NCBI RefSeq assembly: GCF_004804275.1
Contig: NZ_STGI01000003.1
Location: forward strand, 1-64,000
Direction of reading: 5' to 3'
Source: Herbaspirillum sp. ST 5-3
GTDB lineage: Bacteria; Pseudomonadota; Gammaproteobacteria; Burkholderiales; Burkholderiaceae_D
DNA: 64,000 bases
How positions within the stretch are numbered: position 1 is the stretch's first letter; each line of letters opens with the position of its first letter. The notes under the pieces were generated by a model that had not been told where the DNA came from, did not search any database, and saw only the letters and a list, made by a program, of their open reading frames with translations. The position numbers and the translations under genes were made by a program. This document shows, one piece after another, positions 1-64,000 of this stretch.

Positions 1-61
1 GGTTGTTGTTTGGCGTAGGAACCAATAACAACGCGCTTCGGCACGGAATCGCCGACCTGCT

Positions 62-133
62 TCATGAAATATCCGGGCTAGCGCTGTCGCCTGGCTTCAG
101 TTCGTCGAAGGTGTGGTTTTCGATGATGTCCAC
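62..133 (-). pseudogene. truncated 5' end of a MaoC/phosphate acetyltransferase gene
   Basis: A GTG start at 133 has a strong AAGGAGG ribosome site 6 bases upstream and encodes VDIIENHTFDELKPGDSAS, then stops after 23 codons. From memory, this opening resembles the MaoC-like N-terminus of bifunctional enoyl-CoA hydratase/phosphate acetyltransferases, which often neighbour fabI and DUF3141 genes in betaproteobacteria. The homology ends abruptly, so a deletion or frameshift removed the rest. Bases 1-61 stay open in another frame (ending VGDSVPKRVVIGSYAKQQ) but I do not recognise that product. The assignment rests on a short match and gene context. Confidence 0.45.
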
Positions 134-153
134 GATTCGCCTCCTTATCGATA

Positions 154-927
154 TTAGCGAGGAGCCATGATATGGTAACCGGCATCGATGAACTCGACAT
201 TGCCCGTCAGTAAGCGGGCAGCGTCGCTCACCAGGAAGGCTGCCACGTTGCCGACGTCTTCAATGCTAGCCAGCATGTGTTCCGGCGCATCCTCGCGTGC
301 GCGGTCCAACAATTCGTCGAAGCGGTCGAGCCCCGATGCGGCGCGTGTTTTCAGCGGCCCCGGCGACAGCGCATGTACCCGAATCCCTTGATGCCCCAAT
401 TCCGCCGCCATGTAACGGACGCTGCTTTCGAGTGCGGCCTTGACCGGTCCCATCAGATTGTAATGGCCGACCACTTTCTCCGACCCGTAGAAAGTCACGG
501 TCAGCAGGCAACCGCCGTCGTTCATCAGCGGTTCGGCCAGCTTTGCCATCCGAATGAACGAATGGCAGGAGACGTCCATCGCCAGTGCGAAGCCTTCCGG
601 TGACGAATCCACCAGACGGCGCTGAAGATCCTCTTTCGGCGCATACGCGATGGAGTGCAGCACAAAATCCAGTCGCCCCCATGCCTGTTCAAGGTGTTCG
701 AAGACCGCTTCCAGTTGCCCAGCCTCACGCACATCGCATGGCAGGATGAAACTGCTATCCAATGTCTCGGCCAGAGGCCGTACGTACGGCTCGGCCTTCT
801 GGTTCAGATAGGTAATCGCCAGTTCCGCTCCGGCGGCATGAAAGGCCACGGCGCATCCGTGGGCAATACTGCGGTCGTTGGCGATGCCGACGACCAGTCC
901 GCGTTTTCCTTCAAGTGTCCTGGTCAT
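154..927 (-). CDS. fabI: enoyl-[acyl-carrier-protein] reductase, FabI type
   Basis: A 257-residue short-chain dehydrogenase fold protein that would reduce enoyl-ACP with NADH in the last step of fatty-acid elongation in the cytosol. The N-terminal nucleotide loop LVVGIANDRSIAHG and the catalytic pair Tyr156 and Lys163 (within HYNLMGPVKAA) sit exactly where they do in E. coli FabI, and the length is normal. Its ATG overlaps the stop of the upstream gene as ATGA, so the two are translationally coupled. A FabI in a stress island is probably an extra copy beside the housekeeping one; that is inference. Confidence 0.93.
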   Translation of the reverse strand: MTRTLEGKRGLVVGIANDRSIAHGCAVAFHAAGAELAITYLNQKAEPYVRPLAETLDSSFILPCDVREAGQLEAVFEHLEQAWGRLDFVLHSIAYAPKEDLQRRLVDSSPEGFALAMDVSCHSFIRMAKLAEPLMNDGGCLLTVTFYGSEKVVGHYNLMGPVKAALESSVRYMAAELGHQGIRVHALSPGPLKTRAASGLDRFDELLDRAREDAPEHMLASIEDVGNVAAFLVSDAARLLTGNVEFIDAGYHIMAPR

Positions 928-1493
928 GCCTGATGCGCATGGCCGGCGTGGTGGCTTTCGGCGGGCGCCGGAGCCTTCACGTCTTCATGCAGGTCGAGTC
1001 GCTCGGGGTTTTCCATGGCGAGAATATCCTTGGTGCGCGCCATCTCGTCCGGAGTTCCCTGTGCCACGACCAGGAAGGCGTCAGCCTTCAAGGCCTCCTC
1101 GTACCGGATCACGCTGTTCTTCGGGATGCCGATGCTATAGAGCGCCGCGCCCAGCGCGCTGAGGCCGCCGACGACGATTGCTCCCTCGACGGCACCGTAA
1201 ACCATCGCGGCAAGGTGGCCGAGCACCATGACGTGTCCGACCACGGGAATCGTGAACAATATCCCGCCGAACAGCAGCCCCCACAGGCCGCCCCAGAACG
1301 CACCGTGCTTGCCCCAGAATTTCATCCGATCGCCGGTATTGTAGAAGCCGACCACCTTTTCTTCGGTGTGATATCCCTTGCCAACGACGCTGAAATGTTT
1401 CATGTCGAGGCCAGCTTCGGCCAACTTGCGAACTGCGGCATCGGCTTCCTCGTGATGAGCGAAAACGGCAACCACTGCATGATGATGTGACAT
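924..1493 (-). CDS. membrane-associated general-stress-like protein
   Basis: A 189-residue protein. Residues 1-50 look like the small alpha/beta domain of YflT/GspM-type stress proteins (HAVVAVFAHHEEADAAVRKL, then HFSVVGKGYHTEEKVVGFY). A Gly-rich hydrophobic centre (about 65-125) should form a membrane hairpin, and the soluble tail ends in a His-rich stretch (ESHHAGHAHQA). The start has an AAGGAG site 7 bases upstream and the gene is coupled to fabI. Proteins of this layout are common in betaproteobacterial stress islands. The exact function is unknown, and the His tail could bind metal. Confidence 0.7.
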   Translation of the reverse strand: MSHHHAVVAVFAHHEEADAAVRKLAEAGLDMKHFSVVGKGYHTEEKVVGFYNTGDRMKFWGKHGAFWGGLWGLLFGGILFTIPVVGHVMVLGHLAAMVYGAVEGAIVVGGLSALGAALYSIGIPKNSVIRYEEALKADAFLVVAQGTPDEMARTKDILAMENPERLDLHEDVKAPAPAESHHAGHAHQA

Positions 1494-1520
1494 GTGAATC
1501 TCCTTTAGAAATAAAGCGTG

Positions 1521-3341
1521 TTATTCCTGCGCGAGGCCTGACTTCCCTGTCGTGTCGTACATTGCCTTGAACATTTCTTCGCTGGCCATATCCCTCAGTT
1601 GTCGATAGCCGTCAAGGAGATGTGAAATCAAAGCGCTACCAGCGCGTTCAATGCCGACATATTGATTTTCATCATTGGTTGCTTCCCTAGCGTTTTTGAC
1701 GGCGCCCGACCACGCTGCGATCGGCAGCATCCAGGGATTCAGTTTGTCCGAGAAGAGGAGATGGCTGGTGCGCATCGGATGCATCCATTTCAACATTTCG
1801 GCGCTCATTGGATTGGCGAATGCGGTAATCCACCGGCTCCAGATGTTTTGATACACAAAATCGTTCCACTCGGAGACCGCCTGCACCTTTTCAAACGATT
1901 GCTCCGGGTACGCATAGTGGATCTGCTCGACTTGGCGTTCCTCAAAATGCACCGTGTACTGCGGTTTGCGGCAGTCGGGGTTACCGGTCGGATTGCTGAT
2001 CTTCATCTCGTACAAGCCAGGCTTGAGCGCATCGAGTTCGCCCAGGCTTTCCAGAATGGCGCGGTGCTCCAGTTTCGCCACGCTGGCCGATACGAAAATG
2101 CCGAGGTGGCCGACGTGCGTGTTCAACAGGTAGACGATGCGCTGGCCTGCTTTTTTCAGGTCGGCGGTAGTCGGATAGACGGTCGGAATCCAGTTGAGTG
2201 CCTGATGGGGCGGCGTGATGTTGTCGCCGCTGGACGCAAAAATCACCAGCGGGTTGCGAATGCGCTTCAGGTCGACAAAGCAGCCATGGCATATCCGCAT
2301 CAACCCTCGCTCCAGCTTGTTGCCGATGAAAAGGTTTTCAACGATCGATAATATCTCCTCACGGCTCAGGAAATAGTAGCCTGTCCACCAGCGCTCGAAC
2401 TCTAGGAAGCGCTCGCGCTCGGTATCGATTTGCGCGAAGAGATTGTAATTTTTCTCCCACCAGGTGTTGGCTGGATTGAGATTTTCAAAGTTTTGCACCA
2501 GCCATGCGCCATCGAGGCGCCCGTTGCTCAGATCCGTCAATAGATCGGTCAGCCACACGCCGCCCAGCAGCCCGCCGGCCAGACGCATCGGGTTCGCATC
2601 CGACGCGCCGGCCCAGTAGGACAGCGGGGAACCGTTGAGCACAGTCGCTCCCGTCAGGCCCTCGCAATCTGCTGCCAGCAAGGTGACTGCCCAGCCCGCC
2701 TGGCAATTTCCGTACAACACAGGCGCTTTTCCCTGATGCCGCGCGCTGACCTCCGCCACGAAGCGGCGCAGCGCATGTAAGACATCCGCCAACGTCTGAT
2801 GAGGGCAGGGTTGCGGGAAAAACATCACGAAATACGTGGGATGCCCTTCGTGCAACGCCATGCCGACTTCGGAGTCGCGCTTGAACCCGCCGATGCCGGG
2901 GCCATGTCCGGCGCGCGGATCGACGATGATGACGGGAGCCTTGTTTTCGTCGACGCAGTCCTTGGCATGATCGTCGTGGCAGTGCGTGATGCGCAGCAGT
3001 GCATAGTTGGCTGGCCGTTTGAAGCGCCGGGCATCGAGAAGGGTTTCGTACTCGAAGTCCAGCGGCGGCGGCATGCCGGCTTCTTCGTGGGCCAGCATAT
3101 TGTTGGCGCGCTCGCGCAGGACGTCGAGAAACAGGACGGTGCGCTGCCAGCGGTCGATCTGGTACTGCAGTGCCTGTTGCAGCAATGATTGCTTCAGGGC
3201 TTCCCTGGTTGGTGGAAGTTTTTCTCCATGCACGTCGTCGGCAACCGGACGTCTTTCCGGGCGCGCCGTGGATGTTAACGCAGGTGGCGCGAGGAGCCGT
3301 TTTGTCTTGCTTGCCGGGACAGGGCTGATGGTAGGTTTCAT
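1521..3341 (-). CDS. DUF3141 protein, PHA-synthase-like alpha/beta hydrolase fold
   Basis: A 606-residue protein that I recognise as the DUF3141 family, usually found beside pta, ackA and fabI. The central part has an alpha/beta hydrolase layout with a PHA-synthase-style nucleophile elbow GNCQAGW (Cys213) instead of the Gly-x-Ser box. A hydrolase-like strand APVIIVDPRAGHGPG precedes it, and a possible acid and His (SGDNITPP, HVGHLGIF) follow. This suggests acyl transfer or hydrolysis, perhaps of hydroxyacyl compounds, but no activity is established to my knowledge. There is no signal peptide, so it is probably cytosolic. Confidence 0.8.
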   Translation of the reverse strand: MKPTISPVPASKTKRLLAPPALTSTARPERRPVADDVHGEKLPPTREALKQSLLQQALQYQIDRWQRTVLFLDVLRERANNMLAHEEAGMPPPLDFEYETLLDARRFKRPANYALLRITHCHDDHAKDCVDENKAPVIIVDPRAGHGPGIGGFKRDSEVGMALHEGHPTYFVMFFPQPCPHQTLADVLHALRRFVAEVSARHQGKAPVLYGNCQAGWAVTLLAADCEGLTGATVLNGSPLSYWAGASDANPMRLAGGLLGGVWLTDLLTDLSNGRLDGAWLVQNFENLNPANTWWEKNYNLFAQIDTERERFLEFERWWTGYYFLSREEILSIVENLFIGNKLERGLMRICHGCFVDLKRIRNPLVIFASSGDNITPPHQALNWIPTVYPTTADLKKAGQRIVYLLNTHVGHLGIFVSASVAKLEHRAILESLGELDALKPGLYEMKISNPTGNPDCRKPQYTVHFEERQVEQIHYAYPEQSFEKVQAVSEWNDFVYQNIWSRWITAFANPMSAEMLKWMHPMRTSHLLFSDKLNPWMLPIAAWSGAVKNAREATNDENQYVGIERAGSALISHLLDGYRQLRDMASEEMFKAMYDTTGKSGLAQE

Positions 3342-3393
3342 GGCGCGAGCCTTCGGTCGGTTTCAGGATGATGGCGGACTGGCTGGCGGCGGC

Positions 3394-5823
3394 TTACGCT
3401 GGAACACTCGCAATCGCAGCCCTGGTTTGCGGCGCCGGCTTGATTCCAGCCAGTTTTGTTCGCTTCAGCATCAGCGCATTGATGGCAACGATTGCCGAAC
3501 TACCCGACATCGATAATGCGGCGACCTCCGGCGACAGCGTGAACGGATAAAGCACTCCAGCTGCCAGCGGAAAGGCGATGACGTTATAGCCGGTTGCCCA
3601 CCACAGGTTCTGGTGCATCTTGTGCAGGGTCGCGCGCGACAGTTCGATGGCGCCAACCACGTCGTACGGGTCGCTTTTCATCAGAATGACCTGTGCGCTT
3701 TCAATGGCCACATCGGTTCCGGCGCCGATGGCAAAGCCGACATCGGCCTGCGTAAGCGCCGGCGCGTCGTTGACGCCATCACCCACCATGCCGACCTTGT
3801 AGCCCTGACCTTGCAGTTCCTTGATCTTCGCGGCTTTGTCGCCCGGCAGCACATCTGCCAGCACGATGTCGATGCCGAGCTCCTTGCCGACGCGCTCCGC
3901 GGTGGCGCGATTGTCGCCGGTGATCATGGCGACCTTGACGCCACGTTCCTGCAGCCTGGCGATCGTGGCTTTCGAGGTCGGACGGGGGGCATCTGCAATG
4001 GCAATCAATCCGATGAGCTTGCCGTCCTCCGCGACATGGACGACGGTGCGACCGGTGCCTTGCTGTGCTGCGGCCTGCGCGCCCATGCCGTTCAAGTCGA
4101 CCTGCTCGGCGTCCATCAGCTTTCGATTTCCCAGCAGGACGACCTTGCCGCCCACTTCCGCCTTGGCTCCTTGGCCGTCGATATTGGTGAATGCCGTGGC
4201 CGGGGACGAGACAACGCTACCTGCACGCTTTAGAATCGCCTGCGCCAGCGGATGTTCGGAATGGTGCTCCACTGCGGCGGCTATGCTCAGCAAATGCTCT
4301 TCGCTGACGCCTCCGGCGGTAACGATGCCGACCACTGCCGGTTCACCCATGGTCAACGTGCCGGTCTTGTCGAATACGACGACATTGAGCTTCGTTGCAT
4401 TCTCCAGCGCGGCGGCGTTCTTGAACAGGATGCCATTCATCGCACCCAGGCCGGTGCCGACCATGACCGCCATTGGCGTCGCCAGTCCGAGTGCGTCGGG
4501 GCAGGCGATGACGAATACGGTGATGGTCAAGGTCATGGCGAACAGCAAGGGCTGGCCGAGCAGCCAGTACCAGGTAACGAAGGTGCCGACACCGACCAGG
4601 ATGGCGATCAGCACCAGCCACTGCGAGGCCCGGTCGGCCAGTAATTGCCCAGGCGCCTTCGAATTTTGCGCTTCCTGCACGAGTTTGACGATTTGCGCCA
4701 GCGCCGTGTCCGCCCCGACCTTGGTTGCCTGATAGCGGAAACTGCCGCTCTTGTTGATGGTCGCCCCAATCACCATGTCGCCTGGGCCCTTTTTGACTGG
4801 CATCGATTCGCCGGTCAGCATCGATTCGTCAACTTGCGAGCCGCCTTCGAGCACCTTGCCGTCGACCGGAATCTTGTTGCCGGGGCGAATGACGACGGTA
4901 TCGCCCACGATGACGTCGGCGGTAGCGATCTCGATCTCCCGGCCATCGCGCAGCACGATCGCCTTCGGCGGCGCCAGATCAATCAACGCGCGGATGGCGT
5001 CAGTGGCGCCGGCGCGCGCCCGCATTTCCAACCAGTGGCCGAGCAGGATAAATACGAGCAGAACTGCAGCCGCTTCGTAAAACACCTCCGCGTCAAAGAA
5101 GAAGGTGGCACCTATCGAGAATAGGTAACCTGTGCCGACCGATAGCACCACAAGGGTTGCCATGTTAAGCACGCCGTTTTTTGCGCCACGCCATGCCGAG
5201 ACAAAAAAAGGCCAGGCTGGATAAATGATGGCACCGCTTGCTAATAAAAAAAGAAAGATCTTGCGATCCAGTCCGAATGGCACAGGGAACTTGCCGAACA
5301 TTTCGCCCATCGGCGAATACAGAAACACCGGAATGGAAAACAGCAAGGAGATGAAGAACCGGTTGCGCATGTCTACAACCATGTCCTGCATGGACATGCC
5401 GGGGGCGTGCCCCATGTCGTGCATCATGTCATGCGGCATCTCGTGTGCGCCGTGCGCATGCACATGTGCGGGGGGCTGGGCAGCGGTCCGCAGCGGTACG
5501 GCGCCGCCGGCGGCTGCAGCGTGCGCGGCGTGATGATGGTGCTCATGCGCGCCGGCGGCCGGTATAGCTCCGGCTCCGCCGGAAGGCCGTTCGCATACAT
5601 GTTTGGGCACCATCTCGCCGCGGCAATGAAAGCCGCAATCATGTATCGCACGTTGGATCTCGGCGAGACCGGTTTGCTTCTCATCGAAATGGACGGTCGC
5701 GCTGCCGGCGACAAAATTCACATCGGCATGGTGCACGCCCCGCAGTTTCGACAACTGCTTCGTCACTCCTTCAGCATTGAGGGGGGTGAGCATGTCGCTT
5801 ACATCGACTGTGCTGGTTTGCAT
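3394..5823 (-). CDS. P1B-type heavy-metal (copper/silver) ATPase with a CPD motif
   Basis: About 809 residues. The parts run in order: a degenerate HMA-like domain (1-75) without the usual CxxC; a His/Met-rich linker with HEHHHHAAH and [14 protein letters not shown]; eight predicted membrane spans; the TGES actuator motif; an intramembrane CPD motif near residue 440 where CPC or CPH is usual; DKTGTLT near 482; SEHPLAQ; and GDGVNDAP. The TM7 YN and TM8 MSGSS and AINA motifs fit copper-type pumps. It would export Cu+ or Ag+ from the cytosol. Three start codons lie together; the ATG at 5823 has the best spacing to AAGGAG (5 bases). Confidence 0.85.
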
Positions 5824-5869
5824 CATCACTCCTTACGCAAGGTGTATTGATAAGAAATTGCTAAAATCG

Positions 5870-7150
5870 CTATGCCTCCAATTGATGCGGCGACGGCAAG
5901 CGCATAAATATCAGCAGTGAACCCACAATGAGAATCGTGGCGGCCAGCCAGAACGGTAGTTGCCGGTCGAGTCCGAACAGCAGGCCGCTGCCGGCCGAGC
6001 CCATTGCTTGGCCGAGGCTGGACGAGGCGCTCTGCAGCCCGAAATTCTTTCCCTGCTGGCCGCCCGCGAGCACGGATACGCGATACGAAATAAGTGGGGC
6101 GATCACACCGGCGCCGCCTGCAACTGCGGCAATGACAACGGCAAGTTTGGCATGCGTTCCGGCCGACGGAAACAAGGCCAGGGCAACGGCCGTTACTGCG
6201 ATGGCGGGGCCGATCAGGTAGTGATTCGCGAAATTCTTGAACTGCTCGGAAAAGAAAAATGCCTGCATGATCAGCATGACGAGCGCACATTCGGCATACA
6301 TCATGCCAAGTTGTGCCGCATCGAGTTGCAAACCGATCCGTGCGACTGTCGCCAAGCCGACTTCGAAAGATCCGACTGCATACATCAGGATGATCGAGAA
6401 TGCGAAAAGCGTATAGAGTTGTCTAGGATGGAGCGCATCATGCGAGTGGGGCGTTTGACTTCCGTGTGAGGTGAGTTGCGGGCGCACGTCAAAGGCGACG
6501 AACACTCCGATCAGCAGCAGGCTGCTGGCAAATGCTGCTGTCAGAACAGGGGGGACGATGAGATTCGCAGGTTGCGTCAAACCCAGCCATGTCCATGAGG
6601 CGGGCTTGGCGGCAAGGCCGCCCAGATAAGGACCGATCAGGCTACCGGTCATGATCGCGGTAACGAGCCAGGCGAAGCGCCGTACCCGTTGCTCTTTGCC
6701 GTGATGTTCCGAAACATGTGCCAACAGAATCGGCAGCACACCGCCGGCGCCAATACCGGACAGGATGCGGCTCGCATACAATTCGGCAAGCCCTGCTGAC
6801 CTTGCCAGCGCGTACAGGGATAAGGTGAACGCGCCGATACCTGCCAGGAGTACGGAGCGCCGCGAGATCCGGTCCGAAAGATGCCCAAGAAGTGGCGCGG
6901 AGACAAACATCGCCAGCAAATAGGTTCCGTTGAGAAAAGCCGCATTCCGTTCCTGGAGGGCAGGTGCAAGTGCCAGTGCGTTCAGCATAAACGGTAACAA
7001 TGGCGTCACGATGTTGGCGCTGAGCGACACCGTAAACACCGCGGTCACCAGTAGTGGAAACCTGCCGTGCGCATCTGGCGATGCGGCAACGCCCGATGCT
7101 GACGTCGCAGCAATGCATCGTTTCCAGGTGCTTTCTCGGTGATGTTTCAT
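5870..7150 (-). CDS. MFS transporter, probable efflux pump
   Basis: A 426-residue protein with about 12 hydrophobic segments and the MFS loop signature between TM2 and TM3 (APLLGHLSDRISRRSVLL). A short basic N-terminus precedes TM1 (LVTAVFTVSLSANIVTPLLP). The substrate cannot be read from sequence; the metal and stress neighbours suggest export of a toxic compound. Its ATG overlaps the stop of the 51-codon ORF upstream (GTATGA), so it belongs to the coupled minus-strand operon beginning at 8262. Confidence 0.85.
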   Translation of the reverse strand: MKHHRESTWKRCIAATSASGVAASPDAHGRFPLLVTAVFTVSLSANIVTPLLPFMLNALALAPALQERNAAFLNGTYLLAMFVSAPLLGHLSDRISRRSVLLAGIGAFTLSLYALARSAGLAELYASRILSGIGAGGVLPILLAHVSEHHGKEQRVRRFAWLVTAIMTGSLIGPYLGGLAAKPASWTWLGLTQPANLIVPPVLTAAFASSLLLIGVFVAFDVRPQLTSHGSQTPHSHDALHPRQLYTLFAFSIILMYAVGSFEVGLATVARIGLQLDAAQLGMMYAECALVMLIMQAFFFSEQFKNFANHYLIGPAIAVTAVALALFPSAGTHAKLAVVIAAVAGGAGVIAPLISYRVSVLAGGQQGKNFGLQSASSSLGQAMGSAGSGLLFGLDRQLPFWLAATILIVGSLLIFMRLPSPHQLEA

Positions 7151-7302
7151 ACTCGGCGTTCGTTATGCAGACGGTTTGTTGACCCGATGACGAGTGCCGT
7201 ATCGCTCGCATAGTGATGTGGCGGAACCACCATGTTCAATGGTACCGCCACACATCCGATCTCGCTGGCGAATGGCAGAGAAGCGAGATGGGCATCAGCC
7301 AT
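7147..7302 (-). CDS. small coupled ORF, 51 residues, unknown
   Basis: This ORF encodes [20 protein letters not shown] and continues to a C-terminus [10 protein letters not shown] recognise no family. Support for it comes from arrangement: its ATG lies inside the last codons of the methyltransferase gene (8-base overlap) and its stop overlaps the ATG of the MFS gene. The four genes therefore chain by overlapping stop/start sites. It has no clear membrane span or signal peptide. It may act mainly as a translational bridge to the transporter gene. Confidence 0.45.
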
Positions 7303-7975
7303 GCTTTTCCCTCCTGTTCGGGTCGGAGGATCGTGCGTTCTTTCCGGACAGCCGGGGGAAGAATGCCGGCACGTGCTGCATGTACTGCCGATAGGCGTCG
7401 CCGAATGCCGCAATCGAATCCTGCTCTTCGCGTCGCGCCAGTCGCGCGTACATCGTCACCAGAATCGGGAACATGACCAGCGTGATCAGGGTAGGCCACT
7501 GCAGCAGGAACCCGAACATGATCATCACGAATCCGATGTATTGCGGATGCCGCACCCGGGCGTACGGGCCGGCAGTGGCGAGCGTATGACTGCGCTGCGC
7601 CTTGTACAGCACATCCCACGACGCTCCCAGCAACAGGAAGCCGAGCCCGATCAGGATATTGCTGGCAATGTGGAATGGCCCGAAATGCGGATCGGTTTTC
7701 CAGCCGAACATGACTTCCAGAAGGTGGCCGGCATCATGCGACAGGAAGTTAACGCCGGGGAAGGTCTTGCTCAGCCATGGGAGCAGCAAGTAGATAGTGA
7801 GCGGAAATCCGTACATCTCGGTAAACAACGCGACGAGGAATGCCGAGAACGCACCGAAGGAGCGCCAGTCGCGCGGGCTTTGCGGTTTGGCGAAACTGAA
7901 CGCAAAGATGATGAATACCAATGAGTTGAGGATCACCAGGCTCCAGAGGCCGTAAGCAGGTGTCGTGTCGTTCAT
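7295..7975 (-). CDS. isoprenylcysteine carboxyl methyltransferase-like membrane protein
   Basis: A 226-residue integral membrane protein with about five spans and the ICMT/NnrU-family signature [14 protein letters not shown] followed by a conserved acidic and aromatic tail ([19 protein letters not shown]). The family uses S-adenosylmethionine to methylate membrane-located substrates; bacterial substrates are mostly unknown. The start ATG overlaps the stop of the DUF2933 gene (TCATGA), which argues for joint expression. An AdoMet synthetase gene at 19-20 kb could supply its cofactor, but that link is only contextual. Confidence 0.8.
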
Positions 7976-8262
7976 GATTTTCTTCCGGTATGTTCATGGG
8001 ATTGCGGCATGTCACCCGGCACCGGGCCTCGGTCGGAAGCCCGCGTACGGTTGTCATTGTTTCCGCCGTGTCCGCCGTGCCCGTGGAACAGGTGCATCAA
8101 AGGGCAGGCCAGGATCAGCAGCCAGGGGAGAAAGCCGAATAGATGGGCGCGGTGTTCGGTGAACAGAAAAAATGCGCCGATGGCGAGAAAGCCGATCAAC
8201 ACCCATTTCCCGCGGCTGGAAGTTCGATCCGTCTGGTGCTGATGTTCGTGATCGTGTGTCAT
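7972..8262 (-). CDS. DUF2933-type small membrane protein
   Basis: A 96-residue protein with a His-rich N-terminus (THDHEHQHQ), two close hydrophobic segments ([20 protein letters not shown] and the stretch after it) and a His/Gly-rich tail ([11 protein letters not shown]). This matches the DUF2933 family, often found with copper and heavy-metal genes and with an ICMT-like methyltransferase. I chose the ATG at 8262 because it has an AGGAG site 6 bases upstream; a longer upstream reading lacks one. The metal-binding role is inferred from the His clusters. Confidence 0.75.
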
Positions 8263-8489
8263 GGAAATCTCCTGTGAATAAGATGGAACGCGTGTTCTAT
8301 GCATTGCATGGACGACCGTTGGAGGGAAATCGCGCCAGACCTTGTCAGGCATTCAAATTTTTCTTCCTCAATGAGATGCGGTTCGCCAAACGAAAACGAC
8401 AGCGGGAGCGCCGACATGCGCCGTGCAGCTGGTCTTCAAAGAAGAAAATATCTGGGGTAACTGCCGTGGCGCTTGAGGGCGAGGGATGG

Positions 8490-8903
8490 CTATAGTGTGA
8501 GCCGGACGAAGCGCAGCGAGAAGTTTGGATCGCAGGTCTGCGAACAGGTCTCAGGCACACTGGCTATTGATGTAGAGTGCGGAAACAGCGGGACGATGTA
8601 AGCGGGCGTGGTGAGAGTGGGAAGGTCCATCCCCGTCAAGTCAAGGGACTTTTCCTTGACCACGGCAGACGTCTGCGCGTCACAGAACATCTTGCACGTG
8701 TTCGGGTCGCGTTGGGAATCGTCATGCGTGCAGTCTGAATGAGAAGCAATGCTCGCTTCCATGCGCTCGGCAGCGGTCCACGTCGAAGCCTGCTGCGGAG
8801 GGACGCACGCATGGGCGATGCTGACAAACAGTGCCATCAGCCACCCCAGCAACGCGAATGTCGCTGCAGAGCGCCGGCGATGTGCGTCGGAAAAAAGTAG
8901 CAT
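8490..8903 (-). CDS. small secreted Cys-containing protein of a metal/stress cluster
   Basis: A 137-residue protein. An N-terminal hydrophobic segment (FALLGWLMALFVSIAHA) reads as a signal peptide cleaved after AHA. The mature part has seven cysteines in four clusters (ACVPP, SDCTHDD, CKMFCDA, CSQTCDP) and ends RFVRLTL. Small periplasmic proteins of this style accompany copper and zinc efflux genes. I cannot name a family. An FNR-type promoter lies just upstream (8939-8981), so low oxygen may induce it. The start could also be the GTG at 8915. Confidence 0.6.
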   Translation of the reverse strand: MLLFSDAHRRRSAATFALLGWLMALFVSIAHACVPPQQASTWTAAERMEASIASHSDCTHDDSQRDPNTCKMFCDAQTSAVVKEKSLDLTGMDLPTLTTPAYIVPLFPHSTSIASVPETCSQTCDPNFSLRFVRLTL

Positions 8904-8938
8904 CGGACTATCCACTGTTTGCGGTTTGCTATGGCCTC

Positions 8939-8981
8939 ATACTAGCGAACCGAGGACAAAGACCCGTATGACTTAAATCAA
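8939..8981 (-). promoter_or_regulatory. FNR/Anr-type class II promoter
   Basis: On the minus strand the dyad at 8968-8981 reads TTGATTTAAGTCAT, close to the FNR/Anr consensus TTGAT-N4-ATCAA. A possible -10 box TAGTAT (8939-8944) is centred 33 bases downstream, close to the spacing of activator sites centred near -41.5. It would fire the gene starting at 8903. Confidence 0.5.
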
Positions 8982-9021
8982 ATTTCCCCAAATCGGGCAA
9001 AAAACCGGACAGCGCGGCGGT

Positions 9022-10266
9022 TCAGCTCGTTTGCCAGAGCAAGACCAGCCACATTGCGGCAATTGTTACGAACAGTCCTGGCGCAAGTCTTGCCGCAAAG
9101 GCTTTACCGCCCGTCGCCCATGCGGTGCATATCTTTGCCGCCGCATTGACGGATATGGCGAGCAGGAGAGGAAAAGCGATTGCTGACGCGTCTATTGCGC
9201 CGCCGGACGCGAGCGACAGCAAGGATGCGACCGGCGCCTGCAGATCAACGGTTGCGGCCAGAGCGACGCCAACCTCGGTTGCGATGCGGCCGAAATGTTC
9301 CGTCGCCAAGGTGATCGCGCCTGTCAGCGTGGTCAGTAATACAGCGAATCCAGTCGCATGCCCGATGCTGAAAACCTGCGTTGGCGGCGCATCTTCGGCA
9401 TGTCCGCTGCCTTGGCGGTACACGCTGAGCAAGGCGACGGCCAATCCGGCACTGATCCCGGCCGCAAAAAGCGGCCACAGCGTCTGCAATGCGCCGGGAT
9501 TGATTGCCGCAGCCACCGAAAGCAGGAGCGTCATTGACGACACATTGGAAAACAAGGCGCCCGACACGCAGGCTGCCACTGCATCCGGCTCCTTCCGGGC
9601 TCGCGCACCCATGGCGGCAATCGTCGACGTGCTGGAGACCAGTCCGGATGCCAGGCCGGCAAGCGCAAGCCCGAGCTTTCGGCCGGCCGCGCGCTGGGCG
9701 ATATGCCCGGCCGCCTGCAGGGCCATGAGCAGCACGATCAGTCGCCACAGATGGTGCGGATTGGCGTTGGCGAGCAGTGGCATCGGACGATTGGGCACCA
9801 GCGGAAAGATCACCAGCGCGGCACCGGCGAGGATGAGGCCGTCGCTCAGTTCCTCCGCTGTCAGTACCTCCGTGGCGAAGCGGTGCAAACGCGTTTTGCT
9901 GGCAAGTAGCCCCGCAACGACAACGAAGGCACCCGAGGCAAGTTGCGCATGTTCGACAGCGCCGGCACCGAGGAGATAGGTAACGAACAGCGCCAGTTCC
10001 GTGGTAATCCCGGGGGCGTCGGAGCGCTCTCTCCAATAGCCGATGGCAATGAGCACCGCAACCATGGCGGCGCCGACGGCGACGAGCCAGGGATCGCCGA
10101 ATGCGCGTGCCACTGCTCCCGCCACGCCGGCCAGCGCGAACGTGCGCACCCCGGCGAGCGAACGGTGAGGCCCGGTACCTTTATGTCTTTCACGATCGAG
10201 TCCGACCAGAAGTCCGCCGCTGATGGCGACGGAAAAGGCGATCAGCAACGAATTCTGGCCGTTCAT
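9022..10266 (-). CDS. MgtC/SapB-DUF4010 family membrane protein
   Basis: About 414 residues. The N-terminus carries the MgtC/SapB signature (GGLLVGLDRERH and RTFALAGVAGAVA) with about four spans. The rest (about 180-414) is the polytopic DUF4010 domain with LASGLVSSTSTIAAMGARA. Full-length proteins of this type are widespread and their transport role is unproven. I chose the ATG at 10266; the frame also extends to a TTG at 10314, but that start lies inside a strong leader hairpin. Confidence 0.8.
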   Translation of the reverse strand: MNGQNSLLIAFSVAISGGLLVGLDRERHKGTGPHRSLAGVRTFALAGVAGAVARAFGDPWLVAVGAAMVAVLIAIGYWRERSDAPGITTELALFVTYLLGAGAVEHAQLASGAFVVVAGLLASKTRLHRFATEVLTAEELSDGLILAGAALVIFPLVPNRPMPLLANANPHHLWRLIVLLMALQAAGHIAQRAAGRKLGLALAGLASGLVSSTSTIAAMGARARKEPDAVAACVSGALFSNVSSMTLLLSVAAAINPGALQTLWPLFAAGISAGLAVALLSVYRQGSGHAEDAPPTQVFSIGHATGFAVLLTTLTGAITLATEHFGRIATEVGVALAATVDLQAPVASLLSLASGGAIDASAIAFPLLLAISVNAAAKICTAWATGGKAFAARLAPGLFVTIAAMWLVLLWQTS

Positions 10267-10304
10267 ATGCACCTGATGGGATTGGGCATCGTCCGGTCTG
10301 TAAG

Positions 10305-10333
10305 GCGGCTGCAACGACTGTTGTTGCAGCCGC
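10305..10333. promoter_or_regulatory. 11-bp perfect stem-loop in the leader of the MgtC-like gene
   Basis: GCGGCTGCAAC (10305-10315) pairs perfectly with GTTGCAGCCGC (10323-10333) across a 7-base loop. It lies 39-67 bases upstream of the ATG at 10266 and has no T-run, so it is more likely a leader structure or protein site than a terminator. Confidence 0.45.
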
Positions 10334-10421
10334 TGCGTATTTCATGCGGCTGGGGCGCTCGATTCAGCACGCCATGATGAATAAAGTTACCGGATCGTAC
10401 TGACGGTTATCAAAAAATTGT

Positions 10422-10435
10422 TTGACCTGGGTCAT
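10422..10435. promoter_or_regulatory. FNR/Anr-like box
   Basis: TTGACCTGGGTCAT fits the relaxed dyad TTGAY-N4-RTCAA apart from the last base. It lies between the divergent MgtC-like gene (10266, minus) and the small membrane protein (10595, plus). I see no well-spaced -10 box on either side. The rest of 10334-10594 holds nothing else I can name. Confidence 0.35.
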
Positions 10436-10594
10436 TTTTTTAAAAATACATCAGCGTCACCATGAATCATTCCGACCGCGCGGCAGTTGGCGGATAGTCA
10501 CCGGCAGATGGCGGGGCAAAGAAGAATCGGAAGTGCGTTCCTTGTCAGGCATTGCAGATTCGAAGCCGCTTAAACAGATGAGATTGGAGACGCC

Positions 10595-10840
10595 ATGATG
10601 CGAAAATCGAGTACGGCGAGCCGGCCGGATTTTTCTATGCGGCTGGGGTACTGCATGCTCGCCATCGTCGCACTGGTCGGTGCGGCGCTTTATTGGCGCG
10701 GATTCGATCTTTGGACGATCATCCTGATCTGTATTGCCTTGATTTGCCCCGTCGTGATGCTGTGGGGGCTGGCATTGCTGCGCAAAGATAAATCACAACA
10801 AGTCGACGATGCCGAGAAATCAGAACGCACTCGCTATTGA
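10595..10840 (+). CDS. small two-span membrane protein, unknown
   Basis: An 81-residue protein with two hydrophobic helices (LGYCMLAIVALVGAALYW and a second ending VVMLWGLALL) and a charged tail (RKDKSQQVDDAEKSERTRY). A GGAG site precedes the paired ATGs. It ends 10 bases before the likely start of the diguanylate cyclase, so the two probably share a transcript. I recognise no named family. Its size and topology fit a small membrane regulator or stress protein. Confidence 0.6.
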   Translation: MMRKSSTASRPDFSMRLGYCMLAIVALVGAALYWRGFDLWTIILICIALICPVVMLWGLALLRKDKSQQVDDAEKSERTRY

Positions 10841-10850
10841 GCCGGACCAG

Positions 10851-12125
10851 ATGACCGAGACTGGCGGCGAAGAACGCGCTGCCCGGGGATGGTACGTCTG
10901 CGCTTCGGGTGGAAGCGGGAAAAGCAGTCCGCAAATGGTCGCCGCAGCGCCGCGCTACTTTCATTCTCCGCTCCGGATTCTCTTCATTCTCGGCATTGCG
11001 GTGTTCGTCTTGCACTATGCAACGATGCGAGTGTTGCAGCGGCTTTCGTTTGATGGGAGCACCGCTGTGTTGATCGATTCGGCTGTTCTGGTGCTGGTTC
11101 TGACGCCGGTATTTCATTGGTTTATGTTCCGCCCTTTACTTCATCACATCCAGGCCGTTCGGAAGACGAATGTCGAGCTGCATGAAAGCATTACCCGTTC
11201 GGAGAAAATCGTCGCCACCGCGTTTGACGCGATCATCGTGATTGATGAACTCGGAATGATCCAGGACTTCAATCCTGCGGCGGTGAAGATGTTTGGCGTG
11301 GCAGCCTCGGAAATCATCGGTCAGAGCGTGAACCGTCTGATGCCGGAGCCGATTCGCCGCGCGCATGACGGCTACATCGCGGCTTATCTGGACCGGGGAA
11401 CGCCACGCATTATCGGGAAAGGACGAGAAGTGGAAGGGCTGCGGAGTAACGGCGAGACCTTTCCAATGGAACTGGCTGTCACGGAAATGCGGGTACACGG
11501 CAGACGCATCTTTGTCGGCACGATACGCGATATCACGCGGCGCAAGCGCGACGAGGCTGCGCTCAGGAGCGCCAACGAAGAACTGGAACGCAAGGTCATG
11601 GCGCGGACTGCGGAACTGGCGAATGCCAATGATGAACTGCAGAAGCTGGCAACAACCGATGCGCTGACCAAAGTCACGAACCGTCGCCAGTTTGATGCAG
11701 AACTCCAGAGAGAGCTTGAACGCGCACGGCGTTACGGGGTGCCGTTTTCCCTGATCCTGTTTGACGTTGATCATTTCAAACGGGTGAATGACCAATTTGG
11801 TCATTTGAGCGGCGACAGGGTCCTGGAAGACATGGCGCAACTGGTTTCCAGCGAAACCAGAGTAAATGACATCTTCGCGCGCTGGGGCGGCGAGGAATTC
11901 GTGCTGCTGGTGCATGGCGTCGATAGCGACGGCGCGCTGCAGATTGCCGAAAAGCTGCGCGCCCTGGTCGCCTCGCACGCGTTCCCTCATGGCCATTCAG
12001 TGACCTGCAGTTTCGGTGTGACGGCCTATGCGGAAGGCGACGACAGCGTGAGCATTATGCAGTGCGTCGATAAAGCCTTATATCGGGCGAAGGAGCAGGG
12101 GCGTAACCGCACCGAGCTGGCATGA
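10851..12125 (+). CDS. membrane PAS-GGDEF diguanylate cyclase
   Basis: About 424 residues. Two membrane spans lie near the N-terminus (LRILFILGIAVFVLHYA, then LIDSAVLVLVLTPVFHWFMF). A PAS domain follows (about 110-230, IVATAFDAIIVIDELGMIQ), then a coiled linker and a GGDEF domain. The active site GGEEF (346-350) is intact and an RxxD inhibitory site (RVND, 337-340) sits five residues before it. The protein should therefore make cyclic di-GMP and be feedback-inhibited. The start is uncertain: the frame is open further upstream, and I prefer the ATG at 10851 because it follows the preceding gene. Confidence 0.85.
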   Translation: MTETGGEERAARGWYVCASGGSGKSSPQMVAAAPRYFHSPLRILFILGIAVFVLHYATMRVLQRLSFDGSTAVLIDSAVLVLVLTPVFHWFMFRPLLHHIQAVRKTNVELHESITRSEKIVATAFDAIIVIDELGMIQDFNPAAVKMFGVAASEIIGQSVNRLMPEPIRRAHDGYIAAYLDRGTPRIIGKGREVEGLRSNGETFPMELAVTEMRVHGRRIFVGTIRDITRRKRDEAALRSANEELERKVMARTAELANANDELQKLATTDALTKVTNRRQFDAELQRELERARRYGVPFSLILFDVDHFKRVNDQFGHLSGDRVLEDMAQLVSSETRVNDIFARWGGEEFVLLVHGVDSDGALQIAEKLRALVASHAFPHGHSVTCSFGVTAYAEGDDSVSIMQCVDKALYRAKEQGRNRTELA

Positions 12126-12129
12126 ATGA

Positions 12130-12169
12130 CATGCCAGCGCCGCCATCCCGGAAGGGAGATGATGGCATG
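12130..12169 (+). terminator. imperfect hairpin after the diguanylate cyclase gene
   Basis: CATGCCA (12130-12136) pairs with TGGCATG (12163-12169), with more partial pairing inside. It starts 5 bases after the stop codon and has no T-run, so terminator function is only possible. Confidence 0.3.
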
Positions 12170-12307
12170 AAAAGCGCGACGTGACATGCGGCCAGATCAC
12201 GCGGCTGCAACGAATGAACATGCACAGGATGGCGCGGCACCGGACAGGCATCATGGCGCGCCCGGCTTGAACAAACGTGAACGAAGACAAAATCCGGAGG
12301 CAATGGC

Positions 12308-13090
12308 ATGCCTACTTGCGGCGGTACTTATCGGAGCGCGATGTTTGCCGCGCTGTTGCTGGCCGGCGCATTGCCGTTCGCGCTTGTACAGGCAGAAGAG
12401 CCGAGCGGCGGCGAGATTCTGGACAGGGTTGAAAAGCTCCTGTGGGGAAAAACCGTCCAGGGCAATTACGAAATGACGATCAAGACACCGCGCTGGCAGC
12501 GCACCTTGTCGCTGCGGGTGTGGATGGACCGCCCCGTGCGTTCATTCGTGCGCATCACGGCGCCGGCAAAGGAAGCGGGTATCGGGTCACTGCGCATCGG
12601 CAATGAAATGTGGAATTATCTGCCGGCCGTGGAACGGACCATCAAGATCCCACCTTCGATGATGCTGCAGCCCTGGATGGGTTCGGACTTCACGAACGAC
12701 GACCTGGTCAAGGAAAGCAGCGTCGTCAACGATTACACGCACAAGGTCAGTCAGGCCAGCGAGCCGCAGCCGGACGGCGCCGAAGTGCTTCGGATCGATT
12801 CCACCCCCAAGCCGGATGCCGCTGTCGTCTGGGGCAAGATCGTCTACTGGATACGCAAGAAGGATTACATCCCCATCAAGGAGGAGTTTTACAGCGAGCG
12901 CGGCGAATTGATCCGGGTGCTGAGCTTTTCCGATGTGCGGCCCATCGGCGGGCGCGTCATGCCGACGCGCTGGGAGATGCGTCCGGTCACCAAGGAAGGC
13001 AACCTGACGACCGTGGTGCTGAAGGAGGCGGTATTCGACCAGCCGGTCAAACCAGAGATTTTCACACAGCGAAACCTTCAAAAACCATGA
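12308..13090 (+). CDS. LolA-like outer-membrane lipoprotein-sorting protein
   Basis: A 260-residue protein. A signal peptide (MFAALLLAGALPFALVQA) is followed by a LolA-like domain, recognisable by GGEILDRVEKLLWGKTVQGN and KEAGIGSLRIGNEMWNYLP. The start at 12308 has GGAGG 7 bases upstream. It should be periplasmic and bind acyl or lipid groups. It is the first gene of an operon with an ABC ATPase, a permease and an outer-membrane barrel, and its stop overlaps the ATPase start (ATGA). The set resembles a trans-envelope lipid or lipoprotein route; the cargo is unknown. Confidence 0.82.
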   Translation: MPTCGGTYRSAMFAALLLAGALPFALVQAEEPSGGEILDRVEKLLWGKTVQGNYEMTIKTPRWQRTLSLRVWMDRPVRSFVRITAPAKEAGIGSLRIGNEMWNYLPAVERTIKIPPSMMLQPWMGSDFTNDDLVKESSVVNDYTHKVSQASEPQPDGAEVLRIDSTPKPDAAVVWGKIVYWIRKKDYIPIKEEFYSERGELIRVLSFSDVRPIGGRVMPTRWEMRPVTKEGNLTTVVLKEAVFDQPVKPEIFTQRNLQKP

Positions 13091-13776
13091 GTGCTGCAAA
13101 CGAGGTGATCGTCAGGATCGAGAAGGTGAGCAAGGTCTACCAGAAGGGAAGCGTTGCGGTCAATGCGCTGCAGGGAATCGACCTCGATATCCGCAAGGGC
13201 GAATTCACCGCGCTGGTTGGCCCGAGCGGCTCGGGCAAGACCACGCTGCTCAATCTGATCGGCGGCCTCGACACGCCGAGCAGCGGCAAGATATGGGTCG
13301 GCGAGCAGGAAGTCGGTACCTTGTCCAAGAGCGCTTTATCGGACCTGCGCCTGCATAAGGTCGGTTTCGTCTTCCAGGAATACAACCTTATTCCTGTGCT
13401 GTCCGCGCTGGAAAATGTCGAATATGTGATGCTGCTGCAAGGCGTGCCGGAGCAGGAGCGGCGCGCCCGTTCGCTGGCGATGCTGGCCGAACTCGGTCTG
13501 AAAGGCATGGAACATCGGCGCCCCAATGAATTGTCGGGCGGGCAGCAGCAGCGGGTGACGGTGGCGCGCGCCATCGTGTCAGAGCCTTTGATCGTGCTGC
13601 CCGATGAGCCGACCGCGAATCTGGATTCGGTCGCAGGTGCGGCCCTGCTCGACCTGATGCGTCAGCTGAACGAAACAAAAGGTATCACCTTCGTATTTTC
13701 GACGCATGATCCGATGGTCATGCAACGCGCCAAAAGAATAGTACATCTGCACGACGGGCGAATTGTGCAGCAATAG
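13087..13776 (+). CDS. ABC transporter ATP-binding protein, LolD/MacB type
   Basis: A 229-residue ATPase with Walker A GPSGSGKT (45-52), signature LSGGQ (149-153), Walker B ending in Asp173-Glu174, and switch His in FSTHD. One oddity is Pro directly before the DE pair (LIVLPDEPTANLD), where Ala is normal. It should power the permease encoded 9 bases downstream. It starts inside the stop of the LolA-like gene, so expression is coupled. Confidence 0.92.
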   Translation: MSAANEVIVRIEKVSKVYQKGSVAVNALQGIDLDIRKGEFTALVGPSGSGKTTLLNLIGGLDTPSSGKIWVGEQEVGTLSKSALSDLRLHKVGFVFQEYNLIPVLSALENVEYVMLLQGVPEQERRARSLAMLAELGLKGMEHRRPNELSGGQQQRVTVARAIVSEPLIVLPDEPTANLDSVAGAALLDLMRQLNETKGITFVFSTHDPMVMQRAKRIVHLHDGRIVQQ

Positions 13777-13785
13777 GGAGTGCCG

Positions 13786-16299
13786 ATGGCCTTCTTCAAA
13801 CTTGCCTTGCGCAACATCTTCCGCAATGCGCGCCGCTCTGCCATCACCGTGGCCGCAATCTCGATCGGCCTGGCATCGCTGATCTTTCTTTGGGCGTTCG
13901 CCGACGGCACGAACGACCAGATGGCAGAGAACTCGACGCGCTACCTGGCCGGGCACCTGCAGATCCATCGCACCGGCTATCACGAGCAGCGTACGCTCGA
14001 TCTGTTGCTGGAGCAGTCTGCGAATACGGTGCGGCAATTGCAGGCGCAACCGCATGTGGTGGCCGTGACGCAACGCCTGGAAGGCAGTGCGCTGTTAAGC
14101 CTGGGCGACAAATCACGCGGCGTCATGGTGGTTGGCGTCGATCCCGGGCAGGAAATCCGGGTGACGACGCTTGCGCAGGCGGTGCGCGCCGGCCGCTATC
14201 TGCAGCCGGGCGACGGCAATGCGATTCTTCTGGGCTCCAGTGCGGCAGCCGCGCTGAAAGCGCAGGTTGGTTCTGACGTGGTGCTGGTGACGCAAGCAGC
14301 TGACGGTTCGGTCGGCGCCGGCCGCTATCGCGTCCAGGGTATTTTTAATACCAAGATGGACATGTTGGACGGTAATTATGTGTTCTTGCCGCTTTCAACC
14401 GCGCAGGAATTGTTTGCGGCAGGTGCCGCAGTCACCGCAGTGGTGGGCCGGCTCGACACTCGTCATGCGACTGACGCCGTGGTCAGTGCCATGATGCGGC
14501 AGGCGAGCGCCGGGCAGGAAATCCTGGGCTGGGAGAAATTGCTGCCTACGGTGGTGCAGTCGACCGCGTTCCATGAAATCGTCGCCACCATCCTGGTGAT
14601 GATCCTGTTTGTGGTCGTCGCGGTGGGTATCACCAATACGGTGCTGATGTCGGTGATGGAACGTAGCCGGGAGTTCGGCGTGATCATGGCGCTCGGCACG
14701 CGGGACACGCAGGTTGTGCGCATGGTTTTTTACGAGGCGTGCATATTGGGCATCGCCGGTCTGCTGATCGGCGCGGCGGTCGGGGTGGGCATCAGCCAAT
14801 ACTTTGCCCTAAATGGGATTAACCTGGAACGCTACAGTCAGGGGCTGGAATCGATGCCCGGTTTGACCGGAGTGATTTACCCCATGCCGCGCGCCGACCG
14901 CACCGCGCTGCTTTCCCTGGTCGTGTTCGTTACCGCCTTGCTCGCGGCGTTTTATCCGGCATGGAAGACAGCGCGTTTGCGTCCGGTGGATGCCATTCGC
15001 GGCCTGCAAACGACATTGCTGGCGCCGAGATGGCTGCGCCGGGGGAAGGCGCCCGGCAGCGCCACACGCTGGCCGCTCTTCTTCAAGATCGCAGGCCGCG
15101 GCATTGTGCGCAATCCACGGCGAACCGTGCTGACGGTATCGGCAGTTGCTTTCGGTCTGGCCGCCTTCATGTTTTTGTACAGTTTTGTGGAAGGGTACTT
15201 CGCCCAGATGATCGATAATTCGACCGGCTATGTCACAGGCGACCTGCAAATTCAGCATAGGTTATTTCGGCAGGAGATGACGCCCGACTTGTCGCTGCGG
15301 CAGCCCGGTCAATTGCTGGAAACGGTGAAACGCCAGCCATCGGTTGCGGCCGTCGCGCCGCGGGTGCAAACGCAGGCGCTGATCAGTAGTGCGGCGCAGT
15401 CGCAGAACATTCTGTTGCTGGGAATTGATCCCAACAGCGAGCGCAAGGTCACGTTCATTGAACGCACGGTCAGGGAAGGCAAAGCGTTGCGTCCCGGTCA
15501 AGACCGCGACATCATGCTGGGGCGCAAGCTCGCTGGAAAACTCGGCGTTCGCCTCGGAGAAAAGGTGGTTGTCATGGCGCAGAATGCGGTCGGAGAGGTT
15601 GGATCCGCTGCATACCGTGTGAGCGCGATCTTCGAAACGGAAAGCGAGGCATTCGACAATGCCATCGGTTTCGTCAGCCTGCGCGCTGGCCAGGCGCTTC
15701 TGTCGCTGGGCGACGATATTTCCACCATTGCCGTGCGGCTGAGGGACCGTGAACAACTGACCGCTGCGGGCGCCCGGCTCCAGCAGGACCTCGCGCGGAC
15801 TCCTTACGTCGTGGTTACCTGGCGCGAGCTGCTTCCCGAGGTGTCGCAGATCATCGATTTTGTGAAGATGAATCTGAAACTGGTGATCGGCATCGTGTTC
15901 CTGGTGGTTGCCATGGGGGTGATGAACACCCTGCTGATGTCGGTGATGGAGCGTACGCACGAATTCGGCATCATGATGGCACTTGGCACCAGGCCTGCGC
16001 AAATCGTCCGCCTGGTGCTTTATGAATCGATTGCGCTCGCCGTTGTCGGCAGCTTGTTGGGCTACCTGCTGGGCGTCATGCTGGTGCAGTACCTGGCAGC
16101 GCGCGGCATCGATCTTTCCGCTTACACCAATGCGCTGCAGACCATCCCCGGAATGACAGGCGTAATCTATCCTCGCCTGCGCAGCAGTCACCTGCTGGTT
16201 CCGCTTCTGCTTTTACTCGGGGTGAGCGCACTTGCGGCGTTCTATCCAGCCTGGCGGGCCGCTCAACTCCGGCCGGTGGATGCGATTCGCCATGTTTGA
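13786..16299 (+). CDS. tandem-duplicated FtsX/MacB-type ABC permease
   Basis: About 837 residues formed of two homologous halves. Each half has an N-terminal span (RNARRSAITVAAISIGLA; RNPRRTVLTVSAVAFGLA), a periplasmic domain and a C-terminal three-span FtsX domain. The FtsX parts repeat NTVLMSVMERSREFG and NTLLMSVMERTHEFG, and both halves end FYPAW..A.LRPVDAIR. A LolCE-like heterodimer seems to be fused into one chain. A GTG at 13780 is possible, but the ATG at 13786 has better spacing to GGGAG. Confidence 0.88.
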   Translation: MAFFKLALRNIFRNARRSAITVAAISIGLASLIFLWAFADGTNDQMAENSTRYLAGHLQIHRTGYHEQRTLDLLLEQSANTVRQLQAQPHVVAVTQRLEGSALLSLGDKSRGVMVVGVDPGQEIRVTTLAQAVRAGRYLQPGDGNAILLGSSAAAALKAQVGSDVVLVTQAADGSVGAGRYRVQGIFNTKMDMLDGNYVFLPLSTAQELFAAGAAVTAVVGRLDTRHATDAVVSAMMRQASAGQEILGWEKLLPTVVQSTAFHEIVATILVMILFVVVAVGITNTVLMSVMERSREFGVIMALGTRDTQVVRMVFYEACILGIAGLLIGAAVGVGISQYFALNGINLERYSQGLESMPGLTGVIYPMPRADRTALLSLVVFVTALLAAFYPAWKTARLRPVDAIRGLQTTLLAPRWLRRGKAPGSATRWPLFFKIAGRGIVRNPRRTVLTVSAVAFGLAAFMFLYSFVEGYFAQMIDNSTGYVTGDLQIQHRLFRQEMTPDLSLRQPGQLLETVKRQPSVAAVAPRVQTQALISSAAQSQNILLLGIDPNSERKVTFIERTVREGKALRPGQDRDIMLGRKLAGKLGVRLGEKVVVMAQNAVGEVGSAAYRVSAIFETESEAFDNAIGFVSLRAGQALLSLGDDISTIAVRLRDREQLTAAGARLQQDLARTPYVVVTWRELLPEVSQIIDFVKMNLKLVIGIVFLVVAMGVMNTLLMSVMERTHEFGIMMALGTRPAQIVRLVLYESIALAVVGSLLGYLLGVMLVQYLAARGIDLSAYTNALQTIPGMTGVIYPRLRSSHLLVPLLLLLGVSALAAFYPAWRAAQLRPVDAIRHV

Positions 16300-17461
16300 A
16301 GAGCTGCGGCGCGTTTCCTTATGCGTGCTGCTGGGGGCCGCGCTGTCCGGCCGTGCATACGCGGTACAGGAGGGCGAAAGTGACGTGGCGGTCCCGCTCA
16401 AATTGAGCGGCTATTACAAGAACCTGTTGCAAAATTCGGTAACGATCGTCCCGACCGAACAAGCTTATACGCTCGACTTGAATCGGCTGCGGCTCGAACT
16501 GAAAGGGCAGATTCACCCGGCATTGAGTGTTGATGTTCAGTATGACAACGAAATACTGTTGGGAAGCTACCTGCGCTCGGCGCAATTCGGGTTGCAGAAG
16601 GATCTTCGGCCGGCACAATATTGGCAGGCGGAGAGCAACTATATCGACTCGCCGGACGTCTACGGCCGGCATCGTCTGTATCGCGCCTTCGCTACCCTTG
16701 CGGTGGACGACACCGATGTTCGCGTGGGTCGCCAGCGCATTGCATGGGGGACCGGACGCTTCTGGAGTCCGCTCGATATCCTGAATCCGATTTCACCCAT
16801 CCAGCTTGAACGTGAAGAACGGCCGGGCGCCGACGCGATACTGATCGAACACAAGCTGGGAGAGGTGTCGCGGGTCAGCGCAGTGTATGCGGCTCAGCGG
16901 CCGGGGGCGAGTGGCAGTGGCGCGCTGTATTGGCATGCAAACAGGACGGGCGTGGATTTTTCGATTGTCGCAGGCCGCTTTCGCGGCGACCGCCTGCTCG
17001 GAGCTGACTTTGCAACCCAGATCGGAAATGCAGGGCTTCGCGGCGAGCTGACTGTCACGTCTCCATCCGGCGCAAGGCATTATCGCCGCGCGCTTGTCGG
17101 CGTCGACTATGCATTTGCCAATACGCTGACGATCAGTGGCGAGATTTACTATAACGGCGCAGGGGCATCCGACCCGTCAGCGTATGATTTTGAGTCCTTG
17201 CTGGCAGGGCGGATCCAGAATGTCGGGCAGCGCTATGCGGGGGTGTTCGCGAGCTATGAAATCACGCCGCTGCTAAAGACGACGAATTATTTTGTCGCGA
17301 ATCTGCACGATGGAAGCCGCTATTTCGCGCCGGGGCTGACTTATTCGCTGCGCACGAATATTGACTGGACGATCGGCGTGCAGCGCTTTTCCGGCAGTGC
17401 GTCAAGCGAATACGGACACTTCAATAACGTCTATTACTCGCAGCTGCAGTGGTTCTTCTGA
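16292..17461 (+). CDS. outer-membrane beta-barrel protein
   Basis: A 389-residue protein with an N-terminal signal (VSLCVLLGAALSGRAYA), alternating amphipathic strands throughout and a C-terminal aromatic residue (QLQWFF), the usual marker of BAM-assembled barrels. The start overlaps the 3' end of the permease gene by 8 bases. As the last gene of the operon it may be the outer-membrane endpoint of the ABC/LolA-like system. The substrate is unknown. Its TGA stop (17459-17461) is one copy of the 3-bp target duplication of the adjacent IS element, so the insertion left the product intact. Confidence 0.75.
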   Translation: MFEELRRVSLCVLLGAALSGRAYAVQEGESDVAVPLKLSGYYKNLLQNSVTIVPTEQAYTLDLNRLRLELKGQIHPALSVDVQYDNEILLGSYLRSAQFGLQKDLRPAQYWQAESNYIDSPDVYGRHRLYRAFATLAVDDTDVRVGRQRIAWGTGRFWSPLDILNPISPIQLEREERPGADAILIEHKLGEVSRVSAVYAAQRPGASGSGALYWHANRTGVDFSIVAGRFRGDRLLGADFATQIGNAGLRGELTVTSPSGARHYRRALVGVDYAFANTLTISGEIYYNGAGASDPSAYDFESLLAGRIQNVGQRYAGVFASYEITPLLKTTNYFVANLHDGSRYFAPGLTYSLRTNIDWTIGVQRFSGSASSEYGHFNNVYYSQLQWFF

Positions 17462-18319
17462 GTGCCTGATCAGTGTCTTTTCAACAGTAGAGACAGGAAT
17501 GCCAGCACAATGAACTGCTCGCTCGTATGCAATTTGCGTTCGCAGTTCTTCCATAGTCGTCGGCACTTCTCCAGCCAAGCAAAAGAGCGCTCGACGACCC
17601 ACCGCTTCGGAAGCACGACAAATTTATGCAGCTCGTTGCGTTTGGCGACTTCCACCTCGGCTCCCAATATCTGCCACACCAAATCTTCAAACCGCTCGCC
17701 GGTATAACCGCCATCGACCAAGACATTGCGCACCTTGGACAGCTTGTCGTCGTTCAGCAGGAACATCAGCAAGGCGCCGTTGCGATCATTGACGTCGGCG
17801 GTTGTCACCGCGATCGCATGCGGCAAGCCTTGCGTGTCCACTGCAATATGCCGTTTGATCCCCGAAACCTTTTTTCCCGCGTCATACCCTTTACATTGCG
17901 CCGTATCGCTGTTCTTGACGCTTTGTGCGTCCACGATGCAAAAGCTCGTCAAGGGCTGCCGTCCGCTGTTCTCGCGTTCTTGCGCCACCTGATTTTTTTA
18001 ATGCCTGCTCCAGCAGGCTTTCCGTCCCATCCTCTTGCACTTTGGTCCAGTGATCGAAGTGGTAGCGCACCGTACTGGGCGAGGGGAAATCCCCCGGCAG
18101 TGCACGCCACGTTGCCGCATTCTTCAGCAGATACAAAATCGCGCAGAAAATGTCATACAGATCCCATTTGCTTGGCGCCGTCTTCTTCCTCGATCCTGCC
18201 AACAGTGGGCGAATTAATTCGAATTGCTCCCGGCTGATATCGCTTGGATAATGCTTCCTCGTCATCCCGTTTCCGTCTCAACACAAAACGTGTTTGACGG
18301 AAAAATACCGATCAGGTTC
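17462..18319 (-). mobile_element. IS5-family insertion sequence (IS1031/IS427-like), 858 bp
   Basis: The left end GTGCCTGATCAGTGT and the reverse complement of the right end GAACCTGATCGGTAT are imperfect inverted repeats (17 of the first 25 bases match). A TGA triplet flanks both ends (17459-17461 and 18320-18322), fitting the TNA target duplication of IS1031-type elements. The first copy is the stop codon of the barrel gene. Length and gene layout are typical for this group. Confidence 0.85.
17470..18265 (-). CDS. IS5-family transposase, two overlapping frames
   Basis: The first frame (18265 to 17891) gives the helix-turn-helix and N-terminal part (DISREQFELIRPLLAG). The second (to 17470) gives the DDE catalytic part with FCIVDAQSV, VLVDGGYTG and WVVERSFAWL. 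They meet at a run of seven A on the minus strand (17992-17998). Joining them needs a +1 (or -2) change of frame, so productive transposase would come from slippage on the A-run, as in related elements, or the copy has lost or gained a base. Which of these is true cannot be told from sequence alone. Confidence 0.8.
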
Positions 18320-18365
18320 TGAGTTCGATCCCATGGCGGCTTGCCATGGGATCGAATGCGCTAGT

Positions 18366-18809
18366 TTATTTCGCCGGCGCCGGTGGCCCCATTCTGTCCA
18401 TCATCATCTGCATCATCATCTGCATCATTTCCATCTGTTTTTGCATCATCTGCGGTGTCGGTGGTTGAGATTCCGACGGCTTTCCACTCATCATTCCGTT
18501 CATCATCGACATGCTGTCCTGCATGGTTTTCATATGCTCGGTCATGAGTGCGCTACGCTCCTCCGGGGTCTTGGCCGCCATCATTTTTTCGTGCATGTCG
18601 CGCATCGCGTTCATTTGTGCATCCATTCTTTTCATTTGCTCTGGCGATGCTTTGGGGGCCGCGCTCTGTTTAGCCGTCATATGCTGGGCAGGTTTCGCAG
18701 CCTGCGCATCGGGATGATGCTCTTCGTGTTGCGATGAATCGGCGGAAATAACAATGGGACTTACGGCGGCAAGCGTTGCCGCGAGAGCGAATACAGCTAT
18801 CGATTTCAT
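18366..18809 (-). CDS. secreted Met/His-rich protein, probable copper binder
   Basis: A 147-residue protein with a signal peptide (VFALAATLAAVSPIVISA) and a low-complexity mature part very rich in Met (DSMSMMNGMM and MQKQMEMMQMMMQMMM) with a His/Glu patch (SSQHEEHHPD). Clustered Met and His residues bind Cu(I)/Ag(I) in periplasmic proteins. The predicted structure is helical (KRMDAQMNAMRDMHEKMM). I know no named family. It belongs with the copper genes at 20-28 kb. Confidence 0.7.
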   Translation of the reverse strand: MKSIAVFALAATLAAVSPIVISADSSQHEEHHPDAQAAKPAQHMTAKQSAAPKASPEQMKRMDAQMNAMRDMHEKMMAAKTPEERSALMTEHMKTMQDSMSMMNGMMSGKPSESQPPTPQMMQKQMEMMQMMMQMMMDRMGPPAPAK

Positions 18810-18993
18810 GAACCTCTCCTGTAAGAAGTATCTTGCGTGTAATAGGCACGTGATGGAAGAAATGGAATGAGCAGCCTCCCTGCTGATCCCGCCTCAGTGA
18901 TCGTAGTGATCACGCTGTGAAACTTACATGATTCCGGTCAAAAACCAGGGAAACAGATTCGTAAAATCTCTTCCACGGAGCGTACAGCTCGTT

Positions 18994-20172
18994 TTAAAAC
19001 ACGCGATATTCGCCGTGCGCCAGCTTGGCCGACAGGGCGGGGATATCGTCGAGACAGGCACGCACCAAATCTTCGATGTGAGCCTTATTCACCTCATCCA
19101 GTCGGCCGTCTGCCGTTACCAGCGCAATGGCGACGAGTTGCGGGCGATTGACCGGCTGGCCAATCGCGGACAAGAGCTGCACCTGTGCCTCTTCAATTTC
19201 GGGAATGCGGGCTACCAACGCGTTGGCCAGGGTCGTCGCCAGCACGTTATAAATTTTGCCGACATGGCTGACAGGATTTTTTCCGGCCGCTGCTTCGAGT
19301 GACATGGCCCGGAAAGGGGTGATCAGCCCGCTGACACGATTGCCGCGGCCGACCTGCCCATCATCGCCGTGCTCGGCGCTCAGTCCTGTCACCGTCAGGT
19401 AAAGGCCGGTTTCGTCGGTCGCGTTCGGATCATCGAGGGTATTGATGCGGATGTCGCATGGCTGGTCCAGACGGGAGCCGAGCCAGTGCACCATTTCAGC
19501 CTTTCGGGAGAAATAGTGAGCCACGCTATTCACTTCCCAGTCCATGAAGGCGAGCGCGATCGTGACGCCGACGCGGTCGTCGATGCGTCTGCCCATGATC
19601 TTGAAGTCGTCGCCCGCCATTGGAAAAGCTTCCCTGAACGATGCACTGCGTAAATGCTCCGACAGACGCAGGACGGTTTGTTCCAGCGGCGAATAGGGCG
19701 CAAATCCTACTCCGAACGAGGTATCGTTGGCGACGGGAACTGTAACGTCGGAAGCGACGACGCGCCGCAAGTTGAGGCTGCCGGGGCGCACGGCCGGCTC
19801 GATGCGAAATACAGCGGCCGGGAAACGCAGTGCATGCACGAGATAGTCACGTGCCGCGTTATGCACCAGATCCGCTATGGAACCGCCATTCGGCAACGGG
19901 TCCGCTCGGCCGGCGACGATCAGCCGTATCGGCTGGTCGACCCGTCCGCCACCAAATGCCGGTGTGCTTTGACCGCCGATCAACAATGCCTTGTCAACGT
20001 TGTGATGGCGTATCTCGCCGTATTCGCGCAGATAGGCGGCACACAAGGCCTGTGAAACGGCATCGGCGACGCCATCACACAGACTGTCCGGATGGCCGAT
20101 CCCTTTGTGTTCGCATATCTCCGCGCGCTGTTGCGCATGGCGCATTGGCGCCGGGGTCAGAATGAGTTCCAT
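18994..20172 (-). CDS. archaeal-type S-adenosylmethionine synthetase
   Basis: A 392-residue protein of the archaeal MAT family (PF01941), not the usual bacterial MetK family. The N-terminal [17 protein letters not shown] loop and later [14 protein letters not shown] and [14 protein letters not shown] blocks fit that family, and the length is normal for it. It would make AdoMet from ATP and methionine in the cytosol. It is probably an accessory second synthetase, and its position among low-oxygen and copper genes is striking. An FNR-like box lies about 96 bases upstream. Confidence 0.85.
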
Positions 20173-20261
20173 ATCCGTCGCTTTGCAGAGGTGCGCCGTG
20201 GCGCTGTATGGATAGTTGCTTCGGCTTTTTTTACTCTGCCATCGACACAGCGAATGGAGCT

Positions 20262-20275
20262 ATGACTTGGGTCAA
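20262..20275. promoter_or_regulatory. FNR/Anr-like box
   Basis: ATGACTTGGGTCAA is a near dyad of the TTGAY-N4-RTCAA type, upstream of the AdoMet synthetase (start 20172, minus). The predicted -10 spacing is not convincing. The rest of 20173-20497 holds only this and the metal-type box at 20341. Confidence 0.35.
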
Positions 20276-20340
20276 GGGAGCAACGACTTCTGTGCGCAGG
20301 AGCTTGCTTGTGCGGTACGGCATGACGGGTGTTCCATGAA

Positions 20341-20355
20341 TGACAGATTTGTAAT
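20341..20355 (+). promoter_or_regulatory. possible CopR/CusR-type box
   Basis: TGACAGATTTGTAAT matches 13 of 15 bases of the palindrome core at 22502-22516 (TTACAAATTTGTAAT). It lies upstream of the small lipoprotein gene at 20498. Binding by a copper response regulator is inferred from the half-sites. Confidence 0.35.
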
Positions 20356-20497
20356 TGCTAGATCATTCATCGGTCATCGTGAAAGGTCTGGCACGAACTT
20401 ACTACCGTTACTGCTGTCATCGAATAGCGATTGGAAAGACAGGCATGTCAGACAACAGGAGAGATGTCTTCAGGAATTTGTTTTTAGGAGAAATGCT

Positions 20498-20641
20498 ATG
20501 AAAAAGCTTGCGATGATGGTTGCGATAATCTTGCTGGCTGGATGCTCCAGTCTGGGAACCAGCGGAACGAGCGGCGCCAATGCATCCAGTTCCGGCGTTC
20601 GCAGTGATCCGTATGATATGACCTATCGCGGCGCGAACTAA
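20498..20641 (+). CDS. small lipoprotein, 47 residues
   Basis: It encodes MKKLAMMVAIILLAGCSSLG followed by a Ser/Gly/Thr-rich stretch and the tail SDPYDMTYRGAN. The lipobox LLAGC predicts lipid attachment at Cys16. TTAGGAG lies 7 bases before the ATG. I recognise no family; entericidin-like small lipoproteins are similar in size only. A strong hairpin 90 bases after the stop may end the transcript. Confidence 0.6.
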   Translation: MKKLAMMVAIILLAGCSSLGTSGTSGANASSSGVRSDPYDMTYRGAN

Positions 20642-20730
20642 TGAGCGGTCGCCTCTCGATAGGGGGGAGTCCAGATCGACACGTGGATTCATTTGAAGGC
20701 ATTCCGTTTTCGCCCTGAATAGCATCAGCC

Positions 20731-20761
20731 GATTCCGGGCCCACATTGCGGGCCCGGAATC
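20731..20761. terminator. 12-bp perfect hairpin between convergent genes
   Basis: GATTCCGGGCCC (20731-20742) and GGGCCCGGAATC (20750-20761) form a perfect stem with a 7-base loop. It stands between the lipoprotein gene (plus) and the CusF-like gene (minus). No T-run follows on either strand, so it may block transcription or protect RNA ends instead of acting as a classic terminator. Confidence 0.5.
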
Positions 20762-20848
20762 AAGGCCCGTCACCCAAACTGCGCCGATGCGCTTGCGAGC
20801 CAATCCAGAAGCCTATGGTCGGCAAAAATGTTGGTCTTTACCCTGGAA

Positions 20849-21229
20849 TCACTTTGCCGGCTCGAGCTTCGTGACCGTCAGGGCGCCATTGACCTTCTCT
20901 GCGACGAAGCCGATCTCGTCTCCCGCCTTCACCTGGTCGAGCATGGCCGGGTCTTTTACCTTAAACACCATGGTCATTGCCGGCATGCCGAGATTGGCGA
21001 GAGGTCCGTGCTTGATGGTGATCTTGCCGGCATCCTTGTCGATTTTCTTGACTTCGCCGGAAGACATCGATGTGGCACCTTCCGCGGATTTCATGCCGCC
21101 CATCGAACCATGCATCGGCATGTCATGCTGAGACATATCGTGTTTGGACATATCATCGGCAGCAACTGCGTTGAGTGTCAGACCAGAGGAGAGTGCGAAT
21201 GCGACGAGTAGCGAGGATGCGGTTTTCAT
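20849..21229 (-). CDS. CusF-like periplasmic copper-binding protein
   Basis: A 126-residue protein with signal peptide (LLVAFALSSGLTLNAVAA), a His/Met-rich N-terminal tail (DDMSKHDMSQHDMPMHGSMG) and a CusF domain (PF11604 type) with GEVKKIDKDAGKITIKHGPL and LGMPAMTMVFKV. In CusF the conserved His, Trp and Met bind Cu(I); the His and the MPAMTM motif are visible. The ATG at 21229 has AAGGA at good spacing. It follows the cupredoxin gene on the same strand, 34 bases apart, and probably shares its transcript. Confidence 0.82.
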   Translation of the reverse strand: MKTASSLLVAFALSSGLTLNAVAADDMSKHDMSQHDMPMHGSMGGMKSAEGATSMSSGEVKKIDKDAGKITIKHGPLANLGMPAMTMVFKVKDPAMLDQVKAGDEIGFVAEKVNGALTVTKLEPAK

Positions 21230-21263
21230 GGATATTCCTTTCATAACGTTGTGACAGACAAAT

Positions 21264-21743
21264 TTATTTAACAGAGACCTTGCCCTTCATGCCAGCCTCG
21301 AAATGGCCCGGCTGGAGACAGGCGAAATCAAACTTTCCGGCTTTGGTGAACTGCCACACCAGCTCGCCGGTTTTCCCGGGATCCACCGATATCTGGTTGG
21401 GATCGGAATGCTCCATCTCCGGGAATTTACGCATCAGTTCGGCATGTTCCTTCAATTCCTTGATGCTGCCGATTACCATTTCGTGCTTCAGCTTGCCGTC
21501 ATTCTTTACGACAAACCTGATCGTTTCGCCGCGCTTGACGACAATGTTCGACGGGGTATAGCGCATGTTGTCATTCATGTCGACGTCGATCGTGCGAGAT
21601 ACCTTGCCAGGGTCACCTGGCTTGCCGAGTGCTGCTGCGTGACCCGCGTCGTGGCCGCCGTGATGATCTTCATCGCCATGTGCGAATGCCACGCCGGTTA
21701 CCGCAGCGAGCGAGAAGATTGCAATGCGAATCGCTTGTGTCAT
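21264..21743 (-). CDS. periplasmic cupredoxin
   Basis: A 159-residue protein with a signal peptide (IAIFSLAAVTGVAFA), a His-rich linker (HGDEDHHGGHDAGH) and a cupredoxin fold. Type-1 copper ligands are visible as His in KHEMV and Cys, His and Met in FACLQPGHFEAGMKG. It would bind copper or carry electrons in the periplasm. It resembles the second cupredoxin at 28029, which suggests duplication within the cluster. Confidence 0.85.
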   Translation of the reverse strand: MTQAIRIAIFSLAAVTGVAFAHGDEDHHGGHDAGHAAALGKPGDPGKVSRTIDVDMNDNMRYTPSNIVVKRGETIRFVVKNDGKLKHEMVIGSIKELKEHAELMRKFPEMEHSDPNQISVDPGKTGELVWQFTKAGKFDFACLQPGHFEAGMKGKVSVK

Positions 21744-21999
21744 TTATTTAATTCCTGTGTCAATGGTGGTGAGGGCTGGAGTCGGTGTATTCAGCAGGTC
21801 ATGAGAGTTAGGTGGCGGTTTTCCTGTCCATTCATATGCACTAGTGCCGGGTGGCTAAGATAGCGCAATTACTATCGCGACAGCGATCCAATGTGTGAAT
21901 GACATGTGTTCCATAAGAACAGCCTTCGCGTGACGGAGCGCGAGCAGCAAGTCGATGGTGAAGTCGCGAAGCATTAGCTTCGGGCTTTGGTGCGGAAAT

Positions 22000-22401
22000 T
22001 TACGCCAAGAATTTCCGAGGCGGGCGATCGAGAGTGCTAGAAATATAGCCGGACAAAGGTAGAACCGGAGAGAAAACCGACACGGTCATGTGCTGGTCGA
22101 ACGGTATCCAAGTCGGCATGGACGGAATCATGGCGCCAGCGACACCGAAGCAGCAGTCGGCACAAGCGCTGCACTTGTAGGCACCATGCCCGGTAAGCGG
22201 TGTCGATGCATCGGATGAGCCGGCGTCAATCATGCTCGCATTATGCATATGCATCGCGCGAGAGGAAGCGTTTGCAATAACGTTTGTCGTCTCGTGGCTA
22301 TGCTTCAACCCACAAGATGAACTGAGTACGACCGCATATCCTTGCGCAGGAAGGGCAAGGATCAGTAGCCACAACATCAATGTCTTGAGGGAATGATTCA
22401 T
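22000..22401 (-). CDS. small secreted Cys-rich protein of the copper cluster
   Basis: A 133-residue protein starting MNHSLKTLMLWLLILALPAQ, a signal peptide. The mature part holds Met/His residues (RAMHMHNASM) and the Cys cluster YKCSACADCCFG, and it ends TLDRPPRKFLA. Small proteins with an N-terminal signal and this DRPPR-type end sit beside metal-efflux genes (CzcI-like), but I cannot assign a family. A perfect 18-bp palindrome lies about 100 bases upstream and may bind a metal response regulator. Confidence 0.55.
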   Translation of the reverse strand: MNHSLKTLMLWLLILALPAQGYAVVLSSSCGLKHSHETTNVIANASSRAMHMHNASMIDAGSSDASTPLTGHGAYKCSACADCCFGVAGAMIPSMPTWIPFDQHMTVSVFSPVLPLSGYISSTLDRPPRKFLA

Positions 22402-22499
22402 ATCAAAAATAATATAGAGCAGCGCGTGCCATCGCAAGTAGCAACACTGCCCTTGGGAGCCAGTGTATAAAAGCGAACATGTCACGAAGCTGACAGCCA

Positions 22500-22517
22500 G
22501 ATTACAAATTTGTAATC
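22500..22517. promoter_or_regulatory. perfect 18-bp palindrome, likely metal response-regulator box
   Basis: GATTACAAATTTGTAATC is a perfect palindrome with TTACA/TGTAA half-sites like those of CopR/CusR/CzcR-type regulators. On the minus strand a possible -10 box TATACA (22464-22469) lies about 42 bases downstream, which would place the palindrome near -52 of the gene starting at 22401. Confidence 0.5.
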
Positions 22518-22983
22518 CAAGGGCGCAGCTCGTAAAAGACAATGCCGAAGAATGGCAAGAGGTGCCAGTGTTTGGAAAAGACTTGTCGGTGAAAACTGTC
22601 CAGTACGACCATATGGTATGAGTTTATCGCTGTGGGAACGGCGAACCGATTCTTGATCGACGACATATTTTCCAAGTTTATTGTCTTGACCCGGAAGCCG
22701 GATTCAAACCGCAAACCACTGCTCCTCTCTTTGAGGCAGGGCATGCAACCTGGCAGTCTCTTGTCTGCTTCTATGCTTTCTGCCATAACATTTATGCGGT
22801 GTGATGCGCTTCCGCCTCATCTTTCCTCTTTCGCTGATCGTCTTAACTTTTGCGGTATGCCTCTTGCTTGCCACCGTCGGCGGCGGCAATGTCACAGGTA
22901 GTGTGCGCGCCTGTTCCATGATCTTGCAGCTAACCCCTTGTAGAAGGAGCTGCAATCGGTAACTTTTTCAGGAGATAGAGACT
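22518..22983. other. 466-bp intergenic region, no gene seen
   Basis: It lies between divergent genes. Open frames here are short, lack ribosome sites and look random. Apart from the palindrome on its left edge and a GGAG site before 22984, I see no RNA gene or repeat. Confidence 0.5.
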
Positions 22984-23679
22984 ATGCAGAAGGTTAAGAA
23001 CAATTGGAATTACGTTGTCGGTAAATTGGCAATAGTTTTAATTTCCGGGGCGCTGCTAACAGCGCCGGCCAGCGCAGATAGTCCTGGCCGCGGTATCACA
23101 GCGCAGTTTGAAAAAGACTACCTGACCTTTATCATCAACCACCATTTCTCAGCCCTACGGATGACCGAGCTGGCTGCGGGGACTGACTTGCAGAGAGAAG
23201 CGGCCATCGACAACCCACAAGAGGGCACGTCGCCGACGCCGGACACCTCAGCAACACCGGCCAAAGCCACGTCGGATGAAATCAAATCGATGGCGCGACA
23301 AGCAAATCGGATGCAACGTGAAGAGATCGCGACTGCACAACGATTTTTGCGCGAATGGTATGGGATCAACAGCACACCGCAACTATTGCCGGAAGGGCAG
23401 CAACAGATTCAGTTGCTGGAGCAGACCGCCGCAGGCGAGCAGTTCAACCATGTCTTTCTCGAAGTATTCAGCAGTCACCATTACCGCGCGCTGGCGCCCA
23501 GCCAGGATTGCCGTGTCAAGGCCGATCTCAAGCATGATTCGCTGATCCATTATTGCGAAGGCATTGTCGAAAACCAGACCCGGGGGATCAATGAAATGCG
23601 CAAACAGTTATGTGACAAGTTCAATATCTGCGATTTCCAGCCGACTACGGGCGTCCGCGGGCAGAGCAGCATGGAATAG
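22984..23679 (+). CDS. DUF305-like secreted protein
   Basis: A 231-residue protein with a signal peptide (LAIVLISGALLTAPASA). The mature part is helical: FEKDYLTFIINHHFSALRMT early, a Pro/Thr-rich break near residue 80-95, then MARQANRMQREEIATAQRFL. The H..H and M/E pattern fits DUF305 ferritin-like proteins that accompany copper-resistance genes. Later SSHHYRALAP and HDSLIHYCEG may add metal ligands. A GGAG site lies upstream. The metal role is inferred from family context. Confidence 0.7.
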   Translation: MQKVKNNWNYVVGKLAIVLISGALLTAPASADSPGRGITAQFEKDYLTFIINHHFSALRMTELAAGTDLQREAAIDNPQEGTSPTPDTSATPAKATSDEIKSMARQANRMQREEIATAQRFLREWYGINSTPQLLPEGQQQIQLLEQTAAGEQFNHVFLEVFSSHHYRALAPSQDCRVKADLKHDSLIHYCEGIVENQTRGINEMRKQLCDKFNICDFQPTTGVRGQSSME

Positions 23680-23784
23680 TAGATTCCTTATTTCAGGGCG
23701 ATGAAGAAAAATTTTTCAATCATTATGAAGCGAGCGTAGATCCGGCTTCCAAAGAGGCATGGTCGTATTAATACGGAGATTCTT

Positions 23785-24162
23785 ATGGCACACGAACAGT
23801 TTCAGTCCTGCATAGATGAATGTTATTCCTGCGCGACAGCATGTGACCACTGCGCTGTCTCCTGTTTGACTGAACAGGATGTACAGAAAATGGCAAAGTG
23901 TGTTCAGCTCGACCTCGATTGTGCGCAAATGTGTCGGCTGGCGGCAAGTTACATGGCGCGCGGCAGTGCGTTCGCAAGCTTGGTTTGCAATGCTTGTGCG
24001 GAAATATGTGATGCGTGTGGCGAAGAGTGCGCACAGTTCCAGATGGAGCACTGCCAGCGTTGCGCGGAAGCCTGCCGCGATTGCGCAGCAGAATGCCGGA
24101 GAATGGCGACAGGCGCACAGACCGCAGCACAGGGGGAAATGCCCGGCGCAATCGCACATTAA
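23785..24162 (+). CDS. Csp-type four-helix copper-storage protein
   Basis: A 125-residue protein with 19 cysteines spaced along predicted helices (SCIDECYSCATACDHC; CNACAEICDACGEEC; CQRCAEACRDCAAEC). This is the DUF326/Csp family, whose helix bundles are filled with Cu(I) by Cys thiolates. There is no signal peptide, so it fits the cytosolic Csp3 type. It stands before copA and copB on the same strand and would buffer cytosolic copper. Confidence 0.88.
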   Translation: MAHEQFQSCIDECYSCATACDHCAVSCLTEQDVQKMAKCVQLDLDCAQMCRLAASYMARGSAFASLVCNACAEICDACGEECAQFQMEHCQRCAEACRDCAAECRRMATGAQTAAQGEMPGAIAH

Positions 24163-24444
24163 TTCAATTTCTTCAAACCTGATGGCAAGGGTTTTGCGAG
24201 AAGCCTGTTGTCAGAAATCACAGTATGCGATTGCCCAATCGGTTTACTCTGGGCAGGCTGGCATAAGTACGGCGCTGCATGAGAGTGGTGCGCATCGTGG
24301 CAGATTGTCTCAACAAGTTCCGCTGAGTACATCTATCGCTGGTATGGATTATGCACACATTGCACCGGTCAAGCGTTCCGGCAGGTTTTTTTCTGCACCA
24401 CGCTCATGAATACGAAATGTGTGTCTGCGAGGAGATGATTGCCC

Positions 24445-26280
24445 ATGAAGCACGATGCGCGCTCCGACAACATGCCCGATCTGCAGCGGCGCCGACTTCT
24501 GCTCCGTCTGGGAGCACTTGGCGCTTACGCCGGAATAGCGCCGTATGCAACGATGGCGTGGGCTGCGGGAAGAGGAGAAGGACCACAGGTATTGCGTGGC
24601 AACGAATTTAATCTGGAAATCGCTCCGACGGCCGTCAATCTCACCGGTGTTCCCCGCATTGCCACCGCGGTCAACCACCAGGTTCCGGCGCCGATCCTTC
24701 ACTGGCGCCAGGGCGATACCATCACGCTGCGGGTTACCAATCGGTTGCCGGCAATCAGCTCCATCCATTGGCACGGGATACTGGTCCCGGCGGGAATGGA
24801 TGGTGTTCCCGGCCTGAGCTTTAATGGCATCGCGCCGGGAGAAACCTTCGTCTACCGATTCCAAGCGAAGCAGAGCGGCACCTATTGGTACCACAGCCAT
24901 TCACGGTTCCAGGAGCAGAGCGGGCTGTATGGGCCACTGATCATCGAGCCGCGGGGCGGCGAGCGTGTCCGCACCGATCGCGAACACGTCGTGATGCTGT
25001 CGGACTGGACCGATGTCGATCCGGAGTCACTGTTTGCAAAATTGAAGAAAATGAGCGACTTCTTCAATTTTAATCAGCCTACCGCGGCCGAATTCATGCG
25101 CGATGTAGCGAAGATGGGGCTTGCAGGCGCCATCGAAAAGCGCAGCATGTGGAACCAGATGCGCATGCTGCCGACGGACTTTAGCGATATCACCGGCGCT
25201 TCGCGCAGCGGCGTCTCATTTACCTACCTGGTTAATGGACACTCGGCATCCATGAACTGGACGGGGCTGTTCCAACGCGGAGAAAAGGTGCGGCTCCGCT
25301 TCATCAACGGTGCGGCGACGACGATTTTCGATGTGCGCATTCCGGGCTTGAAAATGACCGTGATTGCAGCCGATGGACAGGATGTCGAGCCAGTGACGGT
25401 GGACGAGATCCGGATGTCGGTGGCGGAAACCTACGATGTGGTGGTGGAGCCGCACGATGAACGCGCCTATACGATCTTTGCACAATCGATCGATCGTACC
25501 GGGTATGCGCGCGGCACGCTGGCACCGCGTGCTGGCATGCAAGCGGAGGTGCCGACGTTGGATCAACCACAGTGGTTGTCCATGACGGACATGATGGGCG
25601 CCATGGGCAGCATGAACGACAAGGAGGGATATCAGGGCACGAGTGATATGCCGGGCATGGATCACGCAAAGACGGATCACATGGACCATGCCAGCATGAC
25701 AGGAATGCAAGGGATGAGACATGGCGGCATGGCCGGAATGGCCAACAATCAGACCATGCCGCGTGTACGCCACGCGCGTACGGAATACGGGCCGGGTGTG
25801 GACATGCATGTAGATATGCCGCGGACCAATCTGGATGACCCCGGCGTTAACCTGCGTAACAACGGCAGGCGCGTACTGACGTATGCCGACCTGCACACCA
25901 TCGGCGGCCCGATTGATGCCCGCCCGCCGGCACGCGAGATCGAACTGCACCTGACCGGGAACATGGAGCGCTTCATGTTCTCCTTCGACGGGCAAAAGTT
26001 TTCGGAATCGAAGCCGGTCCATTTCCGCTATGGCGAGCGGCTGCGGCTGGTGCTGGTGAACGACACCATGATGAACCATCCGATTCACTTGCACGGCATG
26101 TGGGGCGAGCTCGAATCGCCTGATGGGCGGTTCCAGGCGCGCAAGCACACGATCAACGTACAACCGGCGCAGCGCGTTACCTATCTGGTCACTGCGGATG
26201 CGCCGGGAAGCTGGGCCTACCATTGTCACCTGCTTTATCACATGGAAGCGGGCATGTTCCGCGAGGTGGTCGTATCATGA
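24445..26280 (+). CDS. copA: CopA-type multicopper oxidase
   Basis: About 611 residues. A twin-arginine signal (RRRLLLRLGALGAYAGIAPY) leads into three cupredoxin domains. Copper sites are intact: HWHG and HSH in domain 1, and HPIHLHG and HCHLLYHMEAGM at the C-terminus. A Met/His-rich insert (about 385-440, with MDHAKTDHMDHASMTGM) is typical of CopA from cop operons and may sense or carry Cu(I). It should oxidise Cu(I) in the periplasm. A TTG at 24439 is an alternative start. Its stop overlaps the copB start (ATGA). Confidence 0.93.
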   Translation: MKHDARSDNMPDLQRRRLLLRLGALGAYAGIAPYATMAWAAGRGEGPQVLRGNEFNLEIAPTAVNLTGVPRIATAVNHQVPAPILHWRQGDTITLRVTNRLPAISSIHWHGILVPAGMDGVPGLSFNGIAPGETFVYRFQAKQSGTYWYHSHSRFQEQSGLYGPLIIEPRGGERVRTDREHVVMLSDWTDVDPESLFAKLKKMSDFFNFNQPTAAEFMRDVAKMGLAGAIEKRSMWNQMRMLPTDFSDITGASRSGVSFTYLVNGHSASMNWTGLFQRGEKVRLRFINGAATTIFDVRIPGLKMTVIAADGQDVEPVTVDEIRMSVAETYDVVVEPHDERAYTIFAQSIDRTGYARGTLAPRAGMQAEVPTLDQPQWLSMTDMMGAMGSMNDKEGYQGTSDMPGMDHAKTDHMDHASMTGMQGMRHGGMAGMANNQTMPRVRHARTEYGPGVDMHVDMPRTNLDDPGVNLRNNGRRVLTYADLHTIGGPIDARPPAREIELHLTGNMERFMFSFDGQKFSESKPVHFRYGERLRLVLVNDTMMNHPIHLHGMWGELESPDGRFQARKHTINVQPAQRVTYLVTADAPGSWAYHCHLLYHMEAGMFREVVVS

Positions 26281-27464
26281 TCCGGCTCCTTAAGAACAAG
26301 AAGAAATGGGCAAGCGCCTTGGTCGCTTGTTTTGCCATGGCTAAGCCTGGCTGGGTGCTTGCCCAGCACAACATGGCGGATATGCCTGGCATGCAAATGC
26401 CCGAGAATCAACAAAAGGACAGCGATCAATCACGCGAGAAAAAACGGAAGCCGCGCCGGGAGGAGTCCGGCAGCGAAAAGCCCTTGGACAGCATGTCGGG
26501 GATGGAGCACGGCCAAATGGACCGCGATCATATGGATCAAGGCACTGCACCTGCCCCAAAGTCCGGTATCGATCATGAAGGCATGCAAATGGCTCCTGCC
26601 CATGAGCAGGGGAGCGGGCATGACGGGATGGCAGGCATGGAACATGGTGTGAAGCACGAACCGCCAGAGCGTGCCCAGAATCAGCGCGGCATGCCGGGTA
26701 TGGCGATGGAACCGATTCCGGGGATGCAGATGGGACCGATGCAGGGCGGTCTGCCCGGGCCGGACGCGCGTGATCCTGATGCCTATGCGGAAGGAACGAA
26801 GAAAAAATCCCTGGGTGGGATGGAAATGCGTGATGATGAATTGTTCGGCCGAGTGCTCGTAAGCAGGCTCGAAGCCGTCGATGCTCGGCGTGAGTATGGA
26901 CAGAATCTGGAGGCGGAAGCGTGGTATGGCGGGGACTACCACAAACTTTGGCTCAAAGCCGAAGGGGAGCATCGAAATGGCCGCCTTGAACGTCTGCGTA
27001 CCGAGGCTTTATGGGATCGCGCGTTTGCGGCATTCTGGAGCACGCAGCTAGGTGTTCGGCATGACACCGGCCAAGGTGCTGCGCGCGATTGGATCGCGTT
27101 CGGCGTGCAGGGGCTTGCACCGTATTGGTTTGAAACGGAAGCAACCGCCTATTGGGGCAATGGCGGCACACTGGCGGCGCGGGCGGAATTCAAGTATGAA
27201 CTGCTTATCACGCAGCGGCTGATTTTGCAGCCGAGCCTGGAAGCCAATCTCTACAGCAGGAACGATCGGGCGCGGGGTATCGGATCCGGGCTAGCGGATG
27301 TCGAGCTCGGTTTTCGGCTGCGATATGAAATCAGGCGACAGTTCGCGCCCTACCTCGGGGTGGCGTGGAGGCGCAAGTTCGGCAATACGGCTGATTTCAC
27401 CCGCGATGCGGGCGGTAAGGTGCGGGAATCCGAGGTGGTCGCTGGGATTCGGATCTGGTTCTGA
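26277..27464 (+). CDS. copB: CopB outer-membrane copper-resistance protein
   Basis: A 395-residue protein. A signal peptide (ASALVACFAMAKPGWVLA) is followed by a long Met/His/Gly-rich N-terminal domain (MADMPGMQMP, MSGMEHGQMDRDHMDQG) to about residue 170. A CopB beta-barrel domain follows, with ARREYGQNLEAEAWYGGD and a C-terminal aromatic end (VAGIRIWF). It works with CopA in periplasmic copper detoxification and export. It is coupled to copA by an ATGA overlap. Confidence 0.92.
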   Translation: MIRLLKNKKKWASALVACFAMAKPGWVLAQHNMADMPGMQMPENQQKDSDQSREKKRKPRREESGSEKPLDSMSGMEHGQMDRDHMDQGTAPAPKSGIDHEGMQMAPAHEQGSGHDGMAGMEHGVKHEPPERAQNQRGMPGMAMEPIPGMQMGPMQGGLPGPDARDPDAYAEGTKKKSLGGMEMRDDELFGRVLVSRLEAVDARREYGQNLEAEAWYGGDYHKLWLKAEGEHRNGRLERLRTEALWDRAFAAFWSTQLGVRHDTGQGAARDWIAFGVQGLAPYWFETEATAYWGNGGTLAARAEFKYELLITQRLILQPSLEANLYSRNDRARGIGSGLADVELGFRLRYEIRRQFAPYLGVAWRRKFGNTADFTRDAGGKVRESEVVAGIRIWF

Positions 27465-27474
27465 CGAGGAAACC

Positions 27475-27960
27475 ATACACGGCGCGCGACAGATCCATGC
27501 AGCCTTGTCGATCGGCCTGCAGGTTGCGGTCGGGCTGGCATCGGTTGCGTGGTACGGCATTTACAATATCGCGGCTGACGATCTCCATACCGAAGTGACG
27601 CGCTCCGTGGTCGCTGTGATACGCGAGCGCTCGGTGAATGCCAGAGTGCGTGGTATTCAGAAACCCAAACTCGATACTTCCGGGAGACTTGCCTCAGGTA
27701 CGCGAGAATATGCCGAAATGTGTGCAGGTTGCCATCGTGCCCCCCGGCATGCCTGCGTCGGATATCGGACCGGCACTGAGTCTTCAAGCGTCCGATCTGA
27801 CTAAACGTCCCGTTCAGGATGCCGCTGAAACCTTTTGGATCATCAAGCACGGCATCAAAATGATGGGCATGCCGGCGTGGGACAAAAGCGATGATGATCA
27901 TACATATGGGATATCGTTACTTTCCTGAATCATCTGCCACAGGTATCAGCGGAGCAGTAG
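27475..27960 (+). pseudogene. decayed membrane-anchored class I cytochrome c
   Basis: An N-terminal anchor (IHAALSIGLQVAVGLASVAW) and a haem motif MCAGCH lie in one frame. The frame must shift near 27740, at a run of six C, to continue GMPASDIGPALSLQ and HGIKMMGMPAWDKS (the Met ligand). A second shift near 27900 is needed to read IWDIVTFLNHLPQVSAEQ up to the stop at 27958-27960. No ATG starts the reading frame; an ATA follows a GAGGA site. Sequencing error could explain one shift but hardly all three lesions. Confidence 0.75.
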
Positions 27961-28028
27961 CGGCAGTTGACAAACAATGCCGATGATAAACACGGCGAGT
28001 GAGCGGAATAAATTATGGGGAGAAGACA

Positions 28029-28538
28029 ATGAGAAATTCATATCGACGATATCTGTGCGCGGTGATACTGGGATATGCGGGTATGGTTTCGGCATTTGCG
28101 CATGGCGATCATAGCGGCTTTGATGACTTATTGATCGGTAAGGCCGGTGATCCACAGAACGTGACGCGTACTGTCAATATCGACATGTCGGACGAGATGC
28201 GTTTTAAGCCGGACAATATTACTGTGGAGAGGAATGAAACCATACGCTTTGTCATTGTCAACAAGGGCAGAGGGCCGCATGAATTCATGCTGGGAACAGC
28301 CAGGCGATTGAAGGAACATAACGAACGAATGAAGAGCAATCCAGATACCAAGCTCGACGCTCCTTATTGGATTTCTGTAGCACCGGGCGCAACCGGTGAA
28401 ATCGTCTGGAAGTTCTCCCAGACCGGGCAAATTGGCTTTGCCTGTTTTCAGCCCGGGCATTTTGACACTGGCATGAAAGGCGACATTCTCGTGCCTGTAG
28501 AAGCGCAGAAAGACGCGCCTCGGACAGTGGCACGCTAA
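28029..28538 (+). CDS. second periplasmic cupredoxin
   Basis: A 169-residue protein with a signal peptide (CAVILGYAGMVSAFA) and a cupredoxin domain. Type-1 ligands are His in GPHEFML and Cys, His and Met in FACFQPGHFDTGMKG. It is a clear paralogue of the cupredoxin at 21264-21743, sharing the GDPxxVxRTxxxDMxDxMR block. GGGGAG precedes the ATG at 28029. It has fewer His residues in its linker than the paralogue. Confidence 0.85.
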   Translation: MRNSYRRYLCAVILGYAGMVSAFAHGDHSGFDDLLIGKAGDPQNVTRTVNIDMSDEMRFKPDNITVERNETIRFVIVNKGRGPHEFMLGTARRLKEHNERMKSNPDTKLDAPYWISVAPGATGEIVWKFSQTGQIGFACFQPGHFDTGMKGDILVPVEAQKDAPRTVAR

Positions 28539-28620
28539 CCTGGTGGCGTCACACAGTTCACGCGGCCGTACTTGCCTCTTCAATCCAGTCCGTATTTAAG
28601 GGAAGCCACCATTTGGAAGG

Positions 28621-28642
28621 ATGGAGGTCATGAGACCTCCAT
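28621..28642. terminator. 9-bp perfect hairpin between convergent genes
   Basis: ATGGAGGTC (28621-28629) pairs with GACCTCCAT (28634-28642) over a 4-base loop. It sits between the cupredoxin (plus) and the end of the leader-peptide operon (minus), so it could stop both. No long T-run follows. Confidence 0.5.
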
Positions 28643-28655
28643 TGCTGAGGGGCGC

Positions 28656-28934
28656 TTAAATGGCGGCATTGGCGGTGGCGAATTGTGTCGGACTGATTTT
28701 GAGGTCCGGCGGGATGAATCCGGCACCGATTGAGCCAACATTGTTCAGCACGTTGACACCAATGTTCTGGAGTTGGGTTATGTTCTGGTTGACGCCAACA
28801 TTGACGTTGGCGACAGGCCCCAGGCCTGCTAGCCAGGAATTCCCGCCTGTGGCTATTCCGCCACGAACGGCGAACATCGCCTGACGGTCAAGATCCTCGC
28901 TCTTGGCAAGGTCATGGATCACAATGGTCGACAT
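28656..28934 (-). CDS. double-glycine leader peptide, paralogue 1
   Basis: A 92-residue protein. Its first 26 residues match the two upstream paralogues in position and pattern: MSTIVIHDL, then EDLDRQAMFAVRGG with the Gly-Gly at 25-26. This resembles the leader of class II bacteriocins and microcins cut by C39 peptidase-type exporters. The downstream part is uncharged and Asn/Gly/Val-rich (VANVNVGVNQNITQLQNIGV) and differs from the other two. AAGGAG lies 8 bases before the ATG. No exporter or modifying enzyme is next to it. Confidence 0.7.
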   Translation of the reverse strand: MSTIVIHDLAKSEDLDRQAMFAVRGGIATGGNSWLAGLGPVANVNVGVNQNITQLQNIGVNVLNNVGSIGAGFIPPDLKISPTQFATANAAI

Positions 28935-28987
28935 GCTTGTTCTCCTTGGGACGGGGGAGGCGGTCGAGGCCTCCGCCCGGACATTGA

Positions 28988-29266
28988 TTAGTAGCCGAAG
29001 TTGATGGTGTTGGTGCCTGTCTGAGTCGGATTCACGTTGGCCGTGATGCCGGACGCAAAAGCGACGTTGTTGCCGTTGTTGACCACGGTTTCCTGGGACT
29101 GGCCGAGCAATTGCGATGCGTCGAAGCTGAAGTCGCTCTTCGAGATGCTGAAAAGCGGGCTGTAAGACGGCGTATAGCCTTTGCTGGTGCCGCCGCGTAC
29201 GGCGGTCATCGCTTTGCTGTCGAGTTCTGCGGTGACGGACAAGTCTTTGATGATCAGGATTGCCAT
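28988..29266 (-). CDS. double-glycine leader peptide, paralogue 2
   Basis: A 92-residue protein with the shared leader (MAILIIKDL, then AELDSKAMTAVRGG). The core begins TSKGYTPSYSPLFSI and ends with an Asn/Gln/Thr-rich region (ETVVNNGNNVAFASGITANV and TQTGTNTINFGY) that aligns closely with paralogue 3. TAGGAG precedes the ATG. There are no cysteines, so disulfide-type bacteriocin folding is excluded. A secreted antimicrobial peptide or an amyloid-like secreted protein are both open. Confidence 0.7.
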   Translation of the reverse strand: MAILIIKDLSVTAELDSKAMTAVRGGTSKGYTPSYSPLFSISKSDFSFDASQLLGQSQETVVNNGNNVAFASGITANVNPTQTGTNTINFGY

Positions 29267-29317
29267 TTCAAATCTCCTAAAAATGTGTGGGGGGGCCGTA
29301 AGCAGCGAACGCGGCGA

Positions 29318-29629
29318 TTAGCCGAATTTGATGTTGTTGCTGCCGTTTTGAGTCGGATGCACGTTGGCGGTGATGCCGGACACGAAAGCAGCGTTGTTGC
29401 CGTTGTTGACCAAGGTGTTCTGGCTCTGGTTAAGCGACTGCGACGCGTTGAAGTTAAAGTCGTTCTTCGTTACATCGGGCTGGGGGCTCCAGGAAGAAGG
29501 ATAGCCAGGCGAGTAACTCGAGGGCGAATACGGTCCGCAAGCGCCGCACATGCCGCCTTGGATGGACGCCATCGCTTTGCGATCAAGCTCTTCTGCCACA
29601 GGCAAGTCTTTGATGGTCAGGGTTTTCAT
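29318..29629 (-). CDS. double-glycine leader peptide, paralogue 3
   Basis: A 103-residue protein with the same leader (MKTLTIKDL, then EELDRKAMASIQGG). The core starts with a short CGACG motif and a Ser/Pro/Tyr-rich stretch (YSPSSYSPGYPSSWSPQP). It then carries the region shared with paralogue 2 (NTLVNNGNNAAFVSGITANV). The ATG overlaps the stop of the 120-residue ORF upstream (ATATGA) and has TAGGAG 7 bases before it. It is the first leader peptide of the likely four-gene operon. Confidence 0.7.
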   Translation of the reverse strand: MKTLTIKDLPVAEELDRKAMASIQGGMCGACGPYSPSSYSPGYPSSWSPQPDVTKNDFNFNASQSLNQSQNTLVNNGNNAAFVSGITANVHPTQNGSNNIKFG

Positions 29630-29988
29630 ATCAGTTCTCCTAATCGGGTGAAGTCTCGGGTTGGTGGTGAGCGTTGTGTTGCACTCGACAGGAGTACAGC
29701 AGGGAGCATGCCAGCGCCGCCCAGAGTGCGCAGTTGTACGCGTAAGCGTCTGAAATCATTGAGAAATGTGCCGATGCGGGCGGGTTTTTTGAGACGCGCT
29801 GGCCCGTCCCGACGTGGCCAACCAACGGCTCTGAGCCAACACACCACGGCGTACTGTTCGTCCGCTTGCAACTGATGCTGCTGAAGTATTTCGTATTGCC
29901 GACGAATTGCGGCGGGCAACTGGGATGAGCGCTGCATCAGCTTGATCTTGAGGATGGGGGACAGATCGCAGTCTTGCGCCGTAGACAT
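29626..29988 (-). CDS. 120-residue basic protein coupled to the leader peptides, unknown
   Basis: It encodes MSTAQDCDLSPILKIKLMQR followed by a helical charged region (RRQYEILQQHQLQADEQYAV) and an Arg-rich middle (WPRRDGPARLKKPARIG). I recognise no family. Its stop overlaps the start of paralogue 3, which argues that it is translated and belongs to the operon. It faces the FTR1 gene across 72 bases. A regulatory, immunity or chaperone role is possible but unsupported by any motif. Confidence 0.5.
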   Translation of the reverse strand: MSTAQDCDLSPILKIKLMQRSSQLPAAIRRQYEILQQHQLQADEQYAVVCWLRAVGWPRRDGPARLKKPARIGTFLNDFRRLRVQLRTLGGAGMLPAVLLSSATQRSPPTRDFTRLGELI

Positions 29989-30017
29989 GTCGATTCGCAC
30001 GCGTCTTAAAATTTAAA

Positions 30018-30032
30018 CTATAATCATTCTCA
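30018..30032 (+). promoter_or_regulatory. Fur-like box between FTR1 and the peptide operon
   Basis: CTATAATCATTCTCA matches 12 of 15 positions of the 7-1-7 Fur site TGATAATCATTATCA and contains a -10-like TATAAT (30019-30024) pointing to the FTR1 gene. On the minus strand TTGAAA (30049-30054) with GAGAAT 17 bases on gives a possible promoter for the peptide operon overlapping the same box. Confidence 0.6.
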
Positions 30033-30060
30033 TCTACTTGTCCGGTGATTTCAAAGTCCT

Positions 30061-31989
30061 ATGCAAGCGCTGCGTATTTTTTTGATGGTTCTGGTTTGTC
30101 TGATGTCATTGGTTTCGACAGTCCATGCCGACGACGTCTCAACGCAAGATAAGGCAAAACAGATTTGGCAATTGCTCGACTATCTTGCCGTTGATTACGG
30201 CAAGGCGGTCAAGGATGCCAAAGTCGTCAGCGAGGATGAGTACGCTGAAATGCGGGAGTTTGCGCAAGCTGCGGAGCGGCAGTTGCGTGATTTGCCGCCA
30301 ACGACTGCATCAGCGAATCTGTTGAAAGGAGCCGCCGCCCTACGCGTCGCTATCGCCGACAAAGCGCCCGCGGAGGTTGTGGGCGATCGCGCGCGTATGC
30401 TGGCCGCAGGATTGCTCGCCGCCTACCCGGTTCCGGCTTCTCCCGGAAAAGACCCGGACCTGCAGCAAGGCGCGAAACTTTATCAAAGCCAGTGTGCGTC
30501 TTGCCATGGTACGTCTGGACGGGGGGATGGCCCATTATCGTTCCGGTTGAATCCACCGCCGATCGCATTCACCGATCATGAACGTGCACGGGAACGAAGC
30601 GTGTTCGCGCTACAGCAGATCATCACGCGGGGCGTGGAAGGGACGTCCATGCAGGGGTTTGGACAATTGTCCGATGACGACCGTTGGGCGATTGCCTATT
30701 TTGTATCGACCCTGTCCTATTCCGAGGAAGATCGTCAAGCGGGTGCGAAATTATGGGCGTCGCGACCGGAGCTACATGCTTCAGTGCCGACGCTTGCCAA
30801 GCTAAGCCAGGCATCAGAAGCGGCATTGGCCAAGACTCTGGGGGAAGACTCTGCGCGACCCTTGCTTGCCTATTTGCGTAGTGCTCCGCAGGCGCTGAGT
30901 GAATCGAACCTGGACACGCTGACGCTCGCGAAGAGCAAATTGAAGGAAAGTGGGGCAGCGTTGGATAAGGGGGACCGGTCTTTGGCTTCCCAGTTGGCGT
31001 TGTCCGCTTATCTCGATGGCTTCGAGCCGGCGGAACCGGCGTTGGCGGCAAAGAATCATTCGCTGTTCGAGGATATTGAAAAGACGATGGGGGCATACCG
31101 CAGTGCGATCAACAGCGGTCAAGTTCAGCAAGCGCATGAGATTGAACAGCGCTTGCAGACCTTGTTGAATGAGGCGCAGTCGGCACTCGGCGGAGCGAAT
31201 GATCCGCTGTCCGCGTTCATCGGCGCCCTGACAATTCTCCTGCGCGAGGGATTGGAAGCGCTCCTGGTGGTGGTCGCAATGATGGCTTTCTTGAAAAAGG
31301 CGGAACGCACGGATGTTCTTCCATACATTCATGCAGGCTGGGTCGCGGCCTTGGCGGCAGGAGGGTTGACCTGGGCCGCTGCGACCTATCTGGTGGACGT
31401 GAGTGGTGCCAGCCGCGAAATGACGGAAGGAATTTCTGCCATCTTTGCGGCCCTGGTGTTGCTGGGCGTGGGTATTTGGATGCATCAGAAAAGTCTGGCG
31501 GGGCGCTGGCAAGCCTATGTGAAACAAAAGCTTTCGTCGGCGTTGAACAGGAAGTCGGCCATGATGCTGTTCCTGCTGTCGTTCATCACTGTTTACCGCG
31601 AGGTGTTTGAAACCGTTCTCTTCTATGCAGCACTTTGGGCAGAGGGCAACGGCATGTACATGCTTGCGGGGCTTGTGACAGGAATCGCCATCCTCGGTGG
31701 CATCGCATTTATCCTGCTGCGGTCCACGACGCGATTGCCGATAAGCCAATTCTTTGCAATCAGCTCGGCACTGGTCGGCGTATTGGCGGTCGTCCTGATG
31801 GGGAAAGGCGTTGCCGCACTTCAAAAGGTTGGATTTCTGGACGTAACGCCGGTGAAGCTGCCACGTATTGATGTTTTGGGCATCTATCCATCGCTGCAGA
31901 CGATCGTCGCCCAGATTCTGATTCTGCTGATCATCGTGGTGAGCATGATGTATAACGTGCAGTCGCAGAAAAAATCCGGGCCGGTATAA
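30061..31989 (+). CDS. FTR1-family iron permease with N-terminal cytochrome c domain
   Basis: A 642-residue protein. A signal peptide (LMVLVCLMSLVSTVHA) leads into a periplasmic region with a cytochrome c domain (CASCH near residue 145, Met ligand in GTSMQGFG). A linker and the FTR1 permease follow, with iron-binding motifs REGLE and REVFE in membrane helices. In yeast, FTR1 takes up Fe(III) made by a ferroxidase; here the fused haem domain may supply the redox step. The Fur-like box upstream fits iron repression. Confidence 0.88.
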   Translation: MQALRIFLMVLVCLMSLVSTVHADDVSTQDKAKQIWQLLDYLAVDYGKAVKDAKVVSEDEYAEMREFAQAAERQLRDLPPTTASANLLKGAAALRVAIADKAPAEVVGDRARMLAAGLLAAYPVPASPGKDPDLQQGAKLYQSQCASCHGTSGRGDGPLSFRLNPPPIAFTDHERARERSVFALQQIITRGVEGTSMQGFGQLSDDDRWAIAYFVSTLSYSEEDRQAGAKLWASRPELHASVPTLAKLSQASEAALAKTLGEDSARPLLAYLRSAPQALSESNLDTLTLAKSKLKESGAALDKGDRSLASQLALSAYLDGFEPAEPALAAKNHSLFEDIEKTMGAYRSAINSGQVQQAHEIEQRLQTLLNEAQSALGGANDPLSAFIGALTILLREGLEALLVVVAMMAFLKKAERTDVLPYIHAGWVAALAAGGLTWAAATYLVDVSGASREMTEGISAIFAALVLLGVGIWMHQKSLAGRWQAYVKQKLSSALNRKSAMMLFLLSFITVYREVFETVLFYAALWAEGNGMYMLAGLVTGIAILGGIAFILLRSTTRLPISQFFAISSALVGVLAVVLMGKGVAALQKVGFLDVTPVKLPRIDVLGIYPSLQTIVAQILILLIIVVSMMYNVQSQKKSGPV

Positions 31990-32033
31990 GTGATGCGAGT
32001 CATTCGGTCGGCGCGGGATGAGATGTCGCAGTC

Positions 32034-33080
32034 CTACTGAATCTGGAAGCTTTTTCGCACGACAAGGTTGAGGAGCGCGTCGGATACCGCTGCACGGAAC
32101 GTCGATGCAATCGCGGCGAATCCGTCCTGGTGTGGCCCGAAATTGTAGGTCCTGAGCCCCCACGTCGTGGCGACGACGTCATCCACGGTGCTGATTGCGT
32201 CGACCAGGCCCAACTCCTTGGCCTCCAGTCCCCCCCACACCTCGCCACTGCCATAGTCAACGCCTGGTTTGAGGAATGCGCCACGGGTGGCGTTCAGTTC
32301 GCTGACGAAGGTCTGGCCCATCTGGTCAACCAGCTTCTTCGCCTTCGCATCGACTTCCGGCGAAACCGGGGTGAACGGGTTAAGGAAAGCTTTGAGTTTG
32401 CCCGACGCGTAGACACGCTGCGAAACGTCGAGCTTGGCCATGGCGCGATGGAGCTCCCAAGGCGCCATGATCGCGCCGATGGAACCGACTAGACTGTATT
32501 TGCCGGCGACGACTTTGTCCGCATGCATGGCGATCATGTAGGCCGCCGAGGCGCCGACATTGTTGATCACTGCAACGACCGGTTTATGGTGCTTCTTTTT
32601 CAGGGACGTGATCGCATCGGTAATTCGTTCCGATTCGACTGGAGCACCACCGGGACTGTCGATCGCCAGTACAACGCCTTTTACATTGGCGTCCGAGAAG
32701 GCGCGCTCCAACGCGGGGACGATTTTGTCTGCGGAGGAAGTGGCGCCGGACGCGATCTGGCCATCAATATGCACGACGCCTACAACATCCGTAAATGGCC
32801 CCAGGCGGAAGCCGGCAGAGCTAAGGAAGAACAAGAAGTACAAAAGGCCGAGCACGAGTGGTGCGGCAAAGAAGATCCCTTGGAAGAACATTCTCCAATG
32901 ACGTTCCGACTTGCGCTCCACAGCGGCAAGCTGGTGTTCGGCCTGTAGACTTTCACGCTGGGCGCGCATTTCCCTGAGCAATTGAAGCGCCAGCAGTCCA
33001 GTTTCGTGCGACTCAGAATCTGGCACTGCGTTGGTGGGATGAGGCGAGCGCTGGTCGATGGACGATGTCTCGTTAATCAT
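32034..33080 (-). CDS. sppA: signal peptide peptidase SppA, short (S49) type
   Basis: About 348 residues. One N-terminal span (FFAAPLVLGLLYFLFFLSSA) anchors a periplasm-facing protease domain of the ClpP/crotonase fold. The nucleophile Ser lies in NNVGASAAYMIA, and the Lys of the Ser-Lys dyad is expected in YASGKLKAFLNP. The family degrades signal peptides left in the membrane. The ATG at 33080 has CGGAG 8 bases upstream. Confidence 0.9.
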   Translation of the reverse strand: MINETSSIDQRSPHPTNAVPDSESHETGLLALQLLREMRAQRESLQAEHQLAAVERKSERHWRMFFQGIFFAAPLVLGLLYFLFFLSSAGFRLGPFTDVVGVVHIDGQIASGATSSADKIVPALERAFSDANVKGVVLAIDSPGGAPVESERITDAITSLKKKHHKPVVAVINNVGASAAYMIAMHADKVVAGKYSLVGSIGAIMAPWELHRAMAKLDVSQRVYASGKLKAFLNPFTPVSPEVDAKAKKLVDQMGQTFVSELNATRGAFLKPGVDYGSGEVWGGLEAKELGLVDAISTVDDVVATTWGLRTYNFGPHQDGFAAIASTFRAAVSDALLNLVVRKSFQIQ

Positions 33081-33500
33081 GCGTTTGCTCCGCAAGAAAT
33101 GTATTAGATGACTGCACTTGGGCATTCGATAAGGTCCATCACCAAATTACATTCCGGAACGGGTGGCAGCTACGGGGAAAGGGGCGATTTTCTTGGGGCT
33201 TTTGGCATCAGTTCTTGGGATTCCTGGACTCGAATTATCGCCATTCCTCTATAACTGCCACTGCCAAAGAGTATTGAAGACAATGGCATGCCTGATACGT
33301 CGCGACGGACCGTAGAAGGCAAACAGAAACGTCTGCCGTCCGTCTGCCAGAGACTGTGGAAGAGTGGCGGGAAAAATGATATGGAACGGCATCTGATTTA
33401 TCTCTAATTTCAATAACAAACCACCGGCAGAATATTCAGCACCGCTATCGCTTGTCGCTGCAGGATGCTTGAAACTGTCCATGCATGAGGAAAAGCAACA
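33081..33500. other. 420-bp intergenic region at the left edge of the tra block
   Basis: No convincing gene. Bases 33174-33211 (core GGGGCGATTTTCTTGGGGCT) resemble 56992-57030 at the other edge of the conjugation block. No tRNA, terminator or clear promoter is visible. Confidence 0.45.
33174..33211 (+). repeat. copy A of a diverged ~38-bp repeat flanking the tra block
   Basis: It shares GGGGCGATTTT and the following pattern GGG-CTTT-GG-AT-AG with copy B at 56992-57030, same orientation, roughly 28 of 38 positions by eye. It could be a shared control site or a diverged remnant of element ends. Confidence 0.35.
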
Positions 33501-33881
33501 ATGAAGAGTATTGTTTGGATAACAACCGCTTTAGGTGTGCTGGTTGGTGTATCACCGGTGATCAACAGTAGTGCTCCGGCAATGATTGTGGGTGGTTTGG
33601 TAGGAGCCGGGTTTGGCGCTCCCGTTGGTGTGGCAATTTTTGCTTCGATCTTGGCCGTAAGAAGACGTAAATGGGGAAGAGGCGGCAAGGTCGGTATGAG
33701 CAGAAATGAGTCTCAACAGGACTGTCAGCCGTATTCTCCGATGATGACAGCAGATGAATGGGGGAATTACCGACAGCAGTTTCCATTCAATGCAGCTGGG
33801 GATACTGACCCACTAACGAAGACCATGACGGGATGGCGTGATGCCTCTGATATTCACTACACCAGAGATATCGCCTCGTAA
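33501..33881 (+). CDS. hypothetical membrane protein next to traG
   Basis: A 126-residue protein. The first 60 residues form two hydrophobic segments rich in Gly/Ala/Val (ALGVLVGVSPVINSSAPAMI and VGGLVGAGFGAPVGVAIFAS). A basic turn (RRRKWGRGGK) and a polar tail follow, with MMTADEWGNYRQQFPFN. I recognise no family. It runs opposite to the tra operon and has a weak GGAAAAG site before the ATG. It may belong to the conjugative element or its border. Confidence 0.5.
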   Translation: MKSIVWITTALGVLVGVSPVINSSAPAMIVGGLVGAGFGAPVGVAIFASILAVRRRKWGRGGKVGMSRNESQQDCQPYSPMMTADEWGNYRQQFPFNAAGDTDPLTKTMTGWRDASDIHYTRDIAS

Positions 33882-33978
33882 AACGCATATTCAAGAAGAA
33901 GGCTGCCCTTTCAGCTCCCAAAGGGTATTGAGCTTCCTGTTCCAAACTTAAATTGAAATAGCCCGGGCGGTGTTAATC

Positions 33979-36780
33979 CTATTTGTCCTTCAAAACCTTT
34001 TGAACGACTTCTTTCGCATTTTCGAGAGTATTAGAAGCGTCATTACCAACCTGCTTCATTACCTTGCCAAATAATGATTTGCGCGAAGAAAGCGTGCCAT
34101 CTTCACTCTTGGTAATTTCAGCCTTTTTATCGAATTCTTTTGGAGCGGCACCCGTGTTATCCGTGAGCAGTTTGCCCCTTTCTCGGATATCCTTTCGAAC
34201 AGTTTGCAGTTCCGGATTGGTAACAGAAGCGGATTGTGCTGGCGCTGAGATTGCCGGGCCATGAGCTTTCACTGCCGAGCGGTTTTTCTTATTGATAGCG
34301 TCAATATTGGGATTGAGATTCGGGGCGGCGCTATAGGAATCGTACGGTATTGAAGCATCGCCGAATGAAACAGGAACTGCAGTCCCATCCGAAAATACGC
34401 GATTCGGACGAGGCGCCTGACGCGCGAGTTCACTATCCAACAGGGCATGTGCAGATGCGCTGGTACCGCCATATTGCTCCGCATAGCGCCGAAACATTTC
34501 AATATTGTGAGGGTCTGCGGCAATATCGATCGAAATCGTCTCTCCCTTTTCGCGTGCACTGGATAGTCGTTCGGCAAACGCAACGCGCTCAGCGTACTTT
34601 GCTTCATTGCGTTGCGCTCGATTAGTCGTGGTAGCGAGGCGCGAGGACAGCTCTGACGCTTCGTTATTGTCGCGTGATAGGGCATTGAGCACGTTGGTGT
34701 CACGACTGAGACGATCGCCGAACTTCTTGAATTCGGCCACCTGGTCCTGCGTGAGATGACTGAGAACTTTCTGCTCTTCAGCCGAAATGCCTGCGCTGTA
34801 ATTCTTTCCTGCACTTGCTCTCACTTCGGCGCCTGCTTTCAGCAAGGGGCCGTTGGTGCCAATGCCAAAGCGGCCAGCAGCGCCAAAAGCGATTTGCGCA
34901 ACTTGCTGCTGGGTCAAACCGGTTTTGGAAGCGACTTGATTGGTAATTTGATTGAGATGGTCAAGACTGTTACCGATCTCTTCGTAGCTGCTACTGGAAG
35001 ATCCGCTGGAACTTCGATGAGAACCGAGCTTGGTCGTGCCTTTGCTAAAAATATCGGCAAGGATCGTAGAGCGCTCGGTGTTTGCCGCGATGGCTTCACT
35101 TCGCGCTGCCTCGGCAGATTTATTGGCTTCCGCCACCTCATGTTCGCCAACCTTAACCGAAACCATGCGCGATGCAAATCCTTGATTGCGCAGCATATTG
35201 ATGGCCGAAACGCCAGTCAGCGCGTTGGTGCTCAGGGTGTTCCCGGTAATGTCGCTCTGGACACTGCTCATGAACGCTGACGTCCGGTTCGGCGCAAGCT
35301 GCATCTGATCCATGCTGACATTACCGATGTTGACATTGCCATTGGCCGCGGAACCCGATGTCGATGAAGTCGTTGACTGCAGTCCGGATAGTCCGGCGAC
35401 CAGTGCGTTGCCGAGATTTTCCATCCGTTTGATCGCTACCCACGCGATGAAGGGGATGCTGATGGTCAGATAACCGACCACCGCCTGCGACGAAATCGCG
35501 TTCGAAAATATCGGTGACGCTGTCAGCAGCGACAATGCCTTGGCGCCGCTGCCGATGTCTGCCGCGGCCGACAATTCGGACGCGGCATAGATGCTCGCCA
35601 TATAGTTGAGGATCGCATACAGCGGTGGCCAGAGCTGAATCCAGATCAGCACGCCGAGATAGTTTTTCAGGGCCATCATCGTCTCACGTCCGCTCGTCAG
35701 GAAAAGCAGCAATACGACCAGCGGGAACAGCGCGTACGCGAGCGCCTCGACCACGTTGCGCACCACCGGCAGCGCCTGTTCCGCGATCTTGCCATTGTTG
35801 ATCCAGGCGGCATTGGTCTGGGCAACCGCTTGCGCCTGTCCGACAGCAAGTACCATGGATGCCGGGTCGTTGATTTTTTGGCCGATGATTTTGCTGGTGT
35901 CATTGATCGCGTTGATCACAGCGTTCTGCCGGATGATGTCTGCTGCCGTGGCAGCGGCATTCGCGATATTGTTCCTGATATAGGCCTGCTGGATCTGATT
36001 GGCGATCACCGACGAGGCAGCTGCCGCCGGCAGGGTCGGATTCAACTGGAACGCGAGCTTTGCCTGGATCACAGTGATTTGGGCAGGAACGCGCGCGGAG
36101 AGGTCGTTAAAGGCATTCGGGCAGGTGTCGGTGGTGACCGTGCCGCCGGCGGCGGTGAGCGTGGTGAAGCGCGCGGGATTCGGGTTGCCCATCATGCTCC
36201 AGACATCGTCGGAGCGCGAGAAGGCGGTGGGATCGATGGTGCCATCGATCAGGTCGTACATCGTGCAGTTGTGAATGAAGTTGATCAGATCGGTCCGGAA
36301 ATTCGGGTCCTGGAACACCACGCTGCCGGTTTCGCGAATCAGCCGGTTGCCGAACACGAGACCGTTTTTCTGGTACGTCATCTCGCTCGGAAGGTTGGCG
36401 TTGCCCGGGATGACCTGGAACGCGGTCTCGAACAGCTCGGTAATCGTGTTGCCGACCGTGCTCGTGATGCCGCCGAACATGGCCAGGCCAAAGGGGACGT
36501 TGCCGACGACCTTGACCGGCGCGCCGCCGGTCTTATCGACGATGCCCACGGTGACGCGCGGCACGAACAGGATCGAATAGACCAGCACCACCGTCGCGAG
36601 CCATTGCCAGCCTTGCAATTTCTGTGGAGCGAATGCGTAGGCGAGCAGCGCGGCGATAAACCCGCAAAAAGCCACACCAGCTATCGCGCTCAGGTAGGTG
36701 TCCGAACCCCGGATGGCGGCAATCGCGTTGAAGATGCCAAACAGGCTGTCCGAATTCTGATAGGCGAAGATTTCCCACAT
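33979..36780 (-). CDS. traG: conjugal transfer protein TraG, F-type
   Basis: A 933-residue protein. The N-terminal half is the TraG-N membrane domain with several spans (AGVAFCGFIAALLAYAFAP early, then FPLVVLLLFLTSGRETMMAL). The C-terminal half is a long helical periplasmic region rich in Ser, Ala and Glu. TraG of F-type systems acts in pilus assembly and, through its C-terminal part, in mating-pair stabilisation and entry exclusion. It is the last gene of the minus-strand tra operon in this window. Confidence 0.88.
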   Translation of the reverse strand: MWEIFAYQNSDSLFGIFNAIAAIRGSDTYLSAIAGVAFCGFIAALLAYAFAPQKLQGWQWLATVVLVYSILFVPRVTVGIVDKTGGAPVKVVGNVPFGLAMFGGITSTVGNTITELFETAFQVIPGNANLPSEMTYQKNGLVFGNRLIRETGSVVFQDPNFRTDLINFIHNCTMYDLIDGTIDPTAFSRSDDVWSMMGNPNPARFTTLTAAGGTVTTDTCPNAFNDLSARVPAQITVIQAKLAFQLNPTLPAAAASSVIANQIQQAYIRNNIANAAATAADIIRQNAVINAINDTSKIIGQKINDPASMVLAVGQAQAVAQTNAAWINNGKIAEQALPVVRNVVEALAYALFPLVVLLLFLTSGRETMMALKNYLGVLIWIQLWPPLYAILNYMASIYAASELSAAADIGSGAKALSLLTASPIFSNAISSQAVVGYLTISIPFIAWVAIKRMENLGNALVAGLSGLQSTTSSTSGSAANGNVNIGNVSMDQMQLAPNRTSAFMSSVQSDITGNTLSTNALTGVSAINMLRNQGFASRMVSVKVGEHEVAEANKSAEAARSEAIAANTERSTILADIFSKGTTKLGSHRSSSGSSSSSYEEIGNSLDHLNQITNQVASKTGLTQQQVAQIAFGAAGRFGIGTNGPLLKAGAEVRASAGKNYSAGISAEEQKVLSHLTQDQVAEFKKFGDRLSRDTNVLNALSRDNNEASELSSRLATTTNRAQRNEAKYAERVAFAERLSSAREKGETISIDIAADPHNIEMFRRYAEQYGGTSASAHALLDSELARQAPRPNRVFSDGTAVPVSFGDASIPYDSYSAAPNLNPNIDAINKKNRSAVKAHGPAISAPAQSASVTNPELQTVRKDIRERGKLLTDNTGAAPKEFDKKAEITKSEDGTLSSRKSLFGKVMKQVGNDASNTLENAKEVVQKVLKDK

Positions 36781-36816
36781 AGTCTGGCTCCGGTGAAAAC
36801 GTATTGGCGATGGCGG

Positions 36817-38256
36817 CTACTTGCCCAGGTAGGCGGCCTGCTGGCCGAGCATGTCCATTACGTGCTGGGGCATGCTGCTGCGCAGCTGGCGCTCCAGTTG
36901 CTCCAAATGGGAGGACACGGCCTTGAACGACCCGACCTTTTGATACAGGATGTTCTTTTCCTGGGAGATCTGCAGCAGCATCGCTTGTGCGCGCTGCCGG
37001 ATCGCCGAGACCTTGCGTTGTTGCGGCTCCAGCAGCGTGAAATCCTTGTCCAGCGCGGCCATGCCGACCCGCAGATTCTTTTCGAGGAACACGTATGCGT
37101 AATCGGCGGCGATCACATCGCGATATTGGGCAATCAGGCTATCGGCCAGACCGGAGCCGGGGATGGTCGCACCGATCGAAAGCATCTTGTAGACCGGCTC
37201 GCTGGTCTGATTCACGAACCCGACTTCCGGTGAATTGTTCGGAATCGCCGTGCGCGACGCGATCTTCGTTGCGATCGAACGCATCAGCTCCTCGACCTTC
37301 TTGGTGAAGGGCGTATGCGTATAGTTGGTGTCCAGCGTGACGACATCACAGTCGGTGTAGTTATTGCATTTCAGTATATGCTGGATGACATTGCCGGATG
37401 CCGCATCGGTCTGGCCATACAGCAGGTGGGCAATCGACGTTAAGGTCGGTGCGACCGGATCAGGATCGCGCCCCGCTTCGTCGGGATAAAAGATCACGGT
37501 TCCGACCATGCTCATGATCAGCTCGCGTTCCTGATCATCCAAATACGCGCCGGTGAATTGCAGCGCCTTCCATGTGTAGTTGCCGATAAACGGGGCTTTG
37601 TTCTTGATATGGGGGTCGGCCGAGGCGCGTGCGGACGCAAGAATGCTCGGCCGGTCGGTTGCGCAGCGGCGGCGTGCCGCATCCCGGTCGGTTTCAAGGC
37701 CCATGTCGATGGCGAGGTCAGCGCACGCCTCCTGCGAGCTGTAGCCGACCGCCTCGGCGGCCGTGCTTACGATCGCCTTGGCCGTCTCGCAGGAATTGAT
37801 GCGCGCATTGTTAATCCAGGTCTCCAGGCCTTTGGCCCACTTGGTCAGGCCGCCCAAGAGGGGCGAGACGGCTTCCAGTGCCAGCTGGAAGGCGATGCCG
37901 GGCAGCGCGGCGGTGATGTTTTTCAGCATGTTCTTGAACTCGGTCGCCGAGATGTGCGAGAACGAACCGCCAAACACATCGATGCCGCCGCAACCGGCTT
38001 TCGCGCTCGGGAACTGGATGGCCGCCAACTGATAGACCTTGTTCGGCGCGCGCAGCATGAAATTGCCGCCAGAATAGGTATTGTAGGTCTGCCCCCGGAA
38101 CGCGCCGGGCGCGGTGTAATTCCCGACCGCGCCGAGATTGTTGAACATGTTGTTCACTTCCGCATTCAGGTCGCCGGCCTGAATCGAAAGTGGAGCCAGG
38201 CCAAGCGCGCCGGCGGTGACGACGGCAATGGAGCGGTTGAAGAGTTGGTGGGCCAC
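36817..38256 (-). CDS. traH: conjugal transfer protein TraH
   Basis: A 479-residue secreted protein with signal sequence (VTAGALGLAPLSIQA). Regions typical of F-type TraH are AAIQFPSAKAGCGGIDVFGG and LLGGLTKWAKGLETWINN. Paired Cys residues suggest periplasmic disulfides, which fits the TraF and DsbC-like partners in the operon. The start is GTG with AGGAAGG upstream. TraH is needed for pilus assembly. Confidence 0.9.
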   Translation of the reverse strand: MAHQLFNRSIAVVTAGALGLAPLSIQAGDLNAEVNNMFNNLGAVGNYTAPGAFRGQTYNTYSGGNFMLRAPNKVYQLAAIQFPSAKAGCGGIDVFGGSFSHISATEFKNMLKNITAALPGIAFQLALEAVSPLLGGLTKWAKGLETWINNARINSCETAKAIVSTAAEAVGYSSQEACADLAIDMGLETDRDAARRRCATDRPSILASARASADPHIKNKAPFIGNYTWKALQFTGAYLDDQERELIMSMVGTVIFYPDEAGRDPDPVAPTLTSIAHLLYGQTDAASGNVIQHILKCNNYTDCDVVTLDTNYTHTPFTKKVEELMRSIATKIASRTAIPNNSPEVGFVNQTSEPVYKMLSIGATIPGSGLADSLIAQYRDVIAADYAYVFLEKNLRVGMAALDKDFTLLEPQQRKVSAIRQRAQAMLLQISQEKNILYQKVGSFKAVSSHLEQLERQLRSSMPQHVMDMLGQQAAYLGK

Positions 38257-38268
38257 GATAAATCCTTC

Positions 38269-39120
38269 CTATCGCAAAGAAATCCGCTTGGTGGTGCTCG
38301 GGACCAGGGCTTCGGTCGACGGGGTCGATACCATCGAGATGCGTTCCAGCAGTTGGGACTCGGATAGCACGCCGAAGCCGATCGGGGTAATTTTTCCGGT
38401 GAAGGGCTGCGCCAGGAAAAGCGCCGGCACTTGCGCGACATTGAGCGTGCGGGCAATGCCGTTGTCGCGCCGCGGATTCGGAAAATTCGGCAAGCCGCCG
38501 CCGTCCATGCTGACCGGCACCACCTGGATGCCGTACCTGGCCTGGAATGCCTCCAGCGTCGGCGCAAACGCATGGCAATACGGGCAATCGCTGCGGAAAA
38601 AGAAAAACAACACGTGGTCTTTTCCCAGCTCGGCGATCGAGTGCGAGCGCGCCTGTAATTGATCGTGCTCGAAGACTTCCAGGGCCTTCGCGTTGACCGG
38701 ACGGCCCTGCAGCGTGGGATCGAGTTCCGGTGTCGCCCACGCCACGCGTTGCGCCACATCCGCGAACAGCGATGCCTGCCCGACCACCTTCGATTCCAGC
38801 TCCATGTAGCGGCGCACATTGGCTTCGGTCGGATTGATGATCGCGATGTTGCGGTATTCCTCCAGCTTTTTCTGGAGGCGTTCGAACTGCACAATTTCCG
38901 GCGGCTTGTGCGGTTCTGATTTCGGCGCTGGCGCCGGCGCCGGAGCGGCTTTCGGTGGTTCCACGGGTTCCGGCTCCGGGTCTTCGTAGAAATGCCAGCC
39001 GCGTTCGCTGTCACCCCAGTACGACGATCCGCGCGCGACGTTGACCGTTTTCTGCTGGGTGCCTTGTGCGGCGGCGGTTACGGATACGGTGAGGGCGAGA
39101 ATGGCGCAAAGAAGCTTCAT
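38269..39120 (-). CDS. traF: conjugal transfer protein TraF, thioredoxin-like
   Basis: A 283-residue protein with signal peptide (LLCAILALTVSVTAAAQ), a Pro/Ala-rich linker (PPKAAPAPAPAPKSEP) and a thioredoxin-fold domain with a CPYC active site (FFFRSDCPYCHAFAP). F-type TraF assists folding of disulfide-bonded pilus proteins. It lies 12 bases upstream of traH and starts with GAGGG upstream of the ATG. Confidence 0.9.
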   Translation of the reverse strand: MKLLCAILALTVSVTAAAQGTQQKTVNVARGSSYWGDSERGWHFYEDPEPEPVEPPKAAPAPAPAPKSEPHKPPEIVQFERLQKKLEEYRNIAIINPTEANVRRYMELESKVVGQASLFADVAQRVAWATPELDPTLQGRPVNAKALEVFEHDQLQARSHSIAELGKDHVLFFFFRSDCPYCHAFAPTLEAFQARYGIQVVPVSMDGGGLPNFPNPRRDNGIARTLNVAQVPALFLAQPFTGKITPIGFGVLSESQLLERISMVSTPSTEALVPSTTKRISLR

Positions 39121-39133
39121 GTTGCTTCCCTCA

Positions 39134-39505
39134 TCACAAAGAGCGCGGCGGCAAGCCGTCGCGGCAATAGTTGATGCCGAATTCGATCGTCTGCTTGCGT
39201 GGCGCCGCTGCGCCTGGCAGGAGCACACCGTCCTGCCAGAACACCACCTTCAGCCTGCTGCAACCCTGCTGCGCGTAGCGCTTGATGGTGGTGACGTCGA
39301 TATAAATCGGCGTGGTGGCCTTGAACTTGTTCGAGATCGCGTCGGCCGTTTCTCCGGTCAGCACCCCATAGGCTTCGCCGACAGGCGAATCGATCGCTGC
39401 CAACATGAGTGGACGGGGATCCGGCACCGGCGTGCGCATCACAGCCGTTTGTGCGCTGGCTGCACCGGCGAGCAGGAGGAGCATGAGCGCATGGGACTTG
39501 GTCAT
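39134..39505 (-). CDS. hypothetical secreted protein of the tra operon
   Basis: A 123-residue protein with a signal peptide (HALMLLLLAGAASA) and a mature domain containing VGEAYGVLTGETADAISNKF and two cysteines (GCSRLKVVF, NYCRDGLPP). ACGGAGG precedes the ATG. I do not recognise the family, but its place between traN and traF suggests a periplasmic part of the transfer apparatus. A TnpB element sits directly upstream and may separate it from the traN transcript. Confidence 0.6.
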   Translation of the reverse strand: MTKSHALMLLLLAGAASAQTAVMRTPVPDPRPLMLAAIDSPVGEAYGVLTGETADAISNKFKATTPIYIDVTTIKRYAQQGCSRLKVVFWQDGVLLPGAAAPRKQTIEFGINYCRDGLPPRSL

Positions 39506-39591
39506 AGATCCTCCGTAAATAAGCCCATGATTTCATTCGTGGGTGGAGTTGCTCGTGCGGGAAGCGCATTCTGTGGGCTAGAATCTGTCGC

Positions 39592-39936
39592 ATGGTCGAT
39601 GTGGTTACTCATCGGATTTGCGTGTACCAGACAGCCTGTTATGTTAGTTGGTGCTCGAAGTATCGACGGGATGTGCTGACGTGGCCGGTGGCTGAGGGAA
39701 CGAGAAAGATGCTCGATGCCATTTGCACGGAACTGGTATGGCCGGTGATTAATACTGCCAAATTCCTGAATGGCACGACGGCGCGACTGCTGTTGCAGAG
39801 CGTCTCTGCGTTCCAGCAAAGGTTGTGGGGCGGCCATTTGTGGTTGCAGTACTGCAATCTCGGTACGGCGGGCAACATCAGCGCTGAGATGATGCGACGC
39901 TTCATTGCGCGATCCGAGCATCTCCCCAAACGGTGA
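39592..39936 (+). pseudogene. IS200-type tnpA with its catalytic part deleted
   Basis: The frame keeps the family start (VSWCSKYRRDVLTWPVAEGT) and end (AKFLNGTTARLLLQSV; RLWGGHLWLQYC) but lacks the middle block with the HUH motif normally read as MPDHVHLL. At 114 codons it is short, and the deletion is in frame. Without HUH histidines the Y1 transposase cannot cut DNA, so the element can move only with help from another copy. Confidence 0.75.
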
Positions 39937-39942
39937 TAGTCC

Positions 39943-41085
39943 ATGATACGCACGGCATCGATTCGATTGAACATCATGCCCATTCAGGCAGCGGCGCTTT
40001 TTGCTGTGCGCGCGGCCTATGCCGATGCCTGCAACCGCTTGGTGCCGGTAGTGCGCGAGAATCGCCTGTGGAATCGCGTCGCCTTGCACCAGCGTGCCTA
40101 CACGATGTTGCGCGAGACGACGCCCCTTGGCAGCCAGATGTGCTGCAACGCCATCTATTCTGTGTGCAAAGCATATAAGGCACAAATGGAACGGGGGCGC
40201 ATCAGAAAAGACGACATGGTTCCCGTAATCCGCTTCAACCGCGCCAGCGTGCATTACGACAAGCGCACCTACTCGCTTAAAGGTGACACCGTTTCGCTGA
40301 ACACACTGAATGGCCGCATTGTTGTGCCCATGATACTCGGCGACCATCAGCGACGAATCGTCGGATCCGGGAAGCCCAAGGAAGCCGAACTCGTCTTCTG
40401 CAGGGGCAAATGGTTCTTTAACCTTGTCGTCGAATCCGGCGACAAGAAACAAGACGCATCCGGCTTGGTGATGGGCGTGGATGTCGGGGAAAACAATCTC
40501 GCTGCCACCAGCACGGGCAAGGTCTTTGGCGGCGAGCAACTTCGCGACTGGCGCGACCGCCACCTTGCCCTGCGCCGCCGTCTCCAGTCCAATGGCAGCC
40601 AGAGCGCGAAACAGACGCTCCGACAGGTCTCTGGCAAGGAGGCACGACGCGTGAAGCACGTTAATCACGAAACGAGCAAGGCTATCGTCGCGGAAGCCAT
40701 GAAGGCCGGCGTTGCCAAGATTTTGATGGAGGACCTGACGCACATCCGTGACCGTATCAAGGGTGGCAAACGCGTGCGCGGCAGGTTGCATCGCTGGGCC
40801 TTCCGGCAGTTGCAGACATTTGTGGAGTACAAGGCAAAGGCAGAAGGGATTGAGGTCGAGTATGTGAGCCCGGCTTACACGAGCCAGACCTGCTCTTGCT
40901 GCGGCGAACTTGGGAAGCGCGCCAAGCACCGTTTTGTGTGTGAACACTGTGGTCTCCGGGCGCACAGCGACTTGAATGCAAGTCGGAACCTTGCCCGGAT
41001 TGGCGGGACCGCCGTCCTGCCAATGGCGGCTGTAAATACGCCTGATGTGGGGAATATGAGTAGAAATGTTCATGTTTCACCATAA
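39943..41085 (+). CDS. tnpB: TnpB RNA-guided nuclease of an IS605-type element
   Basis: A 380-residue protein of full family length. The RuvC catalytic residues are present: Asp180 (GVDVGENN), Glu263 (MEDLT) and Asp343 (HSDLNASRN). A zinc ribbon with two CxxC pairs (CSCC and CEHC) lies between the last two. TnpB proteins cut DNA guided by an RNA read from the element's right end, and they are the ancestors of Cas12. The guide RNA would come from around 41000-41107, with its guide part reading into the traN 3' end. Confidence 0.88.
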   Translation: MIRTASIRLNIMPIQAAALFAVRAAYADACNRLVPVVRENRLWNRVALHQRAYTMLRETTPLGSQMCCNAIYSVCKAYKAQMERGRIRKDDMVPVIRFNRASVHYDKRTYSLKGDTVSLNTLNGRIVVPMILGDHQRRIVGSGKPKEAELVFCRGKWFFNLVVESGDKKQDASGLVMGVDVGENNLAATSTGKVFGGEQLRDWRDRHLALRRRLQSNGSQSAKQTLRQVSGKEARRVKHVNHETSKAIVAEAMKAGVAKILMEDLTHIRDRIKGGKRVRGRLHRWAFRQLQTFVEYKAKAEGIEVEYVSPAYTSQTCSCCGELGKRAKHRFVCEHCGLRAHSDLNASRNLARIGGTAVLPMAAVNTPDVGNMSRNVHVSP

Positions 41086-41109
41086 AGCCTGGGTTTTCAT
41101 CCGGGTTAT

Positions 41110-43506
41110 TTACCAGCACTTTCCTTTCCCGTAGTAGCAATTGGAGAGCCGTGCCGCATTGGTGGACTGGATATTGCCGACGTTCGGCATGGTGGGCACG
41201 ATGGAGGCGTAGAACTCGGTCAAGTCCATCGCGCCAAAGTCGAGGGATTGCAGCTGGGCGATGGTAAATCCCGAACAGTCCGGATTCTGGTCACTGCCCC
41301 AGCCCTTGCCGACCTGGGCGCGTCCTTGTTCATTGACGATGCGGGACAGGACCGAGTTGAAGCAGCATTTCGAGGTGGTGTGCTCGATGCAGGAAATGCA
41401 ACTGCCGAACACCGTGATGCACGACGAGCACCAGCTGCCGACGGTATGACACAGGTGCGCGCCTTCCTTCATCGCGAGTTTTCCTTCTTCTTCATTGCAC
41501 GACGTCATCGACATCGCGACATAGAACACGACCGACACGGCCAGTGACCAGGGATCGAATGCGATCGCCAGGCTGTCGGTCGTCGCCAGCGTGACCGAGC
41601 CTGCCGGCAATGCCGTGCCGTTGACCGCGACCGTCACGCCATAGGAGGTAAAACTGCCGCTATAGCCGCCGGACGTCAGCATGGCAGTGATGCCCTGGGT
41701 GATGAATTCGCGGTTGTCCGAGTTCATTAGGATGTCGTACACCAGGCGCGACCCGGCGCCCAACAGCGACTGGTTGGTCATGCCAGCGCCGGCGCTATCC
41801 GAATAACAGCAGTTTGTCAGGAGCCGGTCACGGCAGGTATTGCGCTCGCCTTTGAAGACTTGCATGCGGTCCGTGTCCAGATAGACGCCCGCTTCGCGGG
41901 CCGCTTCCATGAACGACATGGAGCGGGCGAAGTCGGCGTCGTTGGTGTACGCTTTATTAAAACAGCTCGCCCCCAGACAAAAGACATCATTCGGGCAATT
42001 GCTTGCCACGGTGGTGGTCTGCGCCGGCACGGGACACTGGTACGTGTCCTCGAACACTTCGCATGCGCCGGTTGCCCCGTTCGTTTGCCGGCAGGTGGAG
42101 GTGGTCGGTGTGCAGCCTGCTGCCGCCAACGGAGCGCATTCATCGACCGGCGCACCGGCGGCGCAGGAGAAGGTGCGGTTGTATTGCCAGCAAGCGCGCG
42201 TGACGTCTTTGCCGTCGATGGTCTTGGTGGCAGGACCATCGACGCAGACATCGGCGGTCGTCAGGGTGCAGCGCGAACCGGAGGCCAGCACCGGACACTG
42301 GTCGTCCCACCGGTCGGTCTCCGTAAAACTGGTAACGGGCTTGGTGTAATTCAGCGTCATTTGCGGGATCGCCATCGGAAAGGCGGGATTGATTTGCCAG
42401 CCGACGACGGGCCGCGCCCCGACCGGCGCCCAATAGGCGGCTGACGGTGTACTGACTGAAGTGCCGGTGTACGCGGTTGGCGAGGCCGACGGGGTATAGC
42501 AAAGGCTTTCGTCCAGCGTCGACACGACGGGATCGCAACCGGCGCATGGAGTACCTGAGGACACGATATTGCCGCCGCTAGTTTGTCCTGCGCCACAGGC
42601 GGCATACACCTTACTAAATGGTTCAACCGACGTGCAGGTCCCGGAATCTCCGCCTGTGCATACGTCGGCATGATCCGGAGCGAGCAGGGCCGTGACGGCG
42701 CAGGCCGATGTGCTGCAGGCGTTGTCGACCACCCATACCCGGTAATGGGCGGGAGTACCTTGAGGACTGGCATCGCCGATAGCCAGGCCGAGATCGACGA
42801 CGGCTTGCGGGAATACCCGCGGCGCCGCCAGATCGACATTGAAGGTGGCCAGTGGATTGCCCGAGTTGGTCACCCGAAAATGCTGCGCGCTGTCGGCGCG
42901 GTCGGGCAGGCATTGCACGTCCAAACCTGTATTGCCCGATCCGGCGTGAGCGAACCAGTCGCCGACATTGCAGCTCGTCGACCGCGCAACGCCCACCGTC
43001 AAACTGCGCGCGCACTGGAAATTGCCGACGCCCGCATAGCGATGGCACAGGCGCGGCTGCATCGTCGCGGGGGTGTTCACGTCATTAGTGACGCAGTCGG
43101 AATAATAGGAGGCGAGGCTGCCGAGCGCGAGCGAAGGATTGCGCGCAATACTCTTTGCGGTGACGACATTCGGATCGTATGCGGTCACGGCAGGCCGCGG
43201 GGTATTGGCGGATGCGACGGCGTTGCGCTGCGCCTCGCATACCGGGTCATGGGGCGCGAGGGTGCAGTTGACGAGGCGCGCATTGGCTTGGGCCGATAGA
43301 TTGGCCTGGCCGTAATATGCGGTTTCCGGCGGTGTGGCCGTATACCCGGGGACCACGGTGGACGCGCTGGTCTGGTTCACGCTGCCGCGAATGGCGGGGT
43401 TGGCGGCGGTACCGGCCACTACGCCTTCATCGTGTGGCGCGGCCATCGCAGCTGTCTGTGTCCAGGTGAAACAGAACAGGGTGAGCGTGGTGATCGCCTT
43501 GCGCAT
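41110..43506 (-). CDS. traN: conjugal transfer mating-pair stabilisation protein TraN
   Basis: About 798 residues with signal peptide (TTLTLFCFTWTQTAAMAA) and very many cysteines, for example the cluster SWCSSCITVFGSCISCIEHT near the C-terminus. F-type TraN is an outer-membrane protein that contacts the recipient surface, and recipient choice depends on its variable middle. The ATG at 43506 follows the trbC stop by 2 bases. Its stop codon lies 3 bases from the TnpB element. Confidence 0.9.
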   Translation of the reverse strand: MRKAITTLTLFCFTWTQTAAMAAPHDEGVVAGTAANPAIRGSVNQTSASTVVPGYTATPPETAYYGQANLSAQANARLVNCTLAPHDPVCEAQRNAVASANTPRPAVTAYDPNVVTAKSIARNPSLALGSLASYYSDCVTNDVNTPATMQPRLCHRYAGVGNFQCARSLTVGVARSTSCNVGDWFAHAGSGNTGLDVQCLPDRADSAQHFRVTNSGNPLATFNVDLAAPRVFPQAVVDLGLAIGDASPQGTPAHYRVWVVDNACSTSACAVTALLAPDHADVCTGGDSGTCTSVEPFSKVYAACGAGQTSGGNIVSSGTPCAGCDPVVSTLDESLCYTPSASPTAYTGTSVSTPSAAYWAPVGARPVVGWQINPAFPMAIPQMTLNYTKPVTSFTETDRWDDQCPVLASGSRCTLTTADVCVDGPATKTIDGKDVTRACWQYNRTFSCAAGAPVDECAPLAAAGCTPTTSTCRQTNGATGACEVFEDTYQCPVPAQTTTVASNCPNDVFCLGASCFNKAYTNDADFARSMSFMEAAREAGVYLDTDRMQVFKGERNTCRDRLLTNCCYSDSAGAGMTNQSLLGAGSRLVYDILMNSDNREFITQGITAMLTSGGYSGSFTSYGVTVAVNGTALPAGSVTLATTDSLAIAFDPWSLAVSVVFYVAMSMTSCNEEEGKLAMKEGAHLCHTVGSWCSSCITVFGSCISCIEHTTSKCCFNSVLSRIVNEQGRAQVGKGWGSDQNPDCSGFTIAQLQSLDFGAMDLTEFYASIVPTMPNVGNIQSTNAARLSNCYYGKGKCW

Positions 43507-43508
43507 GG

Positions 43509-44279
43509 TTAGCCCCTGAGCTTCTTGAGGAAGCGCTGCGCATCCCTGGCGAAGCGCGGCGAGCGGCGCTCGACATACTCCAGTGCGTAGTCCAGGCTCA
43601 CGTCGCCCGCCGTTGCGACAAATGCGTCCGATGCATAGCACAGGCCGGCGTTACATGGAGAACTTTGCGCGCCGTCGCGCACCAAGACGAAGGTCGGGGT
43701 GACGGTGACGGCAAAGCGGTCGAACGCTTGCGGATCGACCTGAAACGCCACCTTTCTTTCGCCGATCAGTTGCTGCGCACGCACGACGGTATCCCGCAGC
43801 GACCCGTTGACGAGTCCCCGGATCACCAGTGCTGCCTGGGCTTTTGCGGCCTGGTCGACCAGGCGCTGCAGCGTCGGTTGCGGCATCGAGAAGCTGATGA
43901 AGACCATCAGCGCCGGGCCGGAATGGAGAGACTGGGCGGCGGCAATTCGATCGGCATTGGCTTCATAGCCTTTGGCCAAGGCTTCCAGGTCGATGGGGTG
44001 CGATGTTTTCGGTTGTGGCAAGGCATCGAGGTTGGGAGCGGATGGAATTGGCACGCGGCTCAATTCGAGATCGCTCGGTGTCCGATACCTGTTCCGGGCG
44101 CGCTCGATCTCCTTATCCGAAATGGTTGGCTGGCTGCGCCGGGCGCGTTCGATGTCGGCATCAGTGATGGAGGGGGCGGCTTGCGCCCATGAGACTGACA
44201 GGCCGCCCGTTGCCGCAAACAAGACGACGGACGTGATCGCCGCGTGGATCCGGCGGGAGAGGAAGTTAAAAGCCAACAC
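43509..44279 (-). CDS. trbC: TrbC, F-type pilus assembly protein
   Basis: A 256-residue protein with signal peptide (SVVLFAATGGLSVSWAQA) and a TrbC_Ftype domain (ALMVFISFSMPQPTLQRLVD; PTFVLVRDGAQ). It starts with GTG behind AAGGA and overlaps the 3' end of traU by 14 bases. TrbC is periplasmic and works with TraW in pilus assembly. The N-terminal third has the repeated segment DADIERARRSQPTIS/DKEIERARNRYRTPS. Confidence 0.88.
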   Translation of the reverse strand: MLAFNFLSRRIHAAITSVVLFAATGGLSVSWAQAAPSITDADIERARRSQPTISDKEIERARNRYRTPSDLELSRVPIPSAPNLDALPQPKTSHPIDLEALAKGYEANADRIAAAQSLHSGPALMVFISFSMPQPTLQRLVDQAAKAQAALVIRGLVNGSLRDTVVRAQQLIGERKVAFQVDPQAFDRFAVTVTPTFVLVRDGAQSSPCNAGLCYASDAFVATAGDVSLDYALEYVERRSPRFARDAQRFLKKLRG

Positions 44280-45282
44280 AGCAATTCCTTTTTCTGAAGA
44301 GCATATAAGCGAAGTCTTCCCCCTGCACCGGATATTCCTTGCCGGCGCCCCATATCACGGTCGTGCGGCCGAATGGCTGGCAGCATTTGCCGTTCTCCTT
44401 GTCGGTGTTCGGGATCGGATACGTCAGCTGGGTCTTATAGGCGGTTTTGTCCATCACAGGCAGGAAGTACGGACCGCATAATCCTGCCTGGCCGTGCCAG
44501 CCCCACGCGAGCAACTCGCGATGCATCTTGGCGGTGAGCCGTTGCGCCATCAGCGCCGAGGTGCGTACGCCGCCCATATGCACGGCCGACTGGCCGTCGA
44601 GCGGATAAATGCTGCCCTGGCATCCCGCGCACCAGAACAATTCGTTGAGTCCGAAGCCGACTGATGCCGCGACACAATCGGCGGCACAGGCCGCCACTGC
44701 GATTGGATTGGCGAACAGCACGGCGTCCGGATTCAGGATCAATGTCAGCTCATCGTCGTTCCACAGCGGGTCGACTTCGGTCAGGTAGGCCAGATCAAAG
44801 GAACCGTGCTCCAGGCACGGAAAATCCGCCACCACCTCCAGCCAGTACATCACGGGATTCACATAGAAGTGCGCTTGGTAGAAGCTGTTCTGGTCGCCGT
44901 CGCCCTCGGAACGCGTGAAACGCGCACCTTCCGGCGCAGGGATGCCCGGATCGAGGTTCACGCCGCCCAGCGAAGTCAGGCAAAACGGCTTGCGGACCGC
45001 TTCCACGTGGCGGGCCGGCTCCCAAAAGCCGATTGACAGCCCAATGGTCGGGTTCACCCCGCAGCTGCAGAGCGGGCTAGTCGGATTGGGAATGTCTTCT
45101 TGCCCGCCGTAATTCGCAACCGTCGCGCCGCCGATGGAAATGGGCAGAATGCAACTCCAGCAGATGTCGGTGATCGGGTTCGGGAACTTGCCGGTGCAGG
45201 TAGCCATGCCGGCGCCCTGGGCCGTGAATGAAAGACTAAGGCTGGCCAGCGCCAGGATGAGGGTAAGAAGGCGCCGTCTCAT
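44266..45282 (-). CDS. traU: conjugal transfer protein TraU
   Basis: A 338-residue secreted protein rich in cysteines: signal LLTLILALASLSLSFTAQG, then ATCTGKFPNPITDICWSCIL and FWCAGCQGSIYPLDGQ. TraU of F-type systems is periplasmic and needed for DNA transfer more than for pilus growth. Its start shares one base with the traW stop (TGATG). The C-terminus ends KRNCCVGF. Confidence 0.92.
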   Translation of the reverse strand: MRRRLLTLILALASLSLSFTAQGAGMATCTGKFPNPITDICWSCILPISIGGATVANYGGQEDIPNPTSPLCSCGVNPTIGLSIGFWEPARHVEAVRKPFCLTSLGGVNLDPGIPAPEGARFTRSEGDGDQNSFYQAHFYVNPVMYWLEVVADFPCLEHGSFDLAYLTEVDPLWNDDELTLILNPDAVLFANPIAVAACAADCVAASVGFGLNELFWCAGCQGSIYPLDGQSAVHMGGVRTSALMAQRLTAKMHRELLAWGWHGQAGLCGPYFLPVMDKTAYKTQLTYPIPNTDKENGKCCQPFGRTTVIWGAGKEYPVQGEDFAYMLFRKRNCCVGF

Positions 45283-45905
45283 CAGAGCACCAGCTCGTCG
45301 ATGCGAAGGCGCAAGCCTTCCTGTGACACGATCGCGGGCACTTGCGTGATCTTGAAGCGCTTCGTCAGCAAGCCTTGCTGGTCGTAATAGACCGGTATCC
45401 GCCAGGATTTCATCAGGTCGAGATAGGAGCCGCCGACCAGGATCGGTTTCACCCGGCCATGATAGTGGTCGATCAACGCGCGGGCACGCTCCACCTGGCG
45501 CTGGTCACGGCCATCAAAGAACAGCAGATGCTTTGACATCGACACCACCTCCAATGGGTTCTTGCGCGTACCGGCGGCAAACAACAAGTGCCCCTTGTCA
45601 TCAAAGATATTGCGGTCTAGCACAAAGGTCGGGTCGTAGTAGAACGTGCGCGCGGTGTCACCAGGCTGGAGACCGGACAGCGGTCTCGGGTGGACGACCG
45701 CATCAATGCCCCGCATGCGCGCCTGCTGTTCCAGGCGACGCAGCTCGCCGCTGCGTTCCTTGTCACGCAGGCGCTGGCTGATCATTTCCAGAAAGTGTTG
45801 TTCGCCGATCGGATAGACCGGGCCGATATTGCCCAGATTTTCCGCGCGACCGCCGATACAGCAGGCGACGAGCAGGGCGGCCAGCAAGGTGTGATGGGCT
45901 GCCAT
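45282..45905 (-). CDS. traW: conjugal transfer protein TraW
   Basis: A 207-residue protein with a short signal (LLAALLVACCIGGRA) and the TraW features NLGNIGPVYPIGEQ and FYYDPTFVLDRNI. The C-terminal half (LLFFDGRDQRQVERARALID) resembles TrbC-like domains that join TraW and TrbC in some systems. It acts in the periplasm in pilus assembly and ends one base into traU. Confidence 0.9.
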   Translation of the reverse strand: MAAHHTLLAALLVACCIGGRAENLGNIGPVYPIGEQHFLEMISQRLRDKERSGELRRLEQQARMRGIDAVVHPRPLSGLQPGDTARTFYYDPTFVLDRNIFDDKGHLLFAAGTRKNPLEVVSMSKHLLFFDGRDQRQVERARALIDHYHGRVKPILVGGSYLDLMKSWRIPVYYDQQGLLTKRFKITQVPAIVSQEGLRLRIDELVL

Positions 45906-45908
45906 TGC

Positions 45909-46235
45909 TTATCCGCGCGGCGAGCAGGAAATGGAGGATTCGAGCACGCGTCGTGTTCCGCTATCCTGTTGATAGGACGCGCGGATCATCCCCATCAGCA
46001 CCGGATCGCCATCGCCGTCTGCCACGGCGCGCCGCAGTTCGCGTGTCGTCAATTCCCGGCCGCAGCGGCGGCGAAACGCCTGCAGATAGGATTGCGCGCC
46101 ATCGCGTGCCGCCGGTGAAATGTGGGCGAGCGCGTCCAGATACACGTCCATCGGGATGTCGACCCGGTAGTCGGGTTGCTGCGCCAGCGCGACATGAGTG
46201 GCACACGCAAGAACAACAGCCATCGCATGTTTCAT
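45909..46235 (-). CDS. hypothetical secreted protein of the tra operon
   Basis: A 108-residue protein with signal MAVVLACATHVALA and a helical mature part (ALAHISPAARDGAQSYLQAF) with two cysteines (RRRCGRELTT and SISCSPRG). It sits between the S26 peptidase and traW with a 3-base gap to traW. I do not recognise the family; its place suggests a small periplasmic partner. Confidence 0.6.
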   Translation of the reverse strand: MKHAMAVVLACATHVALAQQPDYRVDIPMDVYLDALAHISPAARDGAQSYLQAFRRRCGRELTTRELRRAVADGDGDPVLMGMIRASYQQDSGTRRVLESSISCSPRG

Positions 46236-46247
46236 GGGATTTACCCC

Positions 46248-46841
46248 TTAAAAGAGTGGTTTGACGATCGCGACGATCTGGTCCGCCCGTACCAGGCCGC
46301 TGGCCTGGTAACGCGAATCGAAACTGTCGGGGCTGGTTCCTTGCACGTAGTAATGACCGGGCGGGATCACCATCTCAGGAATCGGTGCCAGCGCACGCCC
46401 GGCGACACTGTGTGTCTTGGCCCATCCCATCTCCATGCCATTCAGATAGATATGTCGGTCGTGCACGGTGATGCGATCGCCTGCGACGCCGCGGATTACC
46501 TTGAAAAACGGCTGATTTTTGAGGCCCGGGTAGTGCTGCTGCGCTTCGCCTGCGAATGAAAACACGATGAAATCGCCGCGCTTGAAGCGCGTATGGCCGT
46601 GTTGAACGACTGCGACCGTGTAGGGCAGGCTCGGCGTCACATTGAATAGCACCGGCAGGCGTGGCGTCGGATCGATAAAGACGCGCACGAACGCGAGACT
46701 CCAGATTGCCAGCAGCGCCAGGTACACGAGCCAGCGGCGCCGGACGTGGCGCCAGAAGTCGCACAGGCCGGTAGTGCGGCGTGCCACCCAGCTGGCTAGG
46801 GACGGCGATGTATCGGGCGTGTTGGTGGCTATGGTCATCAT
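46248..46841 (-). CDS. S26-family signal peptidase of the transfer system (TraF/TrhF type)
   Basis: A 197-residue protein with one N-terminal span (WLVYLALLAIWSLAFVRVFI) and a type I signal peptidase domain. Likely catalytic residues are Ser71 (NVTPSLPYT) and Lys114 (FFKVIRGVAGD), and GTSPDSFDSRY fits the last conserved box. Such enzymes mature or cyclise pilin in conjugation systems, so TraA is the likely substrate. Its ATG overlaps the trbI stop. Confidence 0.88.
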   Translation of the reverse strand: MMTIATNTPDTSPSLASWVARRTTGLCDFWRHVRRRWLVYLALLAIWSLAFVRVFIDPTPRLPVLFNVTPSLPYTVAVVQHGHTRFKRGDFIVFSFAGEAQQHYPGLKNQPFFKVIRGVAGDRITVHDRHIYLNGMEMGWAKTHSVAGRALAPIPEMVIPPGHYYVQGTSPDSFDSRYQASGLVRADQIVAIVKPLF

Positions 46842-47191
46842 AGGTCGACCTTTTTTTTCAACAGTGGGGTCAGGTCCACCACGTTCGGCCGGCTGCCGAC
46901 TACCGTGGCTTTCACGACGACCAGGCAGTTGCAGTCGCGCGGCAGCTCATCCAGCGCCACCGGCAGACGTTGCGCGAACTGTTTGGCAAGCGTCATGGCT
47001 TGTTGGCGCTCATCGTCGGTGCCGCCGTGGGTCAATAGCTGTGCGAACTGGGCTTCCTTGGCGCGGTACACTTCGCCGATATCGACCACGCCGACTTGCT
47101 GCGACGGGCGGAAGATGAGACGGTCATAGAGCACAAGCGCAATGGCGACGACAACGATCGTGAAAGTCAGATTGGCAATGAACGGCCTCAT
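46838..47191 (-). CDS. trbI: TrbI family F-type conjugation protein
   Basis: A 117-residue protein with one N-terminal span (NLTFTIVVVAIALVLYDRLI) and the domain start VGVVDIGEVYRAKEAQFAQL typical of F-type TrbI. It is bound to the inner membrane and affects pilus outgrowth and retraction. It is coupled to traC on one side and to the S26 peptidase on the other through ATGA overlaps. Confidence 0.82.
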   Translation of the reverse strand: MRPFIANLTFTIVVVAIALVLYDRLIFRPSQQVGVVDIGEVYRAKEAQFAQLLTHGGTDDERQQAMTLAKQFAQRLPVALDELPRDCNCLVVVKATVVGSRPNVVDLTPLLKKKVDL

Positions 47192-49767
47192 GATTCATAT
47201 CCCCGGCGGCGCAGCACTTCCTTGATCGCCTCGTCGATACTGAGGCCCTGGGCGCGCAACTGGTCGATCGGCTCGTTGTCTTCGAGCTTGTTCGAGAACA
47301 GCAGGTGCGTGGCCGGATCGAGCACCAGGCGCGCGACACCTTCGCCGACCGGCGACGAGATGTACAGTTCGGAAAACGCCCCTGGTTCGGTGCGCAGCGA
47401 GTGCAGCAGGCGCTTTTTCGATTCGTCCATCGTGAGCCGCCCCTTGCGGTCGAGCATTTCGATCGATTCCTTCTTTTGCCGCATCAGGAATACCCAGTCG
47501 GAGCAGTTGAATGCCGCCTCCATCTGCGCCGAGCCGTAGTAGTCGTCGGCGCTCTGGGTCGCGGTGCCGAGCGCCCCGCCATACTTGCGTGCGCGGCGCG
47601 CGGCTTCCTCAACCACCGCGGCCTTGACCGGGTCGTCGGCGCCGATGTCGCCGAGCTGCTGCTTCAACTCGTCGATGAAGAAGACTTTCTTGCGGTTGCG
47701 TGTCAGATACATCTCGCCGGTGATCTGGTACATCAACAGGATGTTGACGACCGCATGCAGGTCGGGCTTGCGTTTCAATTCCTCGTTTTCAATGACGATG
47801 AAGTCGTTGGAAAAGTCGATGTTGCTGCGCCCCTCAAAGAAGCGCGCGTACTGCCCGCCCTTGGCATAGGGATTGAGCATCACGGCCAGATCGCGGATGC
47901 GCGAATCGTTGATCAGACCCAACTCTTCGATCGTGCCGCTCTTGAACGCGTCGCGCAGTCCCGTGATCGTCAGATCCTGGCCGTATTCACGGAAGAGTTT
48001 CAACGTCATCGCCGAGATGGCCTTGTACTGCACCTCTTCCAAACGATGCTGCATCGATGCCATTTTGGAAATGGCGGGCACCAGCATGTCGATGTCTTCG
48101 TTGATATCCACTACCGACGAGTAGGGATTGAGGCAAATATCCGTATCGGGACGGAATTCGATATAGGTGCCCTTGGCTTTGCGGCAGAGCTTTTCAAACG
48201 AGCGCCCCAGGTCGAGCATCCACACCTTGGCGCCAATCGCGCGGTACGACCATGCCATTTCGTTCAACAGCACGGATTTGCCGGAGCCGGGCGCGCCGAC
48301 CACCGCGAAGTTGTAGTTGCCGAGGTCGTTGTCGTACAGGTCCAGGGTCATCAACTGGCCGCGGCGGCCGCCGAACACGAGAGTCGGTGTACGGGTGCCG
48401 CGCCATTCGGCCACCAAGGGCGCTAAATGAATCGCGTTGGCCATCGTCTTGCGCGTCACGCGGCGCATTTTCTTCAGGTCGGCATGGAGGTTTTCCGAGA
48501 GCGTCATCGGCAGGCAGGCGAGGAGCGCCTGGCGGTGCTGGTACACGTCGGCATTGAGCTCAAAACCGCGCGAGCGCCAGATTGCATTGGCGGTTTCCGT
48601 CGCGGACGCGGCTTTCGCCGGCGGCGTGAAGATCGCCAGCTGGTGGTACATGCTGACCAGCGCGCCGCCGACATCCATCGCGTCGGCCGCAGCGTTCCAG
48701 TCTTTCAGTTTCTTGCCGACATCGGGCATCACAGCGGCCATCTTGCTCTGCGCATTTTGCGTGGCACGGACGTGATTGGCAGTGACCGCCGTTCTGGTGG
48801 TGTTGGTGTCCAGGATGTGCACGCCCATGGTCAACAGGAACGGTGCGCTGTACTGCAATGCCGGCTGCATCAGGTCGCCGATCAGTGCCCCCATCTGCCA
48901 CAATGCGAAGCGTTCCGGGAACGACTTGATCGAATAAAACCTGGCTTCGAGGATGTTGGGATTACCTTCCTTGAACAGCTGCAGGCCTTGTGGCGTGGCG
49001 TCCTGGATGGTGTCGAAGTCGACGATCTGATCCCGGATCTCGCGGCCGTCGTCATAGTGCAGGTCGGGCGCATCGGTGTTACAAATCCGGTCCGGATTGG
49101 TGAACAGCGCGCACCAGTTGATCAGGTCGGACGCGTCGCATACACGGTTGGGCAGCGAAGCCGATTTCAGCGTGCTTGCCATCGACTCGCGCAACGCCAT
49201 CAGTTCCTCGCGTTTGTTCAGATCATCTGCGCTCGCCGGAAACGCGACGCTCATCATCAGACGAAAGTCGCGGATCGTGAAATGAAACCCCGTCGTCAGT
49301 GACTTTTGCGCGCCCCGTAGCAGATGGGCGACTCGTTGCCGCGCCAGGTTGCGGAACAGGTTGTCGTTGCGTGCCGGCCTGCCGTGGCGCTTGGCCTTGT
49401 CGGCTTGATCCTCATCCTCCATGCGCAGGTTCGCGTAGCGGCGCAATTGCTCGCGTACATGTGGGGATGCGAACAGGTGAAATTGGATGCCGCATCCCTT
49501 CGGGCAGGACACGTACAGCGAGATCAGCACTTCGACCATCTGATCGTCGGCGCCGGACTGGGGCATCAGCTCCAGCATGAATCCGATGTTGTCGCGATTC
49601 ACAAAAATCCGCTCATCCGGGATGTAGGCAGAATACGGCAGCCAGCTGGCGAATTGATCCGCAGGTGATTCATCAGGGCGGGCAAGACCAAAAAGGCTGC
49701 CGATGCCCTCCTGCAGGGCGGACGAGCTGCCTTCCAATAGTGAATGGATGCGCAAGGCGTTGAACAT
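47188..49767 (-). CDS. traC: conjugal transfer ATPase TraC
   Basis: About 859 residues, the VirB4-type ATPase that powers pilus assembly at the inner membrane. Walker A is GAPGSGKSVLLNE near residue 490, and FFIDELKQQLGDIG suits Walker B. An N-terminal TraC_F domain (LPYSAYIPDERIFVNRDNIG) precedes it. The ATG at 49767 follows TTGGAG; a TTG four codons earlier is also open. Length matches F-type TraC. Confidence 0.93.
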   Translation of the reverse strand: MFNALRIHSLLEGSSSALQEGIGSLFGLARPDESPADQFASWLPYSAYIPDERIFVNRDNIGFMLELMPQSGADDQMVEVLISLYVSCPKGCGIQFHLFASPHVREQLRRYANLRMEDEDQADKAKRHGRPARNDNLFRNLARQRVAHLLRGAQKSLTTGFHFTIRDFRLMMSVAFPASADDLNKREELMALRESMASTLKSASLPNRVCDASDLINWCALFTNPDRICNTDAPDLHYDDGREIRDQIVDFDTIQDATPQGLQLFKEGNPNILEARFYSIKSFPERFALWQMGALIGDLMQPALQYSAPFLLTMGVHILDTNTTRTAVTANHVRATQNAQSKMAAVMPDVGKKLKDWNAAADAMDVGGALVSMYHQLAIFTPPAKAASATETANAIWRSRGFELNADVYQHRQALLACLPMTLSENLHADLKKMRRVTRKTMANAIHLAPLVAEWRGTRTPTLVFGGRRGQLMTLDLYDNDLGNYNFAVVGAPGSGKSVLLNEMAWSYRAIGAKVWMLDLGRSFEKLCRKAKGTYIEFRPDTDICLNPYSSVVDINEDIDMLVPAISKMASMQHRLEEVQYKAISAMTLKLFREYGQDLTITGLRDAFKSGTIEELGLINDSRIRDLAVMLNPYAKGGQYARFFEGRSNIDFSNDFIVIENEELKRKPDLHAVVNILLMYQITGEMYLTRNRKKVFFIDELKQQLGDIGADDPVKAAVVEEAARRARKYGGALGTATQSADDYYGSAQMEAAFNCSDWVFLMRQKKESIEMLDRKGRLTMDESKKRLLHSLRTEPGAFSELYISSPVGEGVARLVLDPATHLLFSNKLEDNEPIDQLRAQGLSIDEAIKEVLRRRGYES

Positions 49768-49802
49768 GAATGTCTCCAATTGAGTTCCAGGCGATTGGAT
49801 GG

Positions 49803-50432
49803 TTACTTGTCGTCCTCGGCTGGCGCGCGCTCGCGAAGGGAGTCAATCGCGCGGGCAAGCGGAGTGCCTGCCGAGTCGCCGGCCGTGGATGGCCGCAGCA
49901 CCGGTGATTGGGTATCGGACTGGACCGTGGACGCCGGTCGTGGGGCGGGTGGTCTGATCGGCGCATAGGCATCACGAATGCGCCGCTGCGCGTGGTCGAG
50001 TAACCAATGACCGTTGTCAGTTTGAACATAGACGTAGCTTTGGTCGTTCAGGTCGTGGTCGAGGTCTTCCCACGGCTTGACCCACAGACGCAACACGCGC
50101 GGCTGTGCCCGTAGCGCTTGCGGCGTAAAGTCTGCGGCGGGAATGCTTGGAGCTATGGCCGGGGTTATCCGCGCGGCGGTTAGCGCCGGTTGTGTAGCGC
50201 CGTCGGAGGAATGGTTTTGCCGGCCTTGCCGCTGGCTCGGCAGGTTGTTCCGGAGCGCGTTGGTGTAATTTCCGGAAACGGAATCGCATTTCACGCCCTC
50301 GGGCGCCTTGCAACCGTATTCGGACGAACCGCCCAGACCCGACATGTTGGCGCAGCCGGCAAGCGTGAAGGCCGCTGCCATTGAGATCGCAAAGTGAGCG
50401 TTACGCACTACGCGCATCGTCAAAAGTTTCAT
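49803..50432 (-). CDS. traV: conjugal transfer lipoprotein TraV
   Basis: A 209-residue protein with a lipobox at FTLAGCANMSGLG and TraV-like Cys pair (YGCKAPEGVKCDSVSGNY). TraV anchors the TraB/TraK ring to the outer membrane. The C-terminal part (LRLWVKPWEDLDHDLNDQSY) is typical of the family. Its ATG overlaps the stop of the DsbC-like gene (TAATG). Confidence 0.88.
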   Translation of the reverse strand: MKLLTMRVVRNAHFAISMAAAFTLAGCANMSGLGGSSEYGCKAPEGVKCDSVSGNYTNALRNNLPSQRQGRQNHSSDGATQPALTAARITPAIAPSIPAADFTPQALRAQPRVLRLWVKPWEDLDHDLNDQSYVYVQTDNGHWLLDHAQRRIRDAYAPIRPPAPRPASTVQSDTQSPVLRPSTAGDSAGTPLARAIDSLRERAPAEDDK

Positions 50433-51223
50433 TACAGCTTCTCCTTTGGTGAGGTCGCCGCACCGTTCGCCTGTTTCGCGGCTGCCGACAACCGGGATGC
50501 GATTTCCGCTGCGTTGGTATAGCCATCGAAGCGCCGGCCATCGGCAAAGACCATGGTCGGCGTGCCGCGCACTTTCAGACGCTGGGCCAGCAGCAGGTTG
50601 CGCTCAATCGGATTCGCGCAATGTGGATCGGGATTGAGCAGGGAGGTGTCGCCGGCCAGCATGACCTGGCGCCAGGCTTTGCCGCGGTCGGCTGCACACC
50701 AGATCGCGACTGGTTGTGCGCTGCCCTGGAACGGCACCAGGAAGGTGTAGAGCGTGACGTTGTCCAGGCGGTCGAGCTCGGGCTCCAGGCGCTTGCAGTA
50801 GCCGCAGGATGGATCAGAAAACACCACCAACTGACGCTCGCCGGCGCCCTTGACCGTCTTGAGCGCGTCTGCCAACGGCAGTTGCTCAATAAAGATCTTC
50901 TGCCCATCACCATCGGCCTCCTGCGTGTGCTGCACGTCTGAGCTGGCGAGCTTGGGGGCGGTAAGGTCTTGCATTGCCACGGTGTCGAACAGGCGGCCAA
51001 ACAGGATGTATCGGGTATTCCTGCCGGAGACGAATGCGACATTCGACCCCATCCAGACCTCGTACAGCCCGGCAATCGGGGTACGCGACACGCTGGTAAA
51101 GCGGGTATTCGGATGCGCTTTTTTCAGCGAGGCCAGCACATGCTCCTCGTCGGGCGTCGCCCATGCAGTTGTGGTGGCGACGGCTGCAGCCAGCGCGACA
51201 GCGACGTAATTAATAGTCATCAT
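50432..51223 (-). CDS. DsbC-like disulfide isomerase of the transfer operon
   Basis: About 263 residues with signal peptide (YVAVALAAAVATTTAWA), an N-terminal dimerisation part (ASLKKAHPNTRFTSVSRTPI) and a thioredoxin domain with CGYC (VFSDPSCGYCKRLEPEL). It would correct disulfides in Cys-rich periplasmic transfer proteins such as TraU, TraN and TraH. Several ATGs are clustered; the one at 51223 has the best spacing to GGAAGGA. It overlaps the traB 3' end by 14 bases. Confidence 0.88.
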   Translation of the reverse strand: MMTINYVAVALAAAVATTTAWATPDEEHVLASLKKAHPNTRFTSVSRTPIAGLYEVWMGSNVAFVSGRNTRYILFGRLFDTVAMQDLTAPKLASSDVQHTQEADGDGQKIFIEQLPLADALKTVKGAGERQLVVFSDPSCGYCKRLEPELDRLDNVTLYTFLVPFQGSAQPVAIWCAADRGKAWRQVMLAGDTSLLNPDPHCANPIERNLLLAQRLKVRGTPTMVFADGRRFDGYTNAAEIASRLSAAAKQANGAATSPKEKL

Positions 51224-52625
51224 CGTTGCCATTCCTTCCATAGCTGTCTTCGTGTTGGGCGTCGCGCTGCGCGAGCGAGGTGGGGCGGTTCCTGTTCGAC
51301 TCGCCGGAATCGATGCGCACGCCCTTGGTAATCACGACATCGACCTGACGGCCAGCGTCGATTTCGATCACCGGGAAGGATTGCTCGGCAAGGCGGATGT
51401 AGTACTGGGCCAGGCGATCCATGGCGCGGCCGACGCCGGCGCCGATGCCGCGCTCGATCTGCTCGCGCGTGCCGCCTTCGGTGGTGGCAACCGTCCCGAA
51501 GGTGGAGGTGGAGACAGTCGTGCCGGCCTGGTAAAAACCCTGCCCGATCCCGCTCACGATGCCGGCGGTGAGCGCATTGGCCAGCATCTGGCCTTGCTTG
51601 GTGACCAGGCGGCCGCGCATACCAACCTTGCCGTCTTCGCCATACACGCTGCCCTGGATCTTGACCTCCAATGTCGATCCGTCATTGCGTACGCAAGACA
51701 GGTTTTCGGTGCGCAGATACGCGCGTTCCGAACTGATATCGCCATAGCCTGCCGCGATGACAAAGCACTCTTTCACGTCGGAACGGAACCGGTTCGGCAA
51801 CACGGCGTTGTCGGCCAGGCGAATTAAGACCGGATGCGGGTTCGACTGAGACTGGCCCCCAGTTGGCGCATCCAGGCCACCCAGCAGGATGCCGCGGGTG
51901 AAACTGACCGGCAGGTAGGTGTCGACGGTGCCGGACTTCGTGTCGCCGTCCTTATTGGTCGCGCCCGTAGATGCGCCTGGAGCCGGTGCCGGTTTGGCGG
52001 CAGTGCCGACGGCAACGCGCACCAGCACAGGAACATCGAACGCCGACGCTGCGTTGCCGGGTACGCCAGCCGGCATGCCTGCCGTTGTCGCGCCGCGCGG
52101 AGTAGGCGGCTGCGGCGGCAGGCCCTGGCCGGATAAGGCTGCTGCCGGCGGATAGTTGGCGGGCGGCGCGACCGGCGCGGAGCGCATGCCGCCAGCCGGC
52201 GTTCCTGAAGGCGTTCCCAGTGACGAGCTGCTGTTGGTTGCTTGCGATGCGGCGGTTTGCTTTTGTTCGAATTCGGCAAAACGGCGCAGGATGTTGTCTT
52301 CGAACGCTTTGCGATCGGCGTTGATCTTCGTCTGTTCCTGCTTGTCGGCGTCGTATTGCGCGAGTTTCTTGCCTGCCGTGCCGACCCATTGGTCAACCGG
52401 ATTGACCTGCTGGCCGCCGGCCATCACGCCGATATTGGTCACGGTTGCAGGCAGAACGCTGCTACTGGCTATTGCCGTCGTCTTGGAGCGGTGATCAGTC
52501 AGCGCGAAGACTGCCCACAGTGCGCTGATACCGACCGTCATGATCGACCCGAGCATCGCGAATTGGCGCTGCTTGGGCGAAAGTTTGTCGAGCGCTGATT
52601 TCAATGATGAGGGAATTGCCATCAT
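51210..52625 (-). CDS. traB: conjugal transfer protein TraB (VirB10-like)
   Basis: A 471-residue protein with a single N-terminal span (AMLGSIMTVGISALWAVFAL), a coiled segment (KQEQTKINADRKAFEDNILR), a Pro/Ala/Gly-rich linker and a C-terminal TrbI/VirB10-type beta domain (VYGEDGKVGMRGRLVTKQGQ). It spans the envelope and links the inner-membrane ATPase level to the TraV/TraK outer ring. Translation appears coupled to traK and to the DsbC-like gene. Confidence 0.92.
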   Translation of the reverse strand: MMAIPSSLKSALDKLSPKQRQFAMLGSIMTVGISALWAVFALTDHRSKTTAIASSSVLPATVTNIGVMAGGQQVNPVDQWVGTAGKKLAQYDADKQEQTKINADRKAFEDNILRRFAEFEQKQTAASQATNSSSSLGTPSGTPAGGMRSAPVAPPANYPPAAALSGQGLPPQPPTPRGATTAGMPAGVPGNAASAFDVPVLVRVAVGTAAKPAPAPGASTGATNKDGDTKSGTVDTYLPVSFTRGILLGGLDAPTGGQSQSNPHPVLIRLADNAVLPNRFRSDVKECFVIAAGYGDISSERAYLRTENLSCVRNDGSTLEVKIQGSVYGEDGKVGMRGRLVTKQGQMLANALTAGIVSGIGQGFYQAGTTVSTSTFGTVATTEGGTREQIERGIGAGVGRAMDRLAQYYIRLAEQSFPVIEIDAGRQVDVVITKGVRIDSGESNRNRPTSLAQRDAQHEDSYGRNGNDDDY

Positions 52626-53425
52626 CAGCTCCCCATCCGGATCACGTAGACGTTGGTGCTTTCGCCTGGACGCAGATTCAGGTTGTCAATCGAGACGGCC
52701 AGCACATTGCCTTCCTCGCGATCGAATTCCTGTTCAGCCAGCACCATCGTTGCATTGCTCACATTGGTCAGCAGGTACTTCTCGCCGATCAGTCCGCGCC
52801 CCTCGATCACGCGCAGCAACGTGAACTTCGCTTCCGCCCACAGCGCACGCGGGATATTGACTTCATCGACGCGCAGATCGGTGGGCACGCGATCAGACGC
52901 CATCGCGATCAGCATCGCCTTCAGTGACCGGATATGACTCGATGAGCGACCCGCCGGCACTTGCAGGACACCTTCGGCCTTCGCCTGGCGCGGCGTTTTG
53001 TCGCGGATAACGATCGTGTCCGCCGGCACGTCGCTTTTGCGCAGCAGCAAGGTATAGGTGGCGTTGGCGGAGGAAACGAACAGGTTAATCGGCTTGGCGG
53101 AATTCCCTACCGGTCGCACGTACACCTCACCCTTGTCACGGTCGCATTCCAGCACGATCTCGCCGGTCGGATTGACTGCTGGCGACGCCGGCGTTGGCGC
53201 GCCGGCAGCTGCGGGCGCCGCAGCGCAATTGCTCGAATAGATGTTGCCGAAGACGTCGGTGATCGGCGTTCCTTCGAGCCGAATGCGTGTCGCCTCCTTG
53301 GTCGAGACGATCGCTTCCACTGACATGCCGTCGCGCGCTTCGATCGCCTGCAGTGCGAGCGCGGGCATACTAGCGAGTAGCGCTGCTGCCGACAGCCAAT
53401 GCCTGGGCTGGAGTCTGCTGAACAT
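52625..53425 (-). CDS. traK: conjugal transfer protein TraK (VirB9-like)
   Basis: About 266 residues with signal (WLSAAALLASMPALA) and a secretin-like domain (EAIVSTKEATRIRLEGTPIT; LNLRPGESTNVYVIRMG). TraK forms the outer-membrane ring with TraV and TraB. The ATG at 53425 has AAGGAG 8 bases upstream and lies 56 bases inside the traE 3' end, so the two genes overlap in different frames. Confidence 0.9.
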   Translation of the reverse strand: MFSRLQPRHWLSAAALLASMPALALQAIEARDGMSVEAIVSTKEATRIRLEGTPITDVFGNIYSSNCAAAPAAAGAPTPASPAVNPTGEIVLECDRDKGEVYVRPVGNSAKPINLFVSSANATYTLLLRKSDVPADTIVIRDKTPRQAKAEGVLQVPAGRSSSHIRSLKAMLIAMASDRVPTDLRVDEVNIPRALWAEAKFTLLRVIEGRGLIGEKYLLTNVSNATMVLAEQEFDREEGNVLAVSIDNLNLRPGESTNVYVIRMGS

Positions 53426-53978
53426 TGGGAATCTCCTTGAAGGTTTTGAGGTGCACGCGCCCGCCCAGATAGGCAAACTCGGCGAGGTAGGACTTGGTGT
53501 CGGTGGTCGTGTCCTGGCCGTTGACCTGCGTGCGCAGGCGGCCTACCAGCACGATGGATTGGGTATCTTCATTCGGGACCAGCTGTTTCGGCGCAAAGAA
53601 TGTGCTGGCGTTCATGCGCTTTAGGCGCTCCGCTTCCAGGTCTTGCCGGGTCTTCATCGCGCCGCTCTGGTCCGCCGTGACATAGGACAGCAAGATGTCT
53701 TTCTTCCAGTCGATCGACTCAGGAGAAACGTCGAGGATCAGCCATCCGACAAAGGCGCCCATCTGCTCCAGGTATTCCTTGCTGACGCGATCCTTGGTGA
53801 CCCAGAAGCTCTTGTCGATCGACGGCGGCACCACCACCGTACGCTCGCTTCCGAGCTGTTTCAGAATGATGGCCAGCGCGAGAATGAGTGCGAACACGAG
53901 GCCGGCGACCGCGAGGCCCAGGCTGCGGTTTCGGCCACGCAAGTCCCGGATGTCGTTAGAAAACTTATCGTTATTCAT
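53370..53978 (-). CDS. traE: conjugal transfer protein TraE (VirB5/B8-like)
   Basis: A 202-residue protein with an N-terminal span (LAVAGLVFALILALAIILKQ) and a periplasmic domain (YLEQMGAFVGWLILDVSPES). GGAGG lies 6 bases before the ATG. TraE is a core inner-membrane component for pilus assembly. Its last 18 codons overlap the start of traK. Confidence 0.9.
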   Translation of the reverse strand: MNNDKFSNDIRDLRGRNRSLGLAVAGLVFALILALAIILKQLGSERTVVVPPSIDKSFWVTKDRVSKEYLEQMGAFVGWLILDVSPESIDWKKDILLSYVTADQSGAMKTRQDLEAERLKRMNASTFFAPKQLVPNEDTQSIVLVGRLRTQVNGQDTTTDTKSYLAEFAYLGGRVHLKTFKEIPNVQQTPAQALAVGSSATR

Positions 53979-53996
53979 CGATTTCCTCCGGTGTCC

Positions 53997-54296
53997 TTAA
54001 CCGATCATGCGTCGAATGTGCGACGGTGGCGTCGCGCGCATCGCCGTCATGGGGTTGGTGGGCAAGTGCCAGTACAACCAGTGAACGGCAAACGCGGGGT
54101 GCTTGTCGGCTTTGATCCTGGACAGCCAGCGGCTCGTGGCGATGCCGATGGCCATGACCACCATGAAAGCCAGCTTCGAGCCGGACAGGTAGCCGACGAA
54201 GAAGCAGAAGAGGACGGGAGCGGCCACGTCGGCGTCCCAAAAGCCGATCTTCCATTGGTCGTCCAGCCGGCGCGGAATATAGGTGTCTGCTTTCAT
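53997..54296 (-). CDS. traL: conjugal transfer protein TraL
   Basis: A 99-residue protein opening YIPRRLDDQWKIGFWDADVA and followed by two membrane segments (LFCFFVGYLSGSKLAFMVVM), the hallmark of F-type TraL (VirB3-like). It sits between pilin and traE as in other F-type operons and has AGGAG upstream. It acts in pilus assembly at the inner membrane. Confidence 0.92.
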   Translation of the reverse strand: MKADTYIPRRLDDQWKIGFWDADVAAPVLFCFFVGYLSGSKLAFMVVMAIGIATSRWLSRIKADKHPAFAVHWLYWHLPTNPMTAMRATPPSHIRRMIG

Positions 54297-54329
54297 CCGT
54301 CCTCTCCTAGGTAGTGCATTGAAATGGCT

Positions 54330-54671
54330 TCAGACCACCGCACCCATGATGGCGCCGGCGATGACCAGGCCGACCGCGGCGAAGATCGCCACGCCGACGT
54401 AGAACAGCACCGGGCCGAAATTGCGTAGCGCGGACAGCGAGATCAGTGCGACGACGAAGCCGACAAAGCCGACCAATGCCTTGACGGACGGACCGAGCGC
54501 GGCAAGCTGGGCGAGCGCCGATGTCATCGGACCGGTAATGCCGGTGAAAGCGACGAGGTCCAGCGCGTGGGTCGGAAATGCCGTGCAAAGTCCGGCGACC
54601 AGCAGCACGAATAGCGTTGCGGTGATGCCTTTGCGGGAAGTGGCGATCGTGTTGACGGAAACAGCGTTCAT
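54330..54671 (-). CDS. traA: TraA-type conjugative pilin precursor
   Basis: A 113-residue protein with a long leader (ATLFVLLVAGLCTAFPTHALD) and two hydrophobic helices (ALVGFVGFVVALISLSALRN; VLFYVGVAIFAAVGLVIAGA). GAGGAGG precedes the ATG. The size and two-helix mature part fit F-type pilin, and the cut probably falls near THALD. It could be processed by the S26 peptidase of the operon. Confidence 0.88.
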   Translation of the reverse strand: MNAVSVNTIATSRKGITATLFVLLVAGLCTAFPTHALDLVAFTGITGPMTSALAQLAALGPSVKALVGFVGFVVALISLSALRNFGPVLFYVGVAIFAAVGLVIAGAIMGAVV

Positions 54672-54697
54672 AAACTCCTCCTCTGTGTGAATGAAGG

Positions 54698-55003
54698 TCA
54701 AGGTTGGCGAAGATGCGGTTTGAGGTCCGCGAGGGCGCGTTTCACGATCTCTTCTGCTCCCTGCTCCAACGCGATCTGAATACAGGCGTCGCTCAGATAG
54801 GACAGGTCCAGGGCAGGATCGACCATGGATTTTTGAATGTCCCGCAGCCGCTTGAAACTGTCCTGCCGCACGATGGTTGCTCGCCATCCGGGACGGACTC
54901 GCTTCTTGCTCTTCGGGGATGTCGGCATCGGCGACGAACCCATCTCGGGAAAAGATGGCGCCGTCGCCTTAGCACTGGAAAGGAGGAGGTCGTTTGGTTT
55001 CAT
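54698..55003 (-). CDS. small cytosolic protein with a DAC-repeat segment, unknown
   Basis: A 101-residue protein starting MKPNDLLLSSAKATAP with a basic middle (SPKSKKRVRPGWRATIV) and a helical end (LSYLSDACIQIALEQG followed by AEEIVKRALADL). The latter matches twice in the protein at 56404-56913, so the two share a small domain. Lack of a signal and a basic patch suggest a DNA-binding or relaxosome role, but no known fold is evident. It is coupled to the OmpA-like gene by ATGA. Confidence 0.6.
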   Translation of the reverse strand: MKPNDLLLSSAKATAPSFPEMGSSPMPTSPKSKKRVRPGWRATIVRQDSFKRLRDIQKSMVDPALDLSYLSDACIQIALEQGAEEIVKRALADLKPHLRQP

Positions 55004-55701
55004 GATGGTGTTCCGCCTTGAAAGGTGAAAACGACCTCGACACGCCGGTTCGCCTGCCGGCCGTGGGGCGTGTCGTTGGTGGACAGGAAGCAGCACGCGC
55101 CTTTCGCGTCGATCGCGATGATGTTGTCGACGTCTTTCATGCGGCTGCGCAGGTAATCGCGCACGTGCAAGGCACGGGCGAGGGCAATGGCGTGATTCGC
55201 TTTGGATGAGCCGACGTTGTCGGTGCGACCCATGATGGTGATTTTCTCGGCCCTGCGCGCTGTCGCAAGCATCTTGTCAAGCGCATGCCTCGCATTTGCG
55301 TCGAGACGCGACGCGCCCGAGGAAAACGCAAGCACCAGGCGTTCCGTCTTGGGCGAACGATCTGTGACAGTTGCGGGACCAGTGGCCGGGGATGGATGCG
55401 CCGCGGAGTTGCTTGCCGCCGTAAGCATGACCGGTTGCGCCCCCGGGGCCTGGGCTTGCATGGTCGATGCCAGAGATTTAGGCGTAACGGTTGGGCAAGC
55501 GGGCTCTATGCAAACCCCATAGGAGGCATTGCGGCCAAAGTCGAGCTGAGCGATGCGGCGGGCATGATTCTGGTGTTGAAGTATGGTCGTCGTCGCATGT
55601 TGCGCATCGCGGTACGCCAGCAGGCTGCAGGAAGCGGTCAGCAAAGTGGCACCGGAGACGACACATAGCGTGCTGACAACGGGGAGTAAGCGGATAGTCA
55701 T
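55000..55701 (-). CDS. OmpA-family lipoprotein-like protein of the tra operon
   Basis: A 233-residue protein with a hydrophobic N-terminus (VVSTLCVVSGATLLTASCSL) that may be a lipoprotein signal with an untypical lipobox. A Pro/Ala linker and a C-terminal OmpA peptidoglycan-binding domain follow (ITIMGRTDNVGSSKANHAIA; NRRVEVVFTF). It would anchor the transfer apparatus to the cell wall. Starts and stops overlap with both neighbours (ATGA). Confidence 0.85.
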   Translation of the reverse strand: MTIRLLPVVSTLCVVSGATLLTASCSLLAYRDAQHATTTILQHQNHARRIAQLDFGRNASYGVCIEPACPTVTPKSLASTMQAQAPGAQPVMLTAASNSAAHPSPATGPATVTDRSPKTERLVLAFSSGASRLDANARHALDKMLATARRAEKITIMGRTDNVGSSKANHAIALARALHVRDYLRSRMKDVDNIIAIDAKGACCFLSTNDTPHGRQANRRVEVVFTFQGGTPS

Positions 55702-56246
55702 GGGGACACCCGTATGGCAAGAATGACGGGGTGCGGCATCGAGCCGGCGGGCGCGCTTGAGGCCGAACTGATGGACTTGCCGGCTTTGATGGATGCCGGC
55801 TGCCCGGTCAGGCGGCGATAGACGCGCCACGCATAATCGCTGCGCGCTCGTTGGCAGTTCTCTCCCTTGAGCTGCGTGCATGCGGCGTTGTAGGCGCCGA
55901 CTGCCTCCCAGCTCACTCCGTAGCGGGCAAACTGCTGCGACAGCAGCCAGGCCGCGACGTAGATATTGGTGCAGGCGTCATACAGGTCGGATTCCCTGAT
56001 GCCGAAGCGGGACAATCCGTCGAGGTTGGAACTATTGATCTGCATGAGCCCGATGTCGTAGCTGCGGGTGCGTCGCAAGTGGCTGCGATTGACAGCCGAT
56101 GGGTTCAGGCTGGACTCGATTTGCGCCATTGCGTACAGCAACTGCGGAGATACGCCGTAGCGTTGCCCTGCGGCGTCCCAGCAGCCAAGGGCGGAACCGG
56201 GGATGGTAGACAGGCTGATCAGAGTGGATAGGGCAATTTGTCGCAT
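55698..56246 (-). CDS. lytic transglycosylase of the transfer system
   Basis: A 182-residue protein with signal (LSTLISLSTIPGSALG) and an SLT domain: catalytic Glu in YAMAQIESSLNPSAVN, then YDIGLMQINSSNLDGL and AVGAYNAACTQ. It opens the peptidoglycan locally for the pilus channel, as VirB1-like proteins do. It is the outermost gene of the coupled cluster, ahead of the OmpA-like gene. Confidence 0.9.
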   Translation of the reverse strand: MRQIALSTLISLSTIPGSALGCWDAAGQRYGVSPQLLYAMAQIESSLNPSAVNRSHLRRTRSYDIGLMQINSSNLDGLSRFGIRESDLYDACTNIYVAAWLLSQQFARYGVSWEAVGAYNAACTQLKGENCQRARSDYAWRVYRRLTGQPASIKAGKSISSASSAPAGSMPHPVILAIRVSP

Positions 56247-56403
56247 AGCTCACATGAACAAACCAAGGGTTCCTCGCAACCGGCGTGCGGTAACGAATCG
56301 GATGACCGCAACGCGGTCTGGTCAGTCGGGTAAGCCAGGCGAAAATGCCGGGGCGGGGTGTGTTACAGGGTGAACTACTTACAGCGGAAAAACTGCTACA
56401 ACC

Positions 56404-56913
56404 TTATTGATTCAGCGGCTCCGCGTGAAGGCGTCGTGCCGCGCGTTCGGCGGTATTGTGGCGTGCCTGCTCCAGGATCCGGTGCGTCACATCCTGTCCC
56501 GCACTCACCAATGCAATGCAGGCGGTCGTGAAATGGTCGAGCTTGAATTGCGGATGGGGATGGCAGTTGGAAGGCGAACGCTGCAAGCCAAGCAAGAGCT
56601 GGTACTGCGGCATCCACATCTCCTCTTGCCGGCGAATGCTATTTTGATCGCGCAAGATCATCTCGGCGTGCAGGTAACTGAAAATGCATTGCGCAGGATC
56701 GGGGCCCAAGAACACCAGCGACACGCATGCACTGATTAAATCCGGCAGGCGGAACTTCGGCGAGCAGTTGTCGGCGCTGTGATAAACCGACTGGAGAAAG
56801 GTATATTCGTCGAGCCACACGCGCGTGCCTATCGTGTCTTCACTCCGTTTGGCGGCGAGTGGCGTGGCCGTGGAAGTCTTTGTCGGCAGGCTCATCGTTG
56901 CTTGCATAGACAT
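56404..56913 (-). CDS. protein with two copies of the DAC-repeat segment, unknown
   Basis: About 169 residues. Two internal repeats are visible: LPDLISACVSLVFLGPDPAQ and LDHFTTACIALVSAGQDVTH, each preceded by a Cys-Asn-like step (SADNCSPKF; SPSNCHPHPQF). The same pattern occurs once in the protein at 54698-55003 (LSYLSDACIQIALEQGAEEI). There is no signal peptide. GGAG lies 7 bases before the ATG at 56913. It is probably an accessory conjugation gene; function unknown. Confidence 0.6.
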   Translation of the reverse strand: MSMQATMSLPTKTSTATPLAAKRSEDTIGTRVWLDEYTFLQSVYHSADNCSPKFRLPDLISACVSLVFLGPDPAQCIFSYLHAEMILRDQNSIRRQEEMWMPQYQLLLGLQRSPSNCHPHPQFKLDHFTTACIALVSAGQDVTHRILEQARHNTAERAARRLHAEPLNQ

Positions 56914-57263
56914 CGGATATCTCCTGAGTAGCACAGCGATAAATGCAACGTCGATGGAGGTAGAGTACCGATCCGACCAATGATTCGCTCGCCGAAAATG
57001 GGGCGATTTTTATGGGCTTTCGGGATTAGGATGCTCGATATATCACTGGTTTCTCAATTGGCAGTCACGGCGTGAATGGATCGATCTAACTCTCGCGAGC
57101 ACGACTGGCCAAGTTTGCGGTGGGCTGAGCCGAGGCGTAGGCGATTACAATGTGTACTGGTCCGATGATTGGGAGCTAAGGACCGGACAATCTATGCCGT
57201 CATGGAGTCGACCAATGAGGTCGGCCATTCGTCAAACCCAAGCCATTCTCTATGGAGGACACT
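56914..57263. other. 350-bp intergenic region at the right edge of the tra block
   Basis: It lies between divergent genes. It contains copy B of the 38-bp repeat (56992-57030) and a ribosome site for psiF (GGAGGACACT before 57264). No gene or RNA is evident. Confidence 0.45.
56992..57030 (+). repeat. copy B of the diverged ~38-bp repeat flanking the tra block
   Basis: Core GGGGCGATTTT (57000-57010) followed by TATGGGCTTTCGGGATTAGG. See copy A at 33174-33211; both are in direct orientation at opposite borders of the conjugation genes. Confidence 0.35.
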
Positions 57264-57551
57264 ATGAAGAAATTACTTACCGCCGTTTTGCTGCTGGCTC
57301 CGATCGTTTTCAATCCGGCTTTCGCCGCGACGGAACAGCAAAACAAGATGGCGTCCTGTAATAAAGAAGCGGGTGATAAAAAGGGAGACGAACGCAAAGC
57401 ATTCATGAAAGAGTGCCTCTCGAACAAGCCCAAGGTGAGCGATGCACAGCAGGCCCAGCAAGACAAGATGAAGTCGTGTAACGCGCAAGCCTCAGGAATG
57501 AAGGGCGACGAGCGTAAGAAGTTTATGAGTGGTTGCCTGAAAAAGCAGTAA
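57264..57551 (+). CDS. psiF: PsiF-family secreted repeat protein
   Basis: A 95-residue protein with signal (LLTAVLLLAPIVFNPAFA) and two PsiF repeats: NKMASCNKEAGDKKGDERKA and DKMKSCNAQASGMKGDERKK, each ending in a FM-Cys-Leu step. The family is phosphate-starvation inducible in E. coli, but its function is not established. A GGAGG site precedes the ATG. A hairpin with a short T-run follows about 110 bases after the stop. Confidence 0.88.
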   Translation: MKKLLTAVLLLAPIVFNPAFAATEQQNKMASCNKEAGDKKGDERKAFMKECLSNKPKVSDAQQAQQDKMKSCNAQASGMKGDERKKFMSGCLKKQ

Positions 57552-57658
57552 GGTTACAGGGCCGACGACGTTTGCCTAAAATCATTGTTTTTCATTTGGA
57601 GTGAGGTGAGATTCGTCGGCAACACCAAAAAATCCATATCAGGATAGTGAGAGAGACG

Positions 57659-57689
57659 AGCCCGCCCGCCATCCGCGCAGCGGGCTTTT
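57659..57689 (+). terminator. probable terminator downstream of psiF
   Basis: AGCCCGC (57659-57665) pairs with GCGGGCT (57680-57686), followed by TTTT on the plus strand. Confidence 0.6.
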
Positions 57690-57819
57690 GTATATGTAGG
57701 GCAGGGGCGGAAGGTATGCGTTTTGCGAATATCTGCTATTCGAACAATAAAGCAGACGAATTCTATCCAGGGATGTAGGATGAATCCTGTCTCCTCCAAC
57801 TCTCCTTGAATTGGATTTA

Positions 57820-57852
57820 AACCCGCTACCGCAAGGCTAGCGGGTTTTTTTT
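57820..57852 (+). terminator. strong intrinsic terminator
   Basis: AACCCGCTA (57820-57828) pairs with TAGCGGGTT, followed by a run of eight T ending at 57852. No gene ends directly before it, so it may belong to a lost gene or a second psiF stop. The interval 57690-57819 shows no gene; it includes ATGAATCCTGTCTCCTCCA, which resembles a tRNA 3' end only loosely. Confidence 0.65.
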
Positions 57853-57885
57853 CGGGCGAAACAACGAGCATGTAGGGCTTGTGCG

Positions 57886-57899
57886 TTGATTTTCATCAA
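57886..57899. promoter_or_regulatory. perfect FNR/Anr box
   Basis: TTGATTTTCATCAA is an exact TTGAT-N4-ATCAA dyad. It lies upstream of the DnaA-box cluster and of the damaged nuclease gene at 58068. A well-spaced -10 box is not evident. Confidence 0.45.
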
Positions 57900-57913
57900 C
57901 GGAAAGTTTTCCT

Positions 57914-57982
57914 TGTGGATCAATGACATGCGGAACGTCATGCTTATTTATCCACAGACTTGACCACAGTAAATGTGGACAA
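57914..57982. other. cluster of DnaA-like boxes, possible plasmid origin
   Basis: TTATCCACA (57948-57956) is a perfect DnaA box. TGTGGATCA (57914-57922, reverse), TGTGGACAA (57974-57982, reverse) and TTGACCACA (57960-57968) match 8, 8 and 7 of 9 positions. Four boxes in 69 bases without a gene suggest a replication origin or remnant. No rep gene is in the window. Confidence 0.4.
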
Positions 57983-58067
57983 CTTTGCCGTCTGTTGGTG
58001 CAATTGAAACCAAATTTCGACACTTAATGAGACCTTATGCATATGCTCGGCCGGTCAAAATCGCCGC

Positions 58068-58613
58068 ATGAAAAAATTCTTCGTCGTCCTGTCTCTCACG
58101 TTCGCAACAGAAGCATTTGCCAAGCAGTCGACGCTGATCGACGAACTGTCTCAGGCACTCCAAGCCCGCACTGCGAAAGCCCCAGCGACTGGACTCATCG
58201 AAAGCGCGTTTTCGCCTGATGCGGGTAGTGAGGAGCTCGTACTGAAAGTGATTAATGCGTCGGAGCGCAGTATTCGGCTTGCGGCGTATTCGTTCACCTC
58301 GCCGCCGATTGTGAAAGCGTTGCGTGCGGCCAAAAAGCGGGGCGTCGACGTGCGCGTGATCGTGGATGAAAAGGGAAACAAGGGCAAGTCGAGCATCGCC
58401 GCGCTTAACCTCTTAGTCAATGCCGGCATCCCGACACGGTCGATTTCGACCTACGCCATTTATCCCGACAAGTACATTATTTCTGACGAGCGGCACGTCC
58501 AGAATGGCAGTTTCAATTACAGTCAGGCGGCGGCTGCGTATTTCGGACGACGTTTGCAGCGTGTCCAGTGCCGTAAGCAGTCAGTCCGGTGTGATGAACA
58601 CCGGCAGGAATAG
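58068..58613 (+). pseudogene. phospholipase D-type nuclease (Nuc-like), damaged and truncated
   Basis: A signal peptide (FFVVLSLTFATEAFA) and a PLD domain start are clear (LVLKVINASERSIRLAAYSF; NLLVNAGIPTRSIS). The HxKx4D motif is lost: the site reads YPDKYIISDERHVQNGSFNY, with Pro where the catalytic His belongs. After SFNYSQAAAA the sequence leaves the family, and the IS30 element starts 9 bases past the stop. Nuc-like genes are common on conjugative plasmids. The product should be inactive. Confidence 0.7.
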
Positions 58614-58621
58614 GACTGTGA

Positions 58622-59840
58622 ATTCAACTGGTGTATGCAACACACTAGAGACTGTGTAAGCAGGAGGAGTGTTGCAGATGAAACAAAGGCCACGAATTTA
58701 CTACACGGAAAGTCAGAAAGCACTGATGTGGGAGCGCTGGCAAAAGGGTGAGTCGCTCCAGCAGATTGCGCAGCTTTTTGACCGAAATCACTCATCAATC
58801 GAAGGGATTCTGGCGGAGACTGGCGGGATACGTCCGCCGCAACGATGCCGCTCCCGTTTGGCGCTAACATTGGACGAACGAGAGGAGATCTCGCGTGCGA
58901 TGGTCGCCGGGGAATCGATTCGCTCGATAGCAATCGCACTCGGGCGGGCGCCCTCGACCATCAGCCGCGAGATCATGCGTAACGGTGGTCATGAATCCTA
59001 TCGTGCAGCGCAGGCCGAGCAGGCCGCCTGGGATCGGGCACGTCGCCCCAAGACCTGCAAACTGGTAGAGAACCGGGCGCTGGCGCGCGTTGTTGCAGCC
59101 AGGCTCCGATTGCTGTGGTCACCACAACAGATCGCCGGATGGCTCAAGCATGCTTATCCAAACGACGAGAGCTTCCAGGTGTCACACGAGACCATCTATC
59201 GCAGCCTTTTTATTCAGGCCCGTGGCGCCCTGAAGAAGGAACTGCTGATGTATCTGCGGCACACACGTGTCATGCGCCGGTCGCGCCATCACACACAGAA
59301 AACGGGCACTCACGGCAGAATCATCGACACAGTGTCGATCAGTGAGCGTCCGGCCGCGGTGGAAGATCGTGCCGTTCCTGGGCACTGGGAAGGAGATTTG
59401 CTGATTGGGAGCAGTAATAGTCAGATTGCGACTCTGGTTGAACGGCAGACGCGCTACGTGATGCTGGTGAAGGTAACCAACAAGGATACCGAGACGGTCA
59501 TCAACGCACTGATCAAGCACGCCTGCAAGCTGCCAGACGAACTCTACCAATCCCTGACCTGGGATCGAGGCACCGAGATGGCCGACCATAAGCGTTTTAC
59601 GTTGGCGACTGACATACAAGTTTATTTCTGTGATCCGCACCATCCCTGGCAACGCGGATCCAATGAGAATACGAACGGGCTGTTAAGGCAGTATCTCCCC
59701 AAAGGAACCGATCTCTCGATCCATTCACAGGCAAAACTGAATGCCGTAGCGAGGCGACTGAATGAACGCCCAAGAAAAACACTAAATTACGAAACACCCG
59801 CTCAACGATTTAGCCAACTTGTTGCGTACACCGGTTGAAT
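58622..59840 (+). mobile_element. IS30-family insertion sequence, about 1219 bp
   Basis: The left end ATTCAACTGGTGTATGCAAC and the reverse complement of the right end ATTCAACCGGTGTACGCAAC differ at two of 20 positions. The right repeat overlaps the end of the transposase gene, as in IS30. No target duplication is obvious. Confidence 0.85.
58678..59838 (+). CDS. IS30-family transposase
   Basis: A 386-residue protein with an N-terminal helix-turn-helix (ALMWERWQKGESLQQIAQLF), a second one (ISRAMVAGESIRSIAIALGR) and a DDE catalytic domain: Asp in GHWEGDLLIG, Asp in LTWDRGTEMADH and Glu in RGSNENTNGLL. Length and motifs are intact, so it is probably active. AGGAGGAG lies 8 bases before the ATG; a GTG at 58669 is an alternative. 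Confidence 0.92.
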   Translation: MKQRPRIYYTESQKALMWERWQKGESLQQIAQLFDRNHSSIEGILAETGGIRPPQRCRSRLALTLDEREEISRAMVAGESIRSIAIALGRAPSTISREIMRNGGHESYRAAQAEQAAWDRARRPKTCKLVENRALARVVAARLRLLWSPQQIAGWLKHAYPNDESFQVSHETIYRSLFIQARGALKKELLMYLRHTRVMRRSRHHTQKTGTHGRIIDTVSISERPAAVEDRAVPGHWEGDLLIGSSNSQIATLVERQTRYVMLVKVTNKDTETVINALIKHACKLPDELYQSLTWDRGTEMADHKRFTLATDIQVYFCDPHHPWQRGSNENTNGLLRQYLPKGTDLSIHSQAKLNAVARRLNERPRKTLNYETPAQRFSQLVAYTG

Positions 59841-59928
59841 CCGCAGACGCCTTCCAGACATTGGTGCCGCAGCCATAGAGGCGAACTATCGATCCAAACC
59901 GGACGGACGCCACGTCTCACTCGGTCAC

Positions 59929-60219
59929 TCACCGGCAGGCAGATTTCTGCCCTTCAGCCGTCGAACACATGCTTTCACACCCACAGGCAGTGGAGGCATT
60001 TCTGCGCGAACTCGCCCTTCGGCGCATGAACTGGACTACCAACATCATGGCCGGGAACAGCATTAGCAACGCAAGCCAAGGCGAGTAGGCCAAGCCTGTT
60101 CCGGCGAGTCCAAGCCACGCAAGCAACGGTGTTAGCAGCGAAGGCGCCGCGCAACAGGCAGCACATGCTGCCGCAGTGCCCCCACCAACAATCCCCAAGT
60201 TCTTCAGAATCCTCTTCAT
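59929..60219 (-). CDS. small Cys-rich two-span membrane protein under MerR control
   Basis: A 96-residue protein with an AACAACCAAP motif in the first hydrophobic segment, a second span (SPWLALLMLFPAMMLVVQFM), a basic turn (RRRASSRRN) and a Cys-rich tail (CGCESMCSTAEGQKSACR). This resembles MerT/MerF/MerC-type metal importers with a vicinal CC in the membrane, though I cannot name the exact family. A MerR-class promoter lies directly upstream (60261-60291). TAGGAG precedes the ATG. Confidence 0.65.
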   Translation of the reverse strand: MKRILKNLGIVGGGTAAACAACCAAPSLLTPLLAWLGLAGTGLAYSPWLALLMLFPAMMLVVQFMRRRASSRRNASTACGCESMCSTAEGQKSACR

Positions 60220-60260
60220 GATCAGCTCCTAGTCAACGGCATAAAAAAGACCTTGCCAAG

Positions 60261-60291
60261 ACTGTACATCCTCAAGTAACTTGAGGATCAA
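60261..60291 (-). promoter_or_regulatory. MerR-class divergent promoter and operator
   Basis: On the minus strand -35 TTGATC and -10 TACAGT are 19 bases apart, the over-long spacing that MerR-family regulators correct. The spacer holds the perfect dyad ATCCTCAAGT-A-ACTTGAGGAT (60268-60288). It drives the Cys-rich membrane gene and may also repress the regulator. Confidence 0.75.
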
Positions 60292-60311
60292 GGGCTTTTT
60301 TGCGGGGATTT

Positions 60312-60818
60312 ATGGAGAGTGGAAAACTGACAATTGGGGCGCTTGCCGGTCGTGCGCAGTGCACTGTCCCTACCATCCGATACTATGAAGAAATTGGCCT
60401 GCTGCCGCCGGCGCCTCGAAGCGCGAACGGGCGGCGCTACTACAGCGAGGCGGACCAAAAGCGCTTGCTTTTCATAAAGCGCTGCCGTGATTTTGGGTTC
60501 CCCATTGACCAGGTCCGCGACCTGGTGAGCATGTTCGAGAACGGTGATCGCTCCTGCGTCGAGGTACGCGACATGGCGCAGGACCATCTGACACAGGTTC
60601 GCGCCAAGATCGGAGAGCTGCGTCAGTTGGAGGAAAGTCTGTTGGCGTTTGTGCAAGGCTGCGACGAGGCCTGCATAGGAGGGACTGCGCGGGACTGCAC
60701 GATCATCGAGGATCTGTCGTCGCAACCGCCGACCCGAAGTACGAAGTCATGCTGCAGTGGGACGCGGGAAGGCGTTGGGGAGAACTCTTCTGGGATCGTG
60801 GAAGTGAGGCGCCGTTGA
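60312..60818 (+). CDS. MerR-family metal-responsive regulator
   Basis: About 168 residues. The N-terminal MerR helix-turn-helix ([20 protein letters not shown]) and wing ([20 protein letters not shown]) are clear, followed by a dimerisation helix. The metal loop is [13 protein letters not shown], and a further CC pair (STKSCCSGT) lies near the end. This differs from CueR, so the ligand may be Hg, Pb or another soft or divalent metal. It transcribes away from its likely target across the operator at 60261-60291. Confidence 0.85.
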
Positions 60819-60820
60819 AC

Positions 60821-61162
60821 ATGGAGTGGACCAGCATCGGACGCACCTTCGGACTTTTCTTCGCAACTGCCATCGCCGAACTCGTCGGCTGCTATCTGCC
60901 CCTGCTCTGGGTCACGGGGAAAAGTGGCGTGTGGCTACTGCTCCCGGCCGCCATTAGCCTGGCCATCTTTGTCTGGTTGCTGACACTGCACCCATCCGCA
61001 AGCGGCCGAGTCTACGCCACGTACGGGGCGATCTACATCGTCACAGCCCTTGGATGGCTATGGGCAGTCGACGGCATCAAGCCCGTACCAACTGACTACG
61101 TCGGCGTGGGATTGGCTCTGCTGGGCGCAGGAGTGATTGCCTTGGGTCATAAAGCTACCTAA
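60821..61162 (+). CDS. YnfA-family (UPF0060) membrane protein
   Basis: A 113-residue protein with four spans ([80 protein letters not shown]). This is the YnfA family, of the small multidrug-resistance kind. The ATG lies 2 bases after the regulator stop, so translation is likely coupled. Its function here is unknown; efflux of a toxic cation is plausible. Confidence 0.88.
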
Positions 61163-61200
61163 CTTCGTTCTCGGCCCGTGCAATTGTCCGGTCCTGGCCG

Positions 61201-61338
61201 AGGCTGTGTGAAAACGCAGAAAAAACTCGACCGAAAAAATATCGGTTCACCAGAACGCGTTGTATTCAATTTTTCGGAGGTGGGGAATGGTCGGACGACC
61301 CCGGAAAATGAGTTGCCATGGCGTTTTTACACAGTCTA
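61201..61338. repeat. small MITE-like element, 138 bp
   Basis: AGGCTGTGTGAAAACGC at the left (61201-61217) and GCGTTTTTACACAGTCT at the right (61321-61337) are inverted repeats with two mismatches. GGCCG flanks both sides (61196-61200 and 61339-61343), a likely 5-bp target duplication. It has no coding capacity. The ends resemble those of known transposases that I cannot identify here. Confidence 0.6.
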
Positions 61339-61629
61339 GGCCGTACTGAGACGACTGCTGCGCTTCCAGTAATGGCCGCTTCCCGCCAAGTACCTGACAT
61401 ATAAAACAGTTTCATGAACTACCGAGACCGACCGATTTTGTTGAAAAACTCTTGTGAAATATTCGTTTGCGATAAGACCTGGTCGATTAAGTCGCGGAAT
61501 AGAGTATTCGCCCACCTGTTGATGGGAATAATTCATTCGACGAATCGATATGGCCGGTACGTCACTTTTTCGATATTGCTGGGCGACTTTTTCAACAGAA
61601 TCGACCCTGAACGGACGGTTAACTTTGGC

Positions 61630-61660
61630 TTGACCTTTTCCCAGTGGGAAGGTCTATAGT
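61630..61660 (+). promoter_or_regulatory. CueR-type copper-responsive promoter
   Basis: TTGACC and TATAGT are separated by 19 bases holding the dyad CCTTTTCCCAGTGGGAAGG, very like the copA/cueO sites of CueR. Transcription would begin near 61667, at the edge of the following ORF. No cueR gene is in the window. The interval 61339-61629 shows nothing else. Confidence 0.65.
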
Positions 61661-61667
61661 ACATTTC

Positions 61668-61904
61668 ATGCCTGCTTCCAGTGGGCTGACCAATACGGGC
61701 CAAGATATGCTCTACAGAAGACGCACGTTATCGGGCGACGTGCTTGCCGCCTTCGAACGCGCCTGTCGCGAGGACGACCTTGCAGTGGCCGAACATTTGC
61801 TGGCAGCACTGGAAACCATAGCGCGCCGCGAGGAAACGAGCGAGACCCTGCAACAAGTCTATCTGGAACTTGTTCACGTACTTCGCTCCCAGGCACTGCG
61901 GTAA
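61668..61904 (+). CDS. small helical protein downstream of a CueR-type promoter
   Basis: A 78-residue protein (MPASSGLTNTGQDMLYRRRT at the start) with a helical middle (VLAAFERACREDDLAVAEHL; LAALETIARREETSETLQQV). There is no signal or metal-binding cluster. I recall similar small hypothetical proteins in Burkholderiales but no function. The ATG at 61668 is almost at the predicted transcription start, so a leaderless message or the later ATG at 61707 are both possible. Confidence 0.55.
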   Translation: MPASSGLTNTGQDMLYRRRTLSGDVLAAFERACREDDLAVAEHLLAALETIARREETSETLQQVYLELVHVLRSQALR

Positions 61905-62066
61905 CGCTCGAAGGGCCACCAATGTCTAGGGATGGCCGCAGGTCGCCCGTTGACACAATCCAACTTCTGACCACTTGTGCCCACGAAGCTGACATGATCT
62001 GTTTCCGTACGAATCAAGCCGTTGTAAACTCGCGGCCCACAGCTATACCTCGGTCTGTTCTGCAAT

Positions 62067-62516
62067 CTAAAGCGAGTCATTGACCTCTATCGCAAGATAG
62101 CGAACGGTGCTTTCAAGCTTGGTGTGCGCCAGCAGAAGCTGCACCGCACGCAGGTTCTTGGTCCTCCAGTAAATGAGCGTAGCTTTTGTGCGACGCATGG
62201 TGTGAGTGCCATACGGTGATGGATCCAGACCAATCGATTTCACCCAGGATTCCACAATTCTCGCGTACTGCCGGGTCGAAAGATGGGGAGAGCTCGTAAG
62301 CCGGCTCGGAAACAGGAACTGGTTGCCGGCCAAGTGCGCCTTTTCCATCCAGGACGCCAACGACGTCCGCGTTTGCTCGGTGATCTCAAACTGGACCGGA
62401 CGCTTGGTCTTCTGCTGCATCACGATCGCACGTGGCAGTATTCGGTTTCCTTGCGCAATGTCACTTACTTTTAATCCAGTCAGATCGCATCCACGCAACT
62501 TGCTTCCTATCGTCAT
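62067..62516 (-). pseudogene. truncated tyrosine recombinase/integrase
   Basis: The catalytic half is readable: Arg in SKLRGCDLTGL, the YGTHTMRRTKATLIY block (His-x-x-Arg) and LLLAHTKLESTVRYL (His and nucleophile Tyr). Normal family members carry an extra N-terminal part that is missing or scrambled here. The C-terminus stops at an amber codon after EVNDSL, but the frame continues IAEQTEV to a second stop at 62043-62045, so Glu-to-stop mutation is likely. It could be a relic of an integrated element. Confidence 0.7.
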
Positions 62517-62548
62517 TCCGTGTAAACGATGGCGCGCAGTGAGAGGGA

Positions 62549-63523
62549 TCACCCCAACAAGTCGTCCGCCAGGTGTTGCGTCGCTTTTCGCTCGGCCTCA
62601 GGGGAAAACAATGCCGACCTGGAGCGAGCCTGTTCCGTCAATTTGTGAAGCAGCCCCTGCGGATCGTTCTGGGACGAGCGACAGACAGTGAGAAGCGCGA
62701 CCAAGGCGGTGGAGTCATTCCACCCAAAAAAGCCCCCATAGTCCTCTCCCAACAGCCCGGAATTGCCGTCGATACGTGAAGCAAGCACCGGTGTTCCGCT
62801 GGTCAATGCCTCGATGACGACATGGGCTCCACCTTCCATCCGGCTGCAATGAACGAGCAGATGAGCGCGCTGAATGCGGTCGCGGGTCTTCGCATGCGGT
62901 AGATTGCCGAGCCAGCGATAATTGGGACAGGCAGCCTGGGTCTCGGCGGCCTCATTTGCCAGTTCTGAATCCAACGCACCACCAATATGGTCGATAAAAA
63001 TATCGTCACGGTCGCCCAGCAGGCGGGCAGCGGCAAACAGCGTTTCCGGTGACTTCTCGGGACGCAGATGACCGACCATCACCACGCGCAAGTGGCGGCT
63101 CGTCTTGGTGAGCGGCTGGCGAGGAGGTGTGGATTGAAAGATGGCGCGGGTTTTGCCGCGGTACTCGGCAGGAAGGGCATTCTTCCCTAGCGGTTGCAGC
63201 ACTACAAGCTCCTGGGCCAGGGTTAGCGAGCGTTGCGCACCAACGTCGCTCTGGATGTCCCGATAGAGGTCGGTCCCGGTGAGAACCAGCCCGAGTCCGG
63301 CGCTGCCCCGATCTGCATACCAGGCGGCCACCGACTCGGCCGAACGGCGCGCATGCAAGGCAATCATAGCGTCGTCGCGCCCTGACTCCTCGTCGGGCCA
63401 AGTCTTCACCAAGCGGACCCGATACCTGCCGGCAAGGAAGCGCCCCCAGCGCTGAGCAGTCCGCCAATTGCCATTGTTGGCATCGGCCAGACGCGGAGTG
63501 ACAATCACAACTTGTGCTGACAT
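62549..63523 (-). CDS. senB: SenB-like selenosugar synthase (glycosyltransferase)
   Basis: A 324-residue GT-B type protein of the family once called TIGR04348, now known as SenB. Features are VVIVTPRLADANNGNWRTAQ at the N-terminus, VVMVGHLRPEKSPETLFAAA and SRMEGGAHVVIEALTSGTPV (donor site). SenB joins selenophosphate to a UDP-sugar to give a selenosugar for selenoneine. It is divergent from senA with only 14 bases between start codons, and AAGGA precedes its ATG. I assign the symbol from family and pairing with senA. Confidence 0.85.
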   Translation of the reverse strand: MSAQVVIVTPRLADANNGNWRTAQRWGRFLAGRYRVRLVKTWPDEESGRDDAMIALHARRSAESVAAWYADRGSAGLGLVLTGTDLYRDIQSDVGAQRSLTLAQELVVLQPLGKNALPAEYRGKTRAIFQSTPPRQPLTKTSRHLRVVMVGHLRPEKSPETLFAAARLLGDRDDIFIDHIGGALDSELANEAAETQAACPNYRWLGNLPHAKTRDRIQRAHLLVHCSRMEGGAHVVIEALTSGTPVLASRIDGNSGLLGEDYGGFFGWNDSTALVALLTVCRSSQNDPQGLLHKLTEQARSRSALFSPEAERKATQHLADDLLG

Positions 63524-63537
63524 TGGGAGTCCTTTTC

Positions 63538-64000
63538 GTGGTGACCTATTATTCCATTGCCCGCCGAGCCAGGGAAGGCGATGCTGCCTTTCTCGCCAGA
63601 GCACTCCAAGACACTCGTCAGCGCACGCTCGGACTGCTCAAAGCTTATGTCACCCAATTCGGCCCGGAACTGGCCGTTCCATACTTGAAAGAAATAAACC
63701 CTCCCCGGTGGGAGGCCGGCCATATCGCTTGGTTCTACGATTTCTGGCTGGCCCGGAACCAGCACCGGAACGCGGGGATTAGCTGTGATCCCGACCATCC
63801 CCGCCCCGAAGGTCGCTTGCCTGGTGCCGACGCCCTCTACGACTCAAGCCATGTCGCCCACTCAACGCGATGGGGCTTGCCCTTGCCAGACCTTGCGGCT
63901 ACCCGCGCTTATCTTGCCGAGAGCTTGGAGGCGACCCTCACCTTGCTAAGCGATGCTTCCGACACATCGGAGGGCCTGTACTTCTTTCGCCTGTCGCTGT
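63538..64000 (+). CDS. senA: SenA-like selenoneine synthase, 5' part
   Basis: The frame is open to the window end (154 codons seen). It starts with GTG at 63538, with GGGAG 8 bases upstream. The visible DinB-like domain has the EgtB/SenA motif NPPRWEAGHIAWFYDFWLAR, and the expected FGE-sulfatase domain would follow outside the window. SenA joins hercynine to the selenosugar. Pairing with senB argues for SenA over EgtB. The other known member, a selenophosphate synthetase gene, is not in view. Confidence 0.82.
   Translation, partial: MVTYYSIARRAREGDAAFLARALQDTRQRTLGLLKAYVTQFGPELAVPYLKEINPPRWEAGHIAWFYDFWLARNQHRNAGISCDPDHPRPEGRLPGADALYDSSHVAHSTRWGLPLPDLAATRAYLAESLEATLTLLSDASDTSEGLYFFRLSL

Follow-up and report, generated by a model that had tools for sequence, protein, structure and literature searches.

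Class II microcins and bacteriocins, e.g., MccV, combine a double-glycine leader with a C39-ABC exporter, HlyD and TolC-type parts. The double-glycine leader carries hydrophobic residues at positions −12, −7 and −4 and ends in GG. In Synechococcus elongatus PCC 7942, several small double-glycine proteins (EbfG1–4) are encoded in an operon and associated with the C39 peptidase transporter PteB; according to passages of PMC4997328 and PMC9981879, these proteins depend on the transporter and are needed for biofilm, and EbfG1–3 showed signs of amyloid when tested in E. coli. Caulobacter CdzC/CdzD, as portrayed in sections of PMC5380434, is a contact-dependent bacteriocin of paired small proteins with type I export and proposed surface assembly. 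Nostoc HetC fuses a cyclic nucleotide-binding (cNMP) domain to C39-ABC; parts of PMC10986499 indicate that exporters of this kind can depend on their cNMP domain. The NCBIfam family TIGR04500, comprising PpiC-type peptide maturation proteins, appears once, in a table, in PMC8939145.

Here we describe three peptide genes from a 64,000-nucleotide stretch of Herbaspirillum sp. ST 5-3 (hereafter, the window). They are a satellite of a bigger peptide system, which is real and well defined, while its function is a proposal made from sequence. The reading we favor, and hold to be somewhat on the probable side, is that the three genes constitute one transcription unit of a dispersed regulon, whose products would be transcribed from a sigma-54 promoter, exported by a C39-ABC protein and assembled at the surface or in the biofilm matrix. 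A word search of titles and abstract openings found, among the matches listed, no literature description of this peptide system, and PMC13174018 contains none of six Burkholderiales names.

The peptide genes and their family

The three co-directional minus-strand genes (C, B and A) run from window position 29629 to 28656:

29318–29629, minus strand: peptide C, 103 aa, NNGNN-type core, first gene of the unit, GG at residues 25–26
29552–29629, minus strand: leader of peptide C, 26 residues
28988–29266, minus strand: peptide B, 92 aa, NNGNN-type core, GG at residues 25–26
29189–29266, minus strand: leader of peptide B, 26 residues
28656–28934, minus strand: peptide A, 92 aa, second core type GPVANVNV...NQNITQLQN, GG at residues 25–26
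28857–28934, minus strand: leader of peptide A, 26 residues

The intergenic gaps measure 53 bp (A–B) and 51 bp (B–C), and a GGAG-type ribosome site can be read from the sequence before each gene. The common 26-residue N-terminus ending in Gly-Gly, described in the initial annotation, is present in all three proteins, with L15, M20, V/I23 and GG 25–26 satisfying the double-glycine leader rule. The Asn-rich block it had seen in two cores is likewise found: NNGNN...ITANV is common to B and C, and core A represents the other type. The window cores contain 0, 0 and 2 cysteines and are 66–77 aa long (~60–77 aa in the family).

Models of the three peptides and of their leaders identify 15 leader-peptide genes in six units of the Herbaspirillum genome, one extra weak match (E 0.07) being left out of this count. 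Three of them lie in the window, six at C23:453538–456721 (two units), two in C10, three in C3 and one in C4. The leader model built from the window trio hits 17 genome places at E ≤ 10: the trio itself at 5.9e-18 to 7.6e-17 (by construction), 12 others at 1.7e-14 to 3.9e-5, and the last two at 0.73 and 3.45. Four of the six units contain both the NNGNN-type and the second core type.

A single scan of GTDB species genomes produced 114 relatives, from which 74 distinct loci were kept; they span Noviherbaspirillum, Paucimonas, Massilia, Telluria, Caballeronia, Cupriavidus, Paraburkholderia, Burkholderia (three records) and three MAGs. Together with the window, four other loci of the same genome and four plasmid loci, these relatives form a set of 83 loci and 321 members, 303 of which have GG exactly at residues 25–26. 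Clusters contain up to nine peptide copies. A short core type with PDGEPVSVYVDGVL (L039:9736–9942; also L008, L055 and L071) follows the same leader; it is common to our genome and Cupriavidus necator, and occurs slightly changed in Paucimonas and an Oxalobacteraceae MAG. Caballeronia zhejiangensis possesses a lone leader gene with another core (L009:10001–10237), located after prp (2-methylcitrate) genes and preceded by a sigma-54-like site.

Searches of Pfam, NCBIfam and PADLOC give no useful match for the peptides, and PDB sequences give no match. A Pfam-type family search of 51 members returned two weak stray families only, with one member each. Screening against bacteriocin models, as proposed initially, did not speak for a bacteriocin: there is no Pfam match, and the NCBIfam model bacteriocin_sig scores 14.8 bits for peptide C only (cut-off 15.7).

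Promoters of the peptide units and the neighboring iron gene

Five further features lie upstream of the peptide genes:

29699–29713, minus strand: sigma-54-type −24/−12 promoter TGGCATGCTCCCTGC, 84 nt before the ATG of peptide C
29836–29841, minus strand: TGTTGG half-site, ~128 nt upstream of the −24 element; an enriched motif and possible enhancer-binding-protein site
29854–29860, minus strand: CGAACAG element, a weak, possible partner half-site; CGAACA occurs in four other units of the genome and in few relatives
30013–30031, no strand assigned: Fur-like box, 13/19 consensus positions; attributed to the FTR1 promoter rather than to the peptides
29626–30000, minus strand: ORF of 124 aa, probably not a gene; contains the sigma-54 promoter

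Sigma-54 promoters are characterized by TGG at −24 and, a fixed distance away, GC at −12. In all six units of the genome, TGGCAYRNTCCCTGC is located 82–90 nt before the first ATG, and the exact pattern occurs at six genome places, one before each unit. The reversed pattern, used as a control, is found nowhere at zero mismatches and twice at one mismatch; with one mismatch allowed, the promoter pattern itself occurs at nine further places. The 14 other genus genomes contain 28 exact sites. A leader gene follows 23 of them (21 identified by script, two from coordinates); one further site runs into a contig end, and the last four, all TGGCAT, have no leader gene after them. No exact site was found in four genus genomes that have peptides, and the reversed pattern yields one site in all 15 genus genomes together.

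The pattern TGGCAY-N7-GC, fixed in its final form after the sequences were seen, stands before 115 of 119 first genes, compared with 2 of 200 internal genes (both sets counting only genes whose upstream sequence reaches 250 nt or more) and, among 5950 shuffles, 26. Among the four first genes missing this looser site is a seventh, widely spaced gene of the Herbaspirillum genome (L036:10757). The window peptide unit probably has a sigma-54 promoter at 29699–29713, judging from these patterns. Further upstream, TGTTGG is present in 76 of 112 regions (4.35 in shuffles), TGTYG peaks near −130 and −160, and the TGTYG-N9-CRACA pair occurs 39 times in 115 regions, a raw count with no shuffle baseline. 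The TGTTGG and TGTYG elements are possible activator sites.

The peptides were initially connected with iron, as a possible Fur-controlled, siderophore-microcin-like set tied to the FTR1 permease, on the strength of a Fur-like box in a 72-bp gap between divergent genes. The box does exist at 30013–30031, where 13 of 19 positions agree with the Fur consensus (a score reached by 6 of 1000 shuffles of the 150 bp), but the 72-bp gap assumes that ORF 29626–30000 is a gene. This ORF is unlikely as a fourth gene, and probably no gene at all: the peptide promoter falls inside it, and neither Pfam nor NCBIfam has a matching family. Counting against its rejection, one of the 74 relative loci (L047) has, likewise immediately ahead of a peptide unit, 71 aa that match it at 41% identity, although this match could reflect conserved promoter DNA.

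FTR1 homologs are present in 9 of 15 genus genomes (11 places), and leader genes adjoin the window copy only. Similar boxes (12–15 of 19 positions) precede seven of the ten other homologs, including the second FTR1 of the same genome: four at −46 to −58 and three at −99 to −124, with three homologs having no box. The ~1.5 kb around each of these ten contain no leader gene, and the 74 relative peptide loci contain neither an FTR1 nor a CopI match. The link to iron thus comes down to gene position in this one genome. The Fur-like box seems to belong to FTR1, the peptide unit has a sigma-54-type promoter of its own, and a Ser-rich tail is not visible in the three peptide sequences. We have abandoned the Fur-controlled set, which we regard as extremely improbable. 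A neighboring Fur box can thus mislead, and the likely regulation is the promoter recurring before scattered units.

Two observations concern the metal-related genes themselves. The second FTR1-cytochrome c permease (C23:169140–171056) is 80% identical to the window copy and has no peptide genes within ~1.5 kb. Copper-related genes adjoin the peptides at window positions 24439–28538, encoding a multicopper-oxidase-like protein, a Met/His-rich protein and a CopI-like cuproprotein; the latter, the only one of these proteins compared with family libraries, scores below the CopI cut-offs.

The exporter and the main locus

The initial annotation noted that no C39 exporter is adjacent and recommended looking for one elsewhere in the genome. 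The first statement holds locally, but the search finds one C39-ABC exporter on the same contig, 382 kb from the window peptides. Four C39 matches are present in the genome, three of them above the Pfam cut-off, and only one has an ABC-length frame (1048 aa), the remaining frames being 305–341 aa long. The exporter combines C39, membrane and ABC domains with two cNMP domains, and contains the stretches DCGAAC, HYVVVYG and ADPA, which we take to be catalytic.

An ortholog of this exporter (78–100% identity, near full length) occurs in 29 of 294 family genomes. All 29 fall among the 34 genomes with peptides, and none of the other 260 has one (Fisher p 2.7e-35, kinship ignored). The 294 genomes are a sample, drawn twice in equal number with agreeing listed handles, by which we take the draws to be identical; one of the two scans scored two candidates per genome. 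Seven genera are represented by the 29 genomes, and in four of these (g3, g162, g169 and g171) some genomes have both peptides and exporter and at least one has neither. The next exporter class, among the matches listed, shows at most 40% identity and does not cover the cNMP part.

No ortholog was found in five of the 34 peptide genomes (G415, G452, G460, G608 and G616), whose completeness is 99% for G452, 91% for G608 and 81–86% for the other three; stop codons interrupt 3 of the 29 matches (G592, G459 and G617). In a phylum sample of 398 genomes, the ortholog class is confined to our genome, G158 and G255, the same three that have peptides among 399 genomes of the order sample. Six more genomes of the phylum sample contain distant relatives (34–38%) over most of the length. 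The distant cNMP-C39-ABC-like exporters L190, L191 and L192, elsewhere in the phylum, show 36–38% identity over most of the length.

The refuting condition named initially, that no carrier genome has an export peptidase, fails, because 29 of the 34 encode one specific C39-ABC exporter. The same co-occurrence, together with the leader positions, agrees with the C39 double-glycine class first assigned to the leaders. The window peptides are likely exported via the C39 route, by these sequence criteria.

Before the exporter gene lies one for a PpiC protein, scoring 95.9 bits against TIGR04500 (cut-off 180) and so a relative only; the gene directly behind the exporter encodes a sigma-54 activator containing a GAFTGA stretch. 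In this genome, ~33 kb separate the exporter operon from the start of the peptide locus and 37 kb from the peptides there; these peptides are 424 kb from those of the window on the same contig. Neighbors in relatives were counted at no more than 10 kb from the peptides by similarity to proteins of our genome, many of the 74 loci being cut short or satellites. On this basis, the exporter is found in 28, the activator in 28, PpiC in 26, PP2C in 19, kinase-DUF4384 in 37, kinase-MORN in 3, caspase-FGE in 44, the FHA protein in 32, DUF4399 in 43, the outer-membrane factor in 39 and HlyD in 16 of the 74. Our genome has every one of these components (domains checked), its main locus encoding two Ser/Thr kinases, PP2C, and FHA and FHA-GAF-HD proteins. 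The gene L036:14271–16403 fuses a caspase domain to an FGE-sulfatase domain, and its kin are those found near peptides in 44 relative loci.

A sigma-54 site is missing upstream of the exporter operon and of five of the six other control genes; the kinase-MORN gene alone shows a loosely matching site, at −135 (one of seven upstream stretches examined). The link from the activator to the peptide promoters is therefore one of position and co-occurrence only.

Such a set of kinases, PP2C, FHA and FHA-GAF-HD proteins could also be expected if the exported cores were signals, sensed by the producers and feeding these very proteins, and parts of PMC10986499 propose HetC, a cNMP-C39-ABC exporter, as a signal exporter in Nostoc. 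However, a signal would hardly need cores as large as ~60–77 aa or a redundancy of up to nine copies in a cluster, and we find a signaling role rather improbable. The caspase-FGE protein and the Ser/Thr kinases hint at yet another possibility, an anti-phage or programmed-death system with the peptides as effectors released via the caspase and kinases; the PADLOC kinase models PD-T4-6 and mad6 and a caspase model indeed match. These matches nevertheless look like generic kinase and caspase domains, the peptides match nothing in PADLOC, and a complete type I secretion set with sigma-54-type promoters points to export. We give a defense function very little credence.

Core properties, proposed function and comparison with known systems

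One similarity group takes in 272 of the 321 cores, with small groups besides. Profile alignments connect the B type with the A type (E 2.3e-6, probability 89), the A type with a third type (E 6.3e-6, probability 85) and, over 17 columns, the B type with the third (E 1.2e-4, probability 55), scores that common composition could raise. The motif Q-x3-Q-x-Q is present in 266 of 321 cores (4.0 in shuffles). Asn and Gln together make up 18.7% of core residues and charged residues 10.7%, compared with 7.0% and 25.5%, respectively, in six comparison proteins from the locus and the window. Any cysteine is found in 36 of the 321 cores. Median dN/dS is 0.32 for cores alone, with 652 of 665 pairs below 1, and 0.35 for whole genes (non-independent pairs of equal length and 60–95% identity); the cores are under constraint. 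AlphaFold2 gives no confident fold for peptide B (pLDDT 53.9, pTM 0.15) or A (pLDDT 52.4, pTM 0.16), which says nothing for assembly.

The strongest competitor to a matrix function would be multi-peptide bacteriocins, using the same export and acting as paired core types on the membranes of neighbors, in the manner of Caulobacter CdzC/CdzD. Double-glycine leaders and C39 exporters also occur in class II bacteriocins and microcins, and the two core types are found together in four of the six units. Sections of PMC5380434 describe a type I system for the Cdz peptides and surface aggregates for CdzC. Against this, GxxxG is found twice or more in only 11 of 321 cores, none of them from the window, the cores are constrained and numerous, and bacteriocin_sig gives a sub-cut-off score for one of the 15 members in this genome.

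The flanks (1.5 kb) of 100 clusters were also searched for immunity genes. Fifty groups of similar ORFs recur in at least five clusters, 26 of them mostly overlapping known locus genes. One of the other 24 occurs in 16 clusters and the rest in at most nine, and their median 19-residue hydropathy peak never exceeds 1.06, so that none looks like a membrane immunity protein. The test is a crude one, based on hydropathy, ORFs of at least 40 aa and no CdzI query; its negative outcome argues against a shared membrane immunity protein and is compatible with a small or variable one. On balance, we judge a bacteriocin function unlikely.

A surface or matrix function remains our preferred reading. Building on the computed gene family, promoter-like element, exporter co-occurrence, locus composition and core constraint, we infer the following course of events. 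Transcription would start from the sigma-54 promoter at 29699–29713, activated most likely by the enhancer-binding protein encoded behind the exporter gene, a step suggested by sequence patterns. The C39 domain of the single C39-ABC exporter in the genome would then recognize the 26-residue leader of the precursors and cleave it off behind Gly-Gly; export would proceed through a type I channel that includes two main-locus products, the HlyD protein and the outer-membrane efflux protein, as seems most likely from co-occurrence and the leader. Outside the cell, the mature cores, being low in charge and rich in Asn and Gln, would most likely assemble into surface or biofilm-matrix material of several related subunit types, by analogy with EbfG and from their composition. 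The peptides most likely serve as surface or biofilm material rather than in iron competition, and the amyloid-like secreted set, named second in the initial annotation, appears to fit better than its iron-limited antimicrobial option.

More speculatively, the system may represent a new functional amyloid or surface fiber of Burkholderiales. NNGNN-, VNVNQN- and WVFGWI-type (near PP2C) subunits would be distributed over six units and joined in one sigma-54 regulon controlled by kinases, phosphatase, FHA proteins and cyclic nucleotides, with a dedicated cNMP-C39 type I secretion in place of curli or Fap. We regard this extended version as tentative and would not yet bet on it. If the peptides do build matrix, soil- and plant-associated Burkholderiales would have a secretion route for surface material other than curli and Fap. 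A peptide family with no library name is tied here to a single exporter, a single type of promoter and a single control locus; substrate, exporter and regulator are therefore testable together.

Compared with class II microcins and bacteriocins, the system shares the double-glycine leader, C39-ABC, HlyD and TolC-type parts, but the crude test found no immunity-like gene, there is no family match, the promoter is of sigma-54 type and the cores are Asn/Gln-rich. A PpiC protein encoded beside a peptide exporter recalls the TIGR04500 maturation proteins, although ours, well below the family cut-off, is a relative only. With CdzC/CdzD, as far as described in PMC5380434, it has in common paired small proteins, type I export and proposed surface assembly, and Cdz is an example of killing by a comparable route; GxxxG repeats are, however, few here, the same crude test gave no immunity-like gene and the copies are many more. 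The fusion of a cNMP domain to C39-ABC is shared with HetC, as outlined in PMC10986499, but ours carries two cNMP domains and comes with clear candidate substrates. The likeness to EbfG/PteB, compared by the descriptions in PMC4997328 and PMC9981879, lies in the multi-gene small double-glycine proteins with a C39 peptidase transporter. Unlike that system, the present one has sigma-54-type promoters, six scattered units in one genome, and a cNMP-C39-ABC exporter accompanied by PpiC, kinases, PP2C, FHA and caspase-FGE proteins.
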